Source: an uncultured Desulfuromonadales bacterium
GTDB lineage: Bacteria; Desulfobacterota; Desulfuromonadia; Geobacterales; CAIOGM01
Length of the DNA stretch: 52,193 nucleotides
Direction: 5' to 3'
NCBI GenBank assembly: GCA_903929485.1
Contig: CAIYUY010000330.1
Location: 1-52,193 of the forward strand
Numbering within the stretch: the first letter of the stretch is position 1; each line of letters opens with the position of its first letter. Shown here piece after piece: positions 1-52,193 of the stretch. The translations under genes were made by a program, and so were the position numbers. The notes under the pieces are model-generated. The model saw only the letters and a program-made list of their open reading frames with translations, ran no database searches and was not told the DNA's origin.

Positions 1-1523
1 AATCCCACGATGTTCCGACTCTCGCGGCTGAACTCCACGCCGACCAAGCTGATGGGTTCACCGTACCGCCGGTATTTCTCGGCATACCCCTTGCTCTTCA
101 ACTGCTCCAGTGCCTTCCCTTTCGGAACCATCTCCACCACCTTGAATTCAAACAGGTAGATCCGGCGGTTGTACCGCACCGTCATGTCGATCCGCCCCTT
201 GTTGGTGGCGTCCTCCACGATTATCTCCAATCCCAGCGCTGCGAAATAGCTGTAGAAGATACTGGCGTAATACCCCTCGTAACCTGCCAACTGATTTTTC
301 CGGTACCAGTCATGGGGGATGGAGGCGAAGAAGGAGTGGAAGAGCTCCCGCAGAGCCGGCAGGTCGTCGGCTTTCAGGATGTCGTAGAGTCGGCTGACAT
401 TCACCGCGGGAACCATGGGGTCCCGGGATAACTCCCGCAACAGAGCGTCGTTCAGGCTGGACTGAACCTCCTTGTTGGGATAGCGGAGGGTCAATTCCAA
501 CCGACCGGGGAGGTAGCGGGCGGAGTCGATGGTGAGGTAACCGGTCTGAAACAGCAGCGCCTCAACGGGAATGTTATCCACGTCGAAGGTGGAGAGGAGC
601 GATTCGGGGGCCATGATCCGCGCCAGGTCGGGGGTGAACTGCTGTCGTTGGGAAAGGAGCTTGATCAGAAACGTGGGGGTTCCGGTCTCGAACCACCAGG
701 GGCGGAACTCGCGGTTACGGAACAGCAGCAACAGGTCAAAGGGGTTGTAAACGGCTTCGCCGGTCCAGTTGTAACCGTTGTACCATTGTCTGATCTCGTC
801 ACGATCCAGTCCCTCCAGTTCAGGGGAAAAAATCGTCTCCACATCCCGGTCGGTATAGCCGCAGATGGCGCTGAAGCGTTTATCAAGGGTGATGTCCTCC
901 AGATTATTCAGCCCGGAGAAGAGGCTCACCTTGGAGAACTTGCTGACTCCGGTGAGGAAGGCGAACTTGACATGGGCGTCGGAATCCTTGATAACGGAAT
1001 AGAAGTCCCTTAACCCCTCGCGGATCTCGCGGGCCGTCTCCGGCTCTTCAATGCGGTCCAGCATCGGCTTGTCATACTCGTCAATAAGGACGACCACTCG
1101 CCGCCCGGTCTGGGCATGCACCAAGCGAAACAGTTCAAGAAAACGGCTCCGGATATCGGGAAAAGCCGCCGGCAGGCAAAAGCGCCCCTCATGGTAACTT
1201 AATTGTTGATGGAGAGTCGCCTCCAGATCGGCACGATCTCGGACCACCCCACCGCCAAAGCTGATCCTGATAACCGGGTAGGTTACCGACCAGTCCCATT
1301 GATCATGGGCCGCCAGTCCCTGGAAGAGGAGCCGGTTTCCCTCGAACAGTTCCTTCAGGGTGTCCAGAAACAGGCTCTTGCCGAAACGGCGGGGCCGGGA
1401 GAGGAAGTAATGGCTCCCCTGATCGATGAGGGAGAGGGCAAAACCGCTCTTGTCCACATAGTAATAGTTGTCTTCGCGAATTTTGGAAAAAGTCTGAATA
1501 CCGATGGGAAGTTTCTTGCGCAT
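1..1523 (-). CDS. AAA-ATPase-like / PD-(D/E)XK nuclease family protein, copy 1 (3' end outside window)
   Basis: The reading frame is open from the ATG at 1523 to the window edge (about 507 codons), so only the last few residues are missing. It is a paralogue of the complete protein at 13791-15329. The N-terminal part is a P-loop AAA-ATPase-like domain (PF09820 type) with an RFGKSL-type Walker A and a VVVLIDEYDKP Walker B. The C-terminal part is a PD-(D/E)XK nuclease-like domain (DUF1703 type) with GRIDM and YLFEFKV, which give the D and E-x-K residues. It follows the response regulator gene by 89 bp and is probably cotranscribed with it. The first ~85 and last ~300 residues nearly match copy 2, but the segment around the Walker B region (about 850-1260) is clearly diverged. 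The biological role of this family is not established. Confidence 0.85.
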   Translation of the reverse strand, partial: MRKKLPIGIQTFSKIREDNYYYVDKSGFALSLIDQGSHYFLSRPRRFGKSLFLDTLKELFEGNRLLFQGLAAHDQWDWSVTYPVIRISFGGGVVRDRADLEATLHQQLSYHEGRFCLPAAFPDIRSRFLELFRLVHAQTGRRVVVLIDEYDKPMLDRIEEPETAREIREGLRDFYSVIKDSDAHVKFAFLTGVSKFSKVSLFSGLNNLEDITLDKRFSAICGYTDRDVETIFSPELEGLDRDEIRQWYNGYNWTGEAVYNPFDLLLLFRNREFRPWWFETGTPTFLIKLLSQRQQFTPDLARIMAPESLLSTFDVDNIPVEALLFQTGYLTIDSARYLPGRLELTLRYPNKEVQSSLNDALLRELSRDPMVPAVNVSRLYDILKADDLPALRELFHSFFASIPHDWYRKNQLAGYEGYYASIFYSYFAALGLEIIVEDATNKGRIDMTVRYNRRIYLFEFKVVEMVPKGKALEQLKSKGYAEKYRRYGEPISLVGVEFSRESRNIVG

Positions 1524-1612
1524 GATCTGCCCCTGGAATGATACGATAAGCTACTTCGATTCACCCAATCGTGTCAAGCGATTCATCCCACCTCATCCCG
1601 CCGTCGAGTCGG

Positions 1613-2317
1613 TTACATCATCCGGAGAAGTACGGAGAAGCTGTACCCCCGGCGGTAGCCGCTTTCCAAGGGGGCGGGACGTCCGGTGCTGCTCTCGATC
1701 TTGCGCCGCAACCGCTGCACGATGGAATCAAGGGCTCTGGAGTCGGCGCCCACGGCGTCATACCCCAGCACGGTGTAGAGGTCGGCGCGAGCCACCGACT
1801 CTCCCTCGGCCTCCGCCAGACACTTCACCAGGGTCCGTTCCTGTCCGGACAACAGCACCCTGACTCCCAGGGGGGAAACGAGGGTCCAGGATGCCCGCTC
1901 CAGAGTCCACTGTTCGACGGGAGGAGAGATCATCGGGGTGATTCGCTCTCGACGGCGACGCGCCAGGTTGACGATAGCCGCCGCCAGTTCCGGCATGTTC
2001 ACCGGCTTGACCAGATAGAGATCGGCCCCCGCGCCATACCCCCGCACGCGGTCTTCCATGCCGTCCCGGGCGGTAATAATGATGATCCCCAGGTCGGTCT
2101 TGCGACGAAGGTAATCAGCCAGGGTGAAGCCTGACTGGTCCGGAAGATTAACATCCACCACGGCCACATCGAAATTGTGAGTGACAACCTCCCGGTAGAA
2201 TTCCATGACGCTCCCCACCCCCTCGGCCACCACTCCGGAAACGGTAAGAAAGCGGATGATGCTTTCCCGCAGATCCCGGTCATCTTCAATAATCACTACT
2301 CGTGGGTGGTGGGGCAC
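1613..2317 (-). CDS. OmpR-family response regulator, copy 1 (no adjacent kinase)
   Basis: Protein of 234 residues with an N-terminal receiver domain and a C-terminal winged helix-turn-helix. The acidic pocket is E11-D12-D13, the phospho-acceptor is D55, and the T82 and K104 switch residues are present, so it should be phosphorylatable. The C-terminal half has the LRRKI...GYRRGY pattern of OmpR/PhoB DNA-binding domains. The start is a GTG at 2317 preceded by AAGGAG at close spacing. It is a close paralogue of the regulator at 15419-16126, with the same 89-bp spacing to the downstream AAA/nuclease gene. No histidine kinase lies beside this copy, so it is an orphan here. The next gene upstream is a repeat lipoprotein whose leader region carries a candidate OmpR-type binding array. 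Confidence 0.92.
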   Translation of the reverse strand: MPHHPRVVIIEDDRDLRESIIRFLTVSGVVAEGVGSVMEFYREVVTHNFDVAVVDVNLPDQSGFTLADYLRRKTDLGIIIITARDGMEDRVRGYGAGADLYLVKPVNMPELAAAIVNLARRRRERITPMISPPVEQWTLERASWTLVSPLGVRVLLSGQERTLVKCLAEAEGESVARADLYTVLGYDAVGADSRALDSIVQRLRRKIESSTGRPAPLESGYRRGYSFSVLLRMM

Positions 2318-2340
2318 AAAACTCCTTCAACCTAAAAAAG

Positions 2341-2502
2341 CAGTCCACCACGGAGACACAGAGACATGGAGGATAATCTCACTCAGTTTCAGATGGTTAC
2401 ACTGAGGTGAGTTCTAACGTTGCTCAAACCTTTGGGTTAAAACCAAAAAAAAAGATTTTTTCAATGTTTTCCTCCGTGTCTCCGTGCCTCCGTGGTTTAA
2501 TT
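2341..2502. repeat. Long imperfect inverted repeat (CACGGAG type)
   Basis: Two arms of about 28 bp (2346-2372 and 2470-2498) are near reverse complements built from CCACGGAGACAC-like steps. They enclose about 100 bp, including a smaller hairpin with CTCAC/GTGAG arms. It fills the gap between the lipoprotein stop and the response regulator start. Three relatives with different unit sequences lie at 7329-7485, 16155-16232 and 18223-18352. Confidence 0.8.
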
Positions 2503-2515
2503 GCCGTTTTCAGGA

Positions 2516-3634
2516 TTACTTGTTAGCACTCCATGCGCCGAGATCCTTGGGAAGGGACGGATCAAAATAGGCGCCGGTGAGATTGCCGGCGGCATCCTTG
2601 ACGCCCGTATACGTCTCGCTGTACGCCCCGTTCTCATCCGTTCCGGAGACATTGAACGTCACCCCGGTGTCGGTAACGACGAGATTGGAGTAAACCTCGG
2701 TCAATGGCGTAATGACCCCTGTGGCGCTCTTCCGCGCGGTGGTTCCCGAAACCCTGATTGTGGGAGGGGAAGCGGCGTCGATGATTACCGTCGTCGCGTA
2801 GGTGTAGTTGGCATCAATGGAGACAAATTTGTAGGTTCCGGCCAGGGTAAGCGCCGGCGCCGCACTCCAGGTCCCCGCATCGGCCGGTTTCGAAGGGTCG
2901 ACAAACGTTCCCAGCATGGCGGCGTTGGCGTCTTTGCTGCCGGTATAGGTTTCGTTGTACGCGCCGGTTTCATCGGATCCCGTCACCTTGAACGTCACGG
3001 CATTTCCCGCAACCGTCAGGTTGGAAAAAGTTTCGGCACGTTGTATGACGGTTCCATCGGCATTATTCTTCCGCTGGGTTGTCCCGGAAATCAGGATCGA
3101 TGGGGCGGGGGCGGCGACAATGATTGCCGTGGAGGTATAGGTGTAGGTGGCGTCCTTTGACACGAGAGTGTATGTCCCGGAAAGCGGGATAGAAAGCGTG
3201 GCGTTCCAGGCGCCGATATCGCCGGGGACGGTGGGATCAGTATAGGTTCCGATCAGTTTACCGTTGGCGTTTCTGACGCCGCGATAGGTTTCATTGTAGG
3301 CTCCTTTTTCATCGGTTCCGGCAACCTTGAAGGTGACGCCGGAATCGGTAATGACGAGAGCGGAGAAAACTTCGGCAAGTTGAGACACGACGCCGGTAAG
3401 GTTATTCACCCGCGCGGTTGTCCCCGAAATGGCGATGGCCGGTGGCGAGGCGTTATCGATGATCGCCGTGGAGGTATAGGTGTAGGTGGCATCCTTTGAT
3501 ACCAGCGTATACGTCCCCGGATACGCGCTGGTGTCCACGGTTGCCGGTGAACTGCTGGAACCGCCACAACCGGCCAGGCAGAACGTCAGCAGGGCAAACA
3601 GGCAACTCATCAGACAAAACAATTTTCGACTCAT
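2516..3634 (-). CDS. Secreted lipoprotein with three tandem ~110-residue repeats
   Basis: From the ATG at 3634 the protein has 372 residues and begins with a lipoprotein signal peptide ending in the lipobox LAGC followed by GGSSSS. A Shine-Dalgarno sequence AGAGGA lies 6 bp upstream. The mature part is three tandem repeats of about 110 residues. Each starts GTYTLVSKDATYTYTSTAII or similar, contains an ISGTT step and a GAYNETYTG step, and ends near a GxWSA motif. The repeats look like all-beta modules, and I do not recognise a named family. The frame stays open upstream, through a cysteine-rich segment with its own good ribosome binding site (3635-3904), so a longer product is possible. An anchored envelope protein is inferred. 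Confidence 0.75.
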   Translation of the reverse strand: MSRKLFCLMSCLFALLTFCLAGCGGSSSSPATVDTSAYPGTYTLVSKDATYTYTSTAIIDNASPPAIAISGTTARVNNLTGVVSQLAEVFSALVITDSGVTFKVAGTDEKGAYNETYRGVRNANGKLIGTYTDPTVPGDIGAWNATLSIPLSGTYTLVSKDATYTYTSTAIIVAAPAPSILISGTTQRKNNADGTVIQRAETFSNLTVAGNAVTFKVTGSDETGAYNETYTGSKDANAAMLGTFVDPSKPADAGTWSAAPALTLAGTYKFVSIDANYTYATTVIIDAASPPTIRVSGTTARKSATGVITPLTEVYSNLVVTDTGVTFNVSGTDENGAYSETYTGVKDAAGNLTGAYFDPSLPKDLGAWSANK

Positions 3635-3904
3635 CGCTCGTCCTCTGCGCAAAACATCATCAGGCCTGATCCTGATCTCTTTTTTAAAGGCGTTCTTTTT
3701 TAACTGCGACCGTTCAACACAAACCAATTGCGGACACTCCCCCTCTCGTACCAGAAGAGTAAACCCGGCGCCGCAGTTGTTGGGGCAAGCCACTACCTCC
3801 GTATGCTCCAGGGGAATCCCAAGCTCATATTCAACCCCACAAACAGGACAGTTGTAGTCGAATGAAATAGAGTAGCCGTGAATTATCCCTTGTTGCCTGT
3901 CCAT
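3635..3904 (-). CDS. Zinc-ribbon-like segment, in frame with the lipoprotein
   Basis: An ATG at 3904 has a strong AGGAGG 6 bp upstream and starts MDRQQGIIHGYSISFDYNCP. The first ~50 residues contain CPVCG and CPNNCG, a zinc-ribbon pattern that looks cytoplasmic. There is no stop before the lipoprotein start at 3634; both lie in one frame, which would give a 462-residue protein with a signal peptide in its middle. Options are a real small gene that lost its stop, a two-start gene giving cytoplasmic and exported forms, or a recent fusion. The sequence alone does not decide. Its leader resembles that of the 1555-residue gene. Confidence 0.5.
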
Positions 3905-3944
3905 GGTTTTCCTCCTGACAGTTAAAGCCATGCACACCCGGCAT

Positions 3945-4275
3945 TGTTCTCTTCCCCTACCTCTGCACGAACCTATCCGCAACGAGTAGTGCCGCGCCGA
4001 CGGGAACAGCGGAATGTATACGTAACAATGGGGGGGAAAAAGGGAGCGGAGCAGGAAGGAGTAACCGGAATGATTCACTTTACAGAGCCTGACGGCTGAA
4101 GCGTCCGCCACGCATACCACCGAACACAATAAATGAAAATAATAATGAGACAAGGAGCCGTGACGCAACCAGGCGCAATTGTAACGAAATGCATCGAAAT
4201 GCATCGAAATGTAACGGGTTTTAAGGGGAAAAAAGCGCGATTTATCAGTTATTTGACCGAACAGCTACGCCATAT
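3945..4275 (-). promoter_or_regulatory. Duplicated upstream region with decamer array, copy 1
   Basis: This leader matches 12195-12525 over most of its length. It holds four tandem 10-bp units at 4181-4220 (GTAACGAAAT, GCATCGAAAT twice, GTAACGGGTT on the plus strand). On the minus strand, which faces the lipoprotein gene, a candidate -35 TTGCGT (4163-4168) and -10 TATTAT at 18-bp spacing lie about 12 bp beyond the array. Ten-bp direct repeats just upstream of -35 are typical of OmpR/PhoB-family activators. A leader of over 200 nt would follow. The assignment is inferred from spacing and from conservation between the two copies. Confidence 0.6.
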
Positions 4276-4370
4276 GACAGGGGAAGAGAGAGAGAGTTTG
4301 CGACAAGAACCCAAGCCGAACAAGCCGGAACCAAAAATGATCGGAAAAAACCGGGAGCAATCGAGTAGCG

Positions 4371-4520
4371 GACGAGGCCGGGCGGGAAACTGCCGAAGCC
4401 AAGCGAGAGGCGGACGAGGGCAAGAAAGCTGTTGCGCGCAACCTTAAAGCAGCGGGTATTGTGCTCACGACAATCATGCAGGCGACCGGTTTAAGCAGAA
4501 AAGAGATTGAAAATGTTTGA
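4371..4520 (+). pseudogene. 3' remnant of an Rpn-family nuclease gene
   Basis: The stretch encodes the last ~50 residues of the protein at 12799-13779. It keeps the coiled-coil tail, then ARNLKAAGIVLTTIMQATG and a C-terminal LSRKEIENV with TGA at 4518. Everything upstream, including the catalytic domain, is missing, and an 18-bp stretch within the coiled coil is also deleted. Because the region just to the left (3945-4275) matches the region upstream of the intact gene, this was once the same divergent gene pair and has since lost about 1 kb. Confidence 0.8.
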
Positions 4521-4536
4521 TTCTCACCTGAAAGGC

Positions 4537-4584
4537 AGGGGCGAAGCAGGCCGCATGTGCTTCGCCCCTGATACCCGTTTTTTT
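4537..4584 (+). terminator. Rho-independent terminator
   Basis: A perfect 12-bp stem (AGGGGCGAAGCA at 4537-4548 with its complement at 4558-4569) is followed by a run of seven T at 4578-4584. It lies just after the Rpn remnant and is oriented with it. Confidence 0.75.
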
Positions 4585-4700
4585 GTTCTCCTTGCAGCAG
4601 GGCAAACGGATACGTTTACCGAAGGGGCAACGAAGGAAGAGGCGTAGTTTAACGCCTCGGCAGTGCTCTCGGTAATGCGGTCGTGGCGGTTAAGACTCCT

Positions 4701-6275
4701 TCAATAATTAAGCGCCGCAGTTACTTTCAGCAACGCACGAGCTTTGTCCGCGCCGTAAAAGGTTCCGGAGATGCGCAGCGCTGTTTCCAGTTCCTTTTTT
4801 CCCACCGCCTGATTGTCGTATTTCATCAGCGCCGCACCCAGATGATAGTGATGCAGGGGACTTTCGGGCTTCCGGGCCACGGCTTGCTTCAGAAGCGGGA
4901 GAGCTTCTCCGGTTTTTCCCAGCAAGAACAGCGTCCATCCCAAGGTGTCGGCCACGTCGGGATTGGCGGGGTATTTGGCATACAATCGCGCCGCCAGCGT
5001 TGCGGCTCTGTTCAAATCCCGGCCGCTTCTCGCGGTCAGGGTGGCGATATTGTTCATGGCCCGGAACTGTTCAGGATCACGTTTCAGGGCCTCTTCATAC
5101 CAGGTAACGGCGGCGCGTTGATCACCTCGCCGCAGGAGCAGATCACCCAATGCCATGCAGGGATCAGCGGAGTTCGGGGCGGCGCCGGCAGCAGAGCGGA
5201 GTACCGCTTCGGCGTCAGCCGCCCGTCCCAATCCCTCCAGCGCCCCGGCTCGCAGCAGTTTCAACCGGGTATCGTTCGGCGTCTCTTTTAATTCGAATTC
5301 AGTCTGTTGAAGCGCCTCGGCAAAGGCGCGCTCGGTCAGAAGGAGCAGCAGGAATTGCTGTTGCGACTCGGGATCGGCGAATTTCTTGCCTATAATGGTC
5401 CGGCACTGCGCCAGCGCCTGATCACGTTTGCCGGTGAAAACAGCTAACCGGGCCAGCAGCAGGCGGGGTTCCGGCGCGTTGGGTTCCAGGGTCAGCGCCT
5501 GATTCCCCGCCGTCAGCGCTCTGTCCGGATCTTTCAGGACCAGGGCAAGACGGCCCAGTTCCAACTGCGCCGCATACAGCTTCGGTTCGATCCTGACCGC
5601 CTCCCGGTAGGCGTCACGGGCTTCGGCCAAGGCGCCGAGCTGCCATGAAGAACGGGCCAGCCAGAGATACGCCTCATAATCACCCTGGTTTTGTTTGATG
5701 GCGTTGCGCAGTTCCAACGACGCTTCACGGTACTTCTTTTCCGTATAGTATCGCTTTGCGCCGGCCATGAATCCCGAGGTCTCGGATTTCGCTTGCAACA
5801 GGTTGTAGCGCTTGGCCGCCCAGGCGCCGCCAAGGGCGAGGCATCCGACCATGCCGACGACACCGATCTTTAACGCGCTCTTCTTGAGCCACCAGCGGAA
5901 GAATTTCGCGCCGATAGTTTCCACACCCTTCTCGTTCCGATAAAATCTCCAGGCCATTAAGATATCGAAGAGTACAAACATTACCATGAGGAGGAAAGCG
6001 ATCACTCCCCATTGGATCATCCTGGGGAGTTTTACGCTGTGCACGATATCCGGGAGGACCAGTGTGTAGTTTTGCAGTATGAGAGCGAGGGTAACGATTA
6101 CCAGCGTGGCGGCCATCACGGAGAGCTTGGCGGCACTTTGTGAAATCCACCAGCGGAAGAAATCATCGCTGCGGCCACCCTTATTATTGAAGTAGCGTCG
6201 AGCCATGTTGAAATCATAGTAAAAAAATGTAGCCAGGGAGGCGACCAGCAGCAGCCAGATCATCAGTGTCGTCAT
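4701..6275 (-). CDS. Membrane-anchored TPR-repeat protein
   Basis: Protein of 524 residues. The first ~155 residues contain four hydrophobic helices (about 3-20, 52-67, 87-106 and 137-153), and the rest is a run of tetratricopeptide repeats (for example EAYLWLARSSWQLGALAEAR and AMALGDLLLRRGDQ-like units). The membrane part is an internal duplication: FFRWW with a following hydrophobic helix occurs at residues 39-43 and again at 125-129, each after an RRYFNN/WRFYRN-like basic stretch. TPR units bind other proteins, so a scaffold at the inner membrane, with the TPR part on one side, is inferred. It sits beside a PEP-CTERM gene, but I see no direct link to the sorting machinery. The start at 6275 has only a weak ribosome binding site. 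Confidence 0.85.
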   Translation of the reverse strand: MTTLMIWLLLVASLATFFYYDFNMARRYFNNKGGRSDDFFRWWISQSAAKLSVMAATLVIVTLALILQNYTLVLPDIVHSVKLPRMIQWGVIAFLLMVMFVLFDILMAWRFYRNEKGVETIGAKFFRWWLKKSALKIGVVGMVGCLALGGAWAAKRYNLLQAKSETSGFMAGAKRYYTEKKYREASLELRNAIKQNQGDYEAYLWLARSSWQLGALAEARDAYREAVRIEPKLYAAQLELGRLALVLKDPDRALTAGNQALTLEPNAPEPRLLLARLAVFTGKRDQALAQCRTIIGKKFADPESQQQFLLLLLTERAFAEALQQTEFELKETPNDTRLKLLRAGALEGLGRAADAEAVLRSAAGAAPNSADPCMALGDLLLRRGDQRAAVTWYEEALKRDPEQFRAMNNIATLTARSGRDLNRAATLAARLYAKYPANPDVADTLGWTLFLLGKTGEALPLLKQAVARKPESPLHHYHLGAALMKYDNQAVGKKELETALRISGTFYGADKARALLKVTAALNY

Positions 6276-6649
6276 GAGTAGTTACCCTAATTTTATTCAT
6301 CACACGAAAAATTTGCATGCGCACGTAGGTTGAGGTGAGGCACGAACCCCAACGTTAAAATGTTGGGGGGTTCACGATGAGGCTGTTCACCCCAACCTAC
6401 AACTGGGAGAGCGGGCATCCTGCCCGCGTTTTGCACGGCTTCATCCTTGCATAATTGTCATGTTACAAAAGACTGTTCAAGCGATACACCCGCTTGAATA
6501 CGGACAGGATGTCCGTGCTCCCCAAAAGACCCAAGAGTCGTAGGGTGCGCACGGGTTTATGGTGCGCACCATGAACCCGTGCACACCCTACAACTACACA
6601 GGTTTTGCTCTTTTCACCCTTCACCCTTCATAGGTTTTTCTCGTAATTC
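6276..6649. repeat. Intergenic cluster of REP-like palindromes
   Basis: This 374-bp gap holds no gene that I can support. It contains a GTAGGTTGAGGTGAGG palindrome (6325-6400), a GCGGGCA/TGCCCGC hairpin (6411-6427), a GTAGGGTGCGCACGG palindrome (6540-6591), and short AATTACGAATT-type repeats that run into the end of the next gene. Related palindromes recur at 26311-26717. Confidence 0.75.
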
Positions 6650-7291
6650 TCAATTCGTAATTCGTAATTTTCTTCTCGCAAGCCCCACCACTCCCAACGA
6701 GAGGCAGAGAAGAGCATAGGTGGTGGGCTCGGGGACGACATTCGCTTGGGTAAGCTGCATGGCCACACCCGTTCCTCCGATGGTGGCGATCGTGTAGTAA
6801 TCAATCCCGCTGGGCGCCAAGCTCCCAACATTGGCATAAAACTGAAAGTCCCCCGTTAAAACCGGAATCGCGGGATCATACACGCCCCAAGGACCGTTAG
6901 GCGTCGCCTGACCGATAAGTCCTTGATCGAAGGACAAGTCCACCGCAGTCAACAGGGAAAGGTCCAAGATCATCCCGTAAAAGTCACCCCGGCTGTACTG
7001 TCCGACCAAGCTGCCGCCGCTGTAGACGTCCACGTTCAGCGTCTTCACCAGCGCGTCACTGCTGTAGGTTTCGCCGGTAATGCTTCTATCGGGATTCCAG
7101 ACATAACGCAACGGGGTGTTCAGGGAGAGCAGCCCCGCGCCGCCGGTGACCAGGGCCATACTCACCGTGGCGTAGTCGCCCGATGCAGCCTCGCCGAAGG
7201 TGAAATCAAAGACGACGTCAGCCAAACCGGGGGCCGCTGATACCGCAGTGAGCATGATCGCCAACAAACATCCGATAACTAACTGTTTCAT
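6650..7291 (-). CDS. PEP-CTERM sorting domain protein
   Basis: From the ATG at 7291 (AAGGAG upstream) the product has 213 residues. It starts with a signal peptide (MKQLVIGCLLAIMLTAVSAA) and ends with a PEP-CTERM tail: VPEPTTYALL, a hydrophobic helix, then ARRK. Such tails are recognised by exosortases and direct proteins to the outer surface or extracellular matrix. No exosortase gene is visible in this window. The last residues after the RRK (LRITN) are encoded by an AATTACGAATT-type intergenic repeat that also supplies the stop. The middle is beta-rich with no recognisable catalytic motif. Confidence 0.85.
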   Translation of the reverse strand: MKQLVIGCLLAIMLTAVSAAPGLADVVFDFTFGEAASGDYATVSMALVTGGAGLLSLNTPLRYVWNPDRSITGETYSSDALVKTLNVDVYSGGSLVGQYSRGDFYGMILDLSLLTAVDLSFDQGLIGQATPNGPWGVYDPAIPVLTGDFQFYANVGSLAPSGIDYYTIATIGGTGVAMQLTQANVVPEPTTYALLCLSLGVVGLARRKLRITN

Positions 7292-7328
7292 GTAAAGCTC
7301 CTTGAAATATAAACCAACAAACGGCAGG

Positions 7329-7485
7329 TTAACCACAGATCCACTGAGAACACAGAGAACACTGAGAAAATCATTAAATGTTTCTGTAACCTGAAGGGTA
7401 AACATATTATTTCGGCTTTGAATTCTTAGCTGATTGTTGAATCCAAAGATTTTACTCTGTGCTCTCCGTGGCTCTGTAGTGAACG
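7329..7485. repeat. Long imperfect inverted repeat (CACAGAGAACAC type)
   Basis: The arms at about 7329-7362 and 7452-7485 are imperfect reverse complements with CACAGAGAACACTGAG-like units. The element lies between the PEP-CTERM gene start and the end of the 1555-residue gene and has the same architecture as the repeat at 2341-2502. Confidence 0.65.
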
Positions 7486-7504
7486 GTTTTTTACTCCAGG
7501 GCGA

Positions 7505-10500
7505 TTACTGGGTCACGCCGGTGAAGCTGTTGGAACCGGTGACGCCACCGGAAGCGCCATACCTGACCGTGACGGTGAACTTCGTCAGCAACGGACACTT
7601 AGCGAAGTTTACCTGGACGTTTTGCGTGACGACGCCGGGACCGGCAACGACGCCATAGGCAAGAGGCAACAGAGAATCGGTGGTTACCGTCGGCTTGCAC
7701 GCGCCACTGGTGGAAAGAGTCACCGAGTTCAGCGTCACTCCGTCGACGACGGCGCTCCCCGTATTCTGGATACTTATCGGCCAGCTCCGGATGCCGCCGA
7801 TGATCCCGCTTTTGCCTCCGGTGACAATGGTCGCGCTCAGGTTGGCCGGCGCAAGGAGCAGCATGGCGCCGTTGACGCCGGTCGGCCCATTCATGGCCAC
7901 GGAGGTGGTGACGGCAGCAGGATTGGTAATGACTCCGGACCCGCCGGTGAGTGTCCAGGTCGAGAAGACATAGCCCGAAGCGGGGGTCGCCAGGATGGTC
8001 GCGTACTCCCCGGCGTTATACCACTGCTGAGCCGGGATGGCTGCGCCATGGCCGTCGGTGGTGGTGGTCAGCTGATACTGTGTGGCGAAGGCGGCGGTAT
8101 AAGTCGCGCTGGCAACCGGAGCGGTGACGGTATGAGTCATGCTCCCTCCGTCGGACCAATTATTAAAGAGGTACCGAACTCCGGAAATTCCCGGTTGGGT
8201 GGAGGTGGCGGTAACCGTATGAGCCGAGCCCGGGACCCAGTTGAAGAGATGGGGAGCGACGTAGCTGTTCGTGCCGTCAGTGTCGGTGACGGTGAAGTTG
8301 AGGCCGGAAGGAGTCGTCTGAATCACCACCGAAACTTGGCTTTGGGGGGTGACGATGAGGTTTTGTGTCGTCTGCTGGGCGGCGTTGTAGTAGCCGTCCA
8401 CACCCGCCTGATTGGCCGCAACGGTGCAGGCGCCGGGTAATAAACCGGTAACGGTGGAACCGTTCGTCCCGCTGGCGCTGCACGTAGTGAGGGTTAGGCT
8501 GCTGAAGACTACGGGGTTGCCGGACGTTCCGCCGGTGGCGGTGACGGTTGCCGTCCCTTGAGCTTCCAGGTTCGGTGCGGAGCCAAAGGTGATGGTCTGA
8601 TTACCCAGGCCGACGGTGAATGATTGCGTGGTGGGTGAGGCGGCGGTGAAGTTCACGTTACCCGGTTGAGCGGCGGTAATCGTGCAGGTGCCTCCCTTCA
8701 CGCCGGTTAAGGTGGAGTTGTTGACACCGTTAAGGATACAGACATCGGAAGTAGTGGTGGCGTAGGTGACAACAAGCCCCGAAGTGGCGGAGGCGGAAAC
8801 CGTGCTGTTCCCTCCGACAACCAAGGTTCGTGAAGGAGCGAAGGTGATGGTCTGATTCCCCTGACTTATGGAGAAGCTCTGCGTCAGCGTCCCGGCATTG
8901 TAGTTGGCGCTTTCAATTTGATCGGCTTTGATGATGCAATTGCCGGCGCCGACTTTCATACCTGTTACGTTGGCGCCGCTCACACTGCAGTCGGCGGTTG
9001 ACGTGGCGCTATAGGTAAAGCTCCCTGACCCGCCGGTGGCGCTAACCGTGCCGGAACCGCCGACAGTAACGGATAGTGAGTTGAAGACGATGGTCGGATC
9101 GGCCTTGTTTACGGTCACGTTAACTGCGCCAGAAACGGTCGAGTAATCGGCCGTATCCGTGGGGGTGAAGGTGACATTTTGCGAGTTCGTCCCGGCGTTG
9201 GGCGCGGTGGTCGGGGTGGTGAAGGTAAAGTTACCAGCCGGGCTGGATACCCCGCCGGTGAGGGAGGAATCAGCCAAAGTCCGGCCATAGGTGATGGTCA
9301 AGGCGGTCGGCCAGCTGGTTATGCTGGGGGTCGCCTTGTCGATGCTGAAGGCCATGGCGCTGGAGGAAGCTGCTGTGTAGTTGGCGTCGGTCGCCGCCGT
9401 TGCGGTGACGTTGTAGGTTCCCGCCGTTGTCGGCTTGGTTGCGCTGGCCGTATAGGTCGTGGAACCTGTTCCCAAATAGCTGAAGGTCAAGGCACCGGTG
9501 GAACTCCCCTCGGTGGTTTCCGTCGCGCCCGGCCCTTGAGCCGAGCCGGTGTACGTATAGGTCCCTGGCGTAACCGTCACTACAGGGGTGGCCTTGCTTA
9601 TGCTGAAGGCCGTGGCGCTGGAAGAGACGGCGGTGTAGTTGATGTCGGTCGCCGCCGTTGCGGTCACAGTATAGGTTCCCGCCGAAGTGGGCTTAGTCTC
9701 GCTCGCTAAATAATTCGTGGAACCCGTTCCCGCATAGCTTAAGGTCAAGGCTCCGGTAGAACCGCCGGTAGTGGTCTGTCCGACGCCCGGCCCTTGGGGC
9801 GAACCGCTATAGGTGTACGTTCCCGGCGTTACCGTCACGAGGGGAGTGATCTTGCTGAGGACGAAGTTCCCAGCGGCAAGTCCGGTCGCGGCATTGTAGT
9901 TCGTGCTGGCATCGCAATCTGCAACTACCGCATAGCTGCCGGCATTGGTCTGAGTCGTGCTGCCGCCGGTAGTGATGTTGCCGGCTGTGCCGCCCCCCAG
10001 ACAAGTGACTGTGGCGGACTGGGCCGAGCCGGTGTAGTTCTGTGGGCTGTTACCGACAGAAGCCGTCGGGGTGCCCATGCCGATGCTGAAGGCCGTGGCG
10101 CTGGAGGAAGCGGCATTGTAGTTGCTGTCAGTCGTCACTGTAGCAGTTACGGTGTAGCTCCCCGCGTTGTTCGGCGCGGTGGTGAGCGGACCATATGTCG
10201 TGCCGCTGACGCCGACATAGCTGAAGCTCAGAGTCCCGGTGGAACCGCCGGTGGTGGTCTGTCCGGCGCCCGGCCCCTGAGCCGAACCGCTGTACGTATA
10301 CGTCCCTGCCGTGACCATCACGATAGGGGTCCCCTTGTTGACGGTAAAGGTCTGCGGGACCTGGGGAGCTGCGGAGTAACTATCGTTACCGGCTTGGTCG
10401 GCGTTGATGGTACAACTGCCGGGGGTAACGAAGGTCAGAAGGCCGCCGGTGGTGATCGTACAGACTCCCGTGGTGATTGAACTGAAGGTCGGCGTCAGGA

Positions 10501-12172
10501 GGGAAGAGGCCGTGGCAGTGAGGGGCGACGTGGTACCGTAGGTCTGGGTACCGGGGTTGGCGAAGGTGATGGTCTGGCTTGCTTTGTTCACCGTCTGGGT
10601 GAGGGTCGAGGAGTTCGAGCCGTAGTAACTGCCAGCGCCGACGTAAACAGCGGTAATACTGTGGCTGCCGACGGTAAGAGCTGTGGTATTGTAGGTGGCT
10701 GAGCCGCCGGAAAGGGCGCGGGTTCCAAGGGTTGTCCCGTCAGCATTGAACGAGACCGTGCCGGTGGCCGCGGAAGGTGTGACTGTGCCGGTGTAGGTGA
10801 TCGAAGCCCCCACAGTGGCGGGGTTACTGCCGGAAGAAACTGCGGTTGACGAACCCAACCCCAGCCTCATGACAGAAGCCTTTTGGTTAACAGTAGTATA
10901 ATCCATATACGACACGTAGGGGGCGCCGTCCGGGGCGAAGGCAAGTGAAGTGCTGTCGGCTCGACCGGCGGAGAACCCGGCGCTCCCCACCAGGGTCCAG
11001 GCCGTTCCGTCGTACTTCATCACGGTGGCCTTGTTGTCGATGTCATCCCAGTCCTGATACGCCACGTAGGGGGCGCCGTCCGGGGCGAAAGACAGGGAGA
11101 CGGAGTAAGGCATTCCGGCGGAGAACCCGGCGCTCCCCACCAGGGTCCAGACCGAACCGGTGTACTTCATCACGGAGGCCTTGTAGTTGTTGCCGCCATC
11201 TTGATACGCCACGTAGGGGGCGCCGTCCGGAGCGAAGGCAAGTGAGGGGTAGTTGGCTCCACCGGCGGAAACCGCGGCGCTCCCCACCAGGGTCCAGACC
11301 GAGCCGGTGTACTTCATCACGGTGGCCTCGCCGTGATTCTTCTTATCCACATATGCCACGTAGGGGGTCCCGTCTGGGGCGAAGGAAAGTGAGGCGGCTT
11401 TTGAGGAGGACCCAGCGCTCCCCACAAGGGTCCAGGCCGACCCGGTGTACTTCATTACGATGACCTCCCCAGTATTATCATCCTGATACGCCACGTAGGG
11501 TGCTCCGTCCGGAGCGAAGGCAAGTGAGGGGTAGTTGGCTTGGTTGACGGAAAACCCGGCGCTCCCCACCAGGGTCCAGGCCGAGCCGGTGTACTTCATC
11601 ACGGAGGCCTTGGAGCCATTGACGCCATCCTGATACGCCACGTAGGGGGCGCCGTCCGGGGCGAAAGAGAGTGAGGTAGAAGGTGTATAGCCGGCGGAGA
11701 ACCCGGCGCTTCCCACGATGCTCCAAGCCGGAGTGACGCCGGCGGTCATGGTGGTAGTGGTAACATTGGCCGCGACCGGGGTGGTCTGAAGGTTCGTCCC
11801 GTCATCGGCTGTGTAGCAGACCGTAAAGGCAGTGGTCTGAGGGAGGTTGTGCAGCGTGTAGAGACCCGCCACGGTTGCGGTGAGCGGCAGAGAACCGTGG
11901 TAGGGGGCCGTGACCCCACCGGCGGTCTGGCCCAGTTTGACCTGGTCCCCGGTGCCGCAGGCCGCGTTGGACCCACTGAGCAGGGTGAAATAGCCGGTTC
12001 CTGTGGCGCTGGAGGTCAGGTTGAGGGTGACCTGGTTGGTCCCCAGGTTGGTCGTGGTGGGGGTGGTAAGGGTCGGTGTCGCCGCCATCGCGCTCCCCCC
12101 CCACATCACCAGGGTCAACGCCAGCATGGCCGCCACCCCGGTGAAACGTCGGTACAACTTTTGTCTGTTCAT
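7505..12172 (-). CDS. Giant secreted multi-domain surface protein (six-repeat beta region and Ig-like domains)
   Basis: Protein of 1555 residues with an ATG at 12172 and AGGAG upstream. The signal peptide ends near GGSAMA. After a fibronectin-like segment come six ~48-residue repeats, each with SLSFAPDGAPYVAYQD and then VMKYTGSAWTLVG, probably a beta-propeller-like fold. About ten Ig-like modules follow, many of the TYTYSGSAQGPG...TTGGSTGALTFSY type found in large bacterial adhesins. Near the C terminus is an InlB-B-like unit (YQLTTTTDGHGAAIPAQQWY). I see no catalytic motif and no sorting signal at the C terminus. A role in adhesion or matrix is inferred. Its leader shares the decamer array with the lipoprotein gene. 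The two-component genes lie just upstream, beyond the Rpn gene. Confidence 0.88.
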   Translation of the reverse strand: MNRQKLYRRFTGVAAMLALTLVMWGGSAMAATPTLTTPTTTNLGTNQVTLNLTSSATGTGYFTLLSGSNAACGTGDQVKLGQTAGGVTAPYHGSLPLTATVAGLYTLHNLPQTTAFTVCYTADDGTNLQTTPVAANVTTTTMTAGVTPAWSIVGSAGFSAGYTPSTSLSFAPDGAPYVAYQDGVNGSKASVMKYTGSAWTLVGSAGFSVNQANYPSLAFAPDGAPYVAYQDDNTGEVIVMKYTGSAWTLVGSAGSSSKAASLSFAPDGTPYVAYVDKKNHGEATVMKYTGSVWTLVGSAAVSAGGANYPSLAFAPDGAPYVAYQDGGNNYKASVMKYTGSVWTLVGSAGFSAGMPYSVSLSFAPDGAPYVAYQDWDDIDNKATVMKYDGTAWTLVGSAGFSAGRADSTSLAFAPDGAPYVSYMDYTTVNQKASVMRLGLGSSTAVSSGSNPATVGASITYTGTVTPSAATGTVSFNADGTTLGTRALSGGSATYNTTALTVGSHSITAVYVGAGSYYGSNSSTLTQTVNKASQTITFANPGTQTYGTTSPLTATASSLLTPTFSSITTGVCTITTGGLLTFVTPGSCTINADQAGNDSYSAAPQVPQTFTVNKGTPIVMVTAGTYTYSGSAQGPGAGQTTTGGSTGTLSFSYVGVSGTTYGPLTTAPNNAGSYTVTATVTTDSNYNAASSSATAFSIGMGTPTASVGNSPQNYTGSAQSATVTCLGGGTAGNITTGGSTTQTNAGSYAVVADCDASTNYNAATGLAAGNFVLSKITPLVTVTPGTYTYSGSPQGPGVGQTTTGGSTGALTLSYAGTGSTNYLASETKPTSAGTYTVTATAATDINYTAVSSSATAFSISKATPVVTVTPGTYTYTGSAQGPGATETTEGSSTGALTFSYLGTGSTTYTASATKPTTAGTYNVTATAATDANYTAASSSAMAFSIDKATPSITSWPTALTITYGRTLADSSLTGGVSSPAGNFTFTTPTTAPNAGTNSQNVTFTPTDTADYSTVSGAVNVTVNKADPTIVFNSLSVTVGGSGTVSATGGSGSFTYSATSTADCSVSGANVTGMKVGAGNCIIKADQIESANYNAGTLTQSFSISQGNQTITFAPSRTLVVGGNSTVSASATSGLVVTYATTTSDVCILNGVNNSTLTGVKGGTCTITAAQPGNVNFTAASPTTQSFTVGLGNQTITFGSAPNLEAQGTATVTATGGTSGNPVVFSSLTLTTCSASGTNGSTVTGLLPGACTVAANQAGVDGYYNAAQQTTQNLIVTPQSQVSVVIQTTPSGLNFTVTDTDGTNSYVAPHLFNWVPGSAHTVTATSTQPGISGVRYLFNNWSDGGSMTHTVTAPVASATYTAAFATQYQLTTTTDGHGAAIPAQQWYNAGEYATILATPASGYVFSTWTLTGGSGVITNPAAVTTSVAMNGPTGVNGAMLLLAPANLSATIVTGGKSGIIGGIRSWPISIQNTGSAVVDGVTLNSVTLSTSGACKPTVTTDSLLPLAYGVVAGPGVVTQNVQVNFAKCPLLTKFTVTVRYGASGGVTGSNSFTGVTQ

Positions 12173-12194
12173 CAGCTCTCCTTTTGTCCTCTTC

Positions 12195-12525
12195 CGGTTT
12201 CTTACCCCTGTTTCTGCACGAACCTCTCCGCAACGGGGGTGGCTCTGCTGACGGGAGCGCAGCGTGTATACACAAAGTTTGCAAGGGGAGGAGTCGTGCC
12301 AGAGGGGAGTAACCGGAATGATTAGGATTTCAACAGTTGGCGACTGGATCGTCCGCTACGCATACCACCGCACACAATAAATGAAAATAATAATGAGACA
12401 AGGAGCCTTGACGCAACCAAGCGCAATTGTAACGAAATGCATCGAAATGTAACGAAATGTAACGGGTTTTGAGGGGAAAAAAGCGCGGTTTATCAGTGAT
12501 TTGACCGAACAGCTACGTCATTTGA
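12195..12525 (-). promoter_or_regulatory. Duplicated upstream region with decamer array, copy 2
   Basis: This matches 3945-4275. Four tandem decamers occupy 12429-12468 (plus strand GTAACGAAAT, GCATCGAAAT, GTAACGAAAT, GTAACGGGTT). Read on the minus strand, the junction of two units gives TACATTTCGTTACA, which fits the RstA box consensus TACATNTNGTTACA as I know it. The same TTGCGT / TATTAT candidate promoter follows toward the 1555-residue gene, with a leader of roughly 200 nt. The region is also upstream of the divergent Rpn gene and could act on both. Confidence 0.65.
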
Positions 12526-12798
12526 CGACCCTTCGACTTCCCTTCGACTTCGCTCAGGGACCACGCTCAGGGACTACGCTCAAGGACCGGATGACGGGAG
12601 AGGGAAGGAGCTTAAGGCGAGCCGGAACCAACCAGGACGCGGATAAACGCCGATGAACGCGGATCAAGTACGTCAACGGATTTTGTCGGGGGGTATTTTC
12701 GCGTCCCGCTATCCGACCAACATTGATCACTACAATTTCAATTGCTCATGTATAGTGTTGCTGTTACGGTGTCGCGGTCGGTATCCAGGGAGTCCATT
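12526..12798. other. Intergenic region with common short repeats
   Basis: It contains a CTTCGACTTCGCTCAGGGA-type repeat (12528-12580) and a GCGGATAAACGCCGATGAAC repeat (about 12638-12665) that recurs at 34796-34826. No gene is supported. The ribosome binding site of the Rpn gene (GGGAG) lies at the right end. Confidence 0.5.
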
Positions 12799-13779
12799 AT
12801 GCAGATAGCCAATCCGATTTACGATGTCGTCTTCAAATACCTCATGGAAGACGCGAAGATCGCTAAACTGTTGATCTCCTCCATCATCGGTGAGGAAATC
12901 GAAACCCTTGATTTCCGACCGCAGGAATTTACCGCTGACATCGATACGGGGCTGGAAGGAAGAATCGGTCTGTTGACGGTGTATCGCCTGGATTTCAGCG
13001 CCACCATAAACACTGTCGATGGCCCGAAACAGGTTCTCATTGAAATACAAAAGGCGAAATACGCCACGGACATCATGCGGTTCAGGGGATATCTGGGCAG
13101 CCAGTACAGCAACAAAACTAATGTGAAACTGTCTACCATCAACAACCATGAAAGAAAAATCGGGATACCGATTATCGGCATCTACTTTCTCGGGCATAAG
13201 CTCGATTCTACCGATGCTTCAATCATCGGTGTGAATCGCATCTACAAGGACCTGGTGACCGGCGAACTGTTAACGGTCAAGGAGAGTTTCATTGAAAGCC
13301 TCACCCATGACAGCTATGTGATTCAAATTCCGCATCTGGCGCAAAAACGTCGTAATGATCTGGAAAAACTCCTGAGCATCTTCGACCAGAGTATGTCTGT
13401 TGACGCGGGACAGCATATTTTGAACATCAAGGAAGAAGAGTATCCCGAAAAGCATCGGCCCCTCATCCGTCGGTTACAGGCGGCGATACTGGAACCGGAG
13501 ATGAGAAAGCAGATGGAGATTGAAGACGGCATTCTCGATGATTTTGAGGATATGCAGCGTAGGATACAGCGTCAAAGCCATGAAATAGCCGAAGCCGAAC
13601 GGCTGGCGGATGAGGCAAGGCGGGAAACTGCCGAGGCCAAGCGAAAGATAGATGAGGTCAAACGAGAGGCGGACGAGAGTAAGAAAACTGTAGCACGCAA
13701 CCTTAAAGCAGCGGGTATTGCGCTCACGACAATCATGCAGGCGACCGGTTTGAGCAGGGAAGAGGTCGAAAATGCTTGA
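12799..13779 (+). CDS. Rpn-family PD-(D/E)XK nuclease / putative transposase
   Basis: The ATG at 12799 follows a GGGAG site and begins MQIANPIYDVVFKYLMED, the usual opening of this family. The product has 326 residues. The N-terminal ~200 residues match the PD-(D/E)XK family transposase/Rpn pattern, including VLIEIQKAKY, with E and K in the expected E-x-K-like position. A long charged coiled coil (about 240-290) follows, then the family's typical tail, LKAAGIALTTIMQATGLSREEVE. Relatives are reported to promote recombination or to nick DNA. A truncated second copy is at 4371-4520. It converges with the AAA/nuclease gene, and the stop codons are 11 bp apart. Confidence 0.85.
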   Translation: MQIANPIYDVVFKYLMEDAKIAKLLISSIIGEEIETLDFRPQEFTADIDTGLEGRIGLLTVYRLDFSATINTVDGPKQVLIEIQKAKYATDIMRFRGYLGSQYSNKTNVKLSTINNHERKIGIPIIGIYFLGHKLDSTDASIIGVNRIYKDLVTGELLTVKESFIESLTHDSYVIQIPHLAQKRRNDLEKLLSIFDQSMSVDAGQHILNIKEEEYPEKHRPLIRRLQAAILEPEMRKQMEIEDGILDDFEDMQRRIQRQSHEIAEAERLADEARRETAEAKRKIDEVKREADESKKTVARNLKAAGIALTTIMQATGLSREEVENA

Positions 13780-13790
13780 TTCTCACCCCC

Positions 13791-15329
13791 CTACCCTTCG
13801 ATCTCGAACCCCACGATGTTCCGGCTTTCGCGGCTGAACTCCACGCCGATGAGGCTGATCGGTTCACCGTATCGCCGGTACTTCTCGGCGTACCCCTTGC
13901 TCTTCAACTGCTCCAGAGCCTTTCCTTCCGGAACCATCTCCACCACCTTGAATTCAAACAGATAGATTCGGCGGTTGTACCGCACCGTCATGTCGATCCG
14001 CCCCCTGTTGGTGGCGTCCTCCACGATGATCTCCAGTCCCAGGGCGGCAAAGTAGCTATAGAAGATACTGGCGTAATAACCTTCGTACCCTGCCAACTGA
14101 TTCTTCCGGTACCAGTCGTGAGGGATGGAGGCATAGGAGGAGTGAAAGAGCTCCCGCAGGGCCGGCAGGTCGTCTGCTTTTAGAATGTCGTAGAGTCGGC
14201 TGACATTCACCGCGGGAACCATGGGATCCTGGGATAACTCCCGCAACAGGGCATCGTTCAGGCTGGACTGAACCTCCTTGTTGGGATAGCGAAGGGTCAA
14301 TTCCAACCGACCGGGGAGATAGCGGGCGGAGTCGATGGTAAGATAGCCGGTCTGAAACAGCAGCGCCTCAACGGGAATATTATCCACGTCGAAGGTGGAG
14401 AGGAGCGATTCGGGGGCCATGATCCGGGCCAGGTCGGGAGTGAACTGCTGTCGCCGGGAAAGGAGCTTGAGGAGAAACGTGGGGGTTCCGGTCTCGAACC
14501 ACCAGGGGCGGAACTCACGGTTACGGAACAGCAGCAACAGGTCAAAGGGGTTGTAAACGGCTTCGCCGGTCCAGTTGTAACCGTTGTACCAATCTCTGAT
14601 CTCGTCGCGATCAAGCCCTTCCAACTCGGGTGCAAAGACGGCGTCAAGGTCGCTATCAGTATAGCCGCAGATGGCGCTGAATCTTTTGTCAAGGGTGATG
14701 TCCTCCAGGTTATTGAGTCCGGAGGAGATGCTCACCTTGGAAAACTTGCTGACTCCGGTGAGGAAGGCGAACTTGACGTGGGCATCCGCTCCCTTGATGA
14801 CGGAATAGATATCCTTCAGTTTTTCACGCATCTCGGTGGCCGTGTCCGATGATTCGATGTTATCCAGGATCGGCTTATCGTATTCGTCAACCAGGACCAC
14901 TACTCTTTGGCCGAATTTTTGGTGAGTCTTTCGTATCAGTTCCAAAAAACAGCCGGCGTTGCTGGCGGCTTCACAGCTGACCCCCAACCGCTGCTGATGA
15001 TGACGGAGCAGTTCGGTGATTCTCTCCTTCAGTTCGGCGCCGCTTTTCACCACTCCCTCGCCGAAGCTGATCCTGATAACCGGGTAGGTTACCGACCAGT
15101 CCCATTGATCACCTGCCGCCAGCCCCTGGAAGAGGAGCCGGTTTCCCTCGAACAGTTCCTTCAGGGTGTCCAGAAACAGGCTCTTGCCGAAACGCCGGGG
15201 CCGAGAGAGGAAGTAATGGCTTCCCTGATCAATGAGGGAGAGGGCAAAAGCGGTCTTATCGACGTAGTAATAGTTGCCTTCGCGGATTTTGGAAAAGGTC
15301 TGAATACCGATGGGAAGTTTCTTGCGCAT
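13791..15329 (-). CDS. AAA-ATPase-like / PD-(D/E)XK nuclease family protein, copy 2
   Basis: Complete 512-residue protein. Residues ~1-60 include YYVDKTAF and the Walker A region RPRRFGKSLFLDTL. Walker B is VVVLVDEYDKP, followed by FAFLTGVSKFSKVS and the WYNGYNW motif. The C-terminal ~110 residues carry GRIDMTVRYNRRIYLFEFKV, a PD-(D/E)XK-type active site. These proteins (PF09820 plus DUF1703) are common in Bacteroidetes and deltaproteobacteria as multicopy accessory genes of unknown role. It lies 89 bp downstream of the response regulator and is probably part of the kinase-regulator transcript. Confidence 0.9.
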   Translation of the reverse strand: MRKKLPIGIQTFSKIREGNYYYVDKTAFALSLIDQGSHYFLSRPRRFGKSLFLDTLKELFEGNRLLFQGLAAGDQWDWSVTYPVIRISFGEGVVKSGAELKERITELLRHHQQRLGVSCEAASNAGCFLELIRKTHQKFGQRVVVLVDEYDKPILDNIESSDTATEMREKLKDIYSVIKGADAHVKFAFLTGVSKFSKVSISSGLNNLEDITLDKRFSAICGYTDSDLDAVFAPELEGLDRDEIRDWYNGYNWTGEAVYNPFDLLLLFRNREFRPWWFETGTPTFLLKLLSRRQQFTPDLARIMAPESLLSTFDVDNIPVEALLFQTGYLTIDSARYLPGRLELTLRYPNKEVQSSLNDALLRELSQDPMVPAVNVSRLYDILKADDLPALRELFHSSYASIPHDWYRKNQLAGYEGYYASIFYSYFAALGLEIIVEDATNRGRIDMTVRYNRRIYLFEFKVVEMVPEGKALEQLKSKGYAEKYRRYGEPISLIGVEFSRESRNIVGFEIEG

Positions 15330-15418
15330 GATCTGCCTCTTGAATGATTCCCTACGCTACTTCGTTTTTCCTTACCGTGTCAAGAAATTCATCCCCGTTC
15401 ATCTCGCCGTCGAGTCGG

Positions 15419-16126
15419 TTACGTCATCCGGAGAAGTCCGGAGCAACTGTACCCCCGGCGGTAACCACTTTCCAGGGGGGCGGGACGCCCGGTGGCGCTT
15501 TCAATCTTGCGCCGCAACCGCTGCACGGTGGCGTCAAGGGCGCGGGAGTCGCCTCCTGCTTCGTCATACCCAAGCACAGTACAGAGGTCGGCGCGCGCGA
15601 TAGGTTCTCCCCCTGCCTCGGCCAAGCACTTCACCAGGGTCCGTTCCTGGCCTGACAACAGTATCTTCACCCCCAGTGGGGAGACGAGAGTCCAGGAGGT
15701 CCGTTCCAGAGTCCATTGCTCGGCGGGAGGAGGAGCACTCACCTCGGCAGTTCGCTCCCGGCGGCGCCGCGCCAGGTTGACGATGGCCGCCGCCAGTTCC
15801 GGCATGTTCACCGGCTTGACCAGATAGAGGTCGGCCCCCGCGCCGTACCCCCGCACCCGGTCTTCCATGCCGTCCCGGGCGGTGATGATGATGATCCCCA
15901 GGTCGGTCTTGCGGCGGAGGTAATCGGCCAGGGTAAAGCCTGACTGGTCCGGAAGATTAACATCCACCACGGCTACGTCGAAGTCGCGAGTGACAACCTC
16001 CTTGTAAAATTCCAGGACACTCCCCACCCCCTCGGCCACCACTCCGGACACGGAAAGAAAACGGATGATACTTTCCCGCAGATCCTGGTCATCTTCGATA
16101 ATCACTACCCGTCGGGCTTCGGTCAT
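15419..16126 (-). CDS. OmpR-family response regulator, copy 2
   Basis: Protein of 235 residues, start ATG at 16126 with GAGGA upstream. The receiver domain has the acidic triad near residues 10-12, the aspartate in VVDVNLP as phospho-acceptor, and the TARDG and YLVKPV switch residues. The C-terminal winged helix matches OmpR/PhoB. It follows the histidine kinase gene (75-bp gap), so the pair is most likely a cognate two-component system. It is nearly identical to the regulator at 1613-2317 apart from scattered changes, mainly in the linker (AEVSAPPPAEQ against TPMISPPVEQ). A plausible target is the decamer array upstream of the two surface protein genes. Confidence 0.93.
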   Translation of the reverse strand: MTEARRVVIIEDDQDLRESIIRFLSVSGVVAEGVGSVLEFYKEVVTRDFDVAVVDVNLPDQSGFTLADYLRRKTDLGIIIITARDGMEDRVRGYGAGADLYLVKPVNMPELAAAIVNLARRRRERTAEVSAPPPAEQWTLERTSWTLVSPLGVKILLSGQERTLVKCLAEAGGEPIARADLCTVLGYDEAGGDSRALDATVQRLRRKIESATGRPAPLESGYRRGYSCSGLLRMT

Positions 16127-16154
16127 GAAATCCTCAAAAAATCTTTTTTCAGGT

Positions 16155-16232
16155 TACAGCTTTCCTCTGCGTACCTCCGCGTCCTCTGCGATAAAACTTC
16201 TTACAACGCAGAGGACGCAGGGGAGCGCAGAG
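16155..16232. repeat. Inverted repeat (GCAGAGGACGC type) overlapping the kinase 3' end
   Basis: The arms TTTCCTCTGCG...CCTCTGCG and CGCAGAGGACGC...GCAGAGGAAA face each other across about 14 bp. The right arm encodes the last ~10 residues of the histidine kinase (FPLRSPASSAL) and its stop codon. Confidence 0.8.
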
Positions 16233-18216
16233 GAAAACCGGTCGACAGGGGAAGACGTACGATGGCCACGGCCCCGGTGGGACCACTCTCCAGAGTGACG
16301 CGTCCCCCATGCTCCTCCAAGATTCGTGCCACCAACCAGAGACCCAATCCGGCCCCCACGGTTCCGGTGGCGGCGCTCCCCCGGAAATATTTCTCGAAGA
16401 GCCGCTTTCCCTCCTCCGAAGAGACGCCGCTCCCCTGGTCCGCCACCCGGATGACAACCTGGCCGCCGGCAACCTCCCAGGTGACGGTGACGGGACGATC
16501 TACCGGAGAGTATTTGAGCCCATTGTCCACCAGATTGAGCAGCGCGGTCTGAAGCAGGAGGGGATCCCCCTGTACCACGACGGCAACGCCGGGAACCACC
16601 ACCACCCGCCGGTCGGGCCAGTACTCCGTCGCCTGTTCCAGGAGTCCGGCGCAGAGCTTCGCCACTCCCAACGGCTCCGGACGGAGTGTGAGGGCGCCGT
16701 CGGAAAGCCGCACCCGCCCCAGGGAGACCTCCAGGACCTCCACCAGACGGATCACGGCCCGCTTCATCTTCCCCACGGCGAAGGCGATGTTTTCATCCTT
16801 GTCGTGCAGCAAATCCAGCAGGTCCAGGTTGGTCCGGATGATGGCCAGCGGCGTCCGATATTCATGAGTGACCATGGCCACGAAACGGGTCTGGCGCTGC
16901 AGCGCTTCCCGCAGCTCGCACGTCATCTCTTCCGCCAGCTCCACGGCCACCGCCTCGGTGCGGCGGGAAGCCGCCAGCACCAACTCCCGCGAGACCTCCA
17001 ACCGCTTGATCAGGGCCAGGGTAATCATCACCATCTGGAGGATCATACCGTAATAATAACCGTAGGTGGTGAACCAGGTGGGGTGGATCAGGCCGAGAAC
17101 CACGAGAAACCGTGGCACTGCGGGGATCAGGACCACGGAGAACCCCGCAATAATCCACCCGCCGGCAGGGGCGCCGCGCCGCAGGGATTGATAGGCCAGC
17201 AGCGGGATGAAACAGGCCAGGAGCAGATAGCAGATCGTCGTCACCGGCGCCAGCCGGCCATACAATCCCAGGGGAATGCCGAGAGCGTTGAGAACTCCGA
17301 TGAGGATGTTCAGTTGCAGGAGGCGGTGAACATACGGCCGCTCGTCGCTGGTATTGAAGAGCCGCATGACAAAGAGGCTGTAGGCGCACAAGCCCAGGCT
17401 GATCCCCCCTCCCACCAAATAATCGTTCACCAGGTGAGCACCCGACGGCCAGAGGACGAAGATCGCCCCATCAATCCCCAACTGCCGGATAAAAAAAGTC
17501 AGGGCGAAGAGCGAATAATAACCAAAAAGAACGTCACGGAGCATGAGCGCCAGGAGGGTGCTGATCACCAGGTCGAAGAGAATGATCCCCAGCAGTCCCC
17601 CCATCCAGGTGGTGTAGTGGGCGGACCAGGCAATAAACTCGTCTCCGGGATAGATCCACCCCTGAAGGGTATGAGTGCTGGAGCTCTTGACCCGGATGTA
17701 GACCTGATGAGGAACGGCGCTGGAAGGAAGCTGCGCCACCATGTCGGAATGGCGGATCGTCCGCTTTGTCGCGGGATAATGGTCTCCCAGATCGTAGACG
17801 CGGTAGGAGGAGGGAGTTGTCGGATCTGCTCCCACCTGGACATAGACCGTGACCTCGTCCAGAAAGGCCGGAGTCAGTCGAAGATACAGTTCCCCGGAGC
17901 TCTCCGCGCCGGGAAGATAGGTGAAGCGGCTCCAGCTTGCCGAGGAGGTGAACCCGTAATTCACAAAACCGGGGAGCGGGACGAACCGGGGGGAGGATTT
18001 GCCGGTCAGCAGCTCCCCCAGGGTGAGGGCGCCCCCCGGATCAACCAGGTTTTCCAGATGACCGGCCAGGGAGAAGGGAGGTGCCTTATCCAGGAGGAGC
18101 GGCGAGGCGTCCGCCACGGGGATACAACGCCAGAGACAAATGAACAGCAGGAAGCAGAAGTGGAGGAGCAGTTGCGGCATGGGGGGATCACTTTCGGGGA
18201 TAAAGCAAGTTGTCAT
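16201..18216 (-). CDS. 7TMR-DISM-type sensor histidine kinase
   Basis: About 671 residues. A signal-peptide-like N terminus is followed by a periplasmic DISM-type beta domain (to about residue 200) and seven hydrophobic helices (about 205-395). A short coiled coil and a HisKA domain with MVTHEYRTPLAII (phospho-accepting H) come next, then a HATPase domain with N box LVDNGLKYSP, G1 DQGSGV and G2 GAGLGLWL. All key residues are present. The start is uncertain: the ATG at 18216 has AAAGG close upstream, and an in-frame ATG at 18180 lacks a clear site. DISM domains in other kinases sense carbohydrates or other small ligands. The downstream regulator is its likely partner. The C terminus is encoded by a repeat. 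Confidence 0.88.
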   Translation of the reverse strand: MTTCFIPESDPPMPQLLLHFCFLLFICLWRCIPVADASPLLLDKAPPFSLAGHLENLVDPGGALTLGELLTGKSSPRFVPLPGFVNYGFTSSASWSRFTYLPGAESSGELYLRLTPAFLDEVTVYVQVGADPTTPSSYRVYDLGDHYPATKRTIRHSDMVAQLPSSAVPHQVYIRVKSSSTHTLQGWIYPGDEFIAWSAHYTTWMGGLLGIILFDLVISTLLALMLRDVLFGYYSLFALTFFIRQLGIDGAIFVLWPSGAHLVNDYLVGGGISLGLCAYSLFVMRLFNTSDERPYVHRLLQLNILIGVLNALGIPLGLYGRLAPVTTICYLLLACFIPLLAYQSLRRGAPAGGWIIAGFSVVLIPAVPRFLVVLGLIHPTWFTTYGYYYGMILQMVMITLALIKRLEVSRELVLAASRRTEAVAVELAEEMTCELREALQRQTRFVAMVTHEYRTPLAIIRTNLDLLDLLHDKDENIAFAVGKMKRAVIRLVEVLEVSLGRVRLSDGALTLRPEPLGVAKLCAGLLEQATEYWPDRRVVVVPGVAVVVQGDPLLLQTALLNLVDNGLKYSPVDRPVTVTWEVAGGQVVIRVADQGSGVSSEEGKRLFEKYFRGSAATGTVGAGLGLWLVARILEEHGGRVTLESGPTGAVAIVRLPLSTGFPLRSPASSAL

Positions 18217-18222
18217 TACCTT

Positions 18223-18352
18223 TGAACCGCAAAGACGCAAAGTACGCGAAGAAAGCAGAGAGAAACGACGGAACCTGGTTTCTTATCTGGTTTTCCTCAA
18301 AAAAAGGCTTTTTCTTTGCGCTTCCTTTGCGTCCTTTGCGTCTTTGCGGTGA
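18223..18352. repeat. Long inverted repeat (CGCAAAGACGC type)
   Basis: The arms GAACCGCAAAGACGCAAAG... (18223-18260) and CTTTGCGTCTTTGCGGTG (to 18352) are reverse complements enclosing about 60 bp. It is the fourth member of the set of long imperfect palindromes at 2341, 7329 and 16155, and lies directly upstream of the kinase start. The rest of the gap to 18496 holds nothing recognisable. Confidence 0.8.
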
Positions 18353-18496
18353 AAATGTTTTCATATTTTGTCGTGCCGGCGAGTTTTCCGTTATTCCGGC
18401 TTGTCCGGCTTATAGTTTCGGGTTCTTTCCGTGCTGTAACCAATTAGGCAGAGTAATCCGGTTGGCAGATACTTTACGTGAAACTGACTAAAACAG

Positions 18497-19759
18497 CTAC
18501 TTCCAGCTACACTTGGGAGGTCCGGCCTCCGGCATGGTGATAAGCCGGACCTGACGCTCGTGAAAAAAGTAGTACCAGGCCCAGTTCATGATAATGAGTA
18601 TCCTATTGCGGAAGCCGACCAGATACATGAGGTGCAGCCCAAGCCACGCTATCCAGGCAAGTATCCCGGAAAGTTGAAAACCGAAGGCGGAAGCGACGGC
18701 AGAGCTCCGGCCGATGGTGGCCATGCTCCCCTTGTCGTGGTAGCGGAAGGGAGGGAGCTCCCGGTCACTCTGCCTGGCAAGGATCGACTTTCCCGCGTAC
18801 CCCCCCATCTGCATGGCCACCGGAGCAACCATGGGAAGAACGGCGCCATCCTGCTCAAAGCAGGCCATATCTCCCACCACATAAACCTCGGGATGACCTT
18901 CCACCGTCAGGTCCGGCTTCACCTTGATTCGGCCGCCGCCGGCCTTGGGGAGCTCCAGCACCCCGGCCAGAGAGGAAGCCTTGACCCCGGCGGACCAGAA
19001 GAGAGTGTGGGTCGGAATGACGGCGCCATCACCGAAGACCACATGCTCCGAGGTGGCGTCTTTCACCGCAGTAGAAAGAAGCACCTCAACCCCCATCCGT
19101 CGGAGACGATCCACGGCGTACTTGCGCAGTTTTTCGGGTTGAGACGCCAGGATCTTGTCCGAAGCCTCCACCAGCATGACCCGGCACTCGGTGATGGAAA
19201 GCTCCGGATAATCCTTTGCCAGGACATACCGGACCAGCTCCACCAGAGAGCCGGCAAACTCCACGCCGGTTGGCCCACCACCCACCACAACGAAGGTGAG
19301 CATGGCTTTCCGTTTTTCCGGATCATTCTCCTTCACCGCCCGCTCGAAGAGGCCGAGGATCTGATTCCGGAGCTTTTCCGCATCATCCAGCTTCTTCAGA
19401 TCATAGGCATGCTCGGCGATGGAGGTCATGCCGAAGTAGTTGGTCTCGCTCCCGGCAGAGACGATGAGGTAGTCATACTTCAGGGGCCCTTCCGAGGTGA
19501 GAACCCTCTTCCCCTCCAGATCGACGCCGCAGACCTCCGTCAGGCGGAAACGGGTATCGGGCCAGCGGCGCGCCATGGCCCGGATGGGATAGGCGATGGA
19601 CTCCTGCTCCAGGGCCGCGGTGGCTACCTGGTAAAGGAGCGGCTGAAAAAGGTGGTAGTTGTTCCGATCCAGCAGAAACACCTCCATCCCCTTCCCCGCC
19701 AGCTCCTTCGCGGCCCGGATGCCGCCAAAACCCATACCGACGATGATGACACGTTTCAT
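18497..19759 (-). CDS. ndh: Type II NADH dehydrogenase-like NAD(P)/FAD oxidoreductase
   Basis: From the ATG at 19759 (AAGGAG about 10 bp upstream) the protein has 420 residues. It opens with the FAD-binding Rossmann motif VGMGFGGIRAAKEL and has NNYHLFQPLLYQVATAALE, typical of NDH-2. The second, NADH-binding motif is VVGGGPTGVEFAGSL, and GDMACFEQDG contacts FAD. The C-terminal ~60 residues are hydrophobic and aromatic (ILAWIAWLGLHLMYLVG), the membrane-attachment part. It oxidises NADH and passes electrons to quinone without pumping protons. It stands alone between the kinase and a small gene. Confidence 0.92.
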   Translation of the reverse strand: MKRVIIVGMGFGGIRAAKELAGKGMEVFLLDRNNYHLFQPLLYQVATAALEQESIAYPIRAMARRWPDTRFRLTEVCGVDLEGKRVLTSEGPLKYDYLIVSAGSETNYFGMTSIAEHAYDLKKLDDAEKLRNQILGLFERAVKENDPEKRKAMLTFVVVGGGPTGVEFAGSLVELVRYVLAKDYPELSITECRVMLVEASDKILASQPEKLRKYAVDRLRRMGVEVLLSTAVKDATSEHVVFGDGAVIPTHTLFWSAGVKASSLAGVLELPKAGGGRIKVKPDLTVEGHPEVYVVGDMACFEQDGAVLPMVAPVAMQMGGYAGKSILARQSDRELPPFRYHDKGSMATIGRSSAVASAFGFQLSGILAWIAWLGLHLMYLVGFRNRILIIMNWAWYYFFHERQVRLITMPEAGPPKCSWK

Positions 19760-19889
19760 AGAAATAAGACTCCTTCTCGTCACACAAATAACCCCACGGC
19801 AGACCTTAATGTTACCGCAGGGGAGCAAAAATATAAGTAACTAATTTATAAATGAAATATAAGTCTAACGACCGCATCCCCTGTGGGGA

Positions 19890-20102
19890 TTAGACTTTGT
19901 CTTCCCATTTGAACCCGGTACGCTTGATGCTTATAACCTTACCGTTCCCGTCTTCCAGCCGTAGGTTACTTTTTTCATGAAACTGCTTACGGATTGCCCT
20001 CCGTTTTGCGTCCGTCAATCTCCTCGCCGTGAAGGTGAATGTTTCACTTTCAACAGTGAAAGCCAGGTCATCTGATTGGCGTAAAACATATTCTATGTGC
20101 AA
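19890..20102 (-). CDS. Small hypothetical protein, TTG start
   Basis: Seventy residues beginning at a TTG (20102) with AGGAG 6 bp upstream, which supports it as a real gene. It is hydrophilic and basic near residues 28-40 (RRLTDAKRRAIRKQF) and has alternating beta-like strands. I do not recognise a family. It follows rsmI by about 40 bp and could share its transcript. Confidence 0.55.
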   Translation of the reverse strand: MHIEYVLRQSDDLAFTVESETFTFTARRLTDAKRRAIRKQFHEKSNLRLEDGNGKVISIKRTGFKWEDKV

Positions 20103-20145
20103 AATATTCTCCTGTTGAACGTTATCGCCGAAGGCCGGACAGGGT

Positions 20146-20997
20146 CTAGGGAAGAGTTTTCCTCAGTTCCAAGGCCCGCCCATAGATCTCGCTACGGGGA
20201 ACCCCGGTTTCAGCGGCAACCATGCTGACGGTGTCGCGAAAGGAGAGGTTGGGATCAGCAAGATACCGGTTGAGAAGTTCATCCGAATCCACCGGTGCGG
20301 CGACCTCCTCCGCCGGAGCGACAAGGAGCACGATTTCCCCCTTTACCTCCCGATGAGCAAAACTCGCCAGCACCTCCGTCACGCTCCCCCGGACAAACTC
20401 CTCGTAAAGTTTGGTCAGCTCCCGGGCCACCACGATCTGCCGCTCCCCGCAAACCTCCAGCAGGTCGGCCAGGGCCGCCGGAAGCCGATGGGGCGCCTCA
20501 TAATAGATGACCACCCTCCCCTCATCCCGCAACTGGGCCAACTTCTCCCGCCGCTTCCCCTGCTTGCTGGGGAGAAACCCGGCGAAGGTGAACGAATCCG
20601 TGGGGAGACCCGATGCCGAGAGGGCCGTCACCGCGGCTGATGCTCCGGGAATGGGGACCACGGCAATACCCGCGGCCACGGCGTCCCGCACCAGCTGATA
20701 GCCGGGATCGGAGATGCAGGGGGTGCCGGCGTCGCTGATGAGCGCCACATGAGCCCCATCCCGCAACCGCTCCAGGAGGTACTCTCCCTTCAGAGACTTG
20801 TTGTGATCGAAGTAGGAGGTCAGGTGGCCGGCGATGCCGAAATGGTTCAGGAGCCTGCGGGAGTGACGGGTATCCTCGGCGGCGATGAGGTCCGCCTCCT
20901 TCAGAATCCGCACCGCCCGGAAGGTCATATCCTCCAGGTTCCCGATGGGGGTGGCGACGATGTACAATATTCCAGTAGGCAGTTTTATTTCCCCCAA
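20146..20997 (-). CDS. rsmI: 16S rRNA (cytidine(1402)-2'-O)-methyltransferase
   Basis: Protein of 283 residues of the tetrapyrrole-methylase fold. It has the family opening [15 protein letters not shown], then [26 protein letters not shown] and [19 protein letters not shown], all diagnostic of RsmI. It 2'-O-methylates C1402 of 16S rRNA, using S-adenosylmethionine. The likely start is a TTG at 20997, overlapping the end of nadE by 13 nt, which implies translational coupling. The C-terminal part includes the typical small helical domain. Length is normal for the family. Confidence 0.95.
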
Positions 20998-21806
20998 TCC
21001 CGTGAATAGCGGAAATCACGGTCGATGGTCCGGTTGGAAACCTTGGCGATAATAGGAAGCCGCCGCTTGAAGTGGGAGTTCTGCACCTTGGCGTAGATCT
21101 CCTGGATGAACTCCGGGGCAAAACCGTGGATCGCCAGTTCGGCCCGGCTCATGCGAAGATCAACCATCCGGTAAAGAAGTTCATCCACCTCCCGGTAGGT
21201 GAAACCCAGCTCCTGCTCGTCGGTCTGTCCGGCCCAGAGATCCGCCGACGGCTTCTTCTCCACGATCTCCATGGGGACCCCCATGGCCTCGGAGAGCTGC
21301 CAGACCTGACTCTTGTAGATGTCGCCGATGGGGTTGAGGGCGCTGGCCATGTCCCCATGGAGGGTGCCGTACCCCAGGAGCAGCTCGGTCTTGTTGCTTG
21401 TCCCCAATACCAGGGCCGGGAGGAGCGCCGAATGATCGAAGAGAACCGTCATCCGCTCCCGGGCCATCTTGTTCCCCCGGCGCAGGGGGCTCGCTTGAGG
21501 AAAGAGGTCGAAATAGGCGTCCACCATGGGGGTGATCTCCACCACCTGACAGGATATCCTCAGCCGCTCAGCCACCAGCCGGGCATGGGATTCGCTCTCC
21601 GGGTTGCTGCTTTTGTACGGCATGATGATGGCGTGTACATTCTCCGGCCCCAGGGCCTGGGCGGCGATATAGGCAACCAGGGCCGAGTCGATGCCGCCGG
21701 AGAGTCCCAGCACCGCCTTCTTCATCCCCACCTTATGGATCTCCTCACGGACAAAACCGACCAGGATTTTTTGCAGCAACAGACAGTTCACCCTCAGCTC
21801 GCTCAT
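20985..21806 (-). CDS. nadE: NAD+ synthetase (stand-alone synthetase domain)
   Basis: Protein of 273 residues with the ATP-pyrophosphatase P-loop [11 protein letters not shown] near residue 35. It also has [19 protein letters not shown] and [17 protein letters not shown], which bind ATP and deamido-NAD. It makes NAD+ from deamido-NAD, ATP and ammonia. It lacks a glutaminase domain. The gene just upstream encodes a nitrilase-type amidase and overlaps it by 4 nt (ATGA), so the two likely act as a split glutamine-dependent NAD synthetase. Confidence 0.95.
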
Positions 21807-22654
21807 GAGTTCCGCTCCTTCCCGATCCTCTTCAGCTCCTTGAGGGTGACGAAGAGGTTTTCGTCCCGCATCATGGGTGAAGAGATCCGCTCCCGCCGAA
21901 GCGCCGCTTCACTGATCCTCCCCGTGACGAAGTCTTCTTCCAGAATAGCTCCCCGGGCGGTGACGGTTCCCGACGGATCGATGATCTCGGACCCCCCCCA
22001 GAAATTGACCCCATCCTCATACCCCACCCGGTTGCAGTAGATCACCCGGCTGTTGAGGAACATGGCGGTGGAGCTGGTCAGCTTCCGCCACGAGGCGGTG
22101 GAGCCCAGGGTGTCGGCCTCCGAAATTCCCCGCCCCGGGCTGCTGGAGAGACAAATCAGCGTGGTGGCGCCGTCCATGGCCAGAATATAGGGGGCGGAGA
22201 GGTGCCACATGTCTTCGCAGACCAGGAGCCCCATCCGGCCGAAACGGCTGTCAAAGGCCCGAAAACGCTCCCCCGACGCCAGATACCGCTGCTCATCGAA
22301 GAGCCCGTAGGTGGGGAGATAGACTTTCCTGTGATGATGCCGGATCTCTCCCCCTTCCAGGTAGAGCGCGGCATTGTAGAAATGGTAGTCAGGGGAGATC
22401 TCAACGAATCCCACCGCAATACTGATATGCCGGGAAAGCTCGGCCAGGCGGCGAATCTCCGGGGAATGAAGGGAAAGCGCCACCTCGGGGACCAGGTCCT
22501 TGAGGAAGTACCCGGTGAGGGCCAGCTCCGGGAAGACGATCAGCCCGGCCTCCTCCCTGATTCCCCGCTCCACCGCCTCTTGGATGAGGAGCAGGTTGTC
22601 TGCCACGCAACCAAGTTTCGGCTTGATCTGGGCCAGGGCGACGGTGAAATCCAT
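21803..22654 (-). CDS. Nitrilase-superfamily amidase, probable glutaminase partner of NadE
   Basis: From the ATG at 22654 (GAGGAG upstream) the product has 283 residues. It carries the carbon-nitrogen hydrolase triad: E in [11 protein letters not shown] in [11 protein letters not shown], and C in LLVCEDMWH. The same domain forms the N-terminal half of fused glutamine-dependent NAD synthetases, and [10 protein letters not shown] and the sequence around the cysteine fit that subgroup. It overlaps nadE by 4 nt. It would hydrolyse glutamine and feed ammonia to NadE. A stand-alone amidase is the alternative. Confidence 0.88.
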
Positions 22655-22748
22655 GATAAGCTCCTCAAAACGAAGTGGCTGCACGGTATCACAGGATGGA
22701 TGAGTTTGCAAAGGGTAGGAATTGCCCATCAGGAAAAAGCGTGAAACT

Positions 22749-23132
22749 TCAGGAGGAGAGATCGAAGGCGTTCCGGATATGATCGATCTGGGGAACTTCG
22801 CCTTCGGGGAGGAGAATGGCGATAACATCGAAGCGGGCGATGGCGTTGGGTTTCTTCCGATGAGCCAGCCAGGTGAGAGCGGTGCGGGAAATCTGGCGCT
22901 GCTTGAAGGGGGTCACGGCCAACTGCGGCACTCCATAGGCCAGGTTTCGGCGGGCTTTCACCTCCACGAAGACGATGGAATCGCCATCCCGCGCCACGAT
23001 GTCGATCTCGCCGGTTCTGCCGCGATAATTCTTCTCCAGGATGGTAAACCCCTTTCCTCGGAGATACGCCTCGGCAATGGCCTCCCCCCGCGCCCCGACG
23101 CTCGTGCTACAGCTCTTTTCCCCGTCGATCAT
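22749..23132 (-). CDS. yraN: YraN / UPF0102 family nuclease-fold protein
   Basis: Starting at the second of two close ATGs (23132, with GGGAGG at proper spacing) it has 127 residues. It shows GARGEAIAEAYLRGKGF, then NYRGRTGEIDIVARD and FVEVKARR, the conserved PD-(D/E)XK-like core of the UPF0102 family. The family is widespread, often next to rnhB, and its role is unclear; DNA-processing functions have been suggested. Here it also lies next to rnhB, about 160 bp downstream of it. Confidence 0.9.
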   Translation of the reverse strand: MIDGEKSCSTSVGARGEAIAEAYLRGKGFTILEKNYRGRTGEIDIVARDGDSIVFVEVKARRNLAYGVPQLAVTPFKQRQISRTALTWLAHRKKPNAIARFDVIAILLPEGEVPQIDHIRNAFDLSS

Positions 23133-23172
23133 GTTCATCCCTCCCAACAAAAAAACGGGTACGGCATGCTGC

Positions 23173-23292
23173 GGGCGACGCATGCGTCGCCCCTACAGAC
23201 CCCCACCCTTCCCTACCGCATTTTTGGTTTTGCTCTTTTCACCCTTCACCCTTCACAATTCACAATTTGTTTCACCCTTCACCCTTCACAAT
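23173..23292. repeat. REP-like palindrome and ATTCACAATT-type direct repeats
   Basis: A palindrome GGGCGACGCATGCGTCGCCC lies at 23173-23192. It is followed by two copies of a TTCACCCTTCACCCTTCACA-type repeat (about 23238-23300). It separates rnhB and yraN. The same palindrome occurs at 24588-24614 and 24723-24745. Confidence 0.75.
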
Positions 23293-23895
23293 TCACAATT
23301 TCAAACACCCCTTGAAGCTCCGCCGGTGAATGGGGCAGGGGCCGAGGCGGACGATGGCGGCGCGGTGGGGAGCGGTGGGATATCCCTTATGCTGAGCAAA
23401 ACCGTAACCGGGATACAGGAGATCATACTCCTCCATGAGACGGTCCCGGGTCACCTTGGCAATGATGGAGGCGGCGGCGATGGAGAGGCTCAAGGAATCC
23501 CCCTTGATGATCGTCTGCTGGGGAAGCTCCAGCGAGAGAGAGAAGGTTCCGTCGATGAGAACGTAGTCCGCCACGACCGGAAGGGCCGTGACGGCCCGCC
23601 CCATGGCCTCCAGGGATGCCCGAAGGATGTTGAGCTTGTCGATCTCGTTATGGTCGCAGATCCCCACGGCAACGGCTCTCGCCTCCGCCATGATCATCGG
23701 GAACAACTTCTCCCGCTGCTGGGGGGAAAGCTTCTTGGAGTCGGTGACCCCGGGGATGAGCTGCCCGGGGTGGAGGATGACGGCGGCCGCCACCACCGGT
23801 CCGGCCAGCGGGCCGCGCCCCGCCTCGTCGGTCCCGGCAATGGCGTGAAAACCGGAAGCAAGTAATTCCGTTTCATAGCGAAGCAGATCAGTCAT
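23293..23895 (-). CDS. rnhB: Ribonuclease HII
   Basis: Protein of 200 residues with the RNase HII signature GTDEAGRGPLAGPVVAAAV (D and E catalytic) near residue 20. It continues with DSKKLSPQQRE, IDGTFSLSL and AAASIIAKVTRDRLM, and ends with HKGYPTAPH. It removes ribonucleotides from DNA and the RNA of RNA-DNA hybrids. Its ribosome binding site (AGGAG) overlaps the stop codon of the Uma2 gene upstream, only 8 bp away. The C terminus ends just before an ATTCACAATT-type repeat. Confidence 0.96.
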   Translation of the reverse strand: MTDLLRYETELLASGFHAIAGTDEAGRGPLAGPVVAAAVILHPGQLIPGVTDSKKLSPQQREKLFPMIMAEARAVAVGICDHNEIDKLNILRASLEAMGRAVTALPVVADYVLIDGTFSLSLELPQQTIIKGDSLSLSIAAASIIAKVTRDRLMEEYDLLYPGYGFAQHKGYPTAPHRAAIVRLGPCPIHRRSFKGCLKL

Positions 23896-23903
23896 AACAA
23901 CTC

Positions 23904-24485
23904 CTATTCAGCAAAGAGCTCGGCAAGATCTATCTCCAGGTCGGGAAAGATTCCGACGGTAGCTCTGTCCCCTTCCATGAAGAGCAGGGGCGGACCGTAG
24001 CGGCCATCCTCACCCAGGATGAAAATCCGTACCGTCTTCCCCTCCGGATCAACGATCCAGTATTCCCGTACCCCGGCTCGCTCATACTTGGCGAACTTCA
24101 CCGTAAGATCCTTTCGGGCCGTTGCGGGAGAGAGGATTTCCACCACAAGATCAGGCGCTCCCCGGCATCCTGCCTTGTCCAATTTCGTACTGTCGCAGAT
24201 TATGGAGAGATCAGGCTGCACCACCGTCTCCACCTGATCGTCAGACTCACCTGCTTCAGGAAGGCGAACATCAAAGGGAGCAAGAAAGAGCCGGCACGGC
24301 TTACCTTTCAACCAGAGGCTAAACTGGAGGTATAACTCGCCAAGGATCAGTTGATGCGTCGGCGCCGGCGCCGGCGACATGTCATAGGGGACGCCGTCAA
24401 TGATTTCCCACCGCTCGTCATCGTCCCAGGTCAGATAATCGCCGTAAGTGAACCGTTCTTCCCGTTTAAGCGCCAATGGTCCCAT
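23904..24485 (-). CDS. Uma2-family (DUF820) PD-(D/E)XK nuclease-like protein
   Basis: Protein of 193 residues, with GGGAG before the ATG. It opens with YGDYLTWDDDERWEIIDG and contains QPDLSIICD, GAPDLVVEILSPATARKD and KFAKYERAGVREYWIVDP, all hallmarks of Uma2/DUF820. The D and E-x-L/K residues match a PD-(D/E)XK core. Members are abundant in cyanobacteria and various environmental bacteria, and their function is unknown. It is inserted directly upstream of rnhB and is probably cotranscribed with it. Confidence 0.9.
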   Translation of the reverse strand: MGPLALKREERFTYGDYLTWDDDERWEIIDGVPYDMSPAPAPTHQLILGELYLQFSLWLKGKPCRLFLAPFDVRLPEAGESDDQVETVVQPDLSIICDSTKLDKAGCRGAPDLVVEILSPATARKDLTVKFAKYERAGVREYWIVDPEGKTVRIFILGEDGRYGPPLLFMEGDRATVGIFPDLEIDLAELFAE

Positions 24486-24587
24486 GAGAGTCTCCCGATG
24501 CCGTTTCGTAGCAGATGCCGCGGAGTATAGCAGAAACGGGAGTCTCTGGCAAAAGTCTTAAAATGGGCCGAATTCAAACAGAAGAAC

Positions 24588-24745
24588 GTAGGGGCGACGC
24601 ATGCGTCGCCCCTACCGGTAATGCCGGTCTTAGTGATGACGCCAACATGACAAATTCGGGCACGACAACCGATGGGCACGACATGCCGTGCCCCTACGGG
24701 TAACGCAAAATGACAAACCAAAGGCGACGCATGCGTCGCCCCTAC
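24588..24745. repeat. Three REP-like palindromes in a row
   Basis: Palindromes lie at 24588-24614 (GGGGCGACGCATGCGTCGCC core), 24674-24697 (GGGCACGACATGCCGTGCCC) and 24723-24745 (again GGCGACGCATGCGTCGCC). The last one contains the TAG stop of the tryptophan-rich repeat gene. No gene lies between 24486 and 24741. Confidence 0.85.
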
Positions 24746-26160
24746 CGGATGACGATACGATCCACCGTCACCGTTCCATTTTTGATGGTGACTCCTCGCA
24801 AGGTGGTTATGCCTGTCCGGTTAAGATACTGCTGGTCGTACCCGCCCATGATCCGAAGCGCGGTGCCGTTGCCGCAAAGGAGAGATTCCGGCAGTTCGAT
24901 CCCCCAAACCTGTATGATGTTGCCGGTCAAAGCTTTGTCATAAGCAGACTGAAGGGTCGGGTAGTAGACAGGGATCGCGCCATCGATCCGGGCGACATGC
25001 ACCGTGTCCTTGGTGAAGGTAACGGTGGTTGTCCGGTCACTGGTCAGTGTCAAGGTGCAGTCGGCGCCACTGGCGGTGTCACATCCTTGCCACCCTCCGA
25101 GCAGCGAATACCGGCTTGCCGCGGCGGTAAGCCGCAACGAAGTGTTATCCAAAAACGTCTGTTTGCAGTTCGTGTTGCAACTGAACGGCGGCGAACTGCC
25201 GGTTACCGCTCCGGCGCCGCTCCCACCGAAAACGAGGCTCAGAGTGTACGAGGCGATACCCACGCCGTAGGGGAATTGCGCCGCCGGCTGACTGCGGAAA
25301 CCCATCCAGCCAAAGTTTTCGCCCCAGGCGTAGCCGCTGAAAGTTCCGGTGACGGGCTCAACGCTCACCCCGCCCCCCGTGGGGTTGAAGTTGATCCACC
25401 CCCGCCCCTCGCTCCAGGCGTAGCCGGTGAGATTGCCGGCAGCATCCCGGTTCACCCCCCAGTTCGTCGCCATCGTATTGAGATATGGTCCGCCCCCGTC
25501 GGAACCAAGTTTCAGCCAGCCGATGTTTTCATGCCAGGCGTAGCCGGAGAGATGGTCCGCCCTGATCGTCACACCGCCGTCGGTAGGGCGAAAATTGGTC
25601 CAGCCGACCGTTTCAGACCAGGCGTATTTACTGGCGGCGCTCATATTTCCCACGGACGAAGCCGTCGCCGCAACCTGGTAAGAAACCAGGGCGCCCGGTA
25701 AACTCTTGAAATGTATCCAGCCGATATTTTCTCCCCAGGCATAGCCGTCGAAAACTCCGGTGATGGGCTCAACAGTCACCCCGCCCCCCGTGGGTTTGAA
25801 ATTGACCCATCCCCGCCCCTCGCTCCAGGCGTAGCCGGAAAGATTGCCCGCGTTGTCTCGGTTCACCCCCCAGTTCGTCGGCGAGATGTTCAGGTATGGC
25901 CCACCGGTGTCGGAACCGAGTTTTAGCCAGCCGCTATTCTCGTGCCAGCTGTAGCCGGTGAGATGGTCGGCATTCACGGTAACCCCGCCATGGGGAGGCC
26001 GGAAGTTGATCCAGCCGCTATTTTCGGACCAGGAATATTTGTCGATGCTGTTGATGTAGGCGGCTGTCGCCGAACCGGGAAGAGTGGAGAGAAAAAACGC
26101 AACGAGGGGAAGCAAGAGAAGCATTCGTGACAGAGGCGGCCCCTTCAATTGTATGTTCAT
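24742..26160 (-). CDS. Secreted tryptophan-rich repeat protein
   Basis: From the ATG at 26160 (AGGAG 9 bp upstream) it has 472 residues with a signal peptide ending near GSATA. The next ~270 residues are two super-repeats of ~130 residues. Each holds four short units of the form YxWxExxGWxxF (for example GYAWSEGRGWVNFKPTGGG and GYAWGENIGWIHF). A region with four cysteines (NTNCKQTF, GCDTASGADC) follows, like a beta domain with disulfides. The tail (NGTVTVDRIVIR) looks like the start of a right-handed beta-helix that stops early. The TAG stop sits inside a REP palindrome, which suggests truncation or capture of the 3' end. The function is unknown; a cell-surface role is inferred. Confidence 0.8.
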   Translation of the reverse strand: MNIQLKGPPLSRMLLLLPLVAFFLSTLPGSATAAYINSIDKYSWSENSGWINFRPPHGGVTVNADHLTGYSWHENSGWLKLGSDTGGPYLNISPTNWGVNRDNAGNLSGYAWSEGRGWVNFKPTGGGVTVEPITGVFDGYAWGENIGWIHFKSLPGALVSYQVAATASSVGNMSAASKYAWSETVGWTNFRPTDGGVTIRADHLSGYAWHENIGWLKLGSDGGGPYLNTMATNWGVNRDAAGNLTGYAWSEGRGWINFNPTGGGVSVEPVTGTFSGYAWGENFGWMGFRSQPAAQFPYGVGIASYTLSLVFGGSGAGAVTGSSPPFSCNTNCKQTFLDNTSLRLTAAASRYSLLGGWQGCDTASGADCTLTLTSDRTTTVTFTKDTVHVARIDGAIPVYYPTLQSAYDKALTGNIIQVWGIELPESLLCGNGTALRIMGGYDQQYLNRTGITTLRGVTIKNGTVTVDRIVIR

Positions 26161-26719
26161 GAGGTAGACTCCTGGAAAAAATATCCTTCTGTCGAACCAC
26201 CCCCCGACCCCCTCCTTAGCCAAGGAGGGGGAGCGGGGGGTGGTTCGGTTTAGCTCCCCTCCTATTTTAGGAGGGGCTGGGGGTGGTAAGGTTCTCGCCG
26301 ATGAAAGTAGGTTGGGGTGAGGCACGAACCCCAACGGTTAAAGGGCAGGGTGACAGATAGTAGGATATGCAAGGATTTTCCGTGCGCACAATGAACCCGG
26401 TGCGCACCCTACGACTTCACTTCGTTCAGGATGACAAGCTAAAAGAACAGGATGACCGAAAGTAGGGTGTGCACGGGTTTATCGTGCGCACCATGAACCC
26501 GGTGCGCACCCTACAACTTGCAGGAGAAGCTCCAGCTTCAGGGATGACACGGCACATGGTTCATGACCGTCGAAAACGCACAAAGCTGGAGCTTTGTAGA
26601 CATCGACGTTCCCAAGCTGGAGCTTGGGAACGAGAAAACAAACTAAAGAACAGGATGACAAAAAGTAGGGTGTGCACGGGTTTTTCGTGCGCACCATGAA
26701 CCCGGTGCGCACCCTACGG
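26161..26719. repeat. Intergenic REP-repeat cluster, 0.56 kb
   Basis: No gene is supported here. There are direct copies of an inverted GTAGGGTGTGCACGGGTTT / GAACCCGGTGCGCACCCTAC unit at 26463-26513 and 26665-26717, and a half unit at 26376-26411. A GTAGGTTGGGGTGAGG element lies at 26311-26340, a CCCTCCTTAGCC/GGAGGGG inverted segment at about 26200-26285, and a perfect CGTTCCCAAGCTGG/CCAGCTTGGGAACG palindrome at 26606-26632. It separates the two secreted-protein genes. Confidence 0.8.
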
Positions 26720-28021
26720 CTACAACTGTCCGCCGCGAACCGGCCACATATATATGCTGCTACTTTTATTGACGACGCTTCCGCCGCCGCCGTCGCCCAC
26801 ATCACCATTTCCCATAAACATGGGCCATGCGGTATTGTGAGAGACATCACCATGGTTGTCAGTTGATGACCAGTACCATCCGTAGGATGCGACGTTGCTG
26901 AACGGGTGCCCGGTGGGGAGGGCTGGCACAGTGTGGGCGTAATCAATAAGACTCAGCAACTCTTTTATATTCGATAACCGCCACTGCCCGAAGGTGGAAC
27001 CGTCGCTCAGCCCACAAGCCCCAGAGGCCAGGGTATTGGAAAGTGTAATGGCCGTGGACCAATTCTGTGCTCCAAAACAGTTGGCGTTCTTCAACCAGAT
27101 CAAACCCGTTGCATTATCAGTTACCGTGCCGTTGAGATTATCGGTAAAGCGGGGAGATGGTGCTAGAACCCCTTTCTGCCAAGTTCCGTCATCGCCTGCC
27201 TGAAATACGATAGTCTGCCCGGTCTTTCCCACAGGAATTGGCACAGATGACCCGCCCCCGGCATAGCTCCCGACCACTCCGAAGATCGTCGCCCCGGACT
27301 TGATGTTCCCCGATATCAGATTGGCGTCATTCGCCGTCGCCGTTGTGGCTGTAGAATATATGCCATCAGGGATGACGAACGTTTTCAAACCATCACCGCC
27401 TGAAACGTTCGCCCCGGTGGCGACAGTCCCAATCACCGCCGCGCCGTTGACAAAGGCCTTCCTCCCCGCCAAAATCTGCCCCGCCCCGGCAGGGTTGGCG
27501 ACTTCCGCCGTATCCACTACCTCACCCTTCCCATTCACCCCGAAAATACTCACCCCACTCCTGATATTGGCCGAAACCAGATCCGGATCCACCGTCGCCA
27601 GGTTCGTGGCGGCATAATATCCCGCCGGAACCGCCATGGATGCCGGACTAAGCGCCTGCACCGGCATGGTCCCGACCTTGAACCCCCAGGTTCCGTCACT
27701 CCTCAGCCCCCAGAAACTCTTCCCTGAAAGCACCTCCCCCACCGTCGCGCCGTTGCTGTTATCCGCCGCCGGCATGACCGCCATGATTTCGTCGTCGGTA
27801 TGTCCGGTGGGGCCGGGCGGCGCCGTGGGCTCGGCAAAGGGGCCGGTCCGCTTGACTCCGGCGGCGCCGCTGGTCAGCCGATTATAGAGATCATTGGAGG
27901 TAAACATGGCGCCGGCGCTGCTGGTGGGAGGAGCGGGAGCATCCAGGCTTCCGGCAATGGCCGCGCCGATGCCGGTCAGCAGGAAGAGAAACGTAAACAG
28001 GATACGGCGAAGTGTGATCAT
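26720..28021 (-). CDS. Secreted DUF1566 (Lcl C-terminal) protein
   Basis: Protein of 433 residues with GGGAGG before the ATG. The signal peptide ends near GAAIA. The middle has repeated GATVGEVLSGKSFWGLRSDGT and SANIRSGVSIFGVNG units. The C-terminal ~150 residues are a DUF1566 domain, a C-type-lectin-like fold: RFTDNLNGTVTDNATGLIWLKNANC, WRLSNIKELLSLIDY and GWYWSST, ending WPVRGG. Such domains are surface-exposed and in some bacteria are diversified by retroelements, but I see no reverse transcriptase here. The stop lies next to a REP element. A role in surface binding is inferred. Confidence 0.85.
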   Translation of the reverse strand: MITLRRILFTFLFLLTGIGAAIAGSLDAPAPPTSSAGAMFTSNDLYNRLTSGAAGVKRTGPFAEPTAPPGPTGHTDDEIMAVMPAADNSNGATVGEVLSGKSFWGLRSDGTWGFKVGTMPVQALSPASMAVPAGYYAATNLATVDPDLVSANIRSGVSIFGVNGKGEVVDTAEVANPAGAGQILAGRKAFVNGAAVIGTVATGANVSGGDGLKTFVIPDGIYSTATTATANDANLISGNIKSGATIFGVVGSYAGGGSSVPIPVGKTGQTIVFQAGDDGTWQKGVLAPSPRFTDNLNGTVTDNATGLIWLKNANCFGAQNWSTAITLSNTLASGACGLSDGSTFGQWRLSNIKELLSLIDYAHTVPALPTGHPFSNVASYGWYWSSTDNHGDVSHNTAWPMFMGNGDVGDGGGGSVVNKSSSIYMWPVRGGQL

Positions 28022-28307
28022 GATGTGCCTCCCTTGGATTTCATGCAGGTCAATGTGACTACCCGGACTATTAGCACAAAATTAACACATTAACAATTGC
28101 AAACTGACCGGGATTTTTAGGATTAATTGGATTAAAGGATTAACGGGCGTAGCCACCATTCCATTTGCATCGCTGTCATTCCGAGAGAAAGGATCAGTTT
28201 AAAACGGAAGCAGATTCTTCGCTTCGCTCAGAATGACAAATTGGGCTTATGATTCCGAGAAAGAGATTATTATTGACAGAACAGACCGATTCCACTACTG
28301 TTTTCCA
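28022..28307. other. Intergenic region with short common repeats
   Basis: It contains a GGATTTTTAGGATTAATTGG-type repeat (28110-28150, with a second copy near 28617) and a CTTCGCTTCGCTCAGAATGA element (28217-28240). I see no gene apart from the start region of the following small ORF. Confidence 0.45.
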
Positions 28308-28598
28308 ATGGCAACCATAACCTTTGACACCCTCAAATTCGTGACGCATCTCAAGGAATCCGGTCTGGCGGAAAAGCAGGCTGTCGCCATCACCGAGGCT
28401 TTTCGGGAGGCCCATAGCGAGGCGGAAGTTGCAACCAGACGTGATGTCGACGAATTACATTTGGAGATGAAAGCCATCGAAGCCCGCCTTGAAGTCAAAC
28501 TGGCTGAAACTAAAAGTGAACTCATCCGTTGGGTAGTCGGCGCCGGTTTTTTCCAGACTACGCTCATCGCCGCGCTCCTGCTCAAACTGATCAAATAA
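28308..28598 (+). CDS. DUF1640-like small coiled-coil membrane protein
   Basis: From the ATG at 28308 it has 96 residues. It starts TFDTLKFVTHLKESGLAEKQ, contains a coiled coil (about 30-75) and ends with a hydrophobic segment (VVGAGFFQTTLIAALLLK), the layout of DUF1640/CCDC90-like proteins. An in-frame ATG upstream (28233) lies within repeat DNA and is less likely. The ribosome binding site is weak. The function is unknown. It is the only plus-strand gene in this part of the window. Confidence 0.65.
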   Translation: MATITFDTLKFVTHLKESGLAEKQAVAITEAFREAHSEAEVATRRDVDELHLEMKAIEARLEVKLAETKSELIRWVVGAGFFQTTLIAALLLKLIK

Positions 28599-28672
28599 CC
28601 AACCCCGTCAGAACCGGGATTTTCAGGATTAAAGATTTTTCCGGACGTAAGCTCTGCATGCTGCGTCCCGAT

Positions 28673-28714
28673 AAAAAAAGAGCACCGAGATTGAAATCTC
28701 GGTGCTCTTTTCAT
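28673..28714. terminator. Bidirectional rho-independent terminator
   Basis: A 13-bp near-perfect stem (AGAGCACCGAGAT / ATCTCGGTGCTCT) has an A-run on the left and T-run on the right, so it can end the small plus-strand gene and also minus-strand transcription. Confidence 0.8.
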
Positions 28715-28742
28715 AGGTGACAGTGCAATCAACCCCACAACG

Positions 28743-28768
28743 AAAAACGCCCCGGGGTGACCGGGGCG
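28743..28768 (-). terminator. Rho-independent terminator after rplS
   Basis: An 8-bp GC stem (CGCCCCGG at 28748-28755 and CCGGGGCG at 28761-28768) is followed on the minus strand by TTTTT, just beyond the rplS stop. Confidence 0.85.
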
Positions 28769-28775
28769 CTTCCTG

Positions 28776-29132
28776 TTACTTGACTGCGACGTATTTCTTT
28801 TCCTTGATGCGGGCGGCCTTGCCGCGGAGTTTACGGAGGTAATAGAGTTTGGCCCGACGAACCTGACCGCGGGTAATGACTTCGATCTTGTCCAGCGTCG
28901 GCGAATGAAGCGGGAAAACGCGCTCTACTCCGATGTTGTTGGAGATCTTCCGGACAGTGAACGTTTCACGAATGCTGCCGTTCTGCCGGCTGATAACCAC
29001 CCCTTGGAACGCCTGAATCCGACTCTTGTCGCCTTCCACGATCTTCACGTGAACCTTGACGGTATCCCCCGCCTTGAACACCGGAATGTTCTTCTTCATC
29101 TGCTCCATTTCGATTAAATCAATCTTGGTCAT
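28776..29132 (-). CDS. rplS: 50S ribosomal protein L19
   Basis: Protein of 118 residues with the L19 signatures [32 protein letters not shown] and [18 protein letters not shown], and a basic tail ([18 protein letters not shown]). It lies at the interface of the large and small subunits. The start ATG at 29132 has GGGAGG upstream. It is the last gene of the ffh-rpsP-rimM-trmD transcript and is followed by a terminator. Confidence 0.97.
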
Positions 29133-29189
29133 CTTTCTTTCCTCCCTTATCTATTCACTATCAGTTTGTGATCTGCTGGTCTATTTTGC

Positions 29190-29750
29190 TCATTCCCCAA
29201 AAAGGCGGTCCAGGATTATTGCCGCGGCGGAGCGGACAGAAAGGTGGTTATATGCTCCCGGCCCCTTCAAGGGGGGCAGGATAACGTCGGCGGCAGCCAT
29301 GATCTCATCCGCCAGCCCCCACCCGGTGCCGAACAACAGAAGATGGGGTGTTACCGAGCTCCGTAGCTCGTCCCTGAAGCCGGAAAACGTTGTCGTCGCG
29401 GCAGCCCCGGCGCCGGTGGCCACCAGCTTCACAGGGTCGCCGAATTCCGACTCAAAATCGTGAACGGCATCGGCCAGGGTCTCCTTCACGGTGACGAGTT
29501 CCAGCGCCGCCTTCCGCTTGGGATTATAGGTGGCTCCATACCCCACCTGCCAATGACCGATGATCTTCTCGGCCAGTCGCTGCTGCTCTACAGCCGGAGT
29601 CACGATGTAATATCTGTCGACTCCGAAAGTCCGAGAAGCCCTGGCGATATCGTGAAGATCCAGGTTGGTGATGGCGGAAACTACCGTCCGATGATTACGA
29701 TCATAAACGGGATAATGGATCAGGGCGATGGCCAAAGGGGCCCCGTTCAT
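29190..29750 (-). CDS. SPOUT-type RNA methyltransferase (trmD-associated)
   Basis: From the ATG at 29750, which overlaps the trmD stop by 3 nt (ATGA), it has 186 residues. It starts [31 protein letters not shown] and contains [11 protein letters not shown], the cofactor-knot loop, and [13 protein letters not shown] at the end. The arrangement trmD, this gene, rplS is conserved in deltaproteobacteria, and the family (Methyltrn_RNA_4) is a predicted RNA methyltransferase with unknown substrate. GGGAG precedes the start. Confidence 0.85.
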
Positions 29751-30487
29751 TGAGCTCCCTCCTGCCGTCCGTTCTCCGCCAGCCATTTCCGCTCTTTCTC
29801 CGTCACCGAAGCCGTAGCCAGGAGATCGGGTCGAATCCTCGCTGTTTTCAGCAGCGACTCGCCTCTTCTCCATTTGGCTATCTCGGCATGGTTGCCGGAA
29901 AGAAGCAGTTCAGGCACCGTCACCCCACGAAAATCGGGGGGGCGGGTAAACTGGGGATACTCCAGAAGTCCGTCGCTATAGGAATCGGTCTGGGCCGCTC
30001 CGGCCCCGCCAAGAACCCCCGGCAGAAAACGGGAGACGGCATCCACGATCACCATGGCGGCCAGCTCTCCACCGGTAAGAACGAAATCCCCAAGGGAAAT
30101 TTCATGGTCAACATACAGGGTGCTGACCCGCTCATCCACCCCTTCGTATCGGCCGCAGATGATAATGAGCCCCGGCTCTCCCGCAAGATCACGGGCCATC
30201 CTGTGTGAAAACGTACGACCTCGGGGAGTGGTAAGAATTACCTTCGCCCGGGGACGATCCACCTTCACCGCCTCGATGCAACCGGCCAACGGCTCCACCT
30301 TCATGATCATCCCGGTGCCGCCACCGTAGGGGGCGTCGTCGGCGGTGTGATGCTTATCCGTGGCGTAATCCCGGATATTGTGACAGCGAACCGTTATCAG
30401 GCCACTCTCGGCGGCACGCTTCAGAATGCTCTCCGTGAGCGGCCCGGCAAACATCCCGGGAAAGAGCGTGAGAAGATCAAAGGTCAC
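29747..30487 (-). CDS. trmD: tRNA (guanine(37)-N1)-methyltransferase
   Basis: Protein of 246 residues, normal for TrmD. It begins [16 protein letters not shown] from a GTG that overlaps the rimM TGA stop (GTGA). It has the SPOUT knot with [13 protein letters not shown] and [16 protein letters not shown], which bind S-adenosylmethionine in the trefoil knot. It methylates G37 of tRNA and prevents frameshifting. Confidence 0.97.
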
Positions 30488-31005
30488 AGATCCAGCAAAC
30501 CATCCGGCGGGGAAACCGTCATCGTCTTGGTCTCAAGATCGATCTTCCCGATGACATCATCCAGAGCCGGAATGAGATACTCCTTCTCTCCTCCCTGGAC
30601 AACATACACGTCGTTGCTCCCCGTTTCGATGATCTCTTTCAACGTACCCAGATGGGCGCCATCATGGGTGATGACTTCAAGGCCGATAAGGTCGGCCCAG
30701 TAGTACTCACCCTCATCGGTTTCCGGAAACTGATCTCGCCGCACCAGCAACTCTCCACCCACGAGACGCTGGGCGGCGTTGATGTCGTCACACCCTTTCA
30801 GGGAAAGGAGACTCTTTCTTCCGTGCAGTTGCAGAGCGGTCACCGTAATGCCATGCTCCCTGCCATCGGGATGACGCAAAACAAGCTCGTCAACCGCCCG
30901 CAGCGTGCTGTCATCCCCCGAATAGAGGTACAGCCTCAGCATCCCCTTGATGCCGTGAGTTCCGGTGATCTTGCCGATGATCAACAGTTCCGATGATATT
31001 GACAT
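30484..31005 (-). CDS. rimM: 16S rRNA processing / ribosome maturation factor RimM
   Basis: About 173 residues. N-terminal RimM barrel: [26 protein letters not shown]-terminal PRC-barrel: [16 protein letters not shown], followed by [14 protein letters not shown]. It binds S19 and helps 30S maturation. Its ATG at 31005 overlaps the stop of a 17-codon ORF (TGATG), which suggests coupled translation. A GTG one codon upstream is an alternative start. Confidence 0.95.
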
Positions 31006-31058
31006 CACTCTACGATCTTCAGGACAGCCTTGGCAATGGGAACTATGAGCTCTTTCAT
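31004..31058 (-). pseudogene. 17-codon remnant of a KH-domain RNA-binding protein gene (khpA/ylqC position)
   Basis: Between rpsP and rimM, relatives usually carry a ~76-residue KH-domain gene. Here the ORF reads MKELIVPIAKAVLKIVE and then TGA. The first 11 residues match the usual N terminus (MKELxxxIAKA), and the last 6 resemble the usual C terminus (VLEIVE). The RNA-binding core with its GKxG-type loop is gone. The simplest reading is an in-frame internal deletion. The stop overlaps the rimM start. Whether it is translated is unknown. Confidence 0.6.
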
Positions 31059-31114
31059 CTCCGTATCCTATGTTGCGGAAAAATCCGGCGAACCGGTTCG
31101 GACAGAGAACAGGG

Positions 31115-31375
31115 CTACACGGTACAGAATTTTTCCCAGATCCCTTGTTTCTTGAGAATCTGCTTCACCGTATCGGTGGGCTGTGCCCCCTTGGAAAGCC
31201 ATTCCAGAGTCGTCCCCTCATCCAGCTTAACAATAGCGGGGTTTTTGGTGGGATCGTAGGTGCCGACATTTTCAATGAAGCGACCATCACGCCGACAACG
31301 CTCGTCAGCGATAACAATCTGGTAAAAGGGTCTTTTCTTGGCGCCGGCGCGAGCCAGTCTGATTTTTACTGCCAT
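31115..31375 (-). CDS. rpsP: 30S ribosomal protein S16
   Basis: Protein of 86 residues with [40 protein letters not shown] and [10 protein letters not shown], all S16 signatures. AGGAGG precedes the ATG. It binds 16S rRNA early in 30S assembly. Confidence 0.97.
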
Positions 31376-31455
31376 TTTTGTTTCCTCCTGGAAAATCCGT
31401 TCTAGGTACTAAGTTCTAAGTTCTAAGTTCAAGGCTTGGAATTGTCAATTGTCAA

Positions 31456-32814
31456 TTAAAATGGTGGCATCATCCCTTTACCCATGCCGCCCATCCCCTT
31501 CATGAGTCCCTTGGGACCAAGTTTTTGAAGCTGCTTCATCATCTTCTGAGCCTCGGTGAAACGCTTGAGAAGCTGGTTAACCTCCTGCACGGTGGTACCG
31601 CTCCCCTTGGCGATGCGAAGCCGCCGACTCCCATTGATAATGGAATGGTTGGCCCGTTCACCCCTCGTCATGGAATCGATGATCGCTTCGATCCGCTTCA
31701 GATCCTTTTCTCCCGGAGCCGCCCCCTGCATCTGCTTGAGCGCCTTCCCTACACCGGGGATCATCCCCAAAATCGACTCCAGCGACCCGAGCTTCTTGAT
31801 CTGCTGGAGCTGATTTTTGAAATCTTCCAGATCAAACTGGTTTTTCTTCAATTTTTCCTGAAGACGTTCCGCTTCCTTCACGTCGAAGGTTGACTGAGCC
31901 TTCTCAATGAGGGTCAGAACATCCCCCATGCCGAGGATTCGCGACACGAGTCTGTCAGCGTAGAATATCTCCAGGGCGTCCAGCTTCTCCCCCACCCCCA
32001 CAAACTTCACCGGCTTGCCGGTGACCGCGCGAATGGAGAGGGCTGCTCCTCCCTTGGCGTCGCCGTCCAGTTTAGTCAGGATGACACCGGTAAAATCCAG
32101 TTTTTCATTGAAGCCGGAGGCTACATTCACCGCTTCCTGACCGGTCATGGCGTCCGCCACGAAAAGGATCTCACGCGGCGCCACGGCTTCCTTGATCCGT
32201 GCAAGTTCATCCATGAGGAATTCGTCTATCTGGTGCCTGCCCGCCGTATCGAAAAGAACCGTATCGAAGCCGTTCAGCTCGGCATACTGAAGAGCCTGCC
32301 GACAGATCTCCACCGGCTGGTCACTCTCCGAATGATAGACCTCGATGGAAAGCTGCTTCCCCAGACTCTTGAGCTGCTCGATGGCTGCCGGACGGTACAC
32401 GTCGGCCGGAACCAGGAGCGGGCGCCGGCGCTGGCTCTTAAGATGCTTGGCCAGCTTGCCGCAACTGGTGGTCTTGCCGGAACCCTGGAGACCGACCAGC
32501 ATGATCCCCACGGGGGGACGGGCCGCCAGATCCAGACTGTTATCCGTATCTCCACCCATGAGAAGGACAAGCTCATCGTGAACGATCTTGATGACCTGTT
32601 GGCCGGGAGCCAGACTCTGAAGCACCTGGGTCCCCACGGAACGGACCCTGACTTTTTCAATAAACTCTTTGACGACCTTGAAATTCACATCGGATTCAAG
32701 GAGCGAGAGCCGAACCTCGCGGAGGGCCTCCTTGATATTATCCTCGGTCATGACTCCGTGGCCGCGGAGCTTTTTAAAAATGCCGTCTAGTCTGTCGGAT
32801 AAAGAATCGAACAT
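31456..32814 (-). CDS. ffh: Signal recognition particle protein Ffh (SRP54)
   Basis: Protein of 452 residues, a normal length. Order: N helical bundle; G domain with [34 protein letters not shown] and [10 protein letters not shown]; then the methionine-rich M domain, ending [12 protein letters not shown]. It binds signal sequences and 4.5S RNA and docks with FtsY for co-translational membrane targeting. It is the first gene of the rpsP transcript group. An AAGTTCTAAGTTCTAAG-type repeat separates it from rpsP. Confidence 0.97.
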
Positions 32815-32948
32815 GCCCGCCTGGTGACGCTGCTAAGACGTGGTGATGGACGCACGTAGCCCGTACGACTTCCCATCGCAGTAAAGAAAAGCACTATAGT
32901 GGAGAGCGTGGCGGATTGTCAAGCCAAAAAAACAGGAGGTTACGTCGC

Positions 32949-33536
32949 TCATATCCGGACCATCCCCCCCCCCGCCATGACGGATTCCACGATGGTGAAC
33001 ATATTCGTCACCGACCCGGCTCGCAACGCCTCTCTCTTGCCGAAGAACTCCAGGCATATCCCGCAAGAGAGAATTTCCACCCCACGATTCCCCAGCTTTT
33101 CCAGAGCCTCCAGGAGCTCCGAACCTTCCGTGGCCAGCAACACCCCTTGATTCACCAAGAGAATCTTTCCGGGAAGCTGGGCGCTCTCCAGGAGCGTGAT
33201 TATAAAATTTTTCATCAGGAGTCGTCCCAACTCCTCCGGTCCGTCCCCCAGCCGGTTCGAGGTCACCAGCAGACTTCTCTCCGCCGACATGACCGGGTAA
33301 GGGGGAGGTGACACGCCCCCCTTTGCCGGCGGAGTAATCACCAGCGTTACCCCCTCAGCCGCCACCGCCTCGCTAACCTCATACCCCCGGTTCATGGCAA
33401 AGCGGGTGACATTCTCCCGAGGGGCGCCATCGTCCACCGTGACCGTTACCCCATCCCCCCCCGGTTCTTCCAGCGCTCGCTTCACCGTCACCACCGGCAA
33501 CGGACAGGCCATGGTGCGACAATCAATGATTTTCAT
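32949..33536 (-). CDS. yedF: Sulfurtransferase-like selenium metabolism protein YedF
   Basis: Protein of 195 residues. It starts with a TusA-like domain (IDCRTMACPLPVV, with the catalytic Cys in ACP) and continues with a DsrE-like domain (VTSNRLGDGPEELGRLLMKN, SCGICLEFFG). This two-domain form is associated with selenium use. Ten consecutive G form its ribosome binding region just upstream of the ATG, and another G10 run lies in the last codons (AGGGMVRI). It is followed by no other gene on the strand until ffh, and a DUF3343 gene lies upstream. Confidence 0.9.
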   Translation of the reverse strand: MKIIDCRTMACPLPVVTVKRALEEPGGDGVTVTVDDGAPRENVTRFAMNRGYEVSEAVAAEGVTLVITPPAKGGVSPPPYPVMSAERSLLVTSNRLGDGPEELGRLLMKNFIITLLESAQLPGKILLVNQGVLLATEGSELLEALEKLGNRGVEILSCGICLEFFGKREALRAGSVTNMFTIVESVMAGGGMVRI

Positions 33537-33626
33537 ATCTCCCCCCCCCCAAAAAAAACTGTTCTACGTTCAAGGTTCAAGGTTCAACGTTATACCTTTC
33601 ACCATTCACCCTTCACCATTCACCTT

Positions 33627-33908
33627 TCACTCTTCCACACCCCGACAGAGAATGAACTCTTCGCCGCGTTTCAGGTACACCATTTCCGGCGTCAGATCCG
33701 CGCCGGCAAGAACCCCCTCAACGACAATTCTCTCCGGCTCGGCATAACGAATGGCAAGTCCGCAATCGGAGCTTACCGCCCGGGGAGCAGGGATGAGGAG
33801 AATCGGGACTCTTTTTTCCTTGAGCAGCTGTTCGGCTTTCATGACCCGATGGATGGAATTGAACACCGCGATATAATCCCCTTCGTTGACCACGTCGTTA
33901 ACCTCCAT
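33627..33908 (-). CDS. DUF3343 protein, putative Se/S carrier
   Basis: Protein of 93 residues beginning YIAVFNSIHRVMKAEQLLKE, with LLIPAPRAVSSDCGLAIRY; the cysteine follows the PxPRxxSSDCG pattern of DUF3343. Members are proposed selenium or sulfur carriers and occur next to yedF, as here. The genes are separated by 90 bp of repeat DNA. The start has no clear Shine-Dalgarno site. Confidence 0.88.
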   Translation of the reverse strand: MEVNDVVNEGDYIAVFNSIHRVMKAEQLLKEKRVPILLIPAPRAVSSDCGLAIRYAEPERIVVEGVLAGADLTPEMVYLKRGEEFILCRGVEE

Positions 33909-34006
33909 AAAATTCGTGATTGTACCCGTGGACGTTCATCTGCGCAAGCATCAAACGGCTTAAAAAGAGTATCCAGCGATTGACAAAGCTCCGGTAAAAC
34001 CCTACT

Positions 34007-34303
34007 ATGCCGTTCATGCATCCCATGGCCGCCCTTGCACTACTCATCCTCCTCGGTTTTCTCTTCAACATCCCCCTGGGCTATATCCGACAGAACTATG
34101 AAAAGTTCTCCTTCGGCTGGTATTTCTACATTCACATCTCCATCCCCCTCATCATCTTTCTTCGGGTCAAATCCGGCTTCAGTTGGCGCTACATCCCCCT
34201 CACCGTCGGTGCCGCCATCCTGGGACAAATTGTGGGGGGGAGACTCAAACGTCGAAAAAATCTGAAGTTGAATCCGGCCACCCCCCATGAAAACTCCCTC
34301 TGA
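34007..34303 (+). CDS. Small integral membrane protein
   Basis: Protein of 98 residues with about three hydrophobic helices (residues 8-25, 39-52 and 62-77), the first two separated by PLGYIRQNYEKFSFGW, and a basic tail (GRLKRRKN). I recognise no family. It overlaps the start of dciA by 17 nt, so the two are likely coexpressed. It is divergent from the DUF3343 gene, with 98 bp between starts. Confidence 0.75.
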   Translation: MPFMHPMAALALLILLGFLFNIPLGYIRQNYEKFSFGWYFYIHISIPLIIFLRVKSGFSWRYIPLTVGAAILGQIVGGRLKRRKNLKLNPATPHENSL

Positions 34304-34745
34304 ACTCTCCACGCTCCTCCCATCACTCTTTTCCGACAAACCCCTGGGAAAACGGCTCAAGGAGTCGGTGATCTGGCGGGTCTGGGACAAGGCGGTGGGT
34401 CAACCCATCGCGTCCAAGGCGCGTCCGTCGGCTTTTCGCCAGGGGATACTTACCGTGGCGGTCACCAGCGCCCCCTGGATGCAGCAGCTCGGCTTCCTCA
34501 AGCAGCAGCTCATTGAGGCGGTGAACGGTGCGCTGGGTGAAGAGATGGTCACGGAGATCTATCTGAAGGCCGGCACCCTCCCCCCCCTCCCTGCTCCTCC
34601 CCCCCCCCGTCCCCCACGCATGGTCCGGCAACTTACCGGTGAAGAACAGAGCCGCATCCAACAAGAGGCGGCGACCATTCCTGACGAAGAGCTTCGCGCC
34701 GCCTACAGCCACTGCCGCGCGATCTGGCTGAGCAGCCGGCCTTAA
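34287..34745 (+). CDS. dciA: DUF721 / DciA-family protein
   Basis: Protein of 152 residues. Its N-terminal part (LKESVIWRVWDKAVGQPIAS, LTVAVTSAPWMQQL and LKQQLIEAVN) is the DUF721 domain of DciA. DciA promotes loading of the replicative helicase DnaB in bacteria that lack DnaC. A proline-rich linker of about 15 residues (encoded partly by a C10 run) and a helical tail follow. It stands at the left edge of an accessory island. Confidence 0.8.
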   Translation: MKTPSELSTLLPSLFSDKPLGKRLKESVIWRVWDKAVGQPIASKARPSAFRQGILTVAVTSAPWMQQLGFLKQQLIEAVNGALGEEMVTEIYLKAGTLPPLPAPPPPRPPRMVRQLTGEEQSRIQQEAATIPDEELRAAYSHCRAIWLSSRP

Positions 34746-34930
34746 GCAGGACAAACCGGAACCACACAGGATATTCAAAGGCAACCTCACATTGGACGCG
34801 GATAAACGCCGATGAACGCGGATCTGAGACATTAAAACCTAACCGATGCGATCCCCAAATTCCACACTTGATGAATAACACGGGATAGCATACGATAAAA
34901 ATCGACACCACAGCATCGAAAGGGGTACTT
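34746..34930. other. Intergenic region with a GCGGATAAACGCC repeat
   Basis: It contains a second copy of the GACGCGGATAAACGCCGATG repeat (34796-34826) also found near 12638-12665. AAAGGGG near the right end is the ribosome binding site of the antitoxin. No other signal is seen. Confidence 0.5.
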
Positions 34931-35209
34931 ATGGCGAGCCTGACTATACATAATATTGACCCAGTTTTGAAGAGTGAGGCGATGGCAATCATGAGACAGC
35001 ATGGGATGACGGCACGGGCAACCGTTGAATCATTCTTACGGCGTATGGTAAACGACCACCGGGCGGGAGAGCGGTGTTTCTGTCACGACTTGGAACCGAA
35101 CGAGGAAACGCGGCGGGCGCTGGCCGCATCGGCGGCGGGTGAAGGGTTGCAGCGGTTTAACTCCGTGGATGAACTCTTTGACCACTTGGACGCAGAATGC
35201 GCACCTTAG
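34931..35209 (+). CDS. RelB/DinJ-type antitoxin
   Basis: Protein of 92 residues. The N-terminal ~40 residues (SLTIHNIDPVLKSEAMAIM) look like a ribbon-helix-helix DNA-binding domain. The C-terminal part (ALAASAAGEGLQRFNSVDEL) matches the toxin-binding tail of RelB/DinJ antitoxins. It overlaps the toxin gene by 13 nt, the usual arrangement, and would both neutralise the toxin and repress its own promoter. Confidence 0.85.
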   Translation: MASLTIHNIDPVLKSEAMAIMRQHGMTARATVESFLRRMVNDHRAGERCFCHDLEPNEETRRALAASAAGEGLQRFNSVDELFDHLDAECAP

Positions 35210-35466
35210 TCGCTCGTAACCGTTTCGGCAAGGAATACTCATTGAGGGTTAAACGGGGCAAAGACGGCAACAAACTCAAAGCAGTTATCACCCTGCTTGC
35301 CAGTGGTGGAGCCCTGCCACCGGAATATCTGGATCATCCGCTTAAAGGTAATTTCAAAGGTTGCCGCGACTGCCACATTGAGCCGGATTGGTTGCTAATT
35401 TACCGGCGTGACGATGACACCCTCTATCTTGAACGTACTGGTACCCATACCGACTTGTTTGAATAA
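35197..35466 (+). CDS. YafQ-type RelE-family mRNA interferase toxin
   Basis: Protein of 89 residues. The YafQ active-site set is present at a shift of three: H47 (DHPLKG), H60 (CHIEPDW), D64 and H84 (TGTHTDLF). YafQ cuts mRNA in the ribosome. Length and position after the antitoxin fit. This module therefore looks functional. Confidence 0.9.
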   Translation: MRTLVARNRFGKEYSLRVKRGKDGNKLKAVITLLASGGALPPEYLDHPLKGNFKGCRDCHIEPDWLLIYRRDDDTLYLERTGTHTDLFE

Positions 35467-35543
35467 CCAGATAAAAGTTCCGGTGTGCGGCTATTTCTTT
35501 TACAATCAACTTGGCAACTTGGAAGCCTGATAATCATATTAAA

Positions 35544-35620
35544 GGCACCTCCTGGCACAGGCAAAAACTACCTGCTAAGATTTTAAGGTAAGCGACCTTT
35601 AAAATCGGGAGGTGCCTTAT
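35544..35620 (+). promoter_or_regulatory. Inverted repeats upstream of the IS110 transposase
   Basis: AAAGGCACCTCC (35543-35554) and GGAGGTGCCTT (35610-35620) are complementary. Inside them lies a second hairpin, GATTTTAAGGT/ACCTTTAAAATC. The inner arm contains the ribosome binding site of the transposase (GGGAGG), so folding could hide it. It probably represents the IS left end and its control region. Confidence 0.6.
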
Positions 35621-36272
35621 GAAACTCTACTCCGGGATCGATCTGCATTCTAACAACAGTTATTTGGCAATTGTCGATGAAAACGGAAAACGAATCTTCA
35701 AAGAGAAACTGGCGAACGATATTGTCGCTATTACTGACGCACTATCTTTGTACAGTGGTTCTCTTGAAGGTGTGGTTGTTGAATCCACCTACAATTGGTA
35801 TTGGCTGGTTGATGGCCTGATGGCAGAAGGCTTCGCCGTACACCTGGCGAATCCTTCCGCCATCAAACAATACAGCGGCCTCAAACATACCGACGACAAG
35901 CACGATGCTTTCTGGCTCGCAGAGATGTTACGGCTCAACATCTTGCCGGAAGGGTACATCTATCCGAAGGAGGAGCGTCCCTTGCGGGATCTGCTTCGGA
36001 AACGAAGTCATCTGGTCCATCTCAGGACGTCGTTGATGCTCAGCTTGGAAAACATTGTCAGTCGTAACTGCGGTCACGGCCTCACCGCCAATAATGTCAG
36101 GAAAATCCGTGAAGATTTGGTAGCTCCGCTACTTGCCGGCAATGAAGACCTGGCATTGGCCGGTCAGGTCAGTAAAGAAACCATCGACTTTCTGACGCAT
36201 AAAATTCGGAAGATTGAGAGTCCAAGGGGACGACACATAAGAGAGTCCAAGGGGACGCACATAAGTATATAA
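35619..36272 (+). pseudogene. Truncated IS110-family transposase
   Basis: The first ~195 residues match the N-terminal DEDD domain of IS110 transposases (SGIDLHSNNSYLAIVDENG, VVVESTYNWYWLVDGLMAE, GLKHTDDKHDAFWLAEMLRL). The second, C-terminal domain of the family is absent. From about residue 200 the frame runs into a GGGGACGCACATAAG repeat, which encodes the last residues and the stop. The element is thus probably inactive. Confidence 0.88.
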
Positions 36273-36400
36273 GTTACTTGTCGCCTTCGTACAAAACACC
36301 TTTCTCTCAAATTAAATCTTTAGTGCACCAAAGAGGAAACTTATAAACTTATGTGCGTCCCCTTCTTTCCTTGTGCGTCCCCTTCTTTCCTCACGGGGAC
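36216..36400. repeat. GGGGACGCACATAAG inverted repeat element
   Basis: Copies of AAGGGGACG(C)ACATAAG at about 36222-36262 face reverse copies at about 36337-36385 across roughly 75 bp. Such elements resemble REPs linked with TnpA-REP transposases. It marks the break point of the IS110 gene, and a related but different repeat ends the macro-domain gene at 38160-38216. Confidence 0.75.
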
Positions 36401-36520
36401 GATACGGGCACCCGGTCCAGGATCGACCGTTAACTCCGCGCGAAGCTGCACGTCTGCAAGGTTTTCCCGACTGGTTTGTTTTTGAAGGGAATCGGTCCGA
36501 TGTAAAGGGAGCCGGGGTCA
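36401..36520 (+). pseudogene. C-terminal fragment of a DNA (cytosine-5) methyltransferase
   Basis: The frame through 36412-36513 encodes HPVQDRPLTPREAARLQGFP and then DWFVFEG, the conserved motif IX-X segment of Dcm-type C5 methyltransferases. No catalytic PC motif is found nearby. It is a leftover of a restriction-modification gene. Tandem GGAGGCAGG steps follow (36539-36590). Confidence 0.7.
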
Positions 36521-36678
36521 GGATTGCGACATTGCAACTTGGAGGAGGCAGGAGGAGGCAGGGCTTTGGAGGAGGCAGGGGCAGGCTTTGATTTGTTGAA
36601 TATTCAACAAACCAAAACCTGACTCCAACGACCGACCCCAACGACCCCACTAAAATGAATGGAATTCAATTCCTGCCA
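36521..36678. other. Intergenic region with GGAGGCAGG steps
   Basis: It contains four GGAGGCAGG-type steps and a TTGTTGAATATTCAACAA palindrome (36593-36610). No gene is supported. Confidence 0.5.
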
Positions 36679-36996
36679 TCATGCAATCGCTTCAAGCCCT
36701 TTTCTCCGCACCAGATCAAGCAGTTTGAGCGCCGGGCCGCTGGGGTGTTTTTCTCCCCGTTCCCATTTGCTGACAGAACCAACTGAAACATTCAGGTGAT
36801 GGGCAAACACCGCCTGGCTTACGCCTGCCTTGATTCTGGTCTCAGCGATTTCACTGGGCGCCAGATTTTCCACAGGCATAAGGCATGATCCATCGAAATG
36901 TCGCATGGTCTTCGTGTCAACCAGGCCGATATCATGTAGCCCCTGGATGGATTCATGCAGTGCGGCCAGAGCCGGACTTCTATATTTCGTTGTCAT
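36679..36996 (-). CDS. HigA-type antitoxin (XRE helix-turn-helix)
   Basis: Protein of 105 residues. The C-terminal half carries an XRE-type helix-turn-helix (RIKAGVSQAVFAHHLNVSVG, SVSKWERGEKHPSG). The layout, toxin gene first with an ATGA overlap, is typical of HigBA. It probably represses its own promoter. The partner toxin appears broken. Confidence 0.8.
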   Translation of the reverse strand: MTTKYRSPALAALHESIQGLHDIGLVDTKTMRHFDGSCLMPVENLAPSEIAETRIKAGVSQAVFAHHLNVSVGSVSKWERGEKHPSGPALKLLDLVRRKGLEAIA

Positions 36997-37262
36997 GATG
37001 GCGTGACCTCCTCCATTTCATTTCTTTCAATTGCTGCGGCTATCTCCGCGTCGCTTAACCCAAGGTACACGGCAGCGGCGCTCTTGAATTCGGTGACTTC
37101 GTGTCTGTCCAGATTATCTTTATCGTTTTTGGCAAAGCAGTACACGAAAACCGACCTTGTTTCAACAAAAACCGCGACAGATCTATTAAAAGCCAATGAA
37201 AGGGGATGAAGTGGAAAAGCCCGTGTCCAGGCTTGAACGTTCAGACATTCACAGGGGGCCAA
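36993..37262 (-). pseudogene. Degraded HigB/RelE-type toxin
   Basis: The ORF encodes the C-terminal portion of a RelE/HigB-2-like toxin (SVFVYCFAKNDKDNLDRHEV, then FKSAAAVYLGLSDAEIAAAI). The normal N-terminal half, with most of the ribosome-binding and catalytic residues, is missing or replaced by unrelated residues (MAPCECLNVQAWTRAF). Toxin activity is doubtful, and the intact antitoxin may be a relic. Confidence 0.65.
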
Positions 37263-37360
37263 GAGGGACGGGCCGACCGGGCGCGACGCAGGTAACTTAA
37301 GTAACTTATTAATGTTGCGGGATACAGGATTCCGGGTGGCCCACCATACTCGGGCTCACC

Positions 37361-37651
37361 GGTTCGGAACAGAGGCTTCATGACATCCACCTTATTTCTC
37401 TCGGAGAGGGAGAAGCGTCCTGTATCGCCGTTGCGGCGCAGAGAAACCTTTTCTTTGCCTGCGATGACAAGCTGGCGCGCAAGGAAGCCACACGTCTCGC
37501 TATTCCCCTCACCGGAACCATCGGCATTCTTATGAAAGCAGTCCGGTTGGGTCTGATCAACAGCTCCATAGCCACCAAACTGCTTCAAGAGATGGTACGG
37601 CAGGGGTTCTATTCCCCCCTCCCCAGGATCGAGACAGGAGATTATTCATGA
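37361..37651 (+). pseudogene. C-terminal fragment of a DUF3368 / PIN-domain protein
   Basis: Translated in the frame ending TGA at 37649-37651, it reads [40 protein letters not shown] and [18 protein letters not shown]. These are the last two-thirds of a DUF3368 (PIN-like) protein, and no plausible start is visible. The stop overlaps the macro-domain start by ATGA, so a translational coupling has survived the loss of the 5' part. Confidence 0.65.
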
Positions 37652-38190
37652 ATGAGCGGATCCGGATTGTTCAGGGAGATATTACGACTCTGGCGGTGGA
37701 CGCCATTGTTAACGCGGCCAACGGTCGCCTGCTGGGGGGAGGAGGGGTGGACGGGGCCATCCACCGGGCAGCTGGACCGGAACTTCTGGCCGAATGCCGG
37801 ACTCTGGGTGGATGCGAAACCGGCGACGCCAAAATCACCGGAGGCTACCGCCTTCCGGCGCGACAGGTCATTCATACCGTCGGGCCGGTATGGCATGAGG
37901 GAGAACAGGGTGAGCCGGAACTGCTGGCAAGCTGCTACCGCCGCTGCTTTCAGCTGGCCCATGAACATGGCATCAGAACCATCGCCTTCCCTGCCATCAG
38001 TTGCGGGGTCTACGGCTATCCGCTGAAGGAGGCGTGCCGGATCGCGCTGACGGAGGCAAAAAGTGCGATTGAGAGCTACCCGGAACTGGAGCAGATCCTC
38101 TTCGTCGCCCTGGGGGATGAGGTGCTGGCGGCCTACCGGGAAGCATGCAGGTTTGTTTGGGGAAACAAGGGGACAGGCATAAAATTATAA
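37648..38190 (+). CDS. Macro-domain protein (O-acetyl-ADP-ribose deacetylase-like)
   Basis: Protein of 180 residues: [20 protein letters not shown], then [24 protein letters not shown] and [14 protein letters not shown]. These are the ADP-ribose-binding loops of the YmdB-like macro domain, including the catalytic-loop aspartate and the asparagine of NAAN. It would remove ADP-ribose or acetyl groups in ADP-ribose signalling. The C-terminal NKGTGIKL and the TAA stop come from a repeat. It follows the PIN fragment with a 4-nt overlap. Confidence 0.92.
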
Positions 38191-38325
38191 GTTTCCATCG
38201 AGAATCTTATAATTTTATACTCGCCCCTCTCATTCCCTTTTAGGGAAAATTTGGTTTGTCATGAACGTCCCTCAAACCCTCGGAATAGGGCCGGGTAAGG
38301 ACCTCGGCCCTATTCATTGCTTCGT
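38160..38325. repeat. Two inverted repeats after the macro-domain gene
   Basis: AAAATTATAAG / CTTATAATTTT (38180-38190, 38206-38216) forms an AT-rich hairpin that overlaps the gene's last codons. GAATAGGGCCG / CGGCCCTATTC (38282-38314) forms a second hairpin without a T-run. Confidence 0.7.
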
Positions 38326-38348
38326 TTAAATCCGGAATTGATCTTCTA

Positions 38349-38732
38349 TCACGGATGTATATACTGTCCGACAGCCACGGACAACAAACCTGAGCGAGTC
38401 AGATGGTGTTGCGTAGCATAACGATCTATCTCGCGTAATAAGTTTTCCGGAAGAGTTATATTGACCCGCCTCGATTTTATATTCAGGCGGGAAAGATCGA
38501 CATCGACCAAAACCCAGGTTCCCCCTTGGTATTCGGAATCATCGATCCACCTCTCTAGTGATGATGCCGCCGGGAGGGATTCCTCACCGGTATAATGACA
38601 CTCGACGGCATCCTGAATATTGGCCACAGCCAATTCAACTGTTTTACCTGCGGTAAAACAACCTGGGATATCGGGGATTGTAACACTGTAATCGCTCTGG
38701 GTATCCTTATGAATCACTACAGGAAATAACAT
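38349..38732 (-). CDS. hicB: HicB-type antitoxin
   Basis: From the ATG at 38732 it has 127 residues. It carries a partial RNase-H-like HicB fold (DYSVTIPDIPGCFTAGKTVE, AVANIQDAVECH) and then a ribbon-helix-helix tail (RVNITLPENLLREIDRY). It lies downstream of hicA with 4 bp between. It should neutralise HicA and bind the operator. Confidence 0.9.
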   Translation of the reverse strand: MLFPVVIHKDTQSDYSVTIPDIPGCFTAGKTVELAVANIQDAVECHYTGEESLPAASSLERWIDDSEYQGGTWVLVDVDLSRLNIKSRRVNITLPENLLREIDRYATQHHLTRSGLLSVAVGQYIHP

Positions 38733-38736
38733 GTTT

Positions 38737-38925
38737 TTAGCTCCATTCCCATCCGGCCTGTCGGTAGATACTACGCAAAGTAGCAACGGCAAAGTCATGA
38801 TTGGGATGTATGACCGTAACATAACCGGTTTTTTCTGGGTGCTTGAATTTGTGGTGAGAGCCGGTAACTGCTACCAACTCCCATCCTTCCTTTTTTAAGC
38901 GCTTTATTATTTCGCGGCTTGACAT
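38737..38925 (-). CDS. hicA: HicA-type mRNA interferase toxin
   Basis: From the ATG at 38925 it has 62 residues: SREIIKRLKKEGWELVAVTG, then SHHKFKHPEKTGYVTVIHPN, which includes the catalytic His. It is a double-stranded RNA-binding-like fold that cuts mRNA. The longer frame upstream to 39000 is less likely to be used. Confidence 0.9.
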   Translation of the reverse strand: MSSREIIKRLKKEGWELVAVTGSHHKFKHPEKTGYVTVIHPNHDFAVATLRSIYRQAGWEWS

Positions 38926-39130
38926 ATCGACAATATACATATCAGTACACACTGCGTCAAGACGGAAAAGGGGCCAAGTTGTTTTGTCGAAAGAAAACAA
39001 GGGTCCGACCGTACTTAACTTCTTTACTTACTCAAAAAACAACAGCAAGGCAGACGATTAGGGGGGGGGGAACTGGGGTCAGGGGGAACTGGGGTGTGTC
39101 ATGATCCAGACCCTTGAGACACATACAGAT

Positions 39131-39463
39131 TCAGCAAACATTAGCAGTAAGATGACTCAGCTGCTCATTCAGCCAACTGTTGATACTTTCGCCTGACTGC
39201 TTGGCAGCAACGTACACCTTGCGGTGCAGGTCGGGAGTCAGACGGAGCATGAATTTGCCGGTAAACGGTTTTTCCGGTACTTGGGCAAGCTGGGTGCAAA
39301 AGTCGAGATAATCGTCAACAGAGTCACGGAAAGCCTGTTTAATTTCATCCACCGTCTTTCCCTGAAAGGTAATCACGTCACGCAGACCGATCACCTCACC
39401 GTGAAAGATTTCAGCCTCATCATCATACTCTACCTTACCGGAATATCCTTTATACTGCATCAT
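39131..39463 (-). CDS. HicB-like antitoxin, second pair
   Basis: Protein of 110 residues. It has a HicB-type N terminus (YKGYSGKVEYDDEAEIFHGE, ITFQGKTVDEIKQAFRDSVD) and a C-terminal ribbon-helix-helix (FMLRLTPDLHRKVYVAAKQS). Its start overlaps the hicA2 stop (ATGA). AAGGAGG precedes the ATG. It looks intact. Confidence 0.88.
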   Translation of the reverse strand: MMQYKGYSGKVEYDDEAEIFHGEVIGLRDVITFQGKTVDEIKQAFRDSVDDYLDFCTQLAQVPEKPFTGKFMLRLTPDLHRKVYVAAKQSGESINSWLNEQLSHLTANVC

Positions 39464-39714
39464 GGTCGAGTACCTCCTTCGTGCAGAAAACGTCTTACCG
39501 ATTTCACTGCGCCTCTATCGGTTTCTTTTTGTGGATGAGGCCGATGAAAAGTAGCCTTTATGCCGTCAAGAAGAAACCTGACGCGGGAACCGTTACCTTC
39601 GAACCGTTCAGCCCCCAAAGCCATGAACAATGACTCGATGTCATCCCAGATTATGCCGGAGTTCACAGGGTCATGAAAAATTGCTTTTAACGTTTTTTGG
39701 TGCTTACTCGTCAT
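39460..39714 (-). CDS. HicA-like toxin, second pair
   Basis: Protein of 84 residues with SRVRFLLDGIKATFHRPHPQ, the catalytic-His region of the HicA2-type toxin. It begins MTSKHQKTLKAIFHDPVNSG. It is intact and coupled to the antitoxin. The pair ends the accessory island just before secA. Confidence 0.88.
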   Translation of the reverse strand: MTSKHQKTLKAIFHDPVNSGIIWDDIESLFMALGAERFEGNGSRVRFLLDGIKATFHRPHPQKETDRGAVKSVRRFLHEGGTRP

Positions 39715-39867
39715 GATTATTTGATATCACTTTTTGATACTATTGTAAATAGTTATGTTGGCGGTTGATTTGATTCTTTGCTCATTTTTGCGTGCGCAAC
39801 AAAAAGACGGGGTCTGAGGTCTGCCTGAGGGTCTCAGACATGACAAATCATCAAATGCACCAAATGC

Positions 39868-39902
39868 GAAGGCCGCTCCCCTTTGCAGCAGGAACGGCCC
39901 TC
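39868..39902 (-). terminator. Candidate terminator after secA
   Basis: GGCCGTTCC / GGAGCGGCC (one G-T pair) forms a 9-bp stem on the minus strand, 40 bp downstream of the secA stop. The T-run is weak. Confidence 0.5.
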
Positions 39903-39941
39903 AGTAACGTTATAACTATAGGGCAACAGGGGACTCTCCCT

Positions 39942-42653
39942 CTACGCCCCGCAACACTTCTTAAATTTTTTCCCGCTCCCGCAGCTGCAGGGGTCGTTTC
40001 GCCCCACCGTCTTGGTGCTCTTGATCGGCTTGGGTGGAGGGACATTTCCCCCCTCCACCAGATTGAAGACCAGCTTCTGCTTCTTCTGCTGCTGCTCCTG
40101 AATCTGCTCGATCTCCCGCTCCACCTCTTCCTGCTCCTTGGCGATCTGAACCCAGAAGATCTTCTCCACCACCTCCTGGCGAATCCGGGTGATCAGATCC
40201 ATGAAGAGCTGATACGCCTCCCTCTTGTACTCCTGCTTGGGATCCTTCTGCCCGTAACCCCGCAGGCCGATCCCCTCCTTGAGATGATCGATGGAGAGGA
40301 GGTGATCCTTCCACTGTTGGTCGATGGCCTGGAGCATGATCACCTTGATAAGGTGTTCCATCAGCTCGTTACCGAAGGAGGCAAGTTTGGCGTCGAAGAT
40401 CTCCCGGCTTTTCTGGGTCAACAGTTCCTGGAAGTTGGCCGGATTGAGCCGGACAATGGTCTCCTGGGGGACATCCAACTGGAAGCCGAAGAGCCGAAAA
40501 GCCTCGCCGGTGATCCCGTCCCAGTCCCATTCGGAGGCATGAACCTTCTCCACGGCGTACAGCTCGGCAATATCCTCCACGGCGTTTTCCATCATCTCCA
40601 GAAAGTTCCCCAGGGGATCGGTGCCGGCCAGGATCTCCTTTCGCTGGGTGTAGATCACCTCGCGCTGCTTGTTCATGACATCGTCGTACTCGATGAGGTG
40701 TTTCCGGATCTCGAAGTTGTGCGCCTCCACCTTCTTCTGGGCGTTTTCGATGGCCCTGGAGATCATCCCGTGGGTGATGGCCTCCCCCTCCTCGATTTTC
40801 AGCATCTCCATGATCCTGGCGACCCGATCCGAACCGAAGATCCGGAGGAGGTCATCCTGGAGGGAAAGGAAGAACTTGGATGAGCCGGGATCACCCTGGC
40901 GACCGGAACGTCCCCGGAGCTGATTGTCGATGCGGCGGGATTCATGTCGCTCGGTTCCCAGGATATGGAGACCTCCCAACCCCACCACCTCCTCGTGTTC
41001 AAGAGCGCACTGAGCCTTGAACTTGGCCAGGGTCGCCTCCACCTCCTCTTCCGTCGCCTCCGGGTTGGCCCGGTGCCACTGGGTGGTCATCCCGTCCGGG
41101 TTCCCCCCCAGGACGATATCGGTGCCGCGCCCCGCCATGTTGGTGGCGATGGTGATGGCCCCCTTCCGGCCGGCCTGAGCCACGATCTCCGCCTCCCGGT
41201 CATGCTGCTTGGCGTTGAGGACATTGTGGGGGATGCCGAATTTCTTCAGCATCTCCGAAAGGACTTCAGACTTTTCGATGGAGATGGTTCCCACCAGAAC
41301 CGGCTGCCCCTTGGCGTACATCTCCTTGATCTCTTCGATGACGGCGGTAAACTTCTCTTTTTCCGTCTTGTAGACCACATCGGGAAAGTCCGGGCGCAAC
41401 AACAGCCGGTTGGTGGGGATAACGGTGACGTCAAGCTTGTAGATCTTGTGAAACTCCTCTGCTTCGGTGTCGGCGGTGCCGGTCATCCCCGAGAGTTTCT
41501 CGTACATCCGGAAATAGTTCTGAAAGGTAATGGTGGCTAGGGTCTGGTTCTCATTCTCGATCTGAACCCCCTCCTTGGCCTCGATGGCCTGGTGAAGCCC
41601 GTCGGACCAGCGGCGCCCCGGCATGAGACGGCCGGTGAACTCGTCCACAATGAGAACTTCGCCATCCTTCACCACGTACTCCACGTCTCGCTTGAACAGG
41701 GCATGGGCGCGCAAGGCCTGGTTCACATGGTGGAGGTACTCGATATGGAGCGGGTCGTAAAGATTGTCCAGATTGAGGAGTTTCTCCACTTTCAGGACCC
41801 CTTCCTCGGTGAGGGTGGCGGATTTGGCCTTCTCATCCACGGTAAAGTCGCCGGTATGGCTCTTCCTTTTACCGGAAAGGGTGTTGGCCTCCACTTCTAT
41901 GACCTCCCCCTTTTTCAGTTTGGGGATGATCCGGTCGATGATGTAGTACTTGTCGGTGGAATCCTCGGTGGGACCGGAGATGATGAGCGGAGTCCGGGCC
42001 TCGTCGATGAGAATGGAGTCCACCTCATCCACGATGGCGTAGTAGAAGGGGCGCTGCACGTACTCCTCCAGGGCAAACTTCATGTTGTCCCGGAGATAAT
42101 CAAAACCGAATTCGTTATTGGTACCGTAGGTGATGTCGGCGGCATAGGCGGCGCGCCGTTCGTCGTCGTCCAGACCATGAACAATGACCCCCACCTGCAG
42201 TCCCAGAAACTCATGAATCTTACCCATCCACTGGGAATCGCGCCGGGCCAGGTAATCGTTCACCGTGATGACATGGACCCCCTTCCCCGCCAAGCCGTTC
42301 AGGTACGCGGGAAGGGTCGCCACCAGGGTTTTCCCCTCGCCGGTCTTCATCTCGGCGATCTTCCCCGAGTGGAGAACCATGCCGCCGATGAGCTGCACGT
42401 CGAAGTGCCGCATCCCCAGCACCCTTTTGCCCGCCTCGCGGCAGACGGCGAAGGCATCGGGGAGGATGTCGTCCAGGGTGGCCCCTCCGGCCAATCGCTC
42501 CTTCAACTCCGGGGTTTTCGCCCGGAGTTGCTCGTCGGACAGCGCCGCCATCCGCGACTCAAGCTCGTTGATATTTTCCACGATGGGGCGCATCCGCTTC
42601 AGCTCCCGCTCATTCTTGCTCCCGACAATCTTTTTTATGAGTCCACCGAACAT
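39942..42653 (-). CDS. secA: Preprotein translocase ATPase SecA
   Basis: From the ATG at 42653 (AGGAG upstream) it has 903 residues, a normal length. NBD1 has [20 protein letters not shown] and [13 protein letters not shown]. The preprotein-binding, NBD2 and helical scaffold parts follow ([33 protein letters not shown]). The C terminus has the SEC-C zinc motif [13 protein letters not shown], which binds SecB and lipids. It drives Sec-dependent export, needed by the many secreted proteins in this window. No frameshift. Confidence 0.97.
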
Positions 42654-42798
42654 GGTCTGATCTCCTGGACGAAACGGGTAGTTCACTTTGAAAAAACAGG
42701 TAAGGATACCATAATCCCCCCAAACGCTCAACAGAAAAGGGATGAACCGTCCCGGCGGCCCACCCCTTCCCGTACAACCCTACTCTGATAGTTACCCT

Positions 42799-43314
42799 CT
42801 ACTCCACTATTTTCGCGGAGATGATGCTCACCGTTTCCACGGGAACGTCGGATTGACCCGACTTGTTGCCGGTCTTGACGACTCGGATCAGGTCGACCAC
42901 ATCCATCCCTCCGGTCACCTCGCCAAAGACAGCATAGCCGAAACGATCCGGGGTTTTGCCGCTGTTATTGAGAAAGGCGTTATCCACGGTATTGATGAAG
43001 AACTGTGAGGTGGCGCTGTCCACCACGGCGGTCCTCGCCATGGCCACGGTTCCCCGTTTGTTCAAAAGACCGTTAGTCGCCTCGTTCTTGATGGCGAATT
43101 TGGTCTTCTTCGGCTGCAGGTCGGCATCCATCCCCCCCCCCTGAACCATGAAATCCTTGATAACCCGGTGAAAGATTGTGCCGTCATAATATCCTTCCTT
43201 CACGTAGTTCAGGAAGTTACGGACAGAGATTGGAGCCTTCTCCTTGTTGAGGGTAATGGTGATGGTCCCCATGGAGGTTTCCAGGGCCACGACGGGGTTT
43301 ACTTCTTCACTCAT
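42799..43314 (-). CDS. Cyclophilin-type peptidyl-prolyl isomerase
   Basis: From the ATG at 43314 (GGAG upstream) it has 171 residues. It has the cyclophilin core: [20 protein letters not shown] with [31 protein letters not shown], and [17 protein letters not shown]. There is no signal peptide, so it is cytoplasmic. A G10 run encodes the GGG in VQGGGMD. It lies upstream of secA with 145 bp between. Confidence 0.92.
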
Positions 43315-43443
43315 GCTCTTCTCCTTACAGTCGGATGTCATTGTCCGCCCCAGGGCGGGACGCCATGCAGATAAGCATGAGGCCGCGATATTCCACGGCC
43401 CCATGCTCGTCAAGCTTACAAATAAGTCAATAATTATGGCAGA

Positions 43444-43818
43444 TTATGCTTTCCACTGACCATGAAGGTTGCAGTATTCCCGTGCGACCACGTCGTCGCC
43501 GGTGATGGGGAAGAACGCCTCCGGGGCATCACCCGGATTGAGGAACTGACGATAGGCCTTACCATCCACCAGAAGCTCTATCCACTGGATATAGTGCTTC
43601 TCTTCCATGGGATGAGCGACACTCCCGACCTTCACCAGAATGCCTGCCTCGCATTTCTCGATAACCGGCAGATGCTTTTCCTTGGCGGCATCCACGGTAT
43701 TCTCCACCAACAGCGTCATCTCCTGACCGCAGCAGCTCAGGGTGCCGCCGCCGGTCTGAAGGGTTTCAACGATGTTTCCGCAGAGTTCGCATTTGTAAAC
43801 TTCCAGTTGAATAGCCAT
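43444..43818 (-). CDS. dfx: Desulfoferrodoxin (superoxide reductase)
   Basis: Protein of 124 residues. Center I has [11 protein letters not shown] and LSCCGQEM (four Cys). Center II has [14 protein letters not shown] and CNLHGQW (four His and one Cys). This is the 2Fe superoxide reductase that reduces superoxide to peroxide without making O2. It lies next to rubrerythrin, a peroxide reductase, which makes a pair for oxygen protection in anaerobes. Confidence 0.95.
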
Positions 43819-43902
43819 GTTTTCATTTCTCCTTAGATAGTTTTGTTATTTTCCCAGTCCCCGGTCCCAGGTCCCGCTTTTACCAGTCCCCGGTCCCCGC
43901 CT

Positions 43903-44475
43903 TTACCAGTTTTCTCCCAGAATTTCGAAATAGGCCTTGGGGTGATGACAGGCGGGGCAGAGCTCCGGAGCATCTGTTCCTTCATGGAGGTAGCCGCAGT
44001 TGAGGCAACGCCAGGTCACCGGCTCGTCCCGCTTGAAGACCTCACCCTTCTCAATGTTAGCCAGGAGGGCAAGGTATCTTTTCTCATGCTGCTGTTCCGC
44101 CACCCCAATGGCGGTGAAAACAGCGGCGATCTTGTCGAACCCTTCTTCCCGGGCAATGGCCGCAAAGGAGGGATACATCTCGGTATACTCGTAGTTCTCG
44201 CCGCCGGCGGCCCGTTTCAGATTTTCGGCGGTGGAACCGATGACGCCGGCGGGAAAGGTCGCCGTTATGGTGGCGTCCCCCCCTTCCAGAAACTTATAGA
44301 GACGCTTGGCGTGCTCTCGCTCCTGATTGGCGGTCTCTTCAAAGATGAGCGAAATCTGGACAAGCCCCTCGGTTTTCGCCTTCGCGGCATAATAGGTATA
44401 ACGATTTCGCGCCTGACTCTCGCCGGCAAAAGCAGTCAGGATATTGGTTTCCGTCCGTGTCCCTTTCAGCCCCAT
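43903..44475 (-). CDS. rbr: Rubrerythrin
   Basis: Protein of 190 residues. The N-terminal ferritin-like di-iron domain has ESQARNRYTYYA and EETANQEREHAKRL, with the later EExEH motif VAEQQHEKRY. The C-terminal rubredoxin domain has WRCLNCGYLHEGTDAPELCP and ACHHP (four Cys). It reduces hydrogen peroxide. It lies 84 bp upstream of the superoxide reductase gene. Confidence 0.95.
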   Translation of the reverse strand: MGLKGTRTETNILTAFAGESQARNRYTYYAAKAKTEGLVQISLIFEETANQEREHAKRLYKFLEGGDATITATFPAGVIGSTAENLKRAAGGENYEYTEMYPSFAAIAREEGFDKIAAVFTAIGVAEQQHEKRYLALLANIEKGEVFKRDEPVTWRCLNCGYLHEGTDAPELCPACHHPKAYFEILGENW

Positions 44476-44540
44476 GGCAGACTCCTCCCCGTGATAATTT
44501 TGTGCAGGCTAACAGAAGCAGCGTCTTCGTGCAAGCATCT

Positions 44541-44834
44541 TTATGACGCCAGCTCTTCCATCTCAATTTCCCGCGAGAGTTCCCGGAGAAGCAGCTCCGC
44601 TTCCTCTTCACGGCCGGCAGGAGAGCGGATCTCCACAACTCCCCCCCGCGGATCAACGCTGCTGACGGTCCCCACACCGTCATAGGCTTCAAAGATAAAG
44701 TGAAGATACCAGATATCCTTCCGGTTAAGCCGGAAGGTACGAACCGACATGTCACGATGAGGGGGCGCTCCTGTCTGCATTTTCTGGAAAATAGCACGAG
44801 CCTTGTGATATAACAAGGACGGGATTCGGTTCAT
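44541..44834 (-). CDS. DUF4911 protein
   Basis: From the ATG at 44834 it has 97 residues. FRLNRKDIWYLHFIFEAYDG and VGTVSSVDPRGGVVEI match DUF4911, a small family of unknown function often found in Geobacter-like genomes. A second ATG four bases upstream is out of frame. It starts divergently from the PilZ gene, with 29 bp between. Confidence 0.8.
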   Translation of the reverse strand: MNRIPSLLYHKARAIFQKMQTGAPPHRDMSVRTFRLNRKDIWYLHFIFEAYDGVGTVSSVDPRGGVVEIRSPAGREEEAELLLRELSREIEMEELAS

Positions 44835-44863
44835 GTCATTTTTTTCCCCTCCCGAGGTCATAC

Positions 44864-46885
44864 ATGAGAACCATCGACGACGCCGCCACCTCAACCGACA
44901 AGCGAAAAACGGTCACGCGACGTTTTATCGTCAACAAGCTGAATTATATCAATTTTCAGGATCGCACCATACAGATAAACCTTAAGCACACCAAATACGA
45001 AAACAGCGTCACCCTTCAAGCGCACCCCCTCCCCTGCAGCGGAGAAATCCTTCACTGCACCTGGAGCGACTCCGCCGAACCGGGGAATCTCCTAAAGAAC
45101 CACTCTTTTCTGAATTTGCTGATTCCCGATGACCAGAAGCTCTATCTGGTGACGCCTAAACTCGTCACGCTGGACGAATCGGGGATAACTCTACAGTTAC
45201 CGGAAAGCGGCTGTGAAGCCTTTTTCAGGAAAGCGTACCGTCATCCCTGTGTCGGCATAGCGATCCGGTTCATCCAGAACAGTATCGTCTTTACCGGGGT
45301 CCTCGCCGATTTCAACCCCCTCTCCTTTCGGGTAACAGTTGATCTCTCCCCCGGCCAGACCTTTCGGTGGATCGACCCGGAAAGTGACACCACCATCCAC
45401 CTCCTGACGGAAGGCAGGCTCCTCTATTCCGGTGAATGCCGCATCATCAGGCACGATGACGGACAAAACCGTCGAGACTACGTGCTTGAACCAACCAACA
45501 ACAAAAACCGGAGAAGGTTCCTCCCCAAGGAGTATCGCAGTAACCGCCAGGAACTGCTCCCCGCCCCAACCATCGAGTTTCATCATCCCTTTACGGGCAG
45601 GAAGATCAGCCTCAAGGTAATAGACCTCTCCGGGGGGGGATTTTGCGTGGAAGAAAATGAGGGGATGTCTCTACTACTGCCGGGGATGATCATCCCGGAA
45701 ATCGTTATAAACTTCTCCGGCACCTTTCGGATCACCTGTATGGGGCAGATAATCTATCGGAACCCCGTAAAAACCGACAATGAGGAACCTTTCGTCCGGT
45801 GCGGCGCCGCCATTCTTAACATGGATGCCGACGATCATCTGAAACTGTTGTCCCTGCGACAGCAGGCAGCCAACCGGAAATCATATATCGGCGCCTGTGT
45901 GGAAATGGACGCACTCTGGAATTTCTTTTTCGCCTCCGGTTTCATCTATCCGGGGAAATACGCCTATTTCGAGAGCAACAAGGAAGAAATAAAGCAGGTC
46001 TATGAAAAGCTCTACGGCCAAAGTCCCCATATCGCCCGACACTTCATCTACCAGGATCGCGGTGCGATCCTGGGCCACATGGCCATGATCCGTTTTTTCG
46101 AGAACTCCTGGCTTATTCACCATCACGCAGCCAGTAAAGACGAATCCATGCGAGCAGGGGTGGAGGTTTTGAACCAGATAGGCCGGTTCATCAACGATTC
46201 CCACAACCTTCACTCCCTGCACATGGAGTACGTCGTCTGCTATTTCCGGCCCGACAACAAATTTCCGGACCGGATTTTCGGCGGTCTCGCCCGTAATCTC
46301 AAGGCGCCCAAGGAGTGTTCCCTGGACACCTTCGCCTATTTTCACTTCCACCCGGAGGATCAACAGCCGGAAGAGCTCCCCCTCTCCTGGGTCATGGAAC
46401 AGGCGTCCAAAGACGACCTGCGGGAGCTGGAATGCTTTTACCAACACACCTCGGATGGGCTGATGCTGGAAGCCCTGGATCTGAAAACCGATACGATTGA
46501 CTGCCGAGAACTAGCCATTGAATACGAGAAACTGGGGTTCAAAAAAGAACGGCTCCTTTTCGCACTGAAACAGGAAGGAGAACTCAAGGCCTTCGCCATG
46601 GTCAACATCTCGGACATCGGCCTCAACTTGTCCAACCTGACCAACTGCCCCACCCTCTTGGTTCTGGATGAGGATTTAAACGTAAAGATCCTTTTCTCTT
46701 TTCTATCCTTTATCGCCACCAAGTATGAGGTGAATGAACTCCCGGTACTCCTCTACCCCGCGGCTTGCGCCGCCAACTGCGCTATCTCCACCGAAAAGCT
46801 GTACACGCTCTGGGTCCTGAACATGCAGTATACGGACCATTATTTCAGGTATCTGGAGCATCTTATCAAGCATATTCAACACTAA
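44864..46885 (+). CDS. PilZ-domain protein with an acyltransferase-like C-terminal half
   Basis: Protein of 673 residues. A YcgR-N-like beta part (about 20-200) precedes a PilZ domain: NRRRFLPKEYRSNRQ supplies the arginines and VIDLSGGGFCVEEN the D-x-S-x-x-G motif. So it should bind cyclic-di-GMP. The last ~320 residues do not match a PilZ. They look like a large GNAT/N-acyl-transferase-like fold (QDRGAILGHMAMIRFF, SWLIHHHAASKDESM), but I cannot assign it firmly. It is followed after 22 bp by an HD-GYP gene, implying an operon for c-di-GMP response. It has no signal peptide or membrane segment. Confidence 0.85.
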   Translation: MRTIDDAATSTDKRKTVTRRFIVNKLNYINFQDRTIQINLKHTKYENSVTLQAHPLPCSGEILHCTWSDSAEPGNLLKNHSFLNLLIPDDQKLYLVTPKLVTLDESGITLQLPESGCEAFFRKAYRHPCVGIAIRFIQNSIVFTGVLADFNPLSFRVTVDLSPGQTFRWIDPESDTTIHLLTEGRLLYSGECRIIRHDDGQNRRDYVLEPTNNKNRRRFLPKEYRSNRQELLPAPTIEFHHPFTGRKISLKVIDLSGGGFCVEENEGMSLLLPGMIIPEIVINFSGTFRITCMGQIIYRNPVKTDNEEPFVRCGAAILNMDADDHLKLLSLRQQAANRKSYIGACVEMDALWNFFFASGFIYPGKYAYFESNKEEIKQVYEKLYGQSPHIARHFIYQDRGAILGHMAMIRFFENSWLIHHHAASKDESMRAGVEVLNQIGRFINDSHNLHSLHMEYVVCYFRPDNKFPDRIFGGLARNLKAPKECSLDTFAYFHFHPEDQQPEELPLSWVMEQASKDDLRELECFYQHTSDGLMLEALDLKTDTIDCRELAIEYEKLGFKKERLLFALKQEGELKAFAMVNISDIGLNLSNLTNCPTLLVLDEDLNVKILFSFLSFIATKYEVNELPVLLYPAACAANCAISTEKLYTLWVLNMQYTDHYFRYLEHLIKHIQH

Positions 46886-46907
46886 GAAATCAAGGAGTGA
46901 CGCATTC

Positions 46908-48869
46908 ATGACGTCACCTGAAACGCCGCTGCTTTACAATAGCCGGATAATCGACACCTACATGAAGCTGATCATGAACCGGTACAGCTATGTGAATGTG
47001 GGGGAGTTGTTGAATTTTGCCCGGATGAAACCCTATGAGGTCGCGGACCAAGGGCACTGGTTCACCCAGGATCAGGTAAACCGGTTCTATGAAAAACTGG
47101 TTTCCATGACCAAAAACGAGCATATTGCGCGAGAGGCCGGCCGCTACGCCGCGTCCCCCGACGCCATCGGCGTCATGCGTCAATACATACTGGGAATGGT
47201 CACTCCGGCCACGGTGTATGAACTGATCGGCAAGGCGACCGCCAATTTCACCCGCTCCTGCAAATATGAATCAAAAAAACTCTCCCCCTCCAGCATAGAA
47301 ATAACCGTCACCCCCCATGAAGGGGTAACCGAGCAGCTCTTTCAATGTGAAAACCGACTCGGTTTTTTTGACGCCATCGTGAACATCTATCAGAACAAAT
47401 ATCCCAGCATTGAACATCCCGAATGCATCTTCAGCGGGGGAAAGGTCTGCCGCTACATCATCTCCTGGGAAAACTCCCCCTCCGCCAACTGGTCAACGGT
47501 GAGGAACTGCTCACTTCCCCTGTTACTGCTACTGAACTTAATCCTTGCGATGCTGGGAGAGAGGCATCTGCTGGAGTCGATCTCCCCGCTCTCCCTGGCG
47601 TTGTATCTCTTCCTGGCGCTGGCCACCAAGGAGCGGGAAGCAAAAGAGATGAAGGCAAGTCTAGAAAATACGAGGGATTCCTTCGATAACCTGCTGGAGC
47701 AGATCAAACGGAACTACAACAATGCGCTCATGGCCAATGAGATCGGGAGAGCCATGAGCACCCATACGTCGGTAACGGAGATCCTGACCAGCGTCGCCCT
47801 GATCATGGAGAAACGGCTGGATTTCGATCGCGGCCTCATCTTCCTGGCAAACAGGGAGGGGACCGAACTGGAGCTCCGTTCCGGTTACGGCTACTCGGAG
47901 GAGAAACTCAGTTTAATCCGAAAGGTATCATTCCACCTGGATCGACCGAAGGCGCGGGGCATATTTATCGTATCATTCCGGGATAAAAAGCCGTTCCTCA
48001 TAAATGATCTCAATGACATTGAAGAGACTCTCTCTCCCCGAAGCGTGGAGTTTGCACGGCAGATGGGAAGCCGCTCGTTCATCTGTTGCCCCATCGTCAG
48101 CTCGGACAGATCCCTGGGGATCGTGGCGGTGGATAATGTAAACTCCAAGAGGCCGCTCATCGAGAGCGACATGAGCCTCATCATGGGGATAGCGTCATCC
48201 CTGGGGATAAGTCTCAGGAACGCCGAATATATCGAATCCAGCGTCAGACAGTTCAACTCCATCATCCAGGTCCTGGCGGCCAGCATCGACGCCCGCGACA
48301 CCCTCACCGCCGGTCATTCGGAAAAGGTCACCGAGTATTCCATGGGAATATGCGATGAGCTGGGACTCGCCGGCGACTATCGTAACATGATCCGAGTGGC
48401 GGCGCTCCTCCACGACTACGGCAAGATCGGAGTGCCTGACGCCATCCTGAAAAAACAGGGGTCGCTGACGCCGGAGGAATACGAGGCTGTTAAGGAGCAT
48501 GCGGCCAAATCCAGGGAAATTCTGGAACAGATCAACTTTGAAGGGATCTACCTGAAGATTCCGGAAATTGCGGGAGCTCACCATGAGAAGATCGACGGAA
48601 GCGGTTATCCCCGTGGGCTCAAGGGGGTTGAGATTCCGGTGGGGGCGCAGATCATCTCGGTGGCGGACTATTTCGAGGCCATCACCTCCAAGAGACATTA
48701 CCGCGACCCCATGCCGGTAAAACATGCATTCCAACTCCTTCGAGAACAGGTAGGGGAGCATTTTGACGGGAAATACGTGGAGGCCCTGATAAGCTATCAT
48801 ACCAGAATCTACCCCCCCCCTCTCCGCCAGGATAGCGGGTTGACGGGCGATTACCCCGATGAATGGTGA
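46908..48869 (+). CDS. GAF / HD-GYP domain c-di-GMP phosphodiesterase
   Basis: Protein of 653 residues with AAGGAG upstream. Order: an N-terminal sensory module (about 1-190, with conserved aromatic residues), two close hydrophobic helices (about 205-245) that anchor it in the membrane, a short coiled coil, a GAF domain (about 280-440), and an HD-GYP domain at the C-terminus (about 445-640). The HD motif is HDYGKIGVPD, and the GYP motif HHEKIDGSGYP is complete, so activity is expected. It probably degrades c-di-GMP in response to a ligand. It forms an operon with the PilZ protein. Confidence 0.92.
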   Translation: MTSPETPLLYNSRIIDTYMKLIMNRYSYVNVGELLNFARMKPYEVADQGHWFTQDQVNRFYEKLVSMTKNEHIAREAGRYAASPDAIGVMRQYILGMVTPATVYELIGKATANFTRSCKYESKKLSPSSIEITVTPHEGVTEQLFQCENRLGFFDAIVNIYQNKYPSIEHPECIFSGGKVCRYIISWENSPSANWSTVRNCSLPLLLLLNLILAMLGERHLLESISPLSLALYLFLALATKEREAKEMKASLENTRDSFDNLLEQIKRNYNNALMANEIGRAMSTHTSVTEILTSVALIMEKRLDFDRGLIFLANREGTELELRSGYGYSEEKLSLIRKVSFHLDRPKARGIFIVSFRDKKPFLINDLNDIEETLSPRSVEFARQMGSRSFICCPIVSSDRSLGIVAVDNVNSKRPLIESDMSLIMGIASSLGISLRNAEYIESSVRQFNSIIQVLAASIDARDTLTAGHSEKVTEYSMGICDELGLAGDYRNMIRVAALLHDYGKIGVPDAILKKQGSLTPEEYEAVKEHAAKSREILEQINFEGIYLKIPEIAGAHHEKIDGSGYPRGLKGVEIPVGAQIISVADYFEAITSKRHYRDPMPVKHAFQLLREQVGEHFDGKYVEALISYHTRIYPPPLRQDSGLTGDYPDEW

Positions 48870-49035
48870 AGGGTAAAGGGTGAATAGTGAATGTTGAAGG
48901 TTGAATGCTGAATGGTGAATGGTCAACGACTGTTCCCTGACAGATGATCAGCGGTGTACAGGTAAAAATTCAACATTCAATATTCAACATTGTTGCTGTT
49001 CCCCGGCAGATAATCAGCGGCGTATAGGTAAAACG
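48870..49035. repeat. GGTGAATGGTGAA-type repeats and a tandem duplication of a gene end
   Basis: The 38-bp segment at 48930-48966 (CTGTTCCCTGACAGATGATC...) repeats at 48993-49030 as CTGTTCCCCGGCAGATAATC... The second copy is the end of the methyltransferase coding region. Between them lies an AATTCAACATTCAATATTC-type repeat that supplies the methyltransferase's last residues and stop. Confidence 0.8.
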
Positions 49036-49791
49036 GCGGGGATCGGCAAAAAAATCCTTGAATTCCCCAAAGAATTCATCATAACCGCCGGAATACTCGG
49101 TAAAGGGAAAGCCGGAACGCTTGGCGGCAACTTCAAGCTTTTGGGTCCAGTTATAGGCGTCCACGTCGCTCAGTTCACCGTAAATCAGGTGATGAGGCGC
49201 CATCTCCACGGCGATATTTTCCAGGCCGTTGTCATAAAGGAATGAATAGAGTTTTCTTCCCATATAGGGGTCGAAATCAAAATCACGTTCAACGGTAGCC
49301 ATCAGTTCATTGATGGTACTCTCAAGCCGGGGAGAAAGGCCGTAATGGCTCAGACAATTATAATCCAGGTCGATAAGGCAAAGTATACCGCCAGGGTTCA
49401 GCAACGATGTCAGGTTCTTCACAATGGCGGCAGCGCCACAACGGTGATATTCCAGCAGGAAACGGACCCAGATGAAATCGAAACCACCCAGGTCGACCAA
49501 CGGCAGGGAGATATCCCGGCAGGCGAACTCTATCCCATCGCCTCCGTAGAGCCTACGGGCATGCTCCACTCTCGTTTCCGAGGCGTCCAGCCCCAGAACC
49601 GTACCAAAGGGTTTGACCAGATCAGACAGATAAGACGTCGTTTTTCCTGATCCGCAACCGATATCGGCCAACCGCATCCCCGGCTTCACTCCGGCCCAGA
49701 GCGCCTGCCGGTTAACAGCGGCGCGATCGGTCTTCAAATCAAGGCGACGGGCTTCTTCTTCATGTTCCATGAGATAGCGGTTTTCCGACAT
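48970..49791 (-). CDS. Class I SAM-dependent methyltransferase
   Basis: From the ATG at 49791 it has 273 residues. It carries motif I LADIGCGSGKTTSYLSDL, acidic motif II VLGLDASETRVEHARRL, FACRDISLPLVDLGG, and a later LICLIDLD-like strand. The substrate is not evident. The last ~10 residues (TATMLNIEC) come from a repeat, and just downstream is a second, slightly diverged copy of the preceding coding sequence (FTCTPLIICQGT in place of FTYTPLIICRGT). That suggests a duplication and a replaced 3' end. Confidence 0.85.
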   Translation of the reverse strand: MSENRYLMEHEEEARRLDLKTDRAAVNRQALWAGVKPGMRLADIGCGSGKTTSYLSDLVKPFGTVLGLDASETRVEHARRLYGGDGIEFACRDISLPLVDLGGFDFIWVRFLLEYHRCGAAAIVKNLTSLLNPGGILCLIDLDYNCLSHYGLSPRLESTINELMATVERDFDFDPYMGRKLYSFLYDNGLENIAVEMAPHHLIYGELSDVDAYNWTQKLEVAAKRSGFPFTEYSGGYDEFFGEFKDFFADPRRFTYTPLIICRGTATMLNIEC

Positions 49792-49858
49792 GGCAGGCAC
49801 CTTTCCTGAAAAAAGGGATTTTCTATCACATTCATATCACAACAAAAGGAGATTAACC

Positions 49859-51088
49859 ATGGAACAATCGGTGAATCACTCATTCAGAAACATGCTGCTC
49901 CTGTTTTGCGCGCTGGGAAGTTTCGCTTCCACCGCCCACGGATCGGGGTACGGCGTCTTCACCCAGGGAGCATCGGCACTGGGGCAGGCGGACGCCGTGG
50001 TGGCCCACACTGACGGACCGTCAACGCTTTTCTTCAACCCTGCACTCATGAACAAACTGCCGGGGACCCAAGTGGAAGTCGGTACGACTCTGCTGATTCC
50101 CTACCGCAGCTACACGGCTCCCGACGGCTCCACGGCAAGCACCCGAGATACGGTTTTCACTCCCAGCACCTTTTACCTGACTCACACCTTCAACGACAAA
50201 ATCAGCGCCGGACTGGCCGTATTCAACCCCTTCGGGCTGGGGACCGACTGGGGGAATGATTGGGGAGGGGTCTATGGCGGTCGGTACATCGCAACGAAGT
50301 CGGAACTGACAACCTGGGATATCAACCCGGCGGTTTCATATCGGATACTCCCGGCGCTTTCCATTGCGGCCGGCCTGGATATAGTTCTCCTGGATGCAAC
50401 ATTAGAAAGCAAGCTCGGCACTCTCAACGGAGACGCCGGCCAGAAGTTCAAAGGGAATGGTAACGGCATAGGGTACAATTTCGGCCTTGCGTTGGATTTG
50501 CCCTACGACATCTCTCTTGGCGCTTCGTACCGGAGTCAGGTAACCATCGATCTGGATGGCGATTTTACCGCCGACGTCCTTCCCCAAAGCGTCGGAGGCA
50601 AAACAACGGTGACGCTTCCCCAACAGGTTTGCGCGGGAGTCGCCTACAAACCGACGAATAAAGTGACGCTGGAAGCAGGCATGCGCTGGGAAGATTGGAG
50701 TTCATTCCAACAACTTCGGATACAATTTGCCCCCAACGGATACGGTCTTACCTCCGCCCTCTATCCCCGCCAGTGGAGCAGTACATATGCTTTCAATCTT
50801 GGGGGGAACTACCGGATAAACGACTCATTTTCCATCATGGCAGGTTACCTGCACGGCTGGAACCCCGTGCCTGACAGCACCTTTGAACCTGCAATCCCGG
50901 ATTCCGATACAAACCTTTATACGCTGGGGGGAGAGGCCCGGTTCTCCGGTGTGACGGTAGCCCTGGCGTACGGATACCAAGCGCAGAGTGATCGATACAA
51001 GGGAACGAACCTCTATGACGCGGCCGGTAGCGGAACCTACAAGAGTTACCTCCACCTGGTGGGGGTAAGCCTGGGGTATAAATTTTAA
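49859..51088 (+). CDS. FadL/OmpP1-family outer membrane transport protein
   Basis: From the ATG at 49859 (AAAGGAG upstream) it has 409 residues with a signal peptide (ending near STAHG). It begins SGYGVFTQGASALGQADAVV and FFNPALMNKLPGTQ, the N-terminal hatch region of FadL-type channels. The remainder is beta-barrel-like, ending LHLVGVSLGYKF with a terminal Phe suited to outer-membrane insertion. Members carry hydrophobic compounds (long-chain fatty acids or aromatics). It runs tail-to-tail with the ArnD-like gene, and the stops overlap by 4 bp. Confidence 0.92.
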   Translation: MEQSVNHSFRNMLLLFCALGSFASTAHGSGYGVFTQGASALGQADAVVAHTDGPSTLFFNPALMNKLPGTQVEVGTTLLIPYRSYTAPDGSTASTRDTVFTPSTFYLTHTFNDKISAGLAVFNPFGLGTDWGNDWGGVYGGRYIATKSELTTWDINPAVSYRILPALSIAAGLDIVLLDATLESKLGTLNGDAGQKFKGNGNGIGYNFGLALDLPYDISLGASYRSQVTIDLDGDFTADVLPQSVGGKTTVTLPQQVCAGVAYKPTNKVTLEAGMRWEDWSSFQQLRIQFAPNGYGLTSALYPRQWSSTYAFNLGGNYRINDSFSIMAGYLHGWNPVPDSTFEPAIPDSDTNLYTLGGEARFSGVTVALAYGYQAQSDRYKGTNLYDAAGSGTYKSYLHLVGVSLGYKF

Positions 51089-51978
51089 CTTTCCTGCAGC
51101 GCCACGTACCCTGCCCGCCCCTGGATCTCTCCCATATGCATGGGGGAGTCCGGGGCGTTTTTGCCGAACTCCTCCACCGCTTGGGCCAGAGTCACGAACC
51201 GACACCCCCTTCCTTTCAACCGCTCCAGGAGATCCAAGAAGGTAGCCGCAGTCGCCTTCCCTTCCAGCTCCGCGTGGATGGTCAGGACGTTGAGCCCCGG
51301 CTTGATGAGGGAGAGATAGTGATCGTTCAACGTTTCCAAGGTGATCCCTTGTTCTCCCAGCAGTTCATCGGTGGTGGGAAGGGTTGTGGGGAGCTGCAGG
51401 GTCCGGAATCGCCGCCCTTCCCAGACCGGATAAAACGGCGCGGATCCCCGGCTGTCGCTGCAATAATCCAGCTTCAGGGCATCCTGCTCCTCCAGGGAAG
51501 CGGCGGAGACCGTCCAGCCGGGGGCCGCCACCGTTTTTGTGCCATGACCGAGGATCTCCCGGTAGACGGCGCTCGCCTGTTCCAGTTCCGTGGTTACGGT
51601 GGGCTTAGACATCCGGGGGAGGTAGTCGTGCCACTTCACATGATCCCAGCAGTGGATCCCCACCTCGTGGCCGGCTTCTTCCGTGCTCCGGATAACTTGA
51701 GCGCAGCGAGCCCCGATGAGAGGGGGGGGGAGCAGGGTGCCGTAGAGGAGGGTCCGGAGGCCGTAGACCGAGGGGGCCCGGGTCCGGATCATCTTGGCGA
51801 GAAATCCCTTTTTGGTGAAAATGCGGCGGATCGCCTTGCCGGAGTTGTCCGGTCCCAGGGAGAAGTAGAAGGTGGCGCGGATGCCGAACCGGTCAAAGGT
51901 TCGGAGCAGCGCCGGAACGCCGTCACGGGTCCCCATATAGGTATCCACATCGACTTTAAGAGCAATAACTGGGAGCAT
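51085..51978 (-). CDS. arnD: ArnD-like polysaccharide deacetylase
   Basis: Protein of 297 residues. It opens PVIALKVDVDTYMGTRDGVP with the NodB-type Asp pair. It contains EEAGHEVGIHCWDHVKWHDY, the second metal-binding motif (His, Asp), and AAPGWTVS. This subset is the 4-deoxy-4-formamido-L-arabinose-phosphoundecaprenol deformylase ArnD of lipid A modification. No other arn gene is in the window, so the assignment is by sequence only. Confidence 0.88.
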   Translation of the reverse strand: MLPVIALKVDVDTYMGTRDGVPALLRTFDRFGIRATFYFSLGPDNSGKAIRRIFTKKGFLAKMIRTRAPSVYGLRTLLYGTLLPPPLIGARCAQVIRSTEEAGHEVGIHCWDHVKWHDYLPRMSKPTVTTELEQASAVYREILGHGTKTVAAPGWTVSAASLEEQDALKLDYCSDSRGSAPFYPVWEGRRFRTLQLPTTLPTTDELLGEQGITLETLNDHYLSLIKPGLNVLTIHAELEGKATAATFLDLLERLKGRGCRFVTLAQAVEEFGKNAPDSPMHMGEIQGRAGYVALQES

Positions 51979-52193
51979 GGGAGTCCAGGTTCGAGGTTTG
52001 AGGTTTGAGGTTCGAGGTTCGAGGTTCTAGGTTCGATGCTTGCGCCATTTGGTTAGGTGATTCGCGACAAAGAACATACCCGACAGAAACCTGTTCACCC
52101 TTCGACAAGCTCAGGGCGAACGGATTCAGGTTTAATAACCGCCTTATTTTCCGTTCGTGGTGAGCCTGTCGAACCATGAACGGAAAATCGATA
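51979..52193. repeat. Direct GGTTCGAGGTTTGAGG repeats and a REP element
   Basis: Tandem GAGGTT(C/T)GAGGTT steps lie at about 51989-52036. CTTCGACAAGCTCAGGGCGA (52099-52120) with a distant reverse partner GTGAGCCTGTCGAACCATGA (52159-52180) is a common inverted repeat. No gene is supported here. Confidence 0.75.

Follow-up and report, generated by a model that had tools for sequence, protein, structure and literature searches.

A lipoprotein signal peptide inside a longer reading frame of an uncultured Desulfuromonadales bacterium: a probable local gene fusion and an RNA leader element missing from it

How does a lipoprotein signal peptide come to lie in the middle of an open reading frame? The question is raised by a frame on the minus strand of a 52,193-nucleotide contig from an uncultured Desulfuromonadales bacterium (the window, meaning the whole stretch of DNA that was analyzed).

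One reading frame with two candidate starts

The frame runs from ATG 3904 to 2516 (462 codons) behind an AGGAGG, exactly as given in the initial annotation, and joins a 90-residue zinc-ribbon segment (3635..3904, minus strand) to a complete 372-residue lipoprotein (2516..3634, minus strand). The AGGAGG (3911..3916, minus strand) has a Shine-Dalgarno energy of -10.3 kcal/mol, a value reached by 3% of the ATGs in the window. The internal ATG 3634 had been credited with a good ribosome binding site of its own; it is in frame and an AGAGGA (3641..3646, minus strand) does lie 5' of the Met, but at -5.8 kcal/mol the site is only moderate. This energy is reached by 23% of the window ATGs, and the paralogous lipoprotein starts on contig C281 of the same genome (G000) and in the sister genome G001 have energies of -7.2 and -8.3 kcal/mol. 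The frame is also open upstream to ATG 4204 (562 codons), which was rejected as a start since it is without Shine-Dalgarno pairing (+1.2 kcal/mol) and falls within the promoter region.

The lipobox signal peptide described from ATG 3634 was readily recognized (MSRKLFCLMSCLFALLTFCLAGC), with an n-region, a hydrophobic core and a lipobox Cys near the N-terminus of the conserved start. It resembles Sec/Lgt-type bacterial lipoproteins in its positively charged n-region, hydrophobic core and LAGC lipobox at Cys23 (MAGC and MTGC in the paralogues), and differs from them in that the coding frame reaches 90 codons further upstream, in this copy only. The paralogues share 86% (C281) and 72% (G001) identity with it, and as the three proteins have their first Met in common (MSRK/MSRR), ATG 3634 is taken as the ancestral lipoprotein start. 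Judged by its substitutions, the lipoprotein is clearly under purifying selection (dN/dS 0.22). Its body consists of three similar repeats of ~110 residues, each with nine predicted strands (repeat model pLDDT 76), and the repeats are predicted to have small beta-barrel character. Fold searches with the whole fusion and with one repeat gave only weak small beta-barrel matches (TbpB, hemophilin, and designed barrels), and no functional claim is therefore made for the lipoprotein. Sequence searches of the PDB gave no solid relative, and matches among 297 genomes of the phylum were confined to the bacterium's own genome, the G001 lipoprotein having come from a search of 58 genomes.

The zinc-ribbon segment (C19-x2-C22 ... 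C40-x3-C44) shares 70% identity with a free-standing gene on contig C283 of the same genome and 64% with a gene of the sister genome G002, and the four predicted zinc ligands (C19, C22, C40, and C44) are invariant across the three homologues. The best profile match, a weak one, was to PF21344 (LysW-like zinc ribbon; E 1.3e-4, 22.0 bits, under the curated cut-off of 27). The segment has the CxxC...C spacing and short beta-ribbon of that family; unlike it, the window segment scores below the curated cut-off and its homologues were found, among the searched genomes, in this genus only. A search of 395 phylum genomes gave marginal matches outside the bacterium's own genome (E ~7e-4), which were dismissed as generic zinc ribbons, and for neither half did the sampled phylum genomes yield a convincing homologue beyond this genus. 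Between the window and C283, the segment shows 14 synonymous and 18 non-synonymous differences (p = 0.007; dN/dS 0.32), a synonymous excess that the other two frames do not have. Judged by this excess, the zinc-ribbon half is coding and under purifying selection. When only the window branch is considered, selection shows less clearly (9 synonymous to 16 non-synonymous, p = 0.09), and for this reason the zinc ribbon may be decaying.

Separate genes in relatives and the joint in the window

In the relatives, the two halves are separate genes. The free-standing zinc ribbon of the same genome (C283:1596-1922) is without a lipoprotein, while the lipoprotein paralogue (C281:8721-9836) has its own start and its own 5' leader. 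A broken zinc-ribbon remnant lies 5' of the C281 lipoprotein, with codons 46-80 left and the start and first half lost, and the gene order there is leader, zinc-ribbon remnant, lipoprotein, and response regulator, as in the window. In the sister genomes, G002 has a free zinc ribbon on C35 behind a membrane-protein gene and one for a PEP-CTERM-like protein, and G001 has the lipoprotein alone on C158. The initial annotation had suggested that a gene boundary may have been lost, which is borne out in this copy only, and the finding it had named as telling against its account, orthologues with clearly separate genes, was made in C283, C281, G001, and G002. The fusion is therefore a local derived state and not a conserved two-protein design.

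We also observed, on G002 contig C432 (L033 370-440), a leader followed by a six-codon zinc-ribbon-like start (MNRQQG) and then a separate exported-protein gene; the six codons are apparently another zinc-ribbon remnant.

Alignments place the putative joint on an ATGA (3631..3634, minus strand) that is common to the C283 zinc-ribbon tail and the C281 and G001 lipoprotein starts. The window tracks the C283 tail up to GAGGACGAGCGATGA and then continues as lipoprotein sequence, homology to C281 and G001 beginning at ATGAGT. As the zinc-ribbon frame of C283 already has a Met at the homologous site (DDLLRGGRAM vs PDDVLRRGRAM), a join at ATGA would be in frame automatically. With the joint on ATGA, the AGAGGA before 3634, which is homologous to C283 zinc-ribbon coding sequence (GGAGGACGAGCGATGA), would be inherited zinc-ribbon sequence and not the lipoprotein's own ribosome site. 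Alternatively, the in-frame GGAGGACGAGCG-ATG of C283 could be no coincidence but the genuine start, internal to the zinc-ribbon frame, of an older gene downstream. The distance from the conserved zinc ribbon to the lipoprotein Met is only 21 codons, over which the chance of an open frame is P ~0.36, times 1/3 for phase, so that the fusion alone is not statistically striking. In C281 the joint is a different one (GGATCA/ATCAAGG), leading into the leader that belongs to the lipoprotein and is present in G001 too; the window and C281 copies thus appear to have been trimmed independently. The order of leader, zinc ribbon, lipoprotein, and response regulator in C281 further argues that the genes were neighbours before they fused, and makes an assembly chimera an unlikely source of the window arrangement.

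On these grounds we propose, with a probability of about two in three, that a local deletion at the 4-bp ATGA brought two adjacent genes into one frame. The ancestor would have carried a zinc-ribbon gene followed by a secreted-lipoprotein gene, adjacent and probably co-transcribed, each with the tail seen in the separate copies. A deletion at the shared ATGA would have taken the zinc-ribbon gene's last part together with the intergenic sequence and the lipoprotein leader with its pseudoknot element (see below) and own ribosome site. The same picture could come from an error of sequencing or assembly by which a stop between two separate genes disappeared or the frame between them shifted; the genome is a draft of 369 contigs, and the +1 phase would end on ATGA. 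Such an error is nevertheless highly improbable, since an in-frame Met is found independently at the corresponding position of C283 and the adjacency of zinc ribbon and lipoprotein recurs in C281.

After the proposed deletion, one mRNA would carry two in-frame starts, both of which are probably in use to judge from their ribosome sites. The most likely outcome would be two products, a fusion of 462 residues from ATG 3904 and a normal lipoprotein of 372 residues from ATG 3634, the latter translated from a ribosome site contributed by zinc-ribbon coding sequence, with export through Sec and lipidation at Cys23 to follow. Within the 462-residue fusion, the signal peptide would serve as no more than an internal signal-anchor, or else as a signal cleaved very late. 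A serious, if rather unlikely, rival to the two-product outcome is that only the lipoprotein start matters and that the zinc ribbon is a decaying leftover as yet without a stop. The C281 remnant without start and first half, the six codons left behind the leader on G002 C432 and the weak selection on the window branch are in line with such decay, whereas the four zinc-ligand cysteines, the start and the strong Shine-Dalgarno sequence in the window are all intact.

Two products from one frame also recall the Spa33/SctQ-type genes, in which an internal in-frame start gives a shorter C-terminal product and several products have been shown and are required (PMC6925163). A maintained gene of this type, in which the full-length fusion and the short lipoprotein each serve a function, would agree with the ribosome sites at both starts, including the in-frame internal start that dual-start genes need, and with the overall purifying selection on both halves. 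We regard it as doubtful, since the fused form is found in one copy of one genome only, the genes being separate or broken in the paralogues and sister genomes, and selection on the zinc ribbon is not significant on the window branch alone. In contrast to Spa33/SctQ, the window case is a single recent local fusion, known from sequence, whose predicted short product is an exported lipoprotein. The proposed joining of adjacent genes is most readily understood as a fusion of an ordinary kind that is recent, local and in frame. The signal peptide in mid-protein would then be the trace of that fusion, and the lipoprotein should accordingly be annotated from 3634.

An RNA leader element absent from the fused gene

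The lipoprotein leaders of C281 and G001 carry an element (ATCAAGGCAACGGCTCCGTCTTGAT...CGGAGCC) of ~50 nt, with a consensus of about RACACCAAGACAAAGGCUCCGUCUUGGUGUUNNACGGUAUYYCUCGGAGCC, that ends just upstream of the ribosome site. Searching by pattern first, and next with a one-stem covariance model derived from nine examples, we identified 44 examples in Geobacterales with E below about 1e-4 (L008 4857-4901 and L104 1501-1546, both on the minus strand, and 42 further). In the alignment of the 44 sequences, two interleaved stems have standard pairs in 88.8% of cells, compared with at most 50% when slid, and double changes occur in nine of the 15 pairs; one of 500 shuffles reaches the covariation score. 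These values favour stem 2, because the examples had been collected on sequence similarity and then aligned by a fit to that stem. The element is thus a candidate H-type pseudoknot with covariation in both stems. Of the proteins encoded downstream of it, 32 of 37 look exported by simple hydrophobicity rules, 18 of them with a lipobox, compared with 11 of 28 for other open reading frames at the same loci (p = 8e-5).

Rfam 15 covariance models gave no match over the element at E<=5 (eight loci) or E<=1 (eleven further loci), nor any match on the window, and the core string of the element is absent from the searched literature. The conserved RNA leader appears to be previously uncatalogued. An RsmY match beside the C281 paralogue (E 0.036) was set aside as far below gathering. 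An attC-like recombination site was considered less likely for the element, given its constant position before start codons and no RYYYAAC/GTTRRRY core found by eye.

In the window the element is absent, the best covariance-model match reaching 10.5 bits. As it precedes the C281 and G001 lipoproteins and has no copy in the window, the fusion seems to have stripped the lipoprotein of its pseudoknot leader. On balance, we favour the view that the RNA lost through the fusion belonged to an undescribed cis-regulatory class, placed upstream of the ribosome sites of lipoproteins and other exported proteins across Geobacterales, and that the window gene is a natural loss variant with its lipoprotein under zinc-ribbon translation. 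GEMM-Ib (cGAMP) riboswitches of Geobacter, of the same bacterial order, are likewise leader RNAs before genes for extracellular and envelope proteins (PMC6456294); the element differs from them in being a putative H-type pseudoknot with another core. The RNA element is a more novel lead than the fusion. Should it act as a riboswitch or as a translational switch for exported proteins, its role and the ligand would be directly testable in culturable Geobacter.

Promoter cassette, regulators, and neighbouring genes

The fused gene is preceded by a repeated promoter/5'UTR cassette of ~330 bp (3950..4284, minus strand). Copies lie before the window gene at 12172 (12200-12526) and before genes on C283, C281 (two copies), C21 and G002 C432 (among them L009 434-766, the L008 leaders, and L033 29-350), upstream of surface-protein genes, and among the genomes tested the cassette is confined to this genus. 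An RNA fold of the ~330-nt leader received no support from covariation (term +0.11). A candidate promoter, TTGCGT-N18-TATTAT (4139..4168, minus strand), read by eye from the alignment, is kept in the leader copies. The cassette also has four 10-bp tandem repeats (GTTACATTTC GATGCATTTC GATGCATTTC GTTACAAT; 4177..4215, minus strand), a candidate site for an OmpR-family response regulator. A pattern search for their consensus (RCATTTCGNN) found it in three of four genomes of the genus; 13 genomes from other genera and the reversed control gave no copy. Tandem repeats of 10 bp are the type bound by OmpR-family regulators.

The downstream neighbour of the fused gene is an OmpR-family response regulator (1613..2317, minus strand), 86% identical to a second copy at 15419-16126. 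A 7TMR-DISM histidine kinase (16201-18240) lies upstream of one of the OmpR-family regulators of the window, and kinase and regulator genes are adjacent in G001. The OmpR-family regulators and the 7TMR-DISM kinase are likely candidates for control of the repeated cassette, and the regulator may bind the repeats at 4177-4215. The response-regulator copy that adjoins the lipoprotein paralogue on C281 (L089 1495-1941, minus strand) is truncated N-terminally (residues 71-233, 92% identical).

Genes for PEP-CTERM, TPR, and Ig-like surface proteins are found around the locus. In addition, two AAA-ATPase-like/PD-(D/E)XK genes were identified in the window, one at 13791-15329, assigned by Pfam, and one at 3-1523, which was assigned by sequence resemblance and is cut off by the contig end. 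Before the C281 leader lies the end of a gene resembling these, which points to a segmental duplication.
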